Source of the DNA: Kiritimatiellia bacterium | GTDB lineage: Bacteria; Verrucomicrobiota; Kiritimatiellia; RFP12; UBA1067 | Assembly: GCA_017631385.1 (NCBI GenBank) | Contig: JAGBTH010000010.1 | Coordinates: 1-35,953 of the forward strand | Direction: 5' to 3' | DNA: 35,953 nucleotides | Part shown: positions 1-35,953 of the stretch, piece after piece | Layout: every line of letters starts with the position of its first letter | Numbering within the stretch: position 1 is the stretch's first letter | Notes under the pieces: model-generated | Seen by the model: only the letters and a program-made list of their open reading frames with translations | Database searches by the model: none | Told to the model about the DNA's origin: nothing | Made by a program: the position numbers and the translations under genes

Positions 1-174
1 GCGCAGCTACTTGTCTTGATTGAGAAGCACAAAACCGAACGACGAGATCGAGTGACAGCGTCCCAACCGCAGCACTACCTTCAAGAGCTCAAAGGTAAAA
101 AGTGCGCACCACAAGCCAAAGAGGTGCGCACCTCCAGGGTAAAAGGTGCGCACCTTTTATCTTCGAGCTCGTGA
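1..174 (+). CDS. C-terminal tail of an unidentified protein (cut by window edge)
   Basis: Frame 1 is open from the first base to a TGA at 172-174, giving about 57 residues that begin AQLLVLIEKHKTERRDRV and end in a run of serines. The first 30 or so residues look like genuine amphipathic, charged coding sequence. The rest runs straight through three copies of a GTGCGCAC palindrome, read as KCAP, EVRTS and KGAHL in three different frames, so that part is shaped by a DNA element rather than by protein selection. I do not recognise the family. A transposase or recombinase tail next to its own binding sites is a possibility, but that is a guess from the neighbouring repeats only. The true start lies outside the window. 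Confidence 0.4.
   Translation, partial: AQLLVLIEKHKTERRDRVTASQPQHYLQELKGKKCAPQAKEVRTSRVKGAHLLSSSS
94..159. repeat. Three GTGCGCAC palindromes at exact 22-bp spacing
   Basis: The 8-bp palindrome GTGCGCAC occurs at 102-109, 124-131 and 146-153, each 22 bp apart. Symmetry grows towards the right: the second copy is a 14-bp palindrome (121-134) and the third an exact 20-bp palindrome (140-159, centred on GTGCGCAC). The first and third also share the 5' flank GGTAAAA. Because 22 is not a multiple of three, the word is translated in three frames by the overlapping reading frame, so conservation must be at DNA level. The period equals about two helical turns, which would put bound proteins on one face. 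Confidence 0.85.
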
Positions 175-221
175 AGGCATCAAAAAATTCGATTTAGACC
201 ACGCAAAGCATTATAAAATTA

Positions 222-415
222 GGTGAAAAAACTCTCTATTGCTGGTGAAAGCATTTGAAATGACGTCATTTCACGATAAAGAGACGTCTTTTCAAAGAGA
301 AATGACGCCATTTCTTAGAGAAGAGACGTCATTTCAAGTGCTTTCATACGCACCATCCAACTACTTTCACCTGCACCAGACAATTCTTTCACCTATAACC
401 CCAAGAACTTTCACC
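222..415. repeat. GGTGAAAR/CTTTCACC words at 22-bp spacing, inverted about a central array
   Basis: GGTGAAAA at 222-229 and GGTGAAAG at 244-251 are 22 bp apart. The same word in inverse orientation, CTTTCACC, is found at 364-371, 386-393 and 408-415, again exactly 22 bp apart. A degenerate copy, CTTTCATA, lies at 341-348. Together they flank the TGACGTCA array at 257-335, so the whole block has left arms pointing inward and right arms pointing inward. Function unknown. This layout recalls ends of transposable elements or replication/partition sites, but no known consensus is matched. Confidence 0.8.
257..335. repeat. Four 16-bp palindromic units (TGACGTCA core) at exact 21-bp spacing
   Basis: Units begin at 257, 278, 299 and 320: GAAATGACGTCATTTC (perfect 16-bp palindrome), AAAGAGACGTCTTTTC, GAAATGACGCCATTTC and GAAGAGACGTCATTTC. 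Each is separated from the next by a 5-bp spacer of unrelated sequence. The GACGTC or GACGCC core falls at 262, 283, 304 and 325. A plus-strand reading frame over 239-502 translates the array into a seven-residue repeat (MTSFHDK-like), but that is the expected by-product of a 21-bp period and I do not regard it as a gene. Confidence 0.9.
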
Positions 416-616
416 TTATTCCACCAACCAAATCAATTCTTATATTTCGACTTGTCTATTTCAACAATCGCCTTATTAAATTTCTCTTTCACAAGACGGT
501 AGTTGTTACTTAACTAAAAACCAAGTCTGCATCTCACCGTCGCCGCGATGAGACCATGCGAAATATGGAATGAGTTTAGCTTCGCCAGAATTCGACCTCA
601 CTAAAAACGCCGGATA
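416..616. other. Gene-free AT-rich stretch
   Basis: No supported gene, RNA or promoter is seen here. One further CTTTCAC word occurs at 486-492, off the 22-bp phase of the preceding copies by half a period. Sequence from about 500 onward loses the repeat character. Confidence 0.5.
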
Positions 617-663
617 AATATTCCCAAGAATATTGCAACTCGTACGCTCAAATTGAGCGTACG
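617..663 (-). terminator. Two adjacent perfect hairpins downstream of the MBL-fold gene
   Basis: AATATTC (617-623) pairs with GAATATT (628-634) across a 4-nt loop. CGTACGCTCAA (641-651) pairs perfectly with TTGAGCGTACG (653-663) across a single base. The outer words ATTGC (632-636) and GCAAT (666-670) could extend the second stem. They sit 46 to 92 bp beyond the stop codon of the leftmost minus-strand gene, where an operon terminator is expected. No U-run follows on either strand, so intrinsic termination is not certain; a protein-binding or recombination site is an alternative. Confidence 0.45.
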
Positions 664-708
664 CGGCAATTAATGAGGATCCTTACCAAAATTAAAACTT
701 CTTTTATT

Positions 709-1572
709 CTAACAAATTCTATCGCCCCAAAAAGCGACTTTGACATTAGCATTCACGCTTTTAGCTTTTTTTAGAGCTCGCTTAATAAGGGGAGCGTCTA
801 ATCTCGATGAACTATGGGCTAATTCCCAGAGATGTCCAAAGACCACCTTTTTAGGTTGTATCTTTTTAATCGCAGTAGCTACTTTAATTCCGCACCCTGG
901 GAAAAACGTCCATACATCAGGTGAACCGTTACTTGTTTTTAACTTATCAGCTACACCACAGTCCCCTGTATGATAAAACTTCCAGTTGCCAACACGAATT
1001 TCAAAGGCGGTTGTGAAATCTAAAAGATATTTATTATGATCCACTAATGAGGTAGAAATCTCAACATCTTTTATGCGAAATGTTTTTTCGCCCATTACAA
1101 ACCCGCCGCCGATAGAATTTTCATTTCGCTTACTATGAGCCCCGTAATTATCAAGAAAATTCGATATTACCGTTTTACTGGCGGAATTAAGCTTTTTATA
1201 TAATTCAATATCACAATGATCGCTATGATTATGCGTTATTAGTGCAAAGTCGAGCTTATCGGCCAATTCAATGGCTCTACGATGAATTAAATCTATCGAA
1301 AATAAGGATTCCTTCGTTTTAATGAGATAACCCATATTATATACACTCCAAATGGCGGGTGTATCAACAATTACAGTTTTAGATACCTCATCTAGGACTC
1401 GCTCGAAAGCACGCTCAAGTTTTTCTAATGAAGCTAATGAGCGCGTATTGCCATCACGCATATACTCTCGATAAGTTTCAGCCGAAACTAGCTCAGTTTC
1501 TCGTTGCCACTGATCTATATTAGAGAACAACTTTTTAGTAGCTGAATCTAAAATTTCTTCTTTTTTATCCAT
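709..1572 (-). CDS. MBL-fold metallo-hydrolase, UlaG-like
   Basis: A 287-residue protein of the metallo-beta-lactamase fold. The zinc-binding signature HNHSDH is at residues 114-119, followed by further likely ligands H179, the HTGD segment at 201-204 and H247. The arrangement resembles the UlaG-like branch (L-ascorbate-6-phosphate lactonase relatives) that hydrolyse phosphodiesters, lactones or similar small substrates; the actual substrate cannot be read from the sequence. The first 65 residues are helical and precede the fold. No signal peptide, so probably cytoplasmic. The ATG is preceded by AAGAG and lies only 5 bp after the debranching-enzyme stop, so it is very likely the last gene of the infC-to-MBL operon. 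Identity of the fold is confident, the function is not. Confidence 0.85.
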   Translation of the reverse strand: MDKKEEILDSATKKLFSNIDQWQRETELVSAETYREYMRDGNTRSLASLEKLERAFERVLDEVSKTVIVDTPAIWSVYNMGYLIKTKESLFSIDLIHRRAIELADKLDFALITHNHSDHCDIELYKKLNSASKTVISNFLDNYGAHSKRNENSIGGGFVMGEKTFRIKDVEISTSLVDHNKYLLDFTTAFEIRVGNWKFYHTGDCGVADKLKTSNGSPDVWTFFPGCGIKVATAIKKIQPKKVVFGHLWELAHSSSRLDAPLIKRALKKAKSVNANVKVAFWGDRIC

Positions 1573-1577
1573 ATCTC

Positions 1578-4500
1578 TTATGAAAACTTAAGCCAAACGC
1601 GAAGTAACTCGCTTACGCTCCAAGCTTGAGCCGTGCAGCCCTTCTGAGCGTGAGGCGCATCGCCATCAGCGTTCTCACTCATGTGAGCTATACAGCCAGC
1701 ATTAATATTCTCTACCGCGCCAGCTAAGAGTTGCAAAGCCACTTCTGGAGATGTCGACTTAGTCATTACGAGCGCTTCGGCGAAGAGCGCGAATGGCCAA
1801 GCCCAAACCGTACCATTATGATACGCGGGCTTACGAGATGTATCTTCATCGCCTTCATACACGCCCTTATAAAGCGCGTTACCCGCTTCGAGCGAACGCA
1901 CTCCACCAGGAATTAAGAGCTCCTCAGTCTCGGCGAGAATCGAAACATCGTCGAGAATACCAAGAGTTATTAAAAAGAGCTCGTTAGGCCTTATAGTATC
2001 TTCTGGGCGAGATTGCGCCGCGCTTTCACCATTGGTAGCAGCGAGACAATCATAATACCCACCATAAGGACGCTTAAAATACTTCTTAACGCTATCTAGC
2101 GCTTTTTCGGCCATTTCGCCGCGATTTAGATACTTTAGCGCCGAAATCCAAAGCGCTTGAATCTCTATTGGATAACCCTGACGCGGAGTACACGCAGGAT
2201 AATTAGTATCCATCCATGTAAAGTGAGACGGCGAATAGACGAGAGAGCTCGCCTTATCAACGCGAATTCCGTTAGGAGTACCTTTAATGTAATTATCTAC
2301 AATACTCTCGCATGTCTTCTTTAACGCGGCAATATCGAACTTCCTTACGCCAAGCGCATCAAGCTCTTGGACGCAGCGAATAAACCAAAGCTGAGCGTCA
2401 GTTGTATCGCGATTACCAGCGGTCGTTCCGTAGATAATATTAGGTAAGGTACCATTTTCTTCAAACGCGGCGAAAGCCTTTAAAATCGCGATTGAATCAT
2501 CTATCTTACCCGCAGCTATCATGCCGCGCATAAAAATAAACGTATCGCGACCCCAATCCAAGAACCACGGATAACCCGCGATTACCGTTTTAAGATCGTC
2601 GCGCTTTACGATAAAGAGGTCTAAGGACTTTTTAAGCGTTTCGGAAATACTTAATGAGCGCGGCGCATTATTATCACTATCAGGGAAAACAAGCTTTTCA
2701 TCGCCGCGTCGCGTCGCTCCAACGCCAATAGTCTCGCCTATTATCGTGACACTCTCACCGACCTTAAAGTCGGCGGATATCCAACCAGGGCTAAATAAAT
2801 CGCCAGATGGCTCTTGACCGCGGCGCGCTTCTTCAATGTGAGAGACGTTATAAACCCACTCAGGCTCGTGATGATATTCGCCATTATCGACGCTCATCAC
2901 AAAATCACCATCGTAAGGATGGAACGCAAAACCTCGCGGAGATGGCGAAACGCTACGCGGGAAAAGCTCTTCGAGCCCCGCATAAGCCTTAGTTGTAGAA
3001 TGGAAGCTGCGCCATTCGATATCAGGTCTAAATACAACGCGAACCTGATCGCCAACATCATTCTCGCCAGCGTCTGAGCGCGTCACTTTTAACCGCGCTG
3101 CATTATAACCCTTCGCGAGCGAGAGCTCAAAAACAAACGCCGTCGTCTTACCCATACCGCAAGGCATATTAAACTCCCACCTCGCTGTTTCGCCGCGAGG
3201 ATCGGCTACAAACTTCGCAGTCGAGCGAGCATCAAACTCGCGCGTATACCCTTCGCGCTGAAGCCAGCAACGCATACGCGTCCATACATTGAGACGGTCT
3301 GACGGGCAATTGGCATTTGGATTCGCCGCTAAAATCGCATCGTATTGGCTAGCTATCGTTCCCCAAGCTAAACGCATTTGAGACGCCGCTCCAGAACCAT
3401 TCGAGAGAATCGTTCTAAAATCCCCATTCTTACGAACTTCTTCGCGATTAAGCGAAATTAAAGCGCGGGCTACTTCACTAGATGGAGGGATAAGTACTTT
3501 CGATATTGTTCTCGTAGCCTTATTAGGCGTATAAACGACCATTCTTAAGTTAAGCGCGCGGCATTTAGTTCCATCGCCCTCGTATATGGGAGACTTAAAC
3601 TCTGAAAAATGCTCACCGTTAGCATAACTCGAAGCAGCGGCAGATAATGTGCGACCTCGTATAGGGTCTACTAAATGAAATCTAAAATGAAATGGAGCTG
3701 AAACTCTTACTATCTCACCCGAAGGAACGACTACCTCTCGCTTTACATCGCGCGGGAACTGCCAATGGAATTTAAAGACGTCAGGCTTTAGCTCTTTAGC
3801 GGCAACTTCAGCATTTACCTTAGGCGAGGCTGGTCCAATAAGGCACATAACCTCACCCGGCCCAAGCTCTATAGAACCTAATGCCGAGAGCTTTTTACCG
3901 GTAATGAGATCTAAAACTTCTTTAGATGAGAACTTATTTTTATCCCATTCAATTCTAGTAGCGTTATTGCAATCTAGGTTAGCGACAATAAGGAGTTTAC
4001 GCGCATTGGAGAGATTTTTATCAGCTGATTTTCTAACGACAGCTAACGTATTACCCGCGCCTTGAGTTATAAGCTCGAGATTACAGGGCCCCGCGAAAGT
4101 TGGATCGGTATCAAGAATTAAATTAAGCTTCGAGATAAGATCAACCATATTAGAGCTCGCACCCCAATTAAGATCGTTCTTACCATGAACATCTATTTTC
4201 TCTTTAGCGAACCACTCTACGCCGTTAGCTATCCCCCAAGCGCCTTGCCAACTTAAGAGAGCTGCGAGCTGAACGCGCAACTTCGCATAAATCTCGCCAC
4301 CTTTCGCGAGGCGGTCATTATCGTGAGTTTCAGCGAAGTGAACTAATGCACCATACTTCTCACTACGCTCAATAGCCCCCGGCAAATACCATTCAAAATG
4401 ATCTCGATCATAAGTCTGGAATATTTCAGAATACGCCCAATCGAGATTGGTTTCGGCTAAAAGCCTATCAGTAACTTTAAGCTCACCGCCCAATCCCTCA

Positions 4501-5462
4501 AGCATAAAGATAGTATCAGGATACTCTTCTCGAACGCGGCAAACGATATATTCCCAAGTCTCAGCAGGAATCATATACCCAGCATCACACCTAAAGCCAT
4601 CTACACCATTACGACACCAAAATAGAAACACATCTGCCATATAGGCTCTAAGCTCAGCATTGGAATAATCAAGCTCAACTAAATCAGCCCACTTAACCCC
4701 CCATGCGCCAGGCGAGATGAACCTACCGTCAGTTTCGCGGTTAAACCATTCAGGATGATGAGTCTGCAATGTTGAAGCCCAACCTGTATGATTAGCAGGC
4801 AAATCCACAAAAAAGAGACCCTTACGAGAATGAACCGCATCAATGAGTTCGCGGAACTGGTCTAAGGGAGTAGCGTATTCATCAAATTCAGCCATCGCTG
4901 GATCTACAGAATAAAAATCAAGCGAAGCGAAAGGACAGCCATATTCGCCCATTACCGCGTATGTTGTCGGAACGGGGAATGGCGGCAAAGTCTGAATAAG
5001 ACGAAAGCCCATCTTATCCATAATAACAGGGAGCTTACGTACTACTTCACGAAATGAACCAAACTGACGCGGAAAAACCGTATATATCGAGTTGCTCTTT
5101 CGAATAGTTTCGCTCTCAACTTTTATATGAGTATTACGCCCTTCGGGCCATTCGGGAACATTAGAGCCTTCTGGGAAAAAGCACGCCTTACCAGAAAATA
5201 TACCAACCTCATCTAGAGAAATTTCAGCCGAAAAAACACCTGGCTTTACTTCTGAAAGCGGAATATCAGTCCACGCTTTCGCCATCGGAGTTTCGCCGCG
5301 CTCAGTCTCGGCGATTATCTCGCGCCTACGAATACTGGCATTACCAATATTAGTTCTGAACGCCGCACGACCTTTACGAGGTCTATCTAACTCTAGAGTA
5401 ACCGTAAGCTTATCGCCGCGCCACTTTAAAATAAAGTCATCTGGATTCGGTATCTGTCTCAT
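1578..5462 (-). CDS. Bifunctional glycogen debranching enzyme (GH13 plus GH133 domains)
   Basis: A 1294-residue protein with two catalytic modules. The N-terminal half is an alpha-amylase-like (GH13) barrel: the nucleophile segment DGFRCDAG puts the aspartate near residue 293, the acid/base glutamate is in FMLEG near 322, and the third carboxylate is in THDND near 381. The C-terminal 370 or so residues match the amylo-alpha-1,6-glucosidase (GH133) domain, with WFLDWGRDTF, ENGTLPNIIYG, DTTDAQLW and YHNGTVWAWP segments. This is the architecture of eukaryotic-type debranching enzymes, which move a short glucan (4-alpha-glucanotransferase) and then hydrolyse the alpha-1,6 stub. I chose the ATG at 5462 because it overlaps the murG stop as ATGA; a TTG four codons upstream is less likely. 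It fits with glgA about 5 kb away in glycogen turnover. Confidence 0.9.
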   Translation of the reverse strand: MRQIPNPDDFILKWRGDKLTVTLELDRPRKGRAAFRTNIGNASIRRREIIAETERGETPMAKAWTDIPLSEVKPGVFSAEISLDEVGIFSGKACFFPEGSNVPEWPEGRNTHIKVESETIRKSNSIYTVFPRQFGSFREVVRKLPVIMDKMGFRLIQTLPPFPVPTTYAVMGEYGCPFASLDFYSVDPAMAEFDEYATPLDQFRELIDAVHSRKGLFFVDLPANHTGWASTLQTHHPEWFNRETDGRFISPGAWGVKWADLVELDYSNAELRAYMADVFLFWCRNGVDGFRCDAGYMIPAETWEYIVCRVREEYPDTIFMLEGLGGELKVTDRLLAETNLDWAYSEIFQTYDRDHFEWYLPGAIERSEKYGALVHFAETHDNDRLAKGGEIYAKLRVQLAALLSWQGAWGIANGVEWFAKEKIDVHGKNDLNWGASSNMVDLISKLNLILDTDPTFAGPCNLELITQGAGNTLAVVRKSADKNLSNARKLLIVANLDCNNATRIEWDKNKFSSKEVLDLITGKKLSALGSIELGPGEVMCLIGPASPKVNAEVAAKELKPDVFKFHWQFPRDVKREVVVPSGEIVRVSAPFHFRFHLVDPIRGRTLSAAASSYANGEHFSEFKSPIYEGDGTKCRALNLRMVVYTPNKATRTISKVLIPPSSEVARALISLNREEVRKNGDFRTILSNGSGAASQMRLAWGTIASQYDAILAANPNANCPSDRLNVWTRMRCWLQREGYTREFDARSTAKFVADPRGETARWEFNMPCGMGKTTAFVFELSLAKGYNAARLKVTRSDAGENDVGDQVRVVFRPDIEWRSFHSTTKAYAGLEELFPRSVSPSPRGFAFHPYDGDFVMSVDNGEYHHEPEWVYNVSHIEEARRGQEPSGDLFSPGWISADFKVGESVTIIGETIGVGATRRGDEKLVFPDSDNNAPRSLSISETLKKSLDLFIVKRDDLKTVIAGYPWFLDWGRDTFIFMRGMIAAGKIDDSIAILKAFAAFEENGTLPNIIYGTTAGNRDTTDAQLWFIRCVQELDALGVRKFDIAALKKTCESIVDNYIKGTPNGIRVDKASSLVYSPSHFTWMDTNYPACTPRQGYPIEIQALWISALKYLNRGEMAEKALDSVKKYFKRPYGGYYDCLAATNGESAAQSRPEDTIRPNELFLITLGILDDVSILAETEELLIPGGVRSLEAGNALYKGVYEGDEDTSRKPAYHNGTVWAWPFALFAEALVMTKSTSPEVALQLLAGAVENINAGCIAHMSENADGDAPHAQKGCTAQAWSVSELLRVWLKFS

Positions 5463-6556
5463 AACGCCATACAAGAAGAAATTTTAGATTGCGCTTGACG
5501 CTCAACTAAATCTGCTACGCGATTAGCTGCATCAGAAATAGCCATTGATCGCATCTTAGCAGACATAGTCTGAAGCTTATCGGCAGCATCGTATTTAGAC
5601 AATATATATCGGCTCAAACTCTCTGCGGTAAGCTTAGACTGAATAGCTTCATCAGCAGCGCCTTTCTTAACAAAGGCCTCTGCATTAAAATGCTGGTGAT
5701 TACGCATAGCTGAAGGTAATGGTATAAAGAGCGTCGGCTTACCACATTCAGCTAACTCAAAACAAGTTGAAGCGCCAGCTCTCGCTATAACGAGGTCGGC
5801 AGAAGCAAACGCATCAGCCATGCAATCTTCAAACGCCTTAACTCTTGACGGTATTGATTCTAGCATATATGCCGCTATTACACGCCCTTCATCTTTAGCA
5901 CCGGTCTGATGGATAACATATAATGGCTTTTTAATATCACCGCGCGATTCGAGAGCCTTTTTTAACAAAACTATCGCCTCTGTACTTATCTCATTGACTG
6001 CATGAGCGCCTTGACTGCCGCCGGTAATAAAAACAACGAACGACCCAGCAGGAATAAAATCAAATCTTTTACCGCTAGATATTCCAGAACGAATAGGTAG
6101 ACCAGTATGCACAGTTTTTACAGAAGGCAAAAACTTTTTAGTATCCTCAAAGCTTATCGCGACAGCCTTAGCATAACGTGAAAGAAATTCAACAGCTCTA
6201 CCTGGAACAGTGTTAGCTTCATGAAGAACTACAGGAACTTTAGCTGCATGTGCCGCGAGAACTGGCGCGAGAGAAGAATAACTGCCCATAGCCAATAAAG
6301 CGTCTGGTTTTGTGCGTTTCATTTCTCGTCTACAACGAATAATCGCTCGCAAATTCGCAAAAGCATTGCCTAAAGACATCTGGCGAGCGCCCGTTGAAAA
6401 AAGCGACCCCTTCCAATTTCTCATAACACTCGACTCGACATCGCGCCCAGAATCCCAAATTGTTACCTCGTGACCACGCTTCAAAAGCTCTTCAGCCACC
6501 GCCAATCCTGGGAATGCGTGCCCACCAGTACCACCACAAGCTACTACTACTTTCAT
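5459..6556 (-). CDS. murG: MurG, lipid II-forming GlcNAc transferase
   Basis: MurG adds GlcNAc to undecaprenyl-pyrophosphoryl-MurNAc-pentapeptide at the inner face of the cytoplasmic membrane, producing lipid II for peptidoglycan. The 365-residue protein has the N-terminal glycine-rich loop GGTGGH (residues 8-13), the HEAN segment, the linker-region loop GGSQGAHAVN, and the diagnostic C-terminal signature RAGASTCFELAECGKP followed by HQHFNAE that binds UDP-GlcNAc. The start ATG at 6556 overlaps the upstream stop as TAATG and has AAAGGGA upstream; a TTG two codons earlier is not needed. It is unusual in not lying in a division/cell-wall gene cluster here: it sits between an Asn-rich repeat protein and a glycogen enzyme. 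Confidence 0.95.
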   Translation of the reverse strand: MKVVVACGGTGGHAFPGLAVAEELLKRGHEVTIWDSGRDVESSVMRNWKGSLFSTGARQMSLGNAFANLRAIIRCRREMKRTKPDALLAMGSYSSLAPVLAAHAAKVPVVLHEANTVPGRAVEFLSRYAKAVAISFEDTKKFLPSVKTVHTGLPIRSGISSGKRFDFIPAGSFVVFITGGSQGAHAVNEISTEAIVLLKKALESRGDIKKPLYVIHQTGAKDEGRVIAAYMLESIPSRVKAFEDCMADAFASADLVIARAGASTCFELAECGKPTLFIPLPSAMRNHQHFNAEAFVKKGAADEAIQSKLTAESLSRYILSKYDAADKLQTMSAKMRSMAISDAANRVADLVERQAQSKISSCMAL

Positions 6557-7974
6557 TACCAATCCCTTTCATTAGCTGGAAGCCTCATGCTACGCATACG
6601 AGCCTTTTTCTCAGCTTCATGTTCATCACTACGTTCTTGAGCTCTTTTTAAAATAGCCTCAATCTCTTTCTGCTCTTGACTATCTTTTGATTCAGATGAC
6701 TTTTTATCTTCTTTTTCTTCTTTCTCAGCATTATCTTGAGATTCATTATTCTCGTTTTCAGATTGATTATTATCTTGAGAATTTTGATCTTTATTCTGAT
6801 CGTTGTTCTTATTATTGTTTTTATCGTTTTGCTGCTGATTCTGATTGTTATTGTTCTGATTCTTCGAATTATTATCCTTAGGCAAAAGGCTAGATATCTC
6901 TTTAGCCATATCTAAGGCGTTTTGCTGAGTAGCCAATACGGGATTTTCGACACATTCAATCTGAGATTTCTCAAGTCGCGTAGCTAAATCTGCAATTTTA
7001 GCTTGCATCTCAGCAGTAAAAGGAGGTTTATTAGTATTAGCGGCACATTCCCTCTCATAATTTTTAGCCCAACCGGGGAATCTGGCTCTAAAAGCTCTTG
7101 TATAATCGAGTGCTTCTTTTTGCCAAGATCTATCGCATTCAGTCGCTACATTCATACATGCGTTCGACTGATTTAAAATAACCGTTTCCATAGCCTCTGG
7201 GGGTTGAACGGCGCCCTTATAAAATTCTGTAAATCCACCTTCCGCAGCAGCAAAACCATAAACTGAAGCCATATCAACATCTGAAATCTGATTTGCAGCC
7301 TCTAGCGTTTTAGCCTGCAAATCATCTACAGCCTTAGTAATCTGAGCTAATTCATTTTCGTTAGTAACAGCTCGAACAATAGCTTCTTTAAGTATAATCC
7401 AATTATCTGCTAATTTTTCGCCGCGAGAACCTAAGTCATCAGCTAATGCGACAACCTTATCGGCATCGTTAGTATACGCGAGTTTAATCTCTTCTAACCC
7501 AGCAATTATCTTACGAGACTCTACTACAGACTCTTTTAAAAGTTGAACAGGATCTTTATTTTCAGCTGAAGCTAAAAGTTTTTTAATTCGCTCTTCTTCA
7601 CGTAACCTAGGAATCTCAGCGATAGCGAGCGAAAAATTATCATTTAGCCTTTTATCTGTAGGATTAGCCCTAAGAGCTATCTGAGAGGCTATAGCAGCTT
7701 CTTCTAAAGATTTTAGTTGATTGGTAGCCCCTAGTTTTAAAGCTGCATCATACTCAAGCTTCGCGACTACCTCTGCAGCTCGCGCACCATGCGTACGAGA
7801 AAGCATAAGCGGACGAAGCGTAGATAAGGCGTTACTTACATCGCCAGATCTATAATAATCAACACCCTCATTCCAAATTTCAGAATCGGTTTTCGGTTCA
7901 AATTCATTATTCTTAGATGCAAACGACGAAAGAAATCCTATCGAAAAAAATAATGATAAAAAAAACTTAAACAT
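6556..7974 (-). CDS. Exported TPR-like protein with a long Asn/Gln-rich acidic tract
   Basis: About 472 residues. A signal peptide (MFKFFLSLFFSIGFLSSFAS) is followed by alpha-helical, TPR-like sequence (WNEGVDYYRSGDVSNALSTL and later pairs) to about residue 365. Then comes a tract of roughly 70 residues almost wholly N, Q, D, K, E and S, and a charged C-terminal helix ending PANERDW. This order (TPR, Asn/Gln-rich low complexity, short conserved tail) is reminiscent of BatC-type proteins of aerotolerance operons, but no other Bat gene is nearby, so I do not assign it. The codon before the ATG is GTG and could also serve as start. The stop overlaps the murG start by one base, so the two are translationally linked and the protein may work in the envelope. 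Confidence 0.75.
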   Translation of the reverse strand: MFKFFLSLFFSIGFLSSFASKNNEFEPKTDSEIWNEGVDYYRSGDVSNALSTLRPLMLSRTHGARAAEVVAKLEYDAALKLGATNQLKSLEEAAIASQIALRANPTDKRLNDNFSLAIAEIPRLREEERIKKLLASAENKDPVQLLKESVVESRKIIAGLEEIKLAYTNDADKVVALADDLGSRGEKLADNWIILKEAIVRAVTNENELAQITKAVDDLQAKTLEAANQISDVDMASVYGFAAAEGGFTEFYKGAVQPPEAMETVILNQSNACMNVATECDRSWQKEALDYTRAFRARFPGWAKNYERECAANTNKPPFTAEMQAKIADLATRLEKSQIECVENPVLATQQNALDMAKEISSLLPKDNNSKNQNNNNQNQQQNDKNNNKNNDQNKDQNSQDNNQSENENNESQDNAEKEEKEDKKSSESKDSQEQKEIEAILKRAQERSDEHEAEKKARMRSMRLPANERDW

Positions 7975-8000
7975 CACTTCAAAACCATAATACGATAGGC

Positions 8001-8852
8001 TTACTCCTTAACACTCTTATTAGACTCATAATTCGACTTAGCCTTAAGAAACATAAGAGCAGCTAACGGAACAGTCAAAATGTAAATCGCACCGATAATA
8101 CCTAAGGTAAGCCAGAGGTTAAAGAAGAGACAGCCTATTATAAAAAGACCTAACGCTATAACCGGCATCTGAGAGCTCTTTTTAACGCGAATAGCCTTTA
8201 ATGAAATCGTAGGAATGCGCGAGGCCATAAGAACACCGATAAATAAAAGCATCGCCATACCAAAATAAGGATGCGAAACAAAGTCATAAACCTTAGGCCA
8301 ACGCTCTTGAACTTTAAGAGAATGAAGTAAAATATAAGGCGTTAAGACCATCCAACAGCCTCCTGGAGCTGGAACTCCTGTAAAGAAGTGCTTCCAATAA
8401 GGAAGAGGCTCTTGCTCAAGCATAGTATTAAAACGCGCTAAACGAAAACAATCACACATCGCGTAAAAGAGCGAACACGCCAAAACCGCCCTGACCATAA
8501 CTGTAGGACATCCAATATGATTCGGACCTCCCGTAAGCCAGAAATACATAAACATCGCAGGCGCTACACCAAAATTGACGAAATCAGCTAGTGAATCAAG
8601 TTCAGCCCCTAATTTAGAGCTAGCATTAAGTAGTCGCGCTACCCTTCCATCCATCCCATCGCAGACACATGCAATAAGAAGAGCTACTAACGCTGAAGTA
8701 AATCTACCCTCGCTAGAAAGCGAAATCGAGGTTATTCCCGCGCATGCTGCTATCGATGTGATTAAATTAGGGATAAGAGATTTTAAAGGTACGCTCGACG
8801 CGCCCTCGTGTTTAGTAGCATTTCTGCGACCTCTAAATCTGAACTTGCCCAC
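8001..8852 (-). CDS. pssA: CDP-diacylglycerol-serine O-phosphatidyltransferase
   Basis: An integral membrane enzyme that makes phosphatidylserine from CDP-diacylglycerol and serine, the substrate of the decarboxylase encoded just upstream. The CDP-alcohol phosphatidyltransferase signature is complete: D65-G-x-D68-G-x-x-A-R, then G82, D86 and D90, with the two terminal aspartates for metal binding and catalysis. About seven hydrophobic segments follow (for example around 29-62, 91-115 and 195-270), and the N-terminus is basic. Start is a GTG at 8852 preceded by GAAAGGA; the previous gene ends 13 bp upstream. Length (283 residues) is normal for the membrane-type PssA. Confidence 0.93.
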   Translation of the reverse strand: MGKFRFRGRRNATKHEGASSVPLKSLIPNLITSIAACAGITSISLSSEGRFTSALVALLIACVCDGMDGRVARLLNASSKLGAELDSLADFVNFGVAPAMFMYFWLTGGPNHIGCPTVMVRAVLACSLFYAMCDCFRLARFNTMLEQEPLPYWKHFFTGVPAPGGCWMVLTPYILLHSLKVQERWPKVYDFVSHPYFGMAMLLFIGVLMASRIPTISLKAIRVKKSSQMPVIALGLFIIGCLFFNLWLTLGIIGAIYILTVPLAALMFLKAKSNYESNKSVKE

Positions 8853-8865
8853 TTTTAAAATCCTT

Positions 8866-9594
8866 TCAGCTTAAATGACCGAGAATCGTCTCGCCAGCAA
8901 CCATAATCTGGCCTATACGAACCTCAGGTTTTACGCCCTCTGGTAAATAAACATCTAATCGAGAACCAAAGCGAATTAAGCCAAATCTCTCAATTCGCTC
9001 TAAATGTTGCCCCTCGTTAACCTGAGGGACGATACGGCGCGCGACGAGACCTGCGATCTGAGTTACGCCATAAACTTGACCGTTATCAGCTTTAACTAAA
9101 TAATTGCAACGCTCGTTATCCTTAGAAGCCTTATCGAGAGAAGCGTTAAAGAATTTACCGGGAATATACTCTTTTTTAAGAACTGTTCCAGCAGTCGGCA
9201 AGCGATTTACATGAACATTGAATACGCTCATGAAAACACTAACGCGCCAAAACTTTTTACCCTTATACTCCTCCATCTCGCCGAACGAATCAGGCATCTC
9301 AACTTCGCTGATAAGGCAAATACGACCATCAGCTGGCGAAAGAATCGCCTTTTCGTCGTCTGGCTGATAACGTTCGGGATCACGGAAGAATAAAAATACT
9401 CCGTATGAGAGTAAGTAGAACGGAATAATTCCCAAGAACCACCAAGCCTGATAGTACTCATAAAAGGCGAAGAATGACCAAACCGTGTAAGCAGTCGCCA
9501 ACACGAGCGCAATTAAGCCAAATTTAATTCCTTCAGGATTAATATGAGGTAAAAGATACGCCTTGTTTGAAAAATCAGGCTTAGGTTCGTTCAT
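8866..9594 (-). CDS. psd: Phosphatidylserine decarboxylase proenzyme, short (PSD-A) type
   Basis: Converts phosphatidylserine to phosphatidylethanolamine using a pyruvoyl group made by self-cleavage. The 242-residue protein has two N-terminal membrane helices (about 24-42 and 50-70), the SPADG motif at 86-90, the conserved histidine in FNVHVNR (H128), and the cleavage site G210-S211 in the segment RFGSRLDVYLP, where the serine becomes the pyruvoyl group of the alpha chain. The short length and FGS-type site fit the PSD-A class rather than the longer LGST class. ATG with GGAG upstream; followed by pssA after 13 bp, so the pair forms a complete PE branch. Confidence 0.95.
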   Translation of the reverse strand: MNEPKPDFSNKAYLLPHINPEGIKFGLIALVLATAYTVWSFFAFYEYYQAWWFLGIIPFYLLSYGVFLFFRDPERYQPDDEKAILSPADGRICLISEVEMPDSFGEMEEYKGKKFWRVSVFMSVFNVHVNRLPTAGTVLKKEYIPGKFFNASLDKASKDNERCNYLVKADNGQVYGVTQIAGLVARRIVPQVNEGQHLERIERFGLIRFGSRLDVYLPEGVKPEVRIGQIMVAGETILGHLS

Positions 9595-9611
9595 GAAAAT
9601 AACTCCATTAA

Positions 9612-10196
9612 TTAGCTTACCGAAATGTGAATTCCACCCTCGGCCGAATCTTGATTATTATTAGCGGCAGAAGCCTTAGCAGCGTTCTTTCTAGGCGGAC
9701 CAATAAGCGCGCCCAAAACTCTACCAAGAGTCTTCGGAGCCTGTTCAATAAAGCACTCGTCTTTAATCGCCTCTAAAACGCGGTTAATTACATCTTCGCC
9801 TAGTTCACGATGAGCATTCTCTCGTCCACGATACTGGAGCGTGAGCTTAACCTTACACCCATCCTTCAAAAAGCCACGAATCTGACGAAGCTTATACTCG
9901 AAGTCGTTTGTATCGGTGCCAGGATGGAACTTAATCTCCTTAACCTTCTGAACTTTTTGGGACTTGCGCGCTTTCTTTTCGCGAATGGACTCTTCGTACT
10001 TGTACTTACCATAGTCCATAATCTTACAGACTGGCGGTACGGCATTAGGCGTAATCTCAACGAGATCTAAGCCCTTTTCTTCAGCCATTCTCAGCGCATC
10101 TCGCGTAGACATAACGCCAAGCATTTTACCCATAGAATCAAGAACACGAACCTGAGGAACGCGAATCTTGTAGTTTACACGTGTGAACTGTGCGAT
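9612..10196 (-). CDS. infC: Translation initiation factor IF-3, probable AUC start
   Basis: IF-3 binds the 30S subunit, keeps it apart from 50S and rejects non-canonical start codons. The N-domain reads NYKIRVPQVRVLD, MLGVMSTRDAL, LDLVEITPNAVPPVC and MDYGKYKYE; the C-domain contains VKEIKFHPGTDTNDFEYKLRQ. The first ATG in frame (10133) would delete the conserved N-terminal strand. The frame stays open upstream to a TAA at 10218-10220 with no ATG, GTG or TTG. An ATC at 10194-10196, six bases after an AGAGG core, gives MAQFTRVNYKIRV, matching the usual distance to the conserved Asn. The resulting protein has 194 residues, close to the family norm. An AUU, AUC or AUA start is the known basis of IF-3 autoregulation in other bacteria. 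rpmI and rplT, often adjacent, are absent here. Confidence 0.93.
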   Translation of the reverse strand: MAQFTRVNYKIRVPQVRVLDSMGKMLGVMSTRDALRMAEEKGLDLVEITPNAVPPVCKIMDYGKYKYEESIREKKARKSQKVQKVKEIKFHPGTDTNDFEYKLRQIRGFLKDGCKVKLTLQYRGRENAHRELGEDVINRVLEAIKDECFIEQAPKTLGRVLGALIGPPRKNAAKASAANNNQDSAEGGIHISVS

Positions 10197-10208
10197 AACC
10201 CACCTCTT
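10194..10208 (-). promoter_or_regulatory. Shine-Dalgarno and AUC start codon of infC
   Basis: On the minus strand the order is AAGAGGTG, GGTT, ATC. The AGAGG core ends six bases before ATC, an ideal spacing, and no other start-like codon in frame is close to it. This supports initiation at a codon that IF-3 itself would discriminate against, giving feedback control of infC. Confidence 0.75.
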
Positions 10209-10230
10209 TTGTTTAGTTTATAATACTTAT

Positions 10231-10260
10231 ATTTTACCATAATCACGCGATTAACGGCAA
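10231..10260 (-). promoter_or_regulatory. infC promoter with extended -10
   Basis: Minus strand: -35 TTGCCG (10255-10260), 18-bp spacer, -10 TAAAAT (10231-10236) preceded by TGG, giving an extended -10 TGGTAAAAT. Transcription would start near 10224, leaving a leader of about 28 nt before the AUC codon. It lies immediately after the glgA stop, so the infC operon can be expressed independently of oadA-glgA. Confidence 0.6.
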
Positions 10261-10261
10261 A

Positions 10262-11779
10262 TCACTTATTCGCTACGAGCGGTCTATCTAACATCCTCTC
10301 GTAGAGTTCAATATAACGTCTGGCGCATTCTTTATGATTAAAGCGCGTCAAAGACTCTGACATAATACGCGAAATCTCGCGTTCGCGAAGCTCGCGCGGC
10401 TCACGATAAAACTCCATAGCTTTATCCATCGCCCACATAAGCCCTTGGGAATCGTAAATATCAAATACGAAGCCATTACCCTTAGAAGCTCCCCAGTCTA
10501 ACATATCAACCGTATCATGAAGCCCGCCTGTATTGTGCGCGATAGCTAGCGAACCATAAATCGGAGCTTGCATTTGAGGCAATCCGCAAGGCTCGAACAA
10601 AGACGGCATAAACGTAAAATCAGACGCCGCGAAACCGAGCTGCGAAAGTCGCGCATCGAAGTTCCTAACAGCTAAACGATTACCAATACCATGGAAATTA
10701 CGAATATCCCAAAACGCCTGCTGGAATGGACCATTGGCAATAATAGCTATCTGAGCGCCCTGATCGTGATATTTCTCTAAGAAGCGATATGTAATATCAG
10801 TTAAGAGCTGAGGCCCCTTCTGAACTGGATCTAGACGACTAGGCCAGAAGAAAAGCGGCGCATCAGGATTCTCTTCTAAGCCTAACGCATGCTGTAAGGC
10901 GACCTTATTTTTACGCTTCATCTCCCAATGATTATCAGGACCATACTTAAATGGAATCTTATCATCAGTTACAGGATTATCAATCGGATCTGGAGCATTA
11001 AGAATTCCGCTCGCGCACCCCGCATTATACTTATTCCTGATTTCATTACGTATAGAATCAGGAACGAACGAGTGCCATCCATCAACAATTTCTTTAAGGA
11101 ATGTCGGGGAGACAGTATTGATAAAGTGAGACGCGAAGCAACCCGAAGCTTGAAGATCAATCTGATTATTACTACGAGACTCTTCGTAACTATATGGCGG
11201 ATAACTGTAATAAAGATTATTCCAAAATTCCGCCGCGTCTATACCCATATCCTCAACCCAGTCTAAGGTAAGTTTTTGGGTATGAATATTATGGACGGTA
11301 AAGAGACTCGGTATACCCATACGACGCGCGGCCGCCGGTATAAGTCCAGTCATCCAGTCGTTACAATGAACGAGATCTGGCTGAACATAGGGGATGCAAT
11401 GATTGATAACTTCGCGCTGAAAAGCCAAGGCGAGTTTTATATTACCATCGCCGCGATCATATACCGTATCACGATAATAAAAGCAACGATCCTCAGCGAG
11501 ATGAATTCTCTCGTCAGGAAGATGGCTTTTATACTTTTTAAGCTCATCCGCTACGAGCTTAGCAGTCTCCTCGTGAAACATTCTACGGTAATGCGGCAAT
11601 GCCACATGAACATCCGCCCCGAGCTCATAAAGCGCGGCGACGAGCGAGGCCGATACATCAGCCATACCGCCCGCTTTCGCCGACATCTTTCCAGAAAGAT
11701 TGCCCATGCCTTCAGGTAAATAAGTAATCTCCGGAGTAACAATAAGTATTCTCGGATTTTTAGCTTTAACCTTCGCCAT
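10262..11779 (-). CDS. glgA: Glycogen synthase (ADP-glucose type, GT5)
   Basis: GT5 enzyme that extends alpha-1,4-glucan chains from a nucleotide-glucose donor. Residues 33-42 hold the donor-loop motif SAKAGGMADV, a variant of KxGGL-DV. The segments HCNDWMTGLIP and FTVHNIHTQ mark the N-terminal Rossmann domain. The C-terminal part carries the hallmark PSLFEPCGLPQMQAPIYG with the catalytic-type glutamate, and NTGGLHDTV. Start ATG at 11779 is fixed by a perfect AGGAGG five to six bases upstream; a TTG two codons earlier is disregarded. 505 residues, near the family norm, with no extra domain. It lies 30 bp behind oadA, likely co-transcribed. With the debranching enzyme in the next operon it indicates glycogen storage. 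Confidence 0.92.
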   Translation of the reverse strand: MAKVKAKNPRILIVTPEITYLPEGMGNLSGKMSAKAGGMADVSASLVAALYELGADVHVALPHYRRMFHEETAKLVADELKKYKSHLPDERIHLAEDRCFYYRDTVYDRGDGNIKLALAFQREVINHCIPYVQPDLVHCNDWMTGLIPAAARRMGIPSLFTVHNIHTQKLTLDWVEDMGIDAAEFWNNLYYSYPPYSYEESRSNNQIDLQASGCFASHFINTVSPTFLKEIVDGWHSFVPDSIRNEIRNKYNAGCASGILNAPDPIDNPVTDDKIPFKYGPDNHWEMKRKNKVALQHALGLEENPDAPLFFWPSRLDPVQKGPQLLTDITYRFLEKYHDQGAQIAIIANGPFQQAFWDIRNFHGIGNRLAVRNFDARLSQLGFAASDFTFMPSLFEPCGLPQMQAPIYGSLAIAHNTGGLHDTVDMLDWGASKGNGFVFDIYDSQGLMWAMDKAMEFYREPRELREREISRIMSESLTRFNHKECARRYIELYERMLDRPLVANK

Positions 11780-11809
11780 TAGCAACCTCCTATGATTAGA
11801 AATATAAAA

Positions 11810-13513
11810 TTAAGCTATGACAGCAACAACCTGCCCCTTAGTGACAGCCTTACCATGTTCAGCAACAAAGGTAATTTTACCGCCGGCAGGAGCCTTAATA
11901 GGATTAAAGAGCTTCATCGCTTCAACAACACAAACAGCATCGCCAGCCTTAACCGTAGCGCCATCAGAAGCCATATTAGGCTTACCAGGAGCATCACTAC
12001 GATAGAAAGTACCGTTTAGCGGAGCTAAAACAGGAGTTCCGTCTACCTTAGCTTCTGCGCTCGCACTAGCCTTAGCAGCACCCGCTACAGGAGCTGCCGC
12101 TACTGTAGCCTGAGAAGCTTCTTCAACATCAGCTGGTATCGGCTCGCGCTTCGCAGGATCGGTATTACGCCACTTAAAGTAACCAAGAGCCACCTCAGGG
12201 AAAAGCGCATAAGAAAGAATATCCTCTTCAGCTTGAATCGTATTAGGAGGTAATTCATCAGCAGCTGCCGCGAGCCCAGGCTTTAAAAGATCGGCTGGAC
12301 GACAGTCAATCGCCTTTAGGCCACCGCAAAGTTTCTTACGAAGCTTAGGATCGATTGGAGCGGGAGTACGACCATAGTAACCGGCCGCATACTTCTTAGT
12401 CTCATCAGTAACCATTGAATAACGATTACCTGAAAGAACGTTAAGAACGCTCTGAACACCTACAATCTGCGAAGTAGGCGTTACAAGCGGAGGATAACCT
12501 AAATCAGCACGCGCGTTAGGTAATTCAGCGAGCACTTCATCGAGCCTATCGAGCGCATCCTGCTGAGCGAGCTGGCTGCGAAGATTAGAAATCATGCCGC
12601 CCGGAATCGCATGAACGAGAACTCCCGCGTCAACAGCTTCAACCTTCGAAGAAGACGCCGGCTGACGCTTTTTCTTAAGCTCCTTAAAATAATTGTTAAT
12701 CTTAGCGAGCTTAACCTGATCTAAGCCAGTATCAAAGCCCTCAGACTCAAGAATCGAAACGATAGATTCGGTCGGAGGCTGCGACGAGAACGAACTCATC
12801 GTCGAAATCGCGCAATCTACACAACCAGCGCCCGCTTCAGCTCCAGCCATATACATCGCGCTCGCCATTCCGCTCGTCATGTGAGAATGGATTTGAATAG
12901 GCATTTCAGGTAACGCCTTAACGAGAGCTGTAACGAGTTCACGCGCAGCGCCAGGCGTTAAGATACCAGCCATATCCTTAATGGCGAGAGAGTCGATACC
13001 CATCGCCTCTTGCTCCTTAGCGAGCTTTATATAATTCTCAACCGTATGAACTGGTGAAGTTGTGTAGCAGATTGTACCTTGGGCATGACCGCCGTACTTC
13101 TTAACACTCGCGATAGCGACCTCGAGATTGCGCGGATCATTAAGCGCATCGAATACACGAAAGATATCCATACCGTTCTCGCAAGCAAGCGCGACAAAGC
13201 GCTCTACGATGTCGTCGGGATAATGCTTGTAACCGAGAATATTCTGGCCGCGAAGAAGCATCTGTAAAGGAGTCTTAGGACACGCCTTTTTAATCTGGCG
13301 CAATCTCTCCCAGGGATTCTCGCGCAAGAAGCGCATACATACGTCAAAAGTCGCGCCGCCCCAGCACTCGAGCGAATAAAAGCCCGCGTCATCTATCTCA
13401 GAGGCGATTTTAAGAATATCGTCAGTACGCATACGCGTAGCCCAAAGTGACTGATGAGCATCGCGCAAGGTAGTGTCAGTAATGCGAATTTTCTTTTTTG
13501 TAATTTCTTTCAT
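11810..13513 (-). CDS. oadA: Oxaloacetate decarboxylase alpha / pyruvate carboxylase subunit B
   Basis: Biotin-dependent carboxyltransferase of 567 residues. The N-terminal HMGL-like barrel starts with DTTLRDAHQSLWATRM, with metal ligands expected in this Asp and in the HSHMTSG segment. A PYC/OADA domain lies around 290-470, followed by an Ala-rich linker. The C-terminal biotinyl domain has the carrier lysine K534 in EAMKLF. The usual motif is EAMKM; Leu after Lys is a mild deviation. As either a membrane Na+-pumping decarboxylase (needs OadB and OadG) or a two-subunit pyruvate carboxylase, its partners are not in the window, so the choice stays open. No clear ribosome-binding site precedes the ATG; see the promoter entry. 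Confidence 0.9.
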   Translation of the reverse strand: MKEITKKKIRITDTTLRDAHQSLWATRMRTDDILKIASEIDDAGFYSLECWGGATFDVCMRFLRENPWERLRQIKKACPKTPLQMLLRGQNILGYKHYPDDIVERFVALACENGMDIFRVFDALNDPRNLEVAIASVKKYGGHAQGTICYTTSPVHTVENYIKLAKEQEAMGIDSLAIKDMAGILTPGAARELVTALVKALPEMPIQIHSHMTSGMASAMYMAGAEAGAGCVDCAISTMSSFSSQPPTESIVSILESEGFDTGLDQVKLAKINNYFKELKKKRQPASSSKVEAVDAGVLVHAIPGGMISNLRSQLAQQDALDRLDEVLAELPNARADLGYPPLVTPTSQIVGVQSVLNVLSGNRYSMVTDETKKYAAGYYGRTPAPIDPKLRKKLCGGLKAIDCRPADLLKPGLAAAADELPPNTIQAEEDILSYALFPEVALGYFKWRNTDPAKREPIPADVEEASQATVAAAPVAGAAKASASAEAKVDGTPVLAPLNGTFYRSDAPGKPNMASDGATVKAGDAVCVVEAMKLFNPIKAPAGGKITFVAEHGKAVTKGQVVAVIA

Positions 13514-13519
13514 ATCATT

Positions 13520-13528
13520 ATTATCTCA
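13520..13528 (-). promoter_or_regulatory. Possible extended -10 of oadA, nearly leaderless
   Basis: Minus strand TGAGATAAT (13520-13528) has the TGn extension and a five-of-six match to TATAAT. Only six bases separate it from the oadA ATG, so transcription would begin at or beside the start codon. No convincing -35 and no Shine-Dalgarno sequence are visible. The SGNH gene stop lies 64 bp downstream on the other side of this gap in genomic order. Confidence 0.35.
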
Positions 13529-13576
13529 CATTTTAAACTATTATTGGAAAAATTTACATCAAAATAATCTTTACCG

Positions 13577-15007
13577 TTACCGACCAAGAAGATTATCGAA
13601 ATATGGTACGACAGCTTTACGCCAAATGCCGTAGCCTATATGATTCGTATGAAGTCTATCATTCATAAACTTCTTGGTATCACCCTTCTCATCAACGAGC
13701 TTATCGTTAAAGTCGACCCAAATCACCTTCTTACCGTCAGCGAACGTTTTAGTGATCTTATTGACAGCTTCGTTTCTCTTTCGTCCTGCGTCATTAGCAT
13801 TAGCGCCTCGCGGGAAAATTGGCAGAAGCATGATCTTAGACTCGGGATGTTTTTCCTGGATTGTCGCGATTATGCGTCTAGTACCCTCAGCGATATCCTT
13901 AGGCTTATCTTTACCATTATTAGTACCGATCATAAGCATAAAGAGCTTAGCCTTATATCCCTCGAGCTCACCATTCTTCATACGCCATAAAACATGCTGT
14001 GTGCGATCCCCACCATAACCAAGATTAAGAATCTTATACTGCTTTTTCAACTCTGCGTAATGCTTTACACCCTCTCCGCCCTTACGCTCCCAACGATGTG
14101 TGATAGAGTCGCCAACAAAAACTATATCATACTCTTTAGGTCCAGCGAGAATTTCATTGCGCTTCTCAAGCGTACGCTGATGCCACCAATTTGAATCCTT
14201 AAAGTACGAAATCGGTCTCATCGCAATTGGCTCAAGTTTAGCCTTCTTAGCTGAAGCTCTACCCTTGATCGGCTTACCAGGCGCAGCGTTAAGAGCCTCA
14301 TCAATAATTGGCACTAACATACTCTCAATAACTTCATAACCCTTGGCGTTCGGATGAAGTCGATCATCAAAATACTCCTTAGTATCACCCTTCTCATCAA
14401 CAAGAGCATCATTAAAATCACACCAAATTACACTGCTGCCATCACAAAACTCAACTATTGCATTATTAACCGTCTCATTTCTTAGACGATAAGGATCATC
14501 CTTAGACACTCCGCGCGGGAAAATAGCCGTTAAAAGTATTCTCGCTTTAGGTTGCTTAGCCCGAATAACTCCAATAATCTTTTTAATACCATGAATAGTA
14601 TCGATTGGAGGCTCTTTTTCGAAGCTATGATGTCCAGCATTATTAGTACCGATAAGAAGCACTATTACCTTAGCCTCATAACCATCCAACTCTCCACCTT
14701 CGGTTATGCGCCATAAGACATGTTCCGTACGGTCAGCAGAAATACCGAGATTGAGAGCTTTGCGAGGACCACTGCCAAAATGTTTCTTCCAAGAATCTTC
14801 TCTCTCCCAAAAATGAGTAATAGAGTCTCCGATAAAAACAACCTCACCTGCACCCGCGGCAATTTTCTCTTTAAAGAGATTATGGCGCTTCATCTGAACG
14901 CCATCCTTCTTACCACCCCATTGATCCGGCGTCACAGCGCGAACATTAGCGAATAAACTAGTAGCTGTAAAAGCTAACGTAATCGACAATAATGATTTTA
15001 ATTTCAT
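13577..15007 (-). CDS. Exported protein with two tandem SGNH/GDSL hydrolase domains
   Basis: A 476-residue protein with a signal peptide (about 1-21) and two SGNH hydrolase domains in tandem. Domain 1 has GDSITHFWE, the Gly block, GTNN and the catalytic pair DDRLHPN. Domain 2 repeats GDSITHRWE, GTNN and NDRLHTN. Both thus keep the catalytic Ser and the Asp-x-x-His, so both are probably active, as in PAF-acetylhydrolase-like esterases that deacetylate or deacylate sugars. A basic linker (AKKAKLEPIAMRP) joins them. The segments FNDALVDEKGDTK and FNDKLVDEKGDTK are nearly identical, showing an internal duplication. ATG has GAGGT five bases upstream; it follows ribF by 15 bp, so it is the last gene of the nusA operon even though its job is unrelated. 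Confidence 0.9.
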   Translation of the reverse strand: MKLKSLLSITLAFTATSLFANVRAVTPDQWGGKKDGVQMKRHNLFKEKIAAGAGEVVFIGDSITHFWEREDSWKKHFGSGPRKALNLGISADRTEHVLWRITEGGELDGYEAKVIVLLIGTNNAGHHSFEKEPPIDTIHGIKKIIGVIRAKQPKARILLTAIFPRGVSKDDPYRLRNETVNNAIVEFCDGSSVIWCDFNDALVDEKGDTKEYFDDRLHPNAKGYEVIESMLVPIIDEALNAAPGKPIKGRASAKKAKLEPIAMRPISYFKDSNWWHQRTLEKRNEILAGPKEYDIVFVGDSITHRWERKGGEGVKHYAELKKQYKILNLGYGGDRTQHVLWRMKNGELEGYKAKLFMLMIGTNNGKDKPKDIAEGTRRIIATIQEKHPESKIMLLPIFPRGANANDAGRKRNEAVNKITKTFADGKKVIWVDFNDKLVDEKGDTKKFMNDRLHTNHIGYGIWRKAVVPYFDNLLGR

Positions 15008-15022
15008 AATACCTCATTAATA

Positions 15023-15853
15023 TTAATTAAATACTTTTTCACAATCTTCTTTAATTTGACGCTTTAAATCTTCAAGAGTAGCGAACTTTCGCTCTTGCCT
15101 AATAAATCTCGTGAATTCAATTTTCTCTTGATTAGATTTAGCAATATCATCAAATGCCCTAGGCGTATCACCTTTAAAATGAATTTCTAGCGTTTTCTCT
15201 TTCCACGCATCTTCACCCATGGTAGGAGCATACCCCCAATTCGCTATTGCCTTAACACCAAAAACTGAAACCTCAAAAACTCCAGCCGGTAATTCAGGTG
15301 GAGTATTTAAGATTTTAAGATTAACTGTCGGATATCCTAAGACTCTTCCCACACCTTTACCAGTAACTATCTCTCCAAGTACGCTCCAATTACGTCCGAG
15401 CATTGCGTTAGCGGACTCTAAATCCCCCTTCTTAAGCACCGAACGTATTCTTGTAGATGAGATTCGCTCGCCTTGAAACTCAGCGTACTCAACTACCTCA
15501 ACCTCGAAACCTCTAGCGCGCAAAAACTCTGCATTCCCCTTCGCCCCCTTACCAAAACGCCAATCCGCACCGCAACGAATCTTAGAAAACGAAGATAGAA
15601 ACTCAATAAATTTCTCTGGCGGCTCTGAAGCTAGCTCTCTAGTAAAATCAAGCGCAATTACTTTTTTAACTCCACACGATCTGATAACTTCTTCTTTCTC
15701 GGCAAACGTCATTAAAAGCGTTGGCTCAGCGTCAGGACGAAGAATCGAAGAAGGATGATTTTTAAATGTAAGCGCCGCGTCAGCACCCTCTAAAATCTTA
15801 CGATGCCCTAAATGGACGCCATCGAAGAATCCAGCCGCGACAACGCCCGACAT
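15023..15853 (-). CDS. ribF: Bifunctional riboflavin kinase / FMN adenylyltransferase
   Basis: Makes FMN and FAD from riboflavin. The N-terminal adenylyltransferase domain shows GFFDGVHLGHRKIL (residues 8-21) with the nucleotide-binding HxGH, and the downstream ISSTRIRSVLKKGD motif. The C-terminal kinase domain has GVGRVLGYPTVNL, including the PTxN metal/substrate segment, and an EIHFKG-like strand near the catalytic glutamate. At 276 residues it is shorter than the common 305-315, because the N-terminus begins almost directly at the HxGH strand. Two bases separate it from the truB stop. truB-ribF order after rbfA is a widely conserved arrangement. Confidence 0.93.
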   Translation of the reverse strand: MSGVVAAGFFDGVHLGHRKILEGADAALTFKNHPSSILRPDAEPTLLMTFAEKEEVIRSCGVKKVIALDFTRELASEPPEKFIEFLSSFSKIRCGADWRFGKGAKGNAEFLRARGFEVEVVEYAEFQGERISSTRIRSVLKKGDLESANAMLGRNWSVLGEIVTGKGVGRVLGYPTVNLKILNTPPELPAGVFEVSVFGVKAIANWGYAPTMGEDAWKEKTLEIHFKGDTPRAFDDIAKSNQEKIEFTRFIRQERKFATLEDLKRQIKEDCEKVFN

Positions 15854-15855
15854 AC

Positions 15856-16578
15856 TTAAAACTCCTTGGTAAAAGGCTTTATCAGCGAAGATAAATCACT
15901 CATCTCTAACTCTAAGAGCTTATCAAACGCAATAGCCTCATCAACGCTCCAACGCCCAACTTTAAGTCGTCTTAAACTCTCAAGCGCCGCGCCGCACCCA
16001 ACAGCGTCGCCAAAATCATTGATGAAAGTTCTAACAATAAGCCCTTTAGTCGCCGAAAGCGTAAATTGTAAAGATGACGAGCCTTCTACATTATCCCCTA
16101 GCTCAAACTTATAAACATGGGCGAGAAAAGGCTTATGCTCCCCCGTATCAGCTACCTCATACCCAGCCGAACCTTCGCGCCTTACACTGCACCAACGACT
16201 CTCAGTCTGAAAAACATCGCCCTTAAACTCACTCATAACCTGAGAAGCCTTTGACGAAAAATCAGCAGGAACTTCGGAATTCTTAATCTCTTCTCCGTAG
16301 ATGTCGTGGGTATTAGTTTTAAGCCCAAGTCGCATCGAACCAGAGTATAGTCTATCAGCGCCCATCACATCGCCAGTAAAGCGATTAGCATCATTTAATA
16401 AAAGAATTAAAAGCCCAGACGCAGCTGGATCGAGAGATCCACCGTGACCAACCTTAACTAAATTAAACTTACGCTTTACTGTTTTTACGACAGTAGTAAA
16501 CGACAATCCAACAGGCTTGTCAATAAGCAGAAGACCATTTAAGTCTTCCAACATTTTAAGCTGGGTTAGATTCGCCAT
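15856..16578 (-). CDS. truB: tRNA pseudouridine-55 synthase
   Basis: Forms pseudouridine 55 in the T-loop of tRNAs. The catalytic aspartate is D50 in KVGHGGSLDPAASGLL (family consensus GHxGxLDPxAxGxL), preceded by GLLLIDKPVGLSF. YSGSMRLGLKTNTHDIYG is the conserved second motif. The protein is 240 residues, so it lacks the C-terminal PUA domain found in the 300-residue enzymes. The ATG at 16578 overlaps rbfA by 23 bases; an ATG at 16554, one base after the rbfA stop, is equally possible and would start at MLEDLNGLLL. Neither has a strong ribosome-binding site. Confidence 0.93.
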   Translation of the reverse strand: MANLTQLKMLEDLNGLLLIDKPVGLSFTTVVKTVKRKFNLVKVGHGGSLDPAASGLLILLLNDANRFTGDVMGADRLYSGSMRLGLKTNTHDIYGEEIKNSEVPADFSSKASQVMSEFKGDVFQTESRWCSVRREGSAGYEVADTGEHKPFLAHVYKFELGDNVEGSSSLQFTLSATKGLIVRTFINDFGDAVGCGAALESLRRLKVGRWSVDEAIAFDKLLELEMSDLSSLIKPFTKEF

Positions 16579-16948
16579 CTATCTCAGATGTATTTTCGGC
16601 TATTGGAGGTAGCTTATCGAGAAGCGCTAGCACCGCATCGCCTTGTTCTAAAGAACGATCCAACTTAAAGACGAGGCGCGGCGTAAACTTCATGCGCACT
16701 TCGCGATTAATGGCCTGCTGAAAGAACTTCGCTCTTAAAGCGAGGTGTTTAACAGCCATATCCTTAAGCTTTTCATCGCCAAAGACCGAAACATTAACCG
16801 TCGCATCGCGCAAATCCTTACCGCACTTAACGCTCGTTACGGTAATAAGACCAGGCGCTACGCTATCGCCTTGCATGACTGTAAACATGCTCTCGGCGAT
16901 AACGCGCCTTAACAACGAATTGATTCTTTGAAGTCTATCTACGCTCAT
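16556..16948 (-). CDS. rbfA: 30S ribosome-binding factor A
   Basis: RbfA is a small KH-fold factor for late 16S rRNA 5' end maturation of the 30S subunit. The 130-residue protein has the typical start (RLQRINSLLRRVIAESM), the central strand ITVTSVKCGKDLRDATVNVSVF and the segment RAKFFQQAINREVRMKFTPRLVFKLDRSLEQG, matching the family. The ATG overlaps the infB stop by four bases (ATGA at 16945-16948). It is followed by truB. Confidence 0.93.
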   Translation of the reverse strand: MSVDRLQRINSLLRRVIAESMFTVMQGDSVAPGLITVTSVKCGKDLRDATVNVSVFGDEKLKDMAVKHLALRAKFFQQAINREVRMKFTPRLVFKLDRSLEQGDAVLALLDKLPPIAENTSEIDGESNPA

Positions 16949-19623
16949 AAGCTACGCGGAAGCTGTTCCATCTGATAGCATTCGATCGTATCGCCGACTG
17001 CAAAGCCCTCGAAATCGAGGAAGCACACGCCGCATTCCTGCTGACCGGCGACTTCCTTAACCTCGTCCTTGAAGTGGCGAAGCGTCTGAACCTTACCTTC
17101 CCAAACCTGCTTCTTATTACGGAAGATACGATAAAGCTCCTTAGCGACGAGCTTACCGTCAAGCATCTGGGAGCCCGCGATCTTACCGAGCTTACCAATA
17201 TCGTAAATAGCCTTAATCTCGGCATGACCAAGAACGACTTCCTTATACTCAGGAGGTAAGAGGTCAAGCATACAGTTCTTAACATGGTCAAGAAGTTCGT
17301 AAATAATTCTAAACGAATTAATCTTAACCCCATCATGGCGAGCCTGACTTTGAACGCCCGAGTCATTGGAGATGTTAAAGCCAACAATAATCGACTTACC
17401 GGCAGCTGCCGTCTTAACATCAGTAAGCGAGACGTTACCAGTACCCGTACCGATAATTCTAAGCGAAACCTTCTCGCTCTTAATCTGACCGAGCGCCTCG
17501 ACAATAGCCTCGAGAGAGCCTTGGGTATCAGACTTAACAACGACATTAAGCTCGCGCTTACCTTCAGCGGCCATACGCGACATAAGAGCATCGAGCGTAG
17601 CCGCCTTAGAGGTCGAAAGCTCCTGCTCCTTACGTTCACGAGCTGCTTCTTCAGCGAGAGTGCGCGCGCGCTTTTCGTCAAGCATTACGCGGAATTCAGC
17701 GCCCGCGTCAGGAACACCCGAAAGACCAGTCGCCTTAACAGGAGTTGAAGGCGGAGCCTCTTTAATACGACGGCCATGATCATCAATAAGCGCACGAACC
17801 TTACCGAAGTGCTCACCAATCAATAAGGCATCGCCAACCTTAAGCGTACCGCCAGTAACGAGGAGCGTCGCGCAAGGACCAAGACCCTGCTGAAGCTCAG
17901 ACTCGATAACATAACCATTAGCGCGGCGAGCGGGGTTAGCAGTAAGTTCAAGAACTTCAGCCTGAACAAGAATATTCTCCAAAAGTTCATCAACGCCTTC
18001 ACCCGTCTTACCCGAAACAGGACAGCAGATAATATCGCCGCCCCAATCTTCAGGCGTAAGGCCCTTCTTCTGGAGCTGCTGTTTAACGCGATCTATATTG
18101 GCCGTAGGCTTATCAGCCTTAGTGATGGCGACCATGATCTGAACGCCAGTCTGACGCGCAACAGCGATACATTCCTCGGTCTGAGGCATAATACCATCGT
18201 CAGCAGCGATAATAAGAACAGCAATATCCGTAAGCTGAGCGCCGCGGCTACGCATCGCGCTGAACGCCGCGTGACCGGGAGTATCGAGGAAGGTAATCTT
18301 CTTACCAGCGATTTCAACCTGATAGGCGCTAATCTGCTGAGTAATGCCGCCCGCTTCGCCAGCGGCGACATGCTCCTTACGAATCCAGTCCATAAGGGTC
18401 GTCTTACCATGGTCTACGTGACCTAAGAACGTAACTACAGGAGCGCGAGGCTTAAGAGTCTCGGGCGCGTCATCTGGGATTAAATCATCAGCGTCAATCG
18501 CCTTTAATACAGGCTTAGCCGCCGCCTTATCGCGAGCATGCTCAACAATAACCTTAAAGCCATACTTCTCGGCAATCTTAGTAGCGATATCCGGCTCAAC
18601 ACGCTGGTTAATAGAAGCTAAAATCTTAAGCGCCATCAAGTCGGCGATAAGACGATTAGGCTTAATATTAAGCTTAGCAGCTAAATCCTTAACGATTACA
18701 GCGCCGCGGATAGAAATCTCGCGAGCTTCTTCATTTACGCTAATGCGACCACCAGGCTGAGGCGCGGGAGCAGCCGCTACGCGAGGAACGCGCTTATCAA
18801 ATGCGCGCTGAGCCTCACGATCCTTCCTATCCTTACGGCTGTTACGATTATCATCATCATAATCCATAGACGCCGGCTTAGGAGGACGAACCTTAGGCTG
18901 AGGCTGAGCGGCTACCGTAATCTTAACGCTCGGAGCTGGCGTCGCGCGCTGCAAGGGCTTAAAGCCGGCTGATGAAAGACCAACTTTATTAGACTGAGGC
19001 GCCTTAGGCGGATTAACCGAAATTTTAGGCTTAACTCCAGGAGCCATACGAATTACAGGCTTTTGGGGCGCAACCGATACAGAAATCTTAGGAGCTACCG
19101 GCGCTACCTTTATACTGGGAGCTGGTTTTTTAGGATTAATTCTTAAAGGCTCTAAAACAGGTACTTTAGGAGCCTCTTTCTTAACTTCAGCTTTATTAGA
19201 GTCAACCTTAGCCTCGGTTTTAGCTTCTGCCTTAACTTCGACAGGTTTAGCTTCAACTTTAGCCTCAGGTTTAACTTCTACCTTAGCTTTCTCAACCTTA
19301 GTCTCAACAGGCTTTTGAGGCGCTAAACGAACTATCTTACCCTCAGAAGCGGCCTTAGCTACCGAAAGATGCGACGAAAGACGATCTCTATCAGAATCAA
19401 GCGCATTTTTACGGATTTCATTAGCCTTAGTACGCTTAGCGAGACGACGAGATTCAACATCATCGCCCTTATTTAATTTAGCGATAGCTTCCTTTAAAGC
19501 CGCTACCTCGCCCGCGTCAATCGAACTAATGGCGCTCGTAACCTCTGCTCCACAGCTCTCTGCAGCCCTAAGAACATCCGCGCTCGTAACACCCACTTCT
19601 TTAGCTAATTCATATACTCTCAT
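16945..19623 (-). CDS. infB: Translation initiation factor IF-2 with atypical G4 motif
   Basis: GTPase that delivers initiator tRNA and joins ribosomal subunits. 892 residues: an N-terminal IF2_N-like helix bundle (MRVYELAKEVGVTSADVL), a long Lys/Ala/Pro/Val-rich linker to about 290, a second IF2_N-type segment (310-355), then the G domain. G1 is GHVDHGKT (401-408), G3 DTPGH (447-451) and G5 SGKT (537-540). The G4 motif is TKAD (501-504) where IF-2 normally has NKxD; the codon is ACT, so this is a real Thr. EF-Tu-like domain II, domain III and the C-terminal fMet-tRNA-binding domain (GQECGVCF... IECYQME) follow. The stop overlaps rbfA by four bases; nusA ends 34 bp upstream; GAGGG precedes the ATG. 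Confidence 0.96.
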   Translation of the reverse strand: MRVYELAKEVGVTSADVLRAAESCGAEVTSAISSIDAGEVAALKEAIAKLNKGDDVESRRLAKRTKANEIRKNALDSDRDRLSSHLSVAKAASEGKIVRLAPQKPVETKVEKAKVEVKPEAKVEAKPVEVKAEAKTEAKVDSNKAEVKKEAPKVPVLEPLRINPKKPAPSIKVAPVAPKISVSVAPQKPVIRMAPGVKPKISVNPPKAPQSNKVGLSSAGFKPLQRATPAPSVKITVAAQPQPKVRPPKPASMDYDDDNRNSRKDRKDREAQRAFDKRVPRVAAAPAPQPGGRISVNEEAREISIRGAVIVKDLAAKLNIKPNRLIADLMALKILASINQRVEPDIATKIAEKYGFKVIVEHARDKAAAKPVLKAIDADDLIPDDAPETLKPRAPVVTFLGHVDHGKTTLMDWIRKEHVAAGEAGGITQQISAYQVEIAGKKITFLDTPGHAAFSAMRSRGAQLTDIAVLIIAADDGIMPQTEECIAVARQTGVQIMVAITKADKPTANIDRVKQQLQKKGLTPEDWGGDIICCPVSGKTGEGVDELLENILVQAEVLELTANPARRANGYVIESELQQGLGPCATLLVTGGTLKVGDALLIGEHFGKVRALIDDHGRRIKEAPPSTPVKATGLSGVPDAGAEFRVMLDEKRARTLAEEAARERKEQELSTSKAATLDALMSRMAAEGKRELNVVVKSDTQGSLEAIVEALGQIKSEKVSLRIIGTGTGNVSLTDVKTAAAGKSIIVGFNISNDSGVQSQARHDGVKINSFRIIYELLDHVKNCMLDLLPPEYKEVVLGHAEIKAIYDIGKLGKIAGSQMLDGKLVAKELYRIFRNKKQVWEGKVQTLRHFKDEVKEVAGQQECGVCFLDFEGFAVGDTIECYQMEQLPRSL

Positions 19624-19657
19624 ACGCTAACCCTCAAAAACTAAAATCTATTTTAAA

Positions 19658-20938
19658 TTATTCATCAATTGACTCGCCGCGAGTCAACGCTGCAACAGCC
19701 TGAGCCGCCGCGTAAACGCCCTTAGCAGTAACCTCATCAAGACCCGTAGCCGCGATGAAACTCGCCTCGTCATCTTCAACAATACCTTCTACGGTTAGGA
19801 AGCCCGCGTCAGCCATCTGAGTTGCAATAGCCGTCGAAACAGAGAATGTCTCAGCGAGTTCCTTAATAGCCTCAGCCTTCTGATCTTCAAAGCTCGCTGC
19901 CGCCATAGAGCGCTTAACTTCGATATGCCAGCCCGTAAGCTTAGTAGTAAGGCGAATATTCTGACCGCGCTTACCGATCGCGAGAGAATACTGATCACCG
20001 GGGGTGACAACATGAACCGTATTAGGAGCTACAGGATCTACCTCAATAGATTCGAGCTTCGCAGGAGCGAGCGCCGCGGCAACATACTGACGAACATCCT
20101 CATTCCAACGAACAATATCAATCTTCTCGCCCGAAAGTTCGCTGACGATCGCTCTTACGCGACTGCCGCGCTGACCAACGCACGCGCCTACAGGATCAAC
20201 ATTCTCATTAGCAGTTCTAACGGCAATCTTAGCTCTAAAGCCAGGATCACGGCTTACACCCATAATCTCGACTACACCATCCGAAATTTCGCTAACCTCA
20301 AGACGGAAGAGCGCCTCAAGGAACTTACCGCTCGAACGCGAAATAACAACGCTCGCTCCCTTAGCCTCAGGATCGACGCGAAGAATAATCGCACGAATAG
20401 GATCGCCGACCTGAAATTCCTCAGTAGGAATACGCTCTTTAGCAGGCAGAATCATCTCTGTCTTACCGACAGTAACATAAATATCGCGATGCGAGACAGC
20501 CGAAACCGTACCCGAAACAATATCGCCGATACGATCTCTATATTCAGAGAAAGTATTAGTACGCTCAGCGTCGCGAATCTTCTGCATAATCATCTGACGC
20601 GAAGTCTGCGCGGCGATTCGCCCTAAGCGCGAAGCTGGCATTTCAACTTCAATCGTCTGGCCTTCTTTAACAGGAACACCCTTATTAAAGCGCTTAGCAC
20701 GCTCAAGCGAGATGAAACCAGGACCAGTATCCTCATCGGAACATACAAAAGTATCAAAAACATGGAGCGAAAGATCTTTACGATCAATGACAACTCGAAG
20801 ATCATTAGTTACATCATGGTTCTTCTTAGCCGCCTGAGCGAGCGCCTGCTCAATAGCCGTGAGAACGATTTCACGACTAACGCCGCGTTCCGCTTCGATA
20901 TGCTGAACTACCGCCAGCAACTGACTGTTCATTGCCAT
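19658..20938 (-). CDS. nusA: Transcription termination/antitermination factor NusA
   Basis: RNA-polymerase-associated factor controlling pausing, termination and antitermination. 426 residues: N-terminal domain with VLTAIEQALAQAAKK, the S1 domain around 130-200 (GDIVSGTVSAVSHRDIYVTVGKTEMILP), two KH domains (ACVGQRGSRVRAI and AIGKRGQNIRLTTKL) and a short C-terminal helix-hairpin-helix-like region (ATQMADAGFLTVEGIVEDD). ATG at 20938 has GGAAGGAA upstream; another ATG two codons on is possible. It is the first gene of its operon; rimP, the usual upstream neighbour, is missing, and the next gene upstream is a secreted nuclease-fold protein. Confidence 0.96.
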   Translation of the reverse strand: MAMNSQLLAVVQHIEAERGVSREIVLTAIEQALAQAAKKNHDVTNDLRVVIDRKDLSLHVFDTFVCSDEDTGPGFISLERAKRFNKGVPVKEGQTIEVEMPASRLGRIAAQTSRQMIMQKIRDAERTNTFSEYRDRIGDIVSGTVSAVSHRDIYVTVGKTEMILPAKERIPTEEFQVGDPIRAIILRVDPEAKGASVVISRSSGKFLEALFRLEVSEISDGVVEIMGVSRDPGFRAKIAVRTANENVDPVGACVGQRGSRVRAIVSELSGEKIDIVRWNEDVRQYVAAALAPAKLESIEVDPVAPNTVHVVTPGDQYSLAIGKRGQNIRLTTKLTGWHIEVKRSMAAASFEDQKAEAIKELAETFSVSTAIATQMADAGFLTVEGIVEDDEASFIAATGLDEVTAKGVYAAAQAVAALTRGESIDE

Positions 20939-21015
20939 TTTTTTCGTTCCTTCCTGTCAAAAATCAATAAAAGCCCACCGGATCGATCCACCTGAATCGC
21001 CGAAGACTTGTTAAT

Positions 21016-21045
21016 ATTGTATCAAAAATCATCCTGAACGGTCAA
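21016..21045 (-). promoter_or_regulatory. Main nusA operon promoter
   Basis: Minus strand -35 TTGACC (21040-21045), 18-bp spacer, -10 TACAAT (21016-21021) with a TGA extension directly before it. Predicted start near 21009, giving a leader of about 70 nt to the nusA ATG. This is the best canonical promoter in the window. Confidence 0.75.
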
Positions 21046-21058
21046 CTGCGAACGCATA

Positions 21059-21088
21059 ATTATAAGAGTCCCGCGATTCTTACGGCAA
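21059..21088 (-). promoter_or_regulatory. Second, upstream nusA promoter candidate
   Basis: TTGCCG (21083-21088), 18-bp spacer and a perfect TATAAT (21059-21064) on the minus strand. The -35 overlaps the last codons of the nuclease-fold gene, so it may be partly coincidental. The infC promoter has the same hexamer and spacer. Confidence 0.45.
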
Positions 21089-21985
21089 TAAATCAAACTC
21101 AACGAGCACTGGTGAGTGATCTGAAACATCTAGAGAAATCTGATCAGTGATTATCTCGTGGCATAACGCGCGTATACCCTTCGTATAATAGATATGATCG
21201 ATGGAGTATTTCGCCTTGTCGCGCTCTGGGACTTGGAGCGAGCCGCGCCACTTACCGTCCTCTCCGCGCGCGGGATTACCATGGTGCGAACAATGCGTTG
21301 AGCGAATTTCGGCGTTCGAGGCGGCATTAACGAATCCCCTACTACGCAACATGGCGTGATCTGACGATGTCACATGCGAATTAAGGTCACCGCCTAAAAT
21401 AGCTGGCAGATTTTCTCCCCACTTGCGCCGAATATCGGCTAAAATCCAAAGAATATGCCGCGCATTCAACTCGCGAATGGCATTACTCTCCTTGCCATTA
21501 TGCTGCCACCAGAAGTGTGTACCAAACGCAACGAATCGCCGTCCGCTTTCCCTATCCTCCAAAACGAGCCACGTTACGCTCTTAGATGTCTGCAGCTTAA
21601 GATGAAAAAACTCCATGCCGCTATCGAGCAGTTTCAACCTGTCTTTACGGTAAAGAACTGGCTCATGATTTATATGTTCCTCGGTTAATTCCCCGGTAAA
21701 AGCCGCCCGACGAAGTGCCGCGGCCTCATCACCGCGCACAACAGCATATCCCGCTTTCGCAAGATTTAAGAACATCTGACTTTTATACCAGTTCGGGGTA
21801 ACTTCCTGAAGAGCTACTACATCAGCCCGCGAATTCAATATTGTCGCTTCGACACCTTTTTCACGCTCTTCGACAGGATTGTTAAAGTAATCACCCCAGA
21901 TATTAAAAGTCAAAAACCTCAATGATTCCGACTTTACCGATACCGAAAATGCCGCAATAGCGACCAATAATGCGATTCGCTTCAT
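21080..21985 (-). CDS. Secreted endonuclease/exonuclease/phosphatase-fold protein
   Basis: A 301-residue protein starting at ATG 21985, which has AAAGGAA upstream and gives a clean signal peptide (MKRIALLVAIAAFSVSVKSES); a longer frame to 22018 has no support. The EEP catalytic set is complete: N28 in LTFNIWG, E61 in ALQEVT, GTHFWW, D200 and N202 in GGDLNSH, IDHIYY, and D289-H290 in SDHSPV. Such proteins hydrolyse phosphodiester or phosphomonoester bonds (nucleic acids, inositol phosphates, sphingomyelin). The substrate is not evident; export suggests an environmental substrate. It follows the GH39-like gene by 60 bp and is probably co-transcribed. Confidence 0.88.
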   Translation of the reverse strand: MKRIALLVAIAAFSVSVKSESLRFLTFNIWGDYFNNPVEEREKGVEATILNSRADVVALQEVTPNWYKSQMFLNLAKAGYAVVRGDEAAALRRAAFTGELTEEHINHEPVLYRKDRLKLLDSGMEFFHLKLQTSKSVTWLVLEDRESGRRFVAFGTHFWWQHNGKESNAIRELNARHILWILADIRRKWGENLPAILGGDLNSHVTSSDHAMLRSRGFVNAASNAEIRSTHCSHHGNPARGEDGKWRGSLQVPERDKAKYSIDHIYYTKGIRALCHEIITDQISLDVSDHSPVLVEFDLLP

Positions 21986-22045
21986 AATAAACCATTCCTT
22001 TATTTCCAATGGGTACAATCCCCTCTAGCTATTACTATTATCGAT

Positions 22046-23428
22046 TTATTCGACTTCGATAAATGCGAAAGAAGATGGAACTAAAGTCAATTCAATTGCC
22101 CCATCTGATGTCGTTTCGAGCGGATACTCCGTAAATATGCGCCAATCATCGGTTAAATGACAACTATAACGCTTAGCCTTAGGAAGATTAAGACGAACCG
22201 TAATATCATTACGAACATTATTATCATTGGTATAACGCGAAATATAAAGAGCGAGCTTACCAGTTTTTGAACTCGCGGCGACGGCGAAGAGGTCATTAAG
22301 TTTTTTACCGTTAGGCGCGAGAGTACACTTTATCTGCTCTGGATAATCCTTAAGCATCCGTCCCCACGCATAAAAAGGATAATATCCTCTCATAGGCTGA
22401 TGAGTAATCGATTCAAAAAGCATATTCATACCGCCATAAGTGCGAACATCATAATACATCGCCATATCGATTGGAGAATTTTGGCTCTCCACCATCATTG
22501 CCGCGGCGTATGCTGCAGCCTTCTGATTATATGCGCCACTTTCAACCTGCCTTGAATAACGCCAATTACCGCCTCTCCAGCCGTACACATAATTCCATTC
22601 GTTATAAATCGACTCTGTCTTTTCGTAGCCGTGCTTATCGAGCCAAGCGCGCACTTCATGCCCAAAACGCGACGCTTCGCGCGCATCGGAACAATAGCGA
22701 TGCCAAGAATAAAAATCCAACGGAACTTTTTCTTTAGCACAAGCCGGGATAAAAAACTCCTTCCATCCTAAAGGCTTAGCCATAGCGGGGCCACCTATCT
22801 TAAGGTTAGGAAAACGCGCTTTCAAATGAGTAACGGCTACTTTAAAGAACTCAAAAAACTCCTCTTTAGTTCCAGTCCATGTCTTTTTATCTAAATCAGG
22901 CTCATTCCATATTTCCCAATACTTAATATCCCACTTCATACCATTCGCCCAACCCTCGGTATAATGCGCTATGATTCTCTCGCATATCCGCGCCCACTTC
23001 GCATAATCCTTAGGCGGATTTACATGATATGTCTTACCCCACGGCTCAATAGATTGGCCAAGCCTGAAAAACGGCTTAGTGCCGGCCTTAAACATCCACT
23101 CCAGCGCCTTATCGGTAAGCGTAAAATCATAATTCTCGCTCTTAGTCTCATCCGCGTCAAAATTAGGGAAGATCGCCGAAATATCTAAAACATACGGTCC
23201 GCCGTATGTCCAGCTGTGATTCATATCGTGAGTACGCGCGTATGGTATGTTAGCCGCCTTAAAAGCCTTACCTTGAGCACTAGTCGGGCTACAGGGCCCA
23301 CAATTAACCGCATTAACAGGCTTAATCGCGCCTAAGCTAACCGACGAATCAACCGAAATCGTCCAATCCGCTGCTATGACTGACAAAGACAACATAATCG
23401 CAAACAAAGACACAACTTTAGTATTCAT
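22046..23428 (-). CDS. Secreted GH39-like glycoside hydrolase
   Basis: 460 residues with a signal peptide (about 1-19). The clan GH-A barrel shows the acid/base pair in EIWNEP (E176) and the likely nucleophile E277 in SIYNEWNY, with YARTHDMN near the N-terminus (substrate-binding Arg/His) and WHRYCSD between. The pattern fits GH39 (beta-xylosidase, alpha-L-iduronidase) or a close relative. The C-terminal beta-domain (about 380-460) ends SSFAFIEVE. Strong AAGGGAAG precedes the ATG. It probably starts a two-gene unit with the downstream nuclease-fold gene. The exact glycan cannot be predicted. Confidence 0.85.
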   Translation of the reverse strand: MNTKVVSLFAIMLSLSVIAADWTISVDSSVSLGAIKPVNAVNCGPCSPTSAQGKAFKAANIPYARTHDMNHSWTYGGPYVLDISAIFPNFDADETKSENYDFTLTDKALEWMFKAGTKPFFRLGQSIEPWGKTYHVNPPKDYAKWARICERIIAHYTEGWANGMKWDIKYWEIWNEPDLDKKTWTGTKEEFFEFFKVAVTHLKARFPNLKIGGPAMAKPLGWKEFFIPACAKEKVPLDFYSWHRYCSDAREASRFGHEVRAWLDKHGYEKTESIYNEWNYVYGWRGGNWRYSRQVESGAYNQKAAAYAAAMMVESQNSPIDMAMYYDVRTYGGMNMLFESITHQPMRGYYPFYAWGRMLKDYPEQIKCTLAPNGKKLNDLFAVAASSKTGKLALYISRYTNDNNVRNDITVRLNLPKAKRYSCHLTDDWRIFTEYPLETTSDGAIELTLVPSSFAFIEVE

Positions 23429-23702
23429 TTTTCTTCCCTTTTAAATTTTTGTTGCCTCATAATTATGACCCTAAATTAACTTAACACATATTAAGTATAC
23501 GGTTTTTCACACCATCCCGCAATCGATAATTTTCTGAAATTTACCATAAATTCACTTAGGCAGATTTTAACCACTATCTCTACATCCTCATTCTTGTCAA
23601 CCCATTAGCTATCTTGACCAAAGCCGTTATGCTCAAACGGCATCTGACGCACCAGAATCATCACACCAACCGACCTCCGCATAACCTATGGATTTGCCGC
23701 CT
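23429..23702. other. Gene-free gap with weak dyads
   Basis: A 274-bp gap between the basic protein and the GH39-like gene. ACTTAA (23479-23484) and TTAAGT (23491-23496) form a short dyad upstream of the GH39-like gene and could be an operator. GCCGTT (23623-23628) and AACGGC (23636-23641) form a six-base-pair hairpin that, read on the minus strand, ends in TTT and may be a weak terminator of the basic-protein gene. No further coding sequence is seen. Confidence 0.4.
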
Positions 23703-24620
23703 TTAGGAAATAGAAAACGACTGTATCATTCTCGATCCAGATAATTTCACTGTTCGCCTTCGACTTTTCTTCTTTCTCACTCTCGGCAAATCCAGCATCA
23801 CAGTCTCAGGCGCGAGCATATATTCTAACTGCCCGAACAAATGTGAGAAAATCGGCGCTCCTTCTAAAATCGGCTCTATCTTCTTCTCTAAAGGCTTTTC
23901 AAGTAACTTAGAAGTCGGCTTAGGATCTTTAGTCTCAGTAACTTGCCTTAAGCGGACAGCAAGCGCTTTATAACGCATAAGCGTCTTGTACTTACCCTTA
24001 AGCTCCGGTATATTGTTCTCAATCCATCCACGAATGCCGCGATTACGACCAATTACTTTACCATTTTCATTGATTTTGAGATAATTATCAACATAACACT
24101 CTAAATCATGAATCATCCCGCCTAAAATAATCATCCCCTCGCGAGAAGCTTTACGCTCATCCCACGCCTTAAGAATATCTTCTCTCGTAGGCATCGGAGC
24201 GGTAGTGCGTCTACGCTTAATTTTTCGCCGAGCTTGAGCGAGTTGACGACGCCTCTGAACTTCCTGAGCATAGTAAAACGGACGACGAACACGACGAAGA
24301 TCTCGCATAAGCTCGCGCTTCATTCGATCGCGCTCAACGGGATCCGCGAACTTCATAACCTGATCACGCATCGCGATTCCAATATCAACCGCCGCGCAAG
24401 CCAACAAAAGAAGCGGATTAAATGTCGAGTCAAATTCCTTAGAAGCCGACTGCCACTTAAACCAATCCTTCTCGTTAAATTCACCATTCGCTCGCACCCT
24501 CATCCTCGGGCGATAAGTGTGCATATCAAGATATTTACCCGCATAAGTACGCGCTTCGCTATACGTCCAACCATGATGATAGGCGTAATAATAAGCCGAA
24601 TGTTCATACTTTTTGCGCAT
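23703..24620 (-). CDS. Very basic protein of unknown function
   Basis: 305 residues, not recognised. It opens with an aromatic stretch (HSAYYYAYHHGWTYSEARTY), then a short hydrophobic segment (LLLLACAAVDIGIAMRD, about 71-87), then a strongly basic helical region rich in Arg (MKRELMRDLRRVRRPFYY, AQARRKIKRRRTTAP, about 99-140). The middle part (ILGGMIHDLECYVDNYL, then GKVIGRNRGIRGWIENNIPELKG and KTLMRYKALAVRLRQ) looks like a compact conserved core. The C-terminus is again basic (RVRKKKSRRRTVK). The composition suggests nucleic-acid binding. No catalytic motif, no signal peptide. It is a monocistronic gene with its own promoter between two gaps, unlike the packed operons around it; a mobile-element-linked gene is conceivable. 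Confidence 0.75.
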   Translation of the reverse strand: MRKKYEHSAYYYAYHHGWTYSEARTYAGKYLDMHTYRPRMRVRANGEFNEKDWFKWQSASKEFDSTFNPLLLLACAAVDIGIAMRDQVMKFADPVERDRMKRELMRDLRRVRRPFYYAQEVQRRRQLAQARRKIKRRRTTAPMPTREDILKAWDERKASREGMIILGGMIHDLECYVDNYLKINENGKVIGRNRGIRGWIENNIPELKGKYKTLMRYKALAVRLRQVTETKDPKPTSKLLEKPLEKKIEPILEGAPIFSHLFGQLEYMLAPETVMLDLPRVRKKKSRRRTVKLSGSRMIQSFSIS

Positions 24621-24707
24621 ATATTTTACAGCCTCTTTTAGTTCATCTTTTTTTATCAGTATAAGATTTTCATTTAGAGGAATTAGATTTACCCTTCAAC
24701 GCGAACT

Positions 24708-24716
24708 ATTATACCA
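24708..24716 (-). promoter_or_regulatory. Extended -10 promoter of the basic-protein gene
   Basis: Minus strand TGGTATAAT (24708-24716), a perfect extended -10; the -35 is poor. Start of transcription would be near 24701, about 80 nt before the ATG. The wider word ATGGTATAATA is also found before cysS and, as ATGGTAAAATA, before infC. Confidence 0.6.
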
Positions 24717-24740
24717 TAAAATGAGAATTTTATGCGGAAA

Positions 24741-24840
24741 ATTCTTAGACAAAAAAAGAAAAGAAAAAGAATATTCCACTGACGAATGAAATTGTCATTC
24801 CCCTCGATGGAGCGAGTTTATCGCCAATTTCATCCGTCAG
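24741..24840 (-). terminator. Long hairpin followed by T-rich tract, end of beta-helix operon
   Basis: CTGACGAATGAAATTG (24779-24794) and CAATTTCATCCGTCAG (24825-24840) are inverted repeats matching at 15 of 16 positions around a 30-base loop. Read on the minus strand, about 10 bases after the stem comes a tract of some 20 mostly T residues (24750-24769). This is a plausible terminator for the beta-helix operon ending at 24970. The long loop and the gap before the T-run are unusual, so a small inverted-repeat element is an alternative. Confidence 0.55.
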
Positions 24841-24969
24841 CAGTATGATAGTATGATTATGATAGTATTATAGTACTCAACCGCCAGCTTCCAATCTGAT
24901 TGGACGAGGCGCGATTGGTTTTGACATTGGATTATCCAAAATCCGCGGCATGCGGCATTAAGCGGACAA
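24841..24969. repeat. Short tandem TATGATAG-like repeats and small palindromes
   Basis: 24842-24875 consists of imperfect copies of TATGATAG/TATTATAG. Just beyond are two small exact palindromes, CCAATCTGATTGG (24891-24903) and TTGGATTATCCAA (24927-24939). No gene is seen. Together with the hairpin to the left this makes a gap of about 350 bp with dense secondary-structure potential between two minus-strand genes. Confidence 0.55.
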
Positions 24970-27750
24970 CTATTCCATACACCATGAAGGAGGCAAATCA
25001 TCTATAACGATAACCCCTTCCGGCCAAACATTTCCTTTGTCGAAAAGCGTAATCTTCTTCGATTGCGGCGATCCGCCTTTCGCATGGGCAAGCACAGTCT
25101 TCGCGGCACTACTCCACTTAATCCCCTGTAACTCGATCGCGCCTGGCTGCCTATCGGGATTCTTAGCCGGGTCCGTATTCGCAGGAAGAGAAAGTGAGCG
25201 CATATCAAATACATCCACAAGGCTTTGAGACCCGCTGACCGCACACCCATAAAAACCAATTTTCCCGACATTGTAAGCGCCAAGTTTCAAAAATGCGATA
25301 TCAGACCCGGTTTTAACCTTGCAGTCCTTGAAAAACAGTTGCGCGGGCTTCTCCCAGTAATTGCCGCGAACCGTAGCACCGTCAAAACTGCAATCCGCAA
25401 TTTTCATATCCGTTGAATCCAAGCCGAATATGGACGAGTTCAAAAACTCACATTTCCTGGCTGTTATCTTTCCGCCGTTGAACCGCTCCAGTTTTGTATT
25501 CTCAAAACGGCAACGCTCCCAATCGTGCGTTCGATAGAATCGCGAAAACTTCGAATCCTTCACCGTCACCTCAAACCAGCGCCCGTCGGGAAACGGCTTA
25601 TACGTGCTGGCGTCTGTACAGTTCTCGAAAGTGCAGGCGTATGCATTGGCTATACTTACGGGCATATTCTTAAAGGTGCAATTCACGACACGCCCGGCGG
25701 GACCCGTTTCAATGGAAAAAGACTGCTTCTTCCCGTCGAAAGAATCCCCAGAAAGAACATGGTCCCAGCTGTCAGCTCTAACCTTAATTTCATTCAATCC
25801 AAGCTGAACCCCGACAGTATAAGTATTTCCGTTGAATCTCCCATATCCCGAACGGAGGCGAGAGTCGCACCAGTACGTCCCCTTTCCGATTTTACTGTTC
25901 CTCACGCACGGGGAATGGGTTCTACCCCAGAAATAAATGTCGCCGTCATTGTTCTCAAGAATAAAATTATGACCCGCGCATGTAAGAATCGAATTGTTCA
26001 CGGGATTATCGCGGAAAACGTTACGGGTGAAATAAACGTCCTGCATCTGGTCCCATCCGTCTTCAGCGTCGAATGCGCAGCGAGCGGCGCTCTCGCCGGA
26101 GCGGGTAAAATAATTTCCTTCAAAGAGCATATTCTTCATCGCCGAAGCCGCGTAACCCACACAACGGCAATTCTCAAAACGGCAATTCTTTACGGTGCAG
26201 TTCACAGGAAGACGAAACGCCATCGCCATAAGGCCCGACTTATCGGCGGCTTCTACGCTTTCAGCCTCAACGGAGACCCGCAAAAACGCGGCGTTTTCAG
26301 GGATCCACATTTCGCGGTACTGCCACGCCGTCTCTGCGGAGATGAAATTCTTCCCGGCATCAAACCATGCGACTGTCATCTGCCATGATCGTGTTGCAAT
26401 ACCCTGATATCCGAGCAGCTTAGATATCTGAAGCCTCCTGCGGCCATATTTTCCGGTTATCTTGCTGAGGTCCTTAAAATCGGTCGTAAACCTGAATGTA
26501 TCAGAAGTATCGATCTTCCCCGTCTTTCGATCTATCCCGCCGGGAGAAAACTTCGGCAATGATTCGTAAAAGAACGTAAGCCACCCTTTCGAATCTTCAG
26601 CAACGCCATTCTGTCCGCCATACCCCGTAATGTCGACGATATTAACGTTTTCAACAGAGCAATACCAGCAGTCACCACCTATCTGAAATCCCGCAGGCCA
26701 CTCTGAATTTTTCGGAGACCTTAAATAATCGTGCGACCAATAGTCACCTTCCAAAGTCCCTCCGACAAGATGGGAATCCGTTACGCTTTCAAATTTCACC
26801 AAAACGGAATACGCGCCCGTGAAACCGTTTTGCTTGATAACCGCCCTGTTGAGATCGAGCGTCATGCCGTTTGGAATGCTGATTGATTTTTTATGCGAGA
26901 GGCGATAAATACCGGGCAGCATCACGACTTTACGAAATCCTTCCGCCGCCTTATCATCAAGCAACTTCTGAATTCCCTCGGCCGTAGACAGCGAAGCCGC
27001 TTCCACCGCCGCCTTGTCATAACCCTCGTCATACACGACTTTCGCCTTCTGAAACGCTCTGTACGGCAATTTGCCGGTCTTCGGATCGAACGCTACGGTA
27101 ACGGTATACCCCGGAACGTCGGAGCGCTTCTCTTTAATAACTTCCGATTTGCCGTCCGTCCCTACATAGACGATCTTCTCAAAACCTCCATCGTTGCGGA
27201 TGCCGTATTTCGCGAGATCACCTTCGCTCATCGCATAGGTTTTTTCGCTTTGAATCAAAAGATCGGATTCTTTAACAACGCGAAAATCATGGATGACGCG
27301 GTGGGATTCGCGCCCTTTGTCATCACATGCCCAGACACGGAACTCGTAATCGCCAAGCGGCAATACTCCGAGAGTAAATTCAGCGTCCCCGCTTTTTATA
27401 TTTTTCAACGAAACGGTTTTCGATTCTCCTCCCTTGCGCCGATATTCAAGTAACGCGTCGAACGTGTGAGAGTCGTCGAGAAATCTGATTTTAGACGATT
27501 CAAAATCCGTTACGAAAACCCCTACCTTGACGGTCTCCCCTTCAATGACCGTCGGCTTCACGTAATATGTCGAAATATAAGGGTATTTAAGTCCCTCAGG
27601 CGTCTGATAGCCGTCTTTCTTCTCGAGAGCCTCTTTCATCGCCGTAGGATCGGTAAGATATCCCGGCAAAACCGCTCGCGCGAACAGCGAATCTGACGCA
27701 AGCGTCAACGATGCGACACATAAAATGAAATTCCGTAATCTTGAATTCAT
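24970..27750 (-). CDS. Giant secreted right-handed beta-helix protein
   Basis: 926 residues. Signal peptide at about 1-24; an Ig/FN3-like beta-domain with GETVKVGVFVTDFESSKIRFLDDSHTF (about 70-165); then a pectate-lyase-like parallel beta-helix. It begins with a PGIYRLSHKKSISIPNGMTLDLNRAVIKQNG segment, the classic cap of such folds (a pectate-lyase-3-like beginning), and continues through repeated short turns such as VKNCRFENCRCVG, VVNCTFKNMPVSI and ARKCEFLNSSIFG. A roughly 120-residue beta-rich insertion (about 410-520) interrupts the helix. Candidate polysaccharide lyase, hydrolase or glycan-binding protein; no family-specific catalytic pair could be identified. ATG has a perfect AAGGAG seven bases upstream and lies 33 bp after the preceding gene, so the two are one operon. 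Confidence 0.8.
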   Translation of the reverse strand: MNSRLRNFILCVASLTLASDSLFARAVLPGYLTDPTAMKEALEKKDGYQTPEGLKYPYISTYYVKPTVIEGETVKVGVFVTDFESSKIRFLDDSHTFDALLEYRRKGGESKTVSLKNIKSGDAEFTLGVLPLGDYEFRVWACDDKGRESHRVIHDFRVVKESDLLIQSEKTYAMSEGDLAKYGIRNDGGFEKIVYVGTDGKSEVIKEKRSDVPGYTVTVAFDPKTGKLPYRAFQKAKVVYDEGYDKAAVEAASLSTAEGIQKLLDDKAAEGFRKVVMLPGIYRLSHKKSISIPNGMTLDLNRAVIKQNGFTGAYSVLVKFESVTDSHLVGGTLEGDYWSHDYLRSPKNSEWPAGFQIGGDCWYCSVENVNIVDITGYGGQNGVAEDSKGWLTFFYESLPKFSPGGIDRKTGKIDTSDTFRFTTDFKDLSKITGKYGRRRLQISKLLGYQGIATRSWQMTVAWFDAGKNFISAETAWQYREMWIPENAAFLRVSVEAESVEAADKSGLMAMAFRLPVNCTVKNCRFENCRCVGYAASAMKNMLFEGNYFTRSGESAARCAFDAEDGWDQMQDVYFTRNVFRDNPVNNSILTCAGHNFILENNDGDIYFWGRTHSPCVRNSKIGKGTYWCDSRLRSGYGRFNGNTYTVGVQLGLNEIKVRADSWDHVLSGDSFDGKKQSFSIETGPAGRVVNCTFKNMPVSIANAYACTFENCTDASTYKPFPDGRWFEVTVKDSKFSRFYRTHDWERCRFENTKLERFNGGKITARKCEFLNSSIFGLDSTDMKIADCSFDGATVRGNYWEKPAQLFFKDCKVKTGSDIAFLKLGAYNVGKIGFYGCAVSGSQSLVDVFDMRSLSLPANTDPAKNPDRQPGAIELQGIKWSSAAKTVLAHAKGGSPQSKKITLFDKGNVWPEGVIVIDDLPPSWCME

Positions 27751-27783
27751 AATATCTCCTTTTTAATAAAACTCTGTTTTTTT

Positions 27784-30216
27784 TTAACGAACGATTACGC
27801 GCATTCCGCGTGATCCTGCCGGCTGAACTTCACCATACTTAAAAATATCCGTATCTCCCGTGTTCATCGCCTTGAATTCAGCCGCAACCCATTCAGCACT
27901 CTTGGAGCCCTTTGAAAAACGGACTTCATCGATCCAGCCGTTCCAAGCGGCATCACCAACCGCTCCCGAAGCGACATCGCAGTTATTCCCGAAAACGAGC
28001 GGTGAATCGTTGTCGATACAAGCCGTAATTGACGATTCGCCGACTTTTATTCCGTTCTCATAAACAAAGCATTTTTGATTGTCAAAAACAAAAGTCAAAT
28101 AAGCCCAATCACGCAAGTTGCCGGAACATGTCGCGGAATTTCCGCCTGCACCAGAGCCGCGAGGCATCGGGCTTGGTTTATCAACCTGGGAATTGCACTC
28201 GATCGCAAAAGCATTATTAGGTAACTTTGTATTGCTGTTATCCGAACTTTTGCGCTTATAAAAGATGTGATCCCAATAGTAATCAAAATCGCCATGCTTA
28301 AACCACCCGGAAATCGTGAAATTCTTGCCGCCGTCAACAGGACTATTTTCCCCGGAATCGTTTACCCATACTCCGCCGCAGTTGAAATAGCCCACTTGCT
28401 TGCCAGTAGAGTCATTAACACGGAAAGACTTGCCGAAACGCCCTGGCTCACCTGCTTTAGCATATTGAGCGACATGTCCGTCAATGCCTTTAACTTCAGT
28501 TGAATTTGCGTATGTGCCATAAGAGTGTTCAACCGCCGCCGCAGTCGCATCGTTCAAGTGCCAAACGCCCACATATTCGCTCCATACGTCGTGGGGCTCC
28601 TCTGATGAGATTGCACCATAGCCGTAGTACATCTTGATTTTCGTCTGCGCGGCGGCCGACGGAATCTTTACCCAAATGAGAGATTCTCCCTTTGTGTTCC
28701 AAGAGTCAACCTCATGAGGGATAGGCTTATCGTTTTCATCAACGAACATCATATCTTCACCGTTTGCGAGACTAAACTGCGAATAACGAAATCCGGGGAT
28801 TGTCGCCTCACTTAATTTAACAAGTGCAGGCAACCCGGCAATGGTCTCTTCGCCGCTGTAAAGATCGCTGCGCAAAGTTATCTCGATAAACTTTCTGAAT
28901 TCTTTCAACTTTGGCGTAGTCCGCTTCCTTGTATATGTCGCCGAGACGACTCCGCTCGACGCTTTCCCCTCAGCGTATGCCCGCGCCTTTACGGTTACGG
29001 TAGATGAAATCTCAAAAGGCGTTGTATAAAGTTCACTTGATTCCGTAGGATTTGAGCCGTCAGTCGTATAATAAATCTTCGCGCCCTCGGTAGCGCAAGT
29101 AAGCGCTACATTCATCGTCGGGAAGAAAATTGAACCAGACACCACTGCAAATTGAGGATTATCAACAACATCGCCGACTTCATAGCACCCGATCGACGGC
29201 GGGTCGGAAAAGCTGACGCCGTCCAAATCAAGACCGATTCCTTCGTAAACGGTGCCTGCGCCGATACAAGGCGATGCAGACGACAAATGATAGTCGCCGT
29301 TCTCCGTATCGACAAAAAGAGGATCTACTCCCACGAGATTGCAGGACGATTCAGACAAAAGTTCGCCTGAAAGTTCCGAATCTTCAATGTCGGCTTTATT
29401 ATTATAAATAATAGTATTTGTAGCCTGTATCTTATGATTCCAACTGCCGTCATATATGCCGCCGCCCTTTGATCCGGCAACATTTTCCGTAACAGTCGTG
29501 TTGCGAAATGTGATAATGGGATTACCATACTCCACAACACACCCTCCGCCATTGCCAGACGGCGCTGAATTTCCAGAAATGAGGCACGTATCAATCAATA
29601 TAGCGCTTGAAACCTTGTAGATACCGATACCACCTCCATGACTCGCTCCGCCGCCGTTCGCATAAGACGAGTTGCCCGTTATTATGGAATGTTCAATTAC
29701 ACCGCCTGCGCCTTCATAAAACCCCACACCGGCACCGAAGACATTATTGACCCCAACATTCTGATATGTCGCATCACCTAACTGATTGCCGGTAATACGG
29801 CATCGGGAAACCGTCCCGTTATCAACTAACACACCAGCGCCGGCGAGCCACTTTGCACGAATATGACCGCCTGTCAAAGTCACCCCCTTGATTGTTGCTC
29901 CGCCGTTCACTGTCGCACAACGACCATTACCCTCATTATCTCCTTCAACTCCTATTGTTGTCTGCTTGATGATGGTTTTCTCCCATCCCTGTCCGACGAG
30001 CGTCACTCCCCCGGACACCATCAGCTGAGAGTTAATTTCAAACATGCCTTCTCCAAGCGTCACCGTTCCAGGAACCGCTTCCTTCGCAGCCGCGTCAAGC
30101 GCGGATTGAATCACAGTCGTATTTTCCGCCGGATCGTCAGAAGGTGAAATTACATCAGAAAATACCGTCCCGACGGTACCAAGAATTGCCGACAATAACA
30201 GGAACTTCAGTTTCAC
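27784..30216 (-). CDS. Secreted beta-helix / chitobiase-C / DUF2341 / LamG-like multidomain protein
   Basis: 810 residues from a GTG start with GAAAGGAC upstream. Order: signal peptide (about 1-20); right-handed beta-helix (about 25-345) rich in GGGI/GGGA turns, such as SHGGGIGIYKVSSAILIDTCLI; a chitobiase C-terminal-like domain with YYTTDGSNPTESSELYTTP; a DUF2341 domain (about 440-545: GLPALVKLSEATIPGF and YYGYGAISS); and a concanavalin-A/LamG-like domain (about 550-795) with FTISGWFKHGDF and GWIDEVRFSKGSKSAEWV. The C-terminus ends GSRGMRVIVR. This build is typical of large surface or secreted adhesins and glycan-handling proteins of PVC bacteria. First gene of the operon, divergent from the histidine kinase. 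Confidence 0.85.
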   Translation of the reverse strand: MKLKFLLLSAILGTVGTVFSDVISPSDDPAENTTVIQSALDAAAKEAVPGTVTLGEGMFEINSQLMVSGGVTLVGQGWEKTIIKQTTIGVEGDNEGNGRCATVNGGATIKGVTLTGGHIRAKWLAGAGVLVDNGTVSRCRITGNQLGDATYQNVGVNNVFGAGVGFYEGAGGVIEHSIITGNSSYANGGGASHGGGIGIYKVSSAILIDTCLISGNSAPSGNGGGCVVEYGNPIITFRNTTVTENVAGSKGGGIYDGSWNHKIQATNTIIYNNKADIEDSELSGELLSESSCNLVGVDPLFVDTENGDYHLSSASPCIGAGTVYEGIGLDLDGVSFSDPPSIGCYEVGDVVDNPQFAVVSGSIFFPTMNVALTCATEGAKIYYTTDGSNPTESSELYTTPFEISSTVTVKARAYAEGKASSGVVSATYTRKRTTPKLKEFRKFIEITLRSDLYSGEETIAGLPALVKLSEATIPGFRYSQFSLANGEDMMFVDENDKPIPHEVDSWNTKGESLIWVKIPSAAAQTKIKMYYGYGAISSEEPHDVWSEYVGVWHLNDATAAAVEHSYGTYANSTEVKGIDGHVAQYAKAGEPGRFGKSFRVNDSTGKQVGYFNCGGVWVNDSGENSPVDGGKNFTISGWFKHGDFDYYWDHIFYKRKSSDNSNTKLPNNAFAIECNSQVDKPSPMPRGSGAGGNSATCSGNLRDWAYLTFVFDNQKCFVYENGIKVGESSITACIDNDSPLVFGNNCDVASGAVGDAAWNGWIDEVRFSKGSKSAEWVAAEFKAMNTGDTDIFKYGEVQPAGSRGMRVIVR

Positions 30217-30244
30217 AATTTTGTCCTTTCTTTATTCATACAAT

Positions 30245-30273
30245 ATTTTACCGAAATCTCCATTTCTTAACAA
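30245..30273 (-). promoter_or_regulatory. Promoter of the beta-helix operon
   Basis: Minus strand -35 TTGTTA (30268-30273), 17-bp spacer, -10 TAAAAT (30245-30250). Start of transcription near 30238, leader about 20 nt to the GTG. The palindrome at 30297-30314 is centred about 68 bp upstream of the start, a usual position for a response-regulator activator. Confidence 0.65.
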
Positions 30274-30296
30274 GAATACAGGAGTATACTTTTAAA

Positions 30297-30314
30297 ATTA
30301 TACTAAAGTATAAT
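30297..30314. promoter_or_regulatory. Exact 18-bp palindrome, candidate response-regulator operator
   Basis: ATTATACT and AGTATAAT are perfect inverted arms with a two-base AA centre. An overlapping dyad TATACTTT (30285-30292) / AAAGTATA (30305-30312) extends the symmetry to the left. It lies between the two divergent promoters. NarL/LuxR-type regulators bind as dimers to such palindromes, so this is the best candidate target for the regulator encoded at 32473. Confidence 0.6.
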
Positions 30315-30333
30315 GGCAACGCTAGTTAATATC

Positions 30334-30342
30334 TGATAAAAT
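30334..30342 (+). promoter_or_regulatory. Extended -10 of the histidine kinase gene
   Basis: TGATAAAAT with the TGn extension, 17 bp after a weak TGGCAA. Transcription would start near 30349, only about seven bases before the ATG, and no Shine-Dalgarno sequence is visible. An alternative -10, TATAAT at 30309-30314, lies inside the palindrome and would give a leader of about 35 nt. Confidence 0.45.
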
Positions 30343-30355
30343 ACATCAACAATAT

Positions 30356-32476
30356 ATGAAAATCAATAGATTACTGATTTTTACACTTGCCCTCGCAACG
30401 GCACTTTCGTCGGCAAACGGAAATCTTCGTTCAATCGAAGACATAAACAGTTTCATAAAAGAGGCTAAGCCGAGCAGAACTTCATTTGAAATCACGGGAA
30501 ATGTCCTTAGCGTCTCCCTGCTTCCAGAAGCGAACGAAATCATTCTTTTAAGTGATTCCGGCATAAGAATGCAGTTCTACCGCTCTTTAGGACTCTCACT
30601 TCCGAGCCCGGGAGACAAAATCAGCGCTAATGGGATAACTAAAATAACAAACAACCACGAATCGTACAACCGTATAGACAGTTTCAAAGTTGTTGAGCGC
30701 AACGCCCTCCCCGAACCGATCGTCGTAAAACTTTCCGAAACCAGCACCGAGGATCACCATCTGCAGACTATAACGACTGCCGGAACGGTTATTGACGCAT
30801 TCCCGGATGAAATAGACCGAAGATATACGATTCTACTTCTAAAAGACAAAAACAAAGTTGTCCCCGTTTCTCTGTTGCGAGAAACATTCGGAGACAGAAG
30901 CGATCTCGTCGATGCCACCATTCGTGTCACAGGCATTTACCGCCGTTCTGTCTGCGGAGTCAGAAAATTTTCATGGCCGAGCATCACGCCACGCTTCACA
31001 AAAGACATAGAAATTTTAACACCTCCCCCGAAGGATATCTTCGATGCGCCAACTCTTGAGAACAGGCCATATCTGACTTCAGAGGAAATCATACACATGT
31101 CAAAGCGGTCAATTGCCGGAGAGGTGTTGGCTACATGGTCCGGGGAGTGGGTCATGCTGAGAGTTGAAGACTCTCGCATTGTGAAACTGAAGCTCGCTCA
31201 CGGAGAAACGCTTCCTCCGTGCGGAAGCGCCATACTCGCGGTAGGGCAGCCCGAAACAGATCTTTTTCACATCAACCTGACGGCAGCCAGATGGAAAAAA
31301 GCGACCCTGCAACGGAAGTCAAAAATCGTTGAGACCCCAAAATCGTCTGACGAAGTGTTTTGGAACAAGAATGATTGCATTTCCATAAAGGGCGAAGCCT
31401 ATGGCGAACTGATAACCGCCGAAGGAATAGTACGAACGTTGCCGCAGCCGGACGGCAAGGAATGCCGGTTTATTATAGACACGGAAAATTCCTCGCTTTA
31501 TATAGATGCGTCATCGTGCAAGGACATTATCTCCAAGCTTCAGATCGGCTCTACAGTACAGGTTACAGGGCGCTGCATCCTGCTGACGAACGCCGGAGCG
31601 AGAGATTACAGTTCCGCAAAGATCGACGGAGTGGCGATAGTAATCAGAAATCCAAATGATATCGTCATCCTAAAACATCCTTCGTGGTGGACGCTGAGAA
31701 AACTTACAATAGTAATCTCGCTTCTGCTTGCGTTTCTTGTCGGCATATACATCTGGAACCGCATTCTGCGCAATCTTGCGACCCGCCGAGGAAGAGAACT
31801 CTACCGCGAACAGGTAGCTCACGCGATCGCTGAATTTAAAACCGATGAACGCACACGTCTGGCGGTTGAACTGCATGACTTTCTCTCTCAAACTCTTGCA
31901 GGCATCGCCTGCCATTTGGCCGTCGGTGCAGAGGCGTTGGATTCGAATCCGACAGCCGCCAAAAAGTTTTTGGCGACATCACGGAAAATGCTTAACTCAT
32001 GCCGCAGCGAACTGAAGCAATGCCTTTTTGATTTGAGAAGCAACACGTTAGAAGAGCCGGATTTCTCAACGGCCATACGCAACACTCTTGAACAGATAGA
32101 TAGTTGTGCTAACGTGCAAATCAAATTCGATGTACCCAGACGAATCTTAAAGGACACTTCTGCGCATGCCATTCTATGTATAATTCGAGAACTTACGGGA
32201 AACGCCATCCGACATGGGAATGCGACAGAAATAAAAATCTCAGGCCGGATAAATGAAACTGAAATTATTTTTTCAGTAGCGGATAACGGAAGCGGATTCG
32301 ATCCTTTGAACTGCGACGGGCCGACCCAGGGTCACTTTGGACTCGAAGGCATTCGAAACCGTCTTGAGAAGCTCAACGGCGTACTTACGATAAAATCCTC
32401 GCCAGACACAGGCACAATCGCCTCAGTCTCTATACCTCTGCCATCCGCCAAATCACAAGAGAGCAAAAAGCAATGA
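30356..32476 (+). CDS. Sensor histidine kinase of the NarX/DegS (HisKA_3) type
   Basis: 706 residues. Signal or N-terminal anchor (about 1-20); a periplasmic part of about 420 residues made of several beta-barrel/OB-like units (FEITGNVLSVSLLPEANEI, TTAGTVIDAFPDE, TIRVTGIYRR, VQVTGRCILL); one membrane helix (about 449-468, LTIVISLLLAFLVGIYIWN); then the HisKA_3 dimerisation helix with phosphoacceptor H507 in VELHDFLSQTLAG, and the ATPase domain with its N box (ELTGNAIRHG, about 610-620), VADNGSGFD and a GLEGIRNR lid. Similar sensor architectures are frequent in Verrucomicrobia. It overlaps the response regulator by four bases, so the pair is stoichiometric. The signal is unknown; the neighbouring secreted proteins suggest glycan fragments. 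Confidence 0.92.
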   Translation: MKINRLLIFTLALATALSSANGNLRSIEDINSFIKEAKPSRTSFEITGNVLSVSLLPEANEIILLSDSGIRMQFYRSLGLSLPSPGDKISANGITKITNNHESYNRIDSFKVVERNALPEPIVVKLSETSTEDHHLQTITTAGTVIDAFPDEIDRRYTILLLKDKNKVVPVSLLRETFGDRSDLVDATIRVTGIYRRSVCGVRKFSWPSITPRFTKDIEILTPPPKDIFDAPTLENRPYLTSEEIIHMSKRSIAGEVLATWSGEWVMLRVEDSRIVKLKLAHGETLPPCGSAILAVGQPETDLFHINLTAARWKKATLQRKSKIVETPKSSDEVFWNKNDCISIKGEAYGELITAEGIVRTLPQPDGKECRFIIDTENSSLYIDASSCKDIISKLQIGSTVQVTGRCILLTNAGARDYSSAKIDGVAIVIRNPNDIVILKHPSWWTLRKLTIVISLLLAFLVGIYIWNRILRNLATRRGRELYREQVAHAIAEFKTDERTRLAVELHDFLSQTLAGIACHLAVGAEALDSNPTAAKKFLATSRKMLNSCRSELKQCLFDLRSNTLEEPDFSTAIRNTLEQIDSCANVQIKFDVPRRILKDTSAHAILCIIRELTGNAIRHGNATEIKISGRINETEIIFSVADNGSGFDPLNCDGPTQGHFGLEGIRNRLEKLNGVLTIKSSPDTGTIASVSIPLPSAKSQESKKQ

Positions 32477-33093
32477 AAAAAATCCGAATTCTTATAGCGG
32501 ACGACCACATGTTGATGCGCATGGGGATATCCGCGCTTATCGGTTCCACCGACGACATGGAAATCGTCGGAGAAGCGAGGAACGGACATTTAGCCGTTCA
32601 ACTCGCAAAAACCCTTAAGCCGGATGTCGTAATTATGGATCTTATGATGCCGGAAATGCTCGGAAGCGACGCGACAAAAATGATTCACGACTGCAACCCG
32701 AACATCAAAGTCATAATCCTCACCACATACGCCACATCCATAGAACTTGCCAATGCGGTGACAAACGGAGCCGTGGGGGTCCTCCTTAAAGACAAAGTCG
32801 ATATGGATCTCGCCAATACAATACGTCTCGTCGTCGCCGGCAATCAGGTAGTCCCGACAAAACTGATCGAACAGATTGAACAGGACAAAGCCTTGTCAAA
32901 GCTGACAAATCGGCAGCTGGAAATACTTGCATCCATCGCCGAAGGTCAGTCCAACTCGGATATAGCAACGCAGTTTGGACTTTCCGAAATTACGATCAAA
33001 AAATACCTCTCGACGATTTTTGAACGCCTTGGCGTCGCCAATCGTTCTGAAGCCGTAGCTCTCGCCCTGCGCAAACAGATGCTGAAAATCTAA
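32473..33093 (+). CDS. NarL/LuxR-family response regulator
   Basis: 206 residues. Receiver domain 1-122 with the acidic pair D10-D11, phosphoacceptor D56 in VVIMDLMMP, T84/T85 and K106. C-terminal LuxR-type helix-turn-helix (about 140-200) with LTNRQLEILASIAEGQSN, SDIATQFGLSEITIKKYLS and IFERLGVANRSEAV. The start ATG overlaps the kinase stop (ATGA at 32473-32476). Its gene ends only 14 bp from the convergent dapB stop with no terminator in between. Likely target: the palindrome at 30297-30314. Confidence 0.95.
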   Translation: MKKIRILIADDHMLMRMGISALIGSTDDMEIVGEARNGHLAVQLAKTLKPDVVIMDLMMPEMLGSDATKMIHDCNPNIKVIILTTYATSIELANAVTNGAVGVLLKDKVDMDLANTIRLVVAGNQVVPTKLIEQIEQDKALSKLTNRQLEILASIAEGQSNSDIATQFGLSEITIKKYLSTIFERLGVANRSEAVALALRKQMLKI

Positions 33094-33107
33094 CAGATTT
33101 TATCTTC

Positions 33108-33836
33108 TTATCCAAAAAGGACGTCGCGCATCGTGTAAATTTTCGCGCCCTTGCCCTTAGCCCATTTAAGCGCCTTAAGCGCGCCCGCAGCGAATGCCGC
33201 GCGGTCCTGAGCCTTATGGGTAAGCTCAACTCTTTCAAGCTCGCCCGCGAACATTACCGTATGATCGCCGACTACGCTGCCGCCGCGAAGCGCATGAACC
33301 GCGATTTCGCCGCGAGGACGCTCTCCCGTATCGCCATAGCGTCCGTAGACAGCCTTGTCTGCGAGATCGACGCCACGGCCTTTCGCTGCGGACTTAGCGA
33401 GCATAAGAGCCGTTCCCGAAGGAGCGTCCTTCTTATGGCAGTGATGCATCTCGGTAATTTCAATATCGTATTCATCGGAAAGCGCGGCCGCCGTCTTCTC
33501 TACAAGCTCAAGAAGAATATTGACGCCGAGAGAATAATTACCGCTTTGAACGACGGGTATCTTCTTCGCCGCTTCGTCGACAGCAACCTGTTCTTCGGTT
33601 GTAACGCCGGTTGTTCCGATTACGTATGGAATACCCTCGCTCGCCGCCTTGGTTACATTAGCGGCGAGGCAGCTGTGATGCGAAAAATCGATAACACCCT
33701 CTGTCTCGGCGCTCCACTCGCGATCGTATCCTTCAGCTACATCGACCTTCGAGACGACATCGAGATTCATACCCCCGGCCAATTCGCAAAGCTTTTTGCC
33801 CATTCGTCCTGCCGCACCGACAATTGCAATTTTCAT
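33108..33836 (-). CDS. dapB: 4-hydroxy-tetrahydrodipicolinate reductase
   Basis: NAD(P)H-dependent reductase of the lysine/meso-diaminopimelate pathway. The N-terminal Rossmann motif IAIVGAAGRMGKKL, DFSHHSCLAAN, the GTTGVTTEEQ loop, and the catalytic/substrate signature EMHHCHKKDAPSGTAL are all present; the C-terminal segment ends AAGALKALKWAKGKGAKIY. I start at ATG 33836 (AAAGGAAG seven bases upstream), giving 242 residues, typical for the family; the frame also runs seven codons further upstream. It follows cysS, 114 bp away, and faces the response regulator. Confidence 0.95.
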   Translation of the reverse strand: MKIAIVGAAGRMGKKLCELAGGMNLDVVSKVDVAEGYDREWSAETEGVIDFSHHSCLAANVTKAASEGIPYVIGTTGVTTEEQVAVDEAAKKIPVVQSGNYSLGVNILLELVEKTAAALSDEYDIEITEMHHCHKKDAPSGTALMLAKSAAKGRGVDLADKAVYGRYGDTGERPRGEIAVHALRGGSVVGDHTVMFAGELERVELTHKAQDRAAFAAGALKALKWAKGKGAKIYTMRDVLFG

Positions 33837-33950
33837 AATCCGACTTCCTTTGATCACCTTGATTAAGATAGAGTTTCAAACTCACGTTCGAGCATGGCGC
33901 AAAAAATTAACCCGTCTTCCTCGAACTCAAACTCATAACTCGAACTCTTT

Positions 33951-35327
33951 TTACTTCTTCGTTACGCTCTGGCCTTCGCGGGAATCCTTGACAACCCAGC
34001 CGAGCGCGGCGATGGCGTCGCGCAAGCGGTCAGATTCGGCCCAGTTCTTCGCCGCGCGTGCGGCGGCGCGTTCCTCGAGAAGCGAAGCGATCTCGGCGGG
34101 AACCTCCTCCTTCTCGCTCTTGCCGAAGAAGATTACGCCCAGAACTTCATCCATCCGCCTGAACGCATCGAGAACGCCATTCGCGGCCGTGCCGGAGGCA
34201 TTGGTCTCGCGGACAAGCTCGAAGAGCGCGGCGAACGCGCGAGGGATATTAAGGTCGTCGTTGACGGCAACGGTAAAATCTTCAAGCGCCTTCGCGACGA
34301 AATCGGGCGTCTCGACAGCGGGATCAATACGCTTTTCAAGCGCATCTACGCAGCGGTCAATTCTCTCGAGAGACTTACGCGCATCTTCAAGAGCTGAAAA
34401 CGCAAAGTTAAGACCTTGGCGATAATGGGCGTTAACGAGAACATAGCGAATCTCGCGGCCGGTGAAACCTTTTTCAAGAAGTTCACGCAAGGTAAAGAAG
34501 TTACCTGCAGACTTCGACATCTTCTCGCCATTCACTTTAAGGTGGGCGCAGTGCATCCACGTATTCACGAACGGCTTACCGGTTGAAGCCTCAGCCTGGG
34601 CGATTTCGTTCTCATGATGTGGGAAGAGATTGTCGATTCCGCCTGTATGAAGATCGAAAGTCTCGCCGAGATATTTCATCGACATTGCGGAGCACTCAAT
34701 ATGCCAGCCGGGGCGGCCGCGGCCCCACGGAGAATCCCAACCTACGGGACCGTCGGAATCTTCCCACGCTTTCCAGAGGGCGAAGTCTCCGACATTCTCC
34801 TTATCATACTCGTCGGCCGCGCAACGCTGACCTGTGCGCTGATTATCAAAGTCGATATGGGCGAGCTTACCGTATCCGGGGAACTTGCGGACGTTAAAGT
34901 ATACGCTGCCGTCGTCGCTCTTGTAGGCGACACCCTTTTCGACGAGACTTTCAACGAGAGCAATCATCTCGGGAATATGGTCTGTAGCCGCGGGATAAAC
35001 GTCGGCGGGAATAATATTAAGCTTTTTAAGATCGGCGAAGAACGCGTCCTTGTAAGTCTTCGTGTAATCTGTAAGCGCGACGCCCGCGGCATTCGCGCCG
35101 CGAATCGTCTTATCGTCGACGTCGGTAAGATTCATGACGTGCTTGACCTTCATCCCGTTGAACTGGATGACGCGTCTTAAAATATCCTCGAACGCGTAAG
35201 CGCGAAAGTTCCCGATATGGGCGAAATTATAGACGGTAGGTCCGCAGGTGTAAAGGCGGATCTCGTTATCGGCGATGGGCTTAAGTTCCTCGACGCCGCG
35301 TGTAAGCGAATTGAATACGTTCATCAT
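33951..35327 (-). CDS. cysS: Cysteinyl-tRNA synthetase
   Basis: Class I aminoacyl-tRNA synthetase charging tRNA-Cys. 458 residues: [19 protein letters not shown] contains the zinc-binding Cys and the HIGH-class box [19 protein letters not shown] and [21 protein letters not shown] supply the other zinc ligands (Cys, His, Glu) that select cysteine; and the KMSKS loop is [10 protein letters not shown]. The C-terminal helical anticodon-binding part is normal in length. Two ATG codons in tandem (35327 and 35324) begin the frame. There is no Shine-Dalgarno sequence; the -10 box ends eight bases upstream, so translation may start on a leaderless mRNA. Confidence 0.96.
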
Positions 35328-35335
35328 ATCTGTAT

Positions 35336-35344
35336 ATTATACCA
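35336..35344 (-). promoter_or_regulatory. cysS extended -10, leaderless mRNA predicted
   Basis: Minus strand TGGTATAAT (35336-35344), a perfect extended -10. With initiation six to seven bases downstream, the transcript begins about 35329, within two bases of the first cysS ATG. The -35 region is unremarkable. The 36-bp intergenic space leaves no room for a usual leader. Confidence 0.6.
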
Positions 35345-35363
35345 TATTTCGCATCGTATCCGC

Positions 35364-35953
35364 TCACTTCTGAGTATCGCGGTTGACTAGTTCAAGCGTC
35401 TTGTCTTTCAAAGGCTTTAAATCGGCCTTTTCTTTTCTCGCGGCGAAATAATCGTATTCAGCTGAAAGTGCATCCATCTCGACACGAAGCTCCTTAGAGG
35501 CGGATTCCTTTAAAATACGGAATTTCTCGGCCGCCTGAATACCGTTACGCAGCTCAAGAAAACGGCAGGAATGCTGATTGTCGGGATATACGAGAAATGT
35601 GTCGCCCGCTCTGAACGGACCGAAGCTCGCGTCGTTGCGAGGATCGTAGGGCCACGAATTGTACGCCCAACGGAGAAATCCGTCTAAATTCTTCGCGGCC
35701 GGGAAAAAGCCGCACCAGAACGATTCCTCAAGCTGACTTTCCATAAATGTATTGGGCTTACGGGGAACACAACAGACATAATACGTCGTCAGCATACCGG
35801 AATTGCGACGCGTCTCAACATTATTTGAAATGAACTTGGTTGTAACCTTGTCTATAACAGGGCAATAGTTATCGATTTTCAACTCAGGATACTTTGAAGG
35901 ATCGAAATTTCCAGCCGTTGAAATTTTAAGCTCGGGAGCATGCTTTTTCACAA
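35364..35953 (-). CDS. DUF4091 / GH123-type protein, C-terminal part (cut by window edge)
   Basis: The frame is open to the window edge; the visible 196 residues are the C-terminal part. The block VCCVPRKPNTFMESQLEESFWCGFFPAAKNLDGFLRWAYNSWP, broken in the family around conserved aromatic residues, followed by DGTFLVYPD-like FRAGDTFLVYPD, is characteristic of the DUF4091 domain found in GH123 beta-N-acetylgalactosaminidase relatives. A helical C-terminal tail (FRILKESASKELRVEMDALSAEYDYF) ends before TGA at 35364-35366. The GTG near 35951 is probably an internal valine, not a start. It is 36 bp upstream of cysS. Confidence 0.75.
   Translation of the reverse strand, partial: VKKHAPELKISTAGNFDPSKYPELKIDNYCPVIDKVTTKFISNNVETRRNSGMLTTYYVCCVPRKPNTFMESQLEESFWCGFFPAAKNLDGFLRWAYNSWPYDPRNDASFGPFRAGDTFLVYPDNQHSCRFLELRNGIQAAEKFRILKESASKELRVEMDALSAEYDYFAARKEKADLKPLKDKTLELVNRDTQK

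Follow-up and report, generated by a model that had tools for sequence, protein, structure and literature searches.

Two-turn phased intergenic arrays in a Kiritimatiellia genome as predicted operator copies of DUF4469/HU-HIG proteins

At the start of the DNA studied here (Kiritimatiellia bacterium, contig JAGBTH010000010.1; the whole stretch of 35,953 nucleotides that was analysed is called the window) several short words recur at intervals of two helical turns, which raises the question of what kind of element they form and which protein might read them. All of the words picked out by a sequence-only reading of this DNA were found at their positions with spacings of 21 and 22 bp, and that reading was right both that the DNA rather than a protein is under selection and that the inverse words of the composite array lie symmetrically about a palindrome block. 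The cut-off reading frame that it placed at 1-174 is not a gene, as positions 9-429 are a non-coding repeat that recurs elsewhere in the genome. The functional direction of the element is the minus strand, on which the order is GGTGAAAG three times (22 bp), the palindromic GACGTC four times (21 bp), CTTTCACC twice and GTGCGCAC three times (22 bp). The features are as follows.

9..429, minus strand: window copy of the dispersed intergenic element, subfamily 1; the low side is cut by the contig end; 83-87% identity to L065, L050, L044 and others in the same genome
78..177, minus strand: A module, an imperfect palindrome of 100 bp with GTGCGCAC three times at 22-bp spacing; ~26 copies genome-wide
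102..109, no strand: GTGCGCAC word 1
124..131, no strand: GTGCGCAC word 2
146..153, no strand: GTGCGCAC word 3
222..250, minus strand: arm with CTTTCACC words (minus-strand reading) at 22 bp; on the plus strand GGTGAAA at 222 and 244
257..340, no strand: B block, GACGTC/GACGCC palindromes four times at 262, 283, 304 and 325 (21 bp); unit 1 is GAAATGACGTCATTTC
364..415, minus strand: arm with GGTGAAAG words (minus-strand reading) at 22 bp; on the plus strand TTTCACC at 365, 387 and 409
709..1572, minus strand: neighbouring gene, metal-dependent-hydrolase-like (weak match to PRK00685, E 1.4e-5, below the cut-off)

The neighbouring gene lies upstream of the element in the element's reading direction, with its end 280 bp away. 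Elsewhere in the window two large reading frames of 926 and 810 amino acids are adjacent on the minus strand (24970-27750 and 27784-30216); a scan of both against NCBIfam gave nothing save a weak DUF499 anti-phage-type match in the 810-residue frame.

The window element is one of many. Its own genome (G000), a MAG of 2.0 Mb in 183 contigs that is 74% complete, contains around 14 diverged copies of subfamily 1, the window copy included, with identities of 75-87% and all of them between genes. A second subfamily, also of some 14 copies, has the GTGCGCAC module in common with the first but different flanks. When triple arrays of GTGCGCAC at exactly 22 bp were searched for with up to three mismatches, G000 gave 13 of them and none with the pattern reversed as a control, which excludes chance as their origin. 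Some 13 other intergenic places carry the composite, complete or partial, with its geometry intact. No description of this repeated element was found, in line with the suggestion that it was undescribed. Many contigs of G000 (C45, C131, C153, C173, C56 and C66) start or stop within a GTGCGCAC array; these arrays have probably broken the assembly, so that the copy numbers are lower bounds. By IF-2, the nearest named relative of G000 is an uncultured Verrucomicrobia MAG with 88% identity across the C-terminal half, from which we assign the organism to that phylum.

The phasing is kept at the other copies. Across the F-B-R core, aligned for 11 copies over 151 columns, pairs of copies differ by 16% on average; the 1661 cells hold 175 substitutions and not one gap, and the spacers vary more than the words. 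Within the B units, positions related by the dyad co-vary beyond shuffles at two offsets (31/44 against 22.6 and 29/44 against 20.4), values that are inflated by the relatedness of the copies; the covariation points to recognition of these units as double-stranded palindromes. The central module is exchangeable, since at one locus (L053) unrelated palindromes replace the central ones between unchanged arms. A further repeat of 50-80 bp (GAGATCGAGTGACAGCGTCCCAACCG...) adjoins the array module in the window (9-90) and at L049, L065, L045 and L053, which makes the element a mosaic of separately repeated pieces. The same genome has another dispersed repeat of ~139 bp with 87-90% identity, unrelated to the arrays (L049:3844-3982; L050:3034-3173 and 4875-5013).

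The genes that flank the copies are an assortment that includes DNA ligase, UvrA, CCA/polyA polymerase, ABC-F, glutamate dehydrogenase and glycosidases. Their orientation is far from random: with the element read in its own direction, 23 of 26 upstream genes and 17 of 18 downstream genes share its strand (p ~1e-4 each, counted from crude ORF calls). No transposase was found among the 28 neighbouring genes scanned, and no replication gene adjoins the copies in the neighbours tested. A Tn7- or Mu-like transposon end was rejected on the lack of a transposase among these 28 genes and on the position of the copies, which stand singly between housekeeping genes. The transposon ends, iterons or partition site that the layout had called to mind thus find no support, the neighbours being housekeeping genes, no mobile gene travelling with the copies and no terminal inverted repeats having been found at the ends of subfamily 2 copies.

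It had also been proposed that the same gene should be found beside each array. For the dispersed copies this is not so, but both of the DUF4469/HU-HIG genes that were found sit directly behind such an array. Comparison of the flanks showed that the copies at L062 and L072 directly precede homologous genes (L062:5566-6276 and L072:604-1308), both encoding DUF4469/HU-DNA-binding proteins. Two genome searches gave these as the only DUF4469/HU-HIG genes in G000, and both have the array upstream, within ~45-75 bp of the start codon. Between the L062 operator and the window copy the identity is 86%, and the two align ungapped over 174 bp. A HU-HIG gene with a GTGCGCAC operator was sought in the 74%-complete G000 and not found; the reader of this module is probably a different HU-HIG protein, absent from the incomplete assembly.

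The two proteins match the DUF4469 Ig-like domain at 35.0 and 27.5 bits, above the cut-off of 22.6, while for the HU domain their Pfam scores fall below gathering (23.1 of 30 and 21.1 of 26.2). When a profile of the family was compared with the PDB, it matched 4fmr with an E of 2e-14 and HU proteins with an E of 8e-6. The predicted structure (pLDDT 83, pTM 0.58) also has 4fmr as its top match. With a second aligner 4fmr matches the Ig-like half (Z 14 over 106 residues, rmsd 2.5), although the matches listed by this aligner are filled by the Ig-like domain and carry little information on the HU part. The assignment of the N-terminal half to the HU superfamily is made from sequence, through the DUF4469 match and the profile matches.

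To gauge the association, HU-HIG genes were collected by protein profile alone and the 400 bp upstream of each start codon were scanned for periods of 12-40. For 42 of the 73 genes the strongest period fell at 21-23 bp and reached 31/44 matches or more, with the peak at a lag of 22. At the lower threshold of at least 27/44, 54 of the 73 have a 21-23-bp array and only 3 have another period of that strength; around 19 are without a clear upstream array. Among control genes such arrays were found for 0 of 86 in the ligA loci of the genus, 0 of 23 in the window and 1 of 73 HU-HIG neighbours. The Fisher p is 1.1e-21 against the ligA-locus and window controls (0/109) and 6e-27 against all three control sets, where the 73 genes are not fully independent, some of them being homologous to one another.

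The association is seen in a second phylum. HU-HIG-type proteins are present in 47 of the 115 genomes searched of this verrucomicrobial family, and in the Bacteroidales some though not all of the HU-HIG genes of Bacteroides caecigallinarum, Porphyromonas canoris and Prevotellaceae MAGs have 22-bp arrays, which in the last group are too frequent for the association there to prove much by itself. In the Bacteroidales comparison no phased arrays were found upstream of typical HU genes. Tandem pairs of HU-HIG genes are common, the second copy being the more diverged (L269/G084:C301 2831-4276; G086:C9 50784-52229; G028:C1 12042-13486). The arrays of Streptomyces, Synechococcus and Opitutus have the appearance of unrelated minisatellites and were set aside.

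Other DUF4469 genes of the genus also have upstream phased arrays but with different words, and in general the operator words differ between the subclades of HU-HIG proteins. The F-B-R plan belongs to one subclade, which includes both proteins of G000. In 12 of 14 genes of this subclade a TATAATG is directly adjoined by a GNCGNC unit, and the unit before this one falls between the -35 and -10 positions. Such an overlap is the layout that would be expected for autorepression. The dispersed copies of the window type have GAAATGACGTC or a similar sequence at the place of the operator's TATAATGACGTC, and the -10 box is missing; they thus keep the predicted binding words while losing the promoter at that point. 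In several of these copies, among them that of the window, a different TATAAT lies further on as a putative promoter box.

Beyond G000, copies that are similar in sequence were found in 3 of the 57 other genomes of the genus (G022, G084 and G113). The dispersed arrays of G113 follow the same plan, with four GACGTC/GGCGCC palindromes between arms of three or four words at 22 bp, while the arm word varies by locus and may be GTGTAAGC, GTGGCCAAA or GTGCACGC. As G113 keeps the plan and changes the arm words, the geometry is more invariant than the letters. The architecture of its dispersed B arrays is also that of the HU-HIG operator of the same genome. A similar correspondence is found in G055, where GTGCCCAC arrays occur at several loci, one of them the operator of a HU-HIG gene, and in Porphyromonas canoris, where the HU-HIG operator words TTGGCCAC/TTGGCCAA reappear in a dispersed array (L094). 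P. canoris additionally has long homogeneous arrays that resemble slippage products. The densest case is a Prevotellaceae MAG, SRR8387714_bin.50 (L080, L084-L129), in which GTGCGCAC forms ~30 exact triple arrays at 22 bp. The sister species G022 and G084 lack the copy behind ligA; the flanks at this junction are too diverged to align and no target-site duplication was identified there. At the L061 and L062 loci the sister genomes have other neighbours, without a clean junction.

We consider it probable (roughly 0.68) that the element in the window is a scattered copy of a phased operator array, with a DUF4469/HU-HIG protein, made up of a HU/IHF-superfamily and an Ig-like domain, as its predicted cognate. 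From the copies, their frozen spacing and architecture, the gene association and the promoter overlap, we infer binding, autorepression and a role for the scattered copies along the following lines. The HU-HIG proteins probably bind short words every 21-23 bp on one face of the helix and would fill arrays of 3-12 sites. One protein dimer may sit on each palindrome, with neighbours on the same face interacting, such that a full array would become a nucleoprotein block. At the HU-HIG gene itself, where the array overlaps the promoter, this would lead to autorepression. The scattered copies (~13, intergenic, mostly in one orientation relative to their neighbours and without the promoter box) might then act as genomic docking sites, at which the nucleoprotein block could give local control of neighbouring genes or contribute to chromosome organisation. 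The homologous spacers of the copies suggest a mobility that goes beyond what the operator explanation covers.

An alternative is a MITE-like non-autonomous element with minisatellite-type repeats, comparable to BrickBuilt and spread by some transposase, the phased words being either transposase sites or passengers. The ~28 diverged intergenic copies with spacers as well as words in common, the copy behind ligA that both sister species lack and the patchy occurrence in the genus would all fit, and MITEs with 23-bp repeats exist in P. gingivalis (PMC4596501). We nevertheless regard this as unlikely. The IS5-type terminal repeat of BrickBuilt, GAGACCTTTGCA, is absent (up to two mismatches, within 400 bp) at 18 of 19 copies, the remaining one having a two-mismatch match, and terminal inverted repeats are lacking, with the outer ends of five subfamily 2 copies matching at 3-10 of 25 positions; the terminal-repeat test covers subfamily 2 only, and the limits of subfamily 1 elements are blurred. 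A core without gaps at 16% divergence and a biased orientation also argue against a MITE, as does the finding that HU-HIG genes are preceded by arrays of this kind built from other words.

A further alternative is an element that acts as RNA, a terminator, attenuator or stability element whose modules fold into long hairpins within an untranslated region, 3' or 5'. The bias in orientation (23 same-strand cases to 3 for the upstream gene, 17 to 1 for the downstream gene) would fit this, as would the large inverted repeats followed by a T run in many copies. Compensatory change is however weak (2/15 and 2/51 pairs), the central bases of the palindromes, which would form the loop, are among the most conserved, a search of Rfam gave no family match and the arrays of other species are direct repeats, so that an RNA element seems decidedly improbable. 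Least credible of all is a neutral dispersed minisatellite without function whose copies are similar through recent duplication. The long slippage-like homogeneous arrays of P. canoris are of the kind that this would produce, but it would hardly give 11 copies with substitutions and no indels, words conserved over spacers, or a tie to one protein family in two phyla. We thus favour the phased operator array.

If this is correct, the arrays would be the first likely DNA targets for the poorly understood HU-HIG family. The association offers a predicted target for dozens of HU-HIG proteins together, with a function that can be tested directly, and explains a class of intergenic repeats, phased at 21-23 bp, which one would otherwise enter as minisatellites or MITEs. 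It also suggests that a HU-superfamily protein may recognise diverse sequence-specific words through phased arrays. More tentatively, and at somewhat less than even odds, the arrays and proteins could make up a class of paired protein-DNA systems in Verrucomicrobiota and Bacteroidota, in which each HU-HIG subclade would read its own two-turn word, the word would diversify with the protein and operator copies would colonise the genome as docking sites, serving as private chromosome-binding addresses for each lineage.

The genes behind the arrays encode HU-HIG/DUF4469 proteins of the HU/IHF superfamily (Pfam PF18291, PF14848 and PF14734; 4fmr, BVU_2165), a clade that was reportedly described in a 2017 comparative study from the Aravind group. 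For these proteins as known we found no description of DNA targets, in contrast to the targets predicted here. A literature search for GTGCGCAC arrays, DUF4469 or HU-HIG DNA targets gave nothing relevant; the clade-defining 2017 study was outside this search and an earlier mention is possible.

Of the known repeats, the BrickBuilt MITE of Porphyromonas gingivalis is dispersed and intergenic, with tandem units of 23 nt, ~20 copies and a reported promoter activity (PMC4596501). The likeness to the window-type element lies in the dispersed intergenic positions and in tandem units of about two helix turns. BrickBuilt, however, has IS5-type terminal repeats and a single-unit minisatellite, whereas the window-type element is without such ends and has mixed words, inverted arms around a palindrome block and a core with zero indels. 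Membership of BrickBuilt was rejected on the absence of its end sequence. REP and BIME sequences are likewise dispersed intergenic palindromes, in which proteins of the HU/IHF superfamily are partly involved. REPs are single palindromes of 20-40 bp, while here there are phased arrays of 170-400 bp with words that change from one protein subclade to another. Multi-site transposon ends of the TnsB/MuA type and iterons share repeated sites with spacing of the 22-bp class, but are distinguished from the present copies by the transposase or replication gene that none of the neighbours tested provides. Autoregulated operators and dispersed intergenic repeats are each known, while phased, word-variable arrays tied to a clade of the HU superfamily in two phyla appear to be new.
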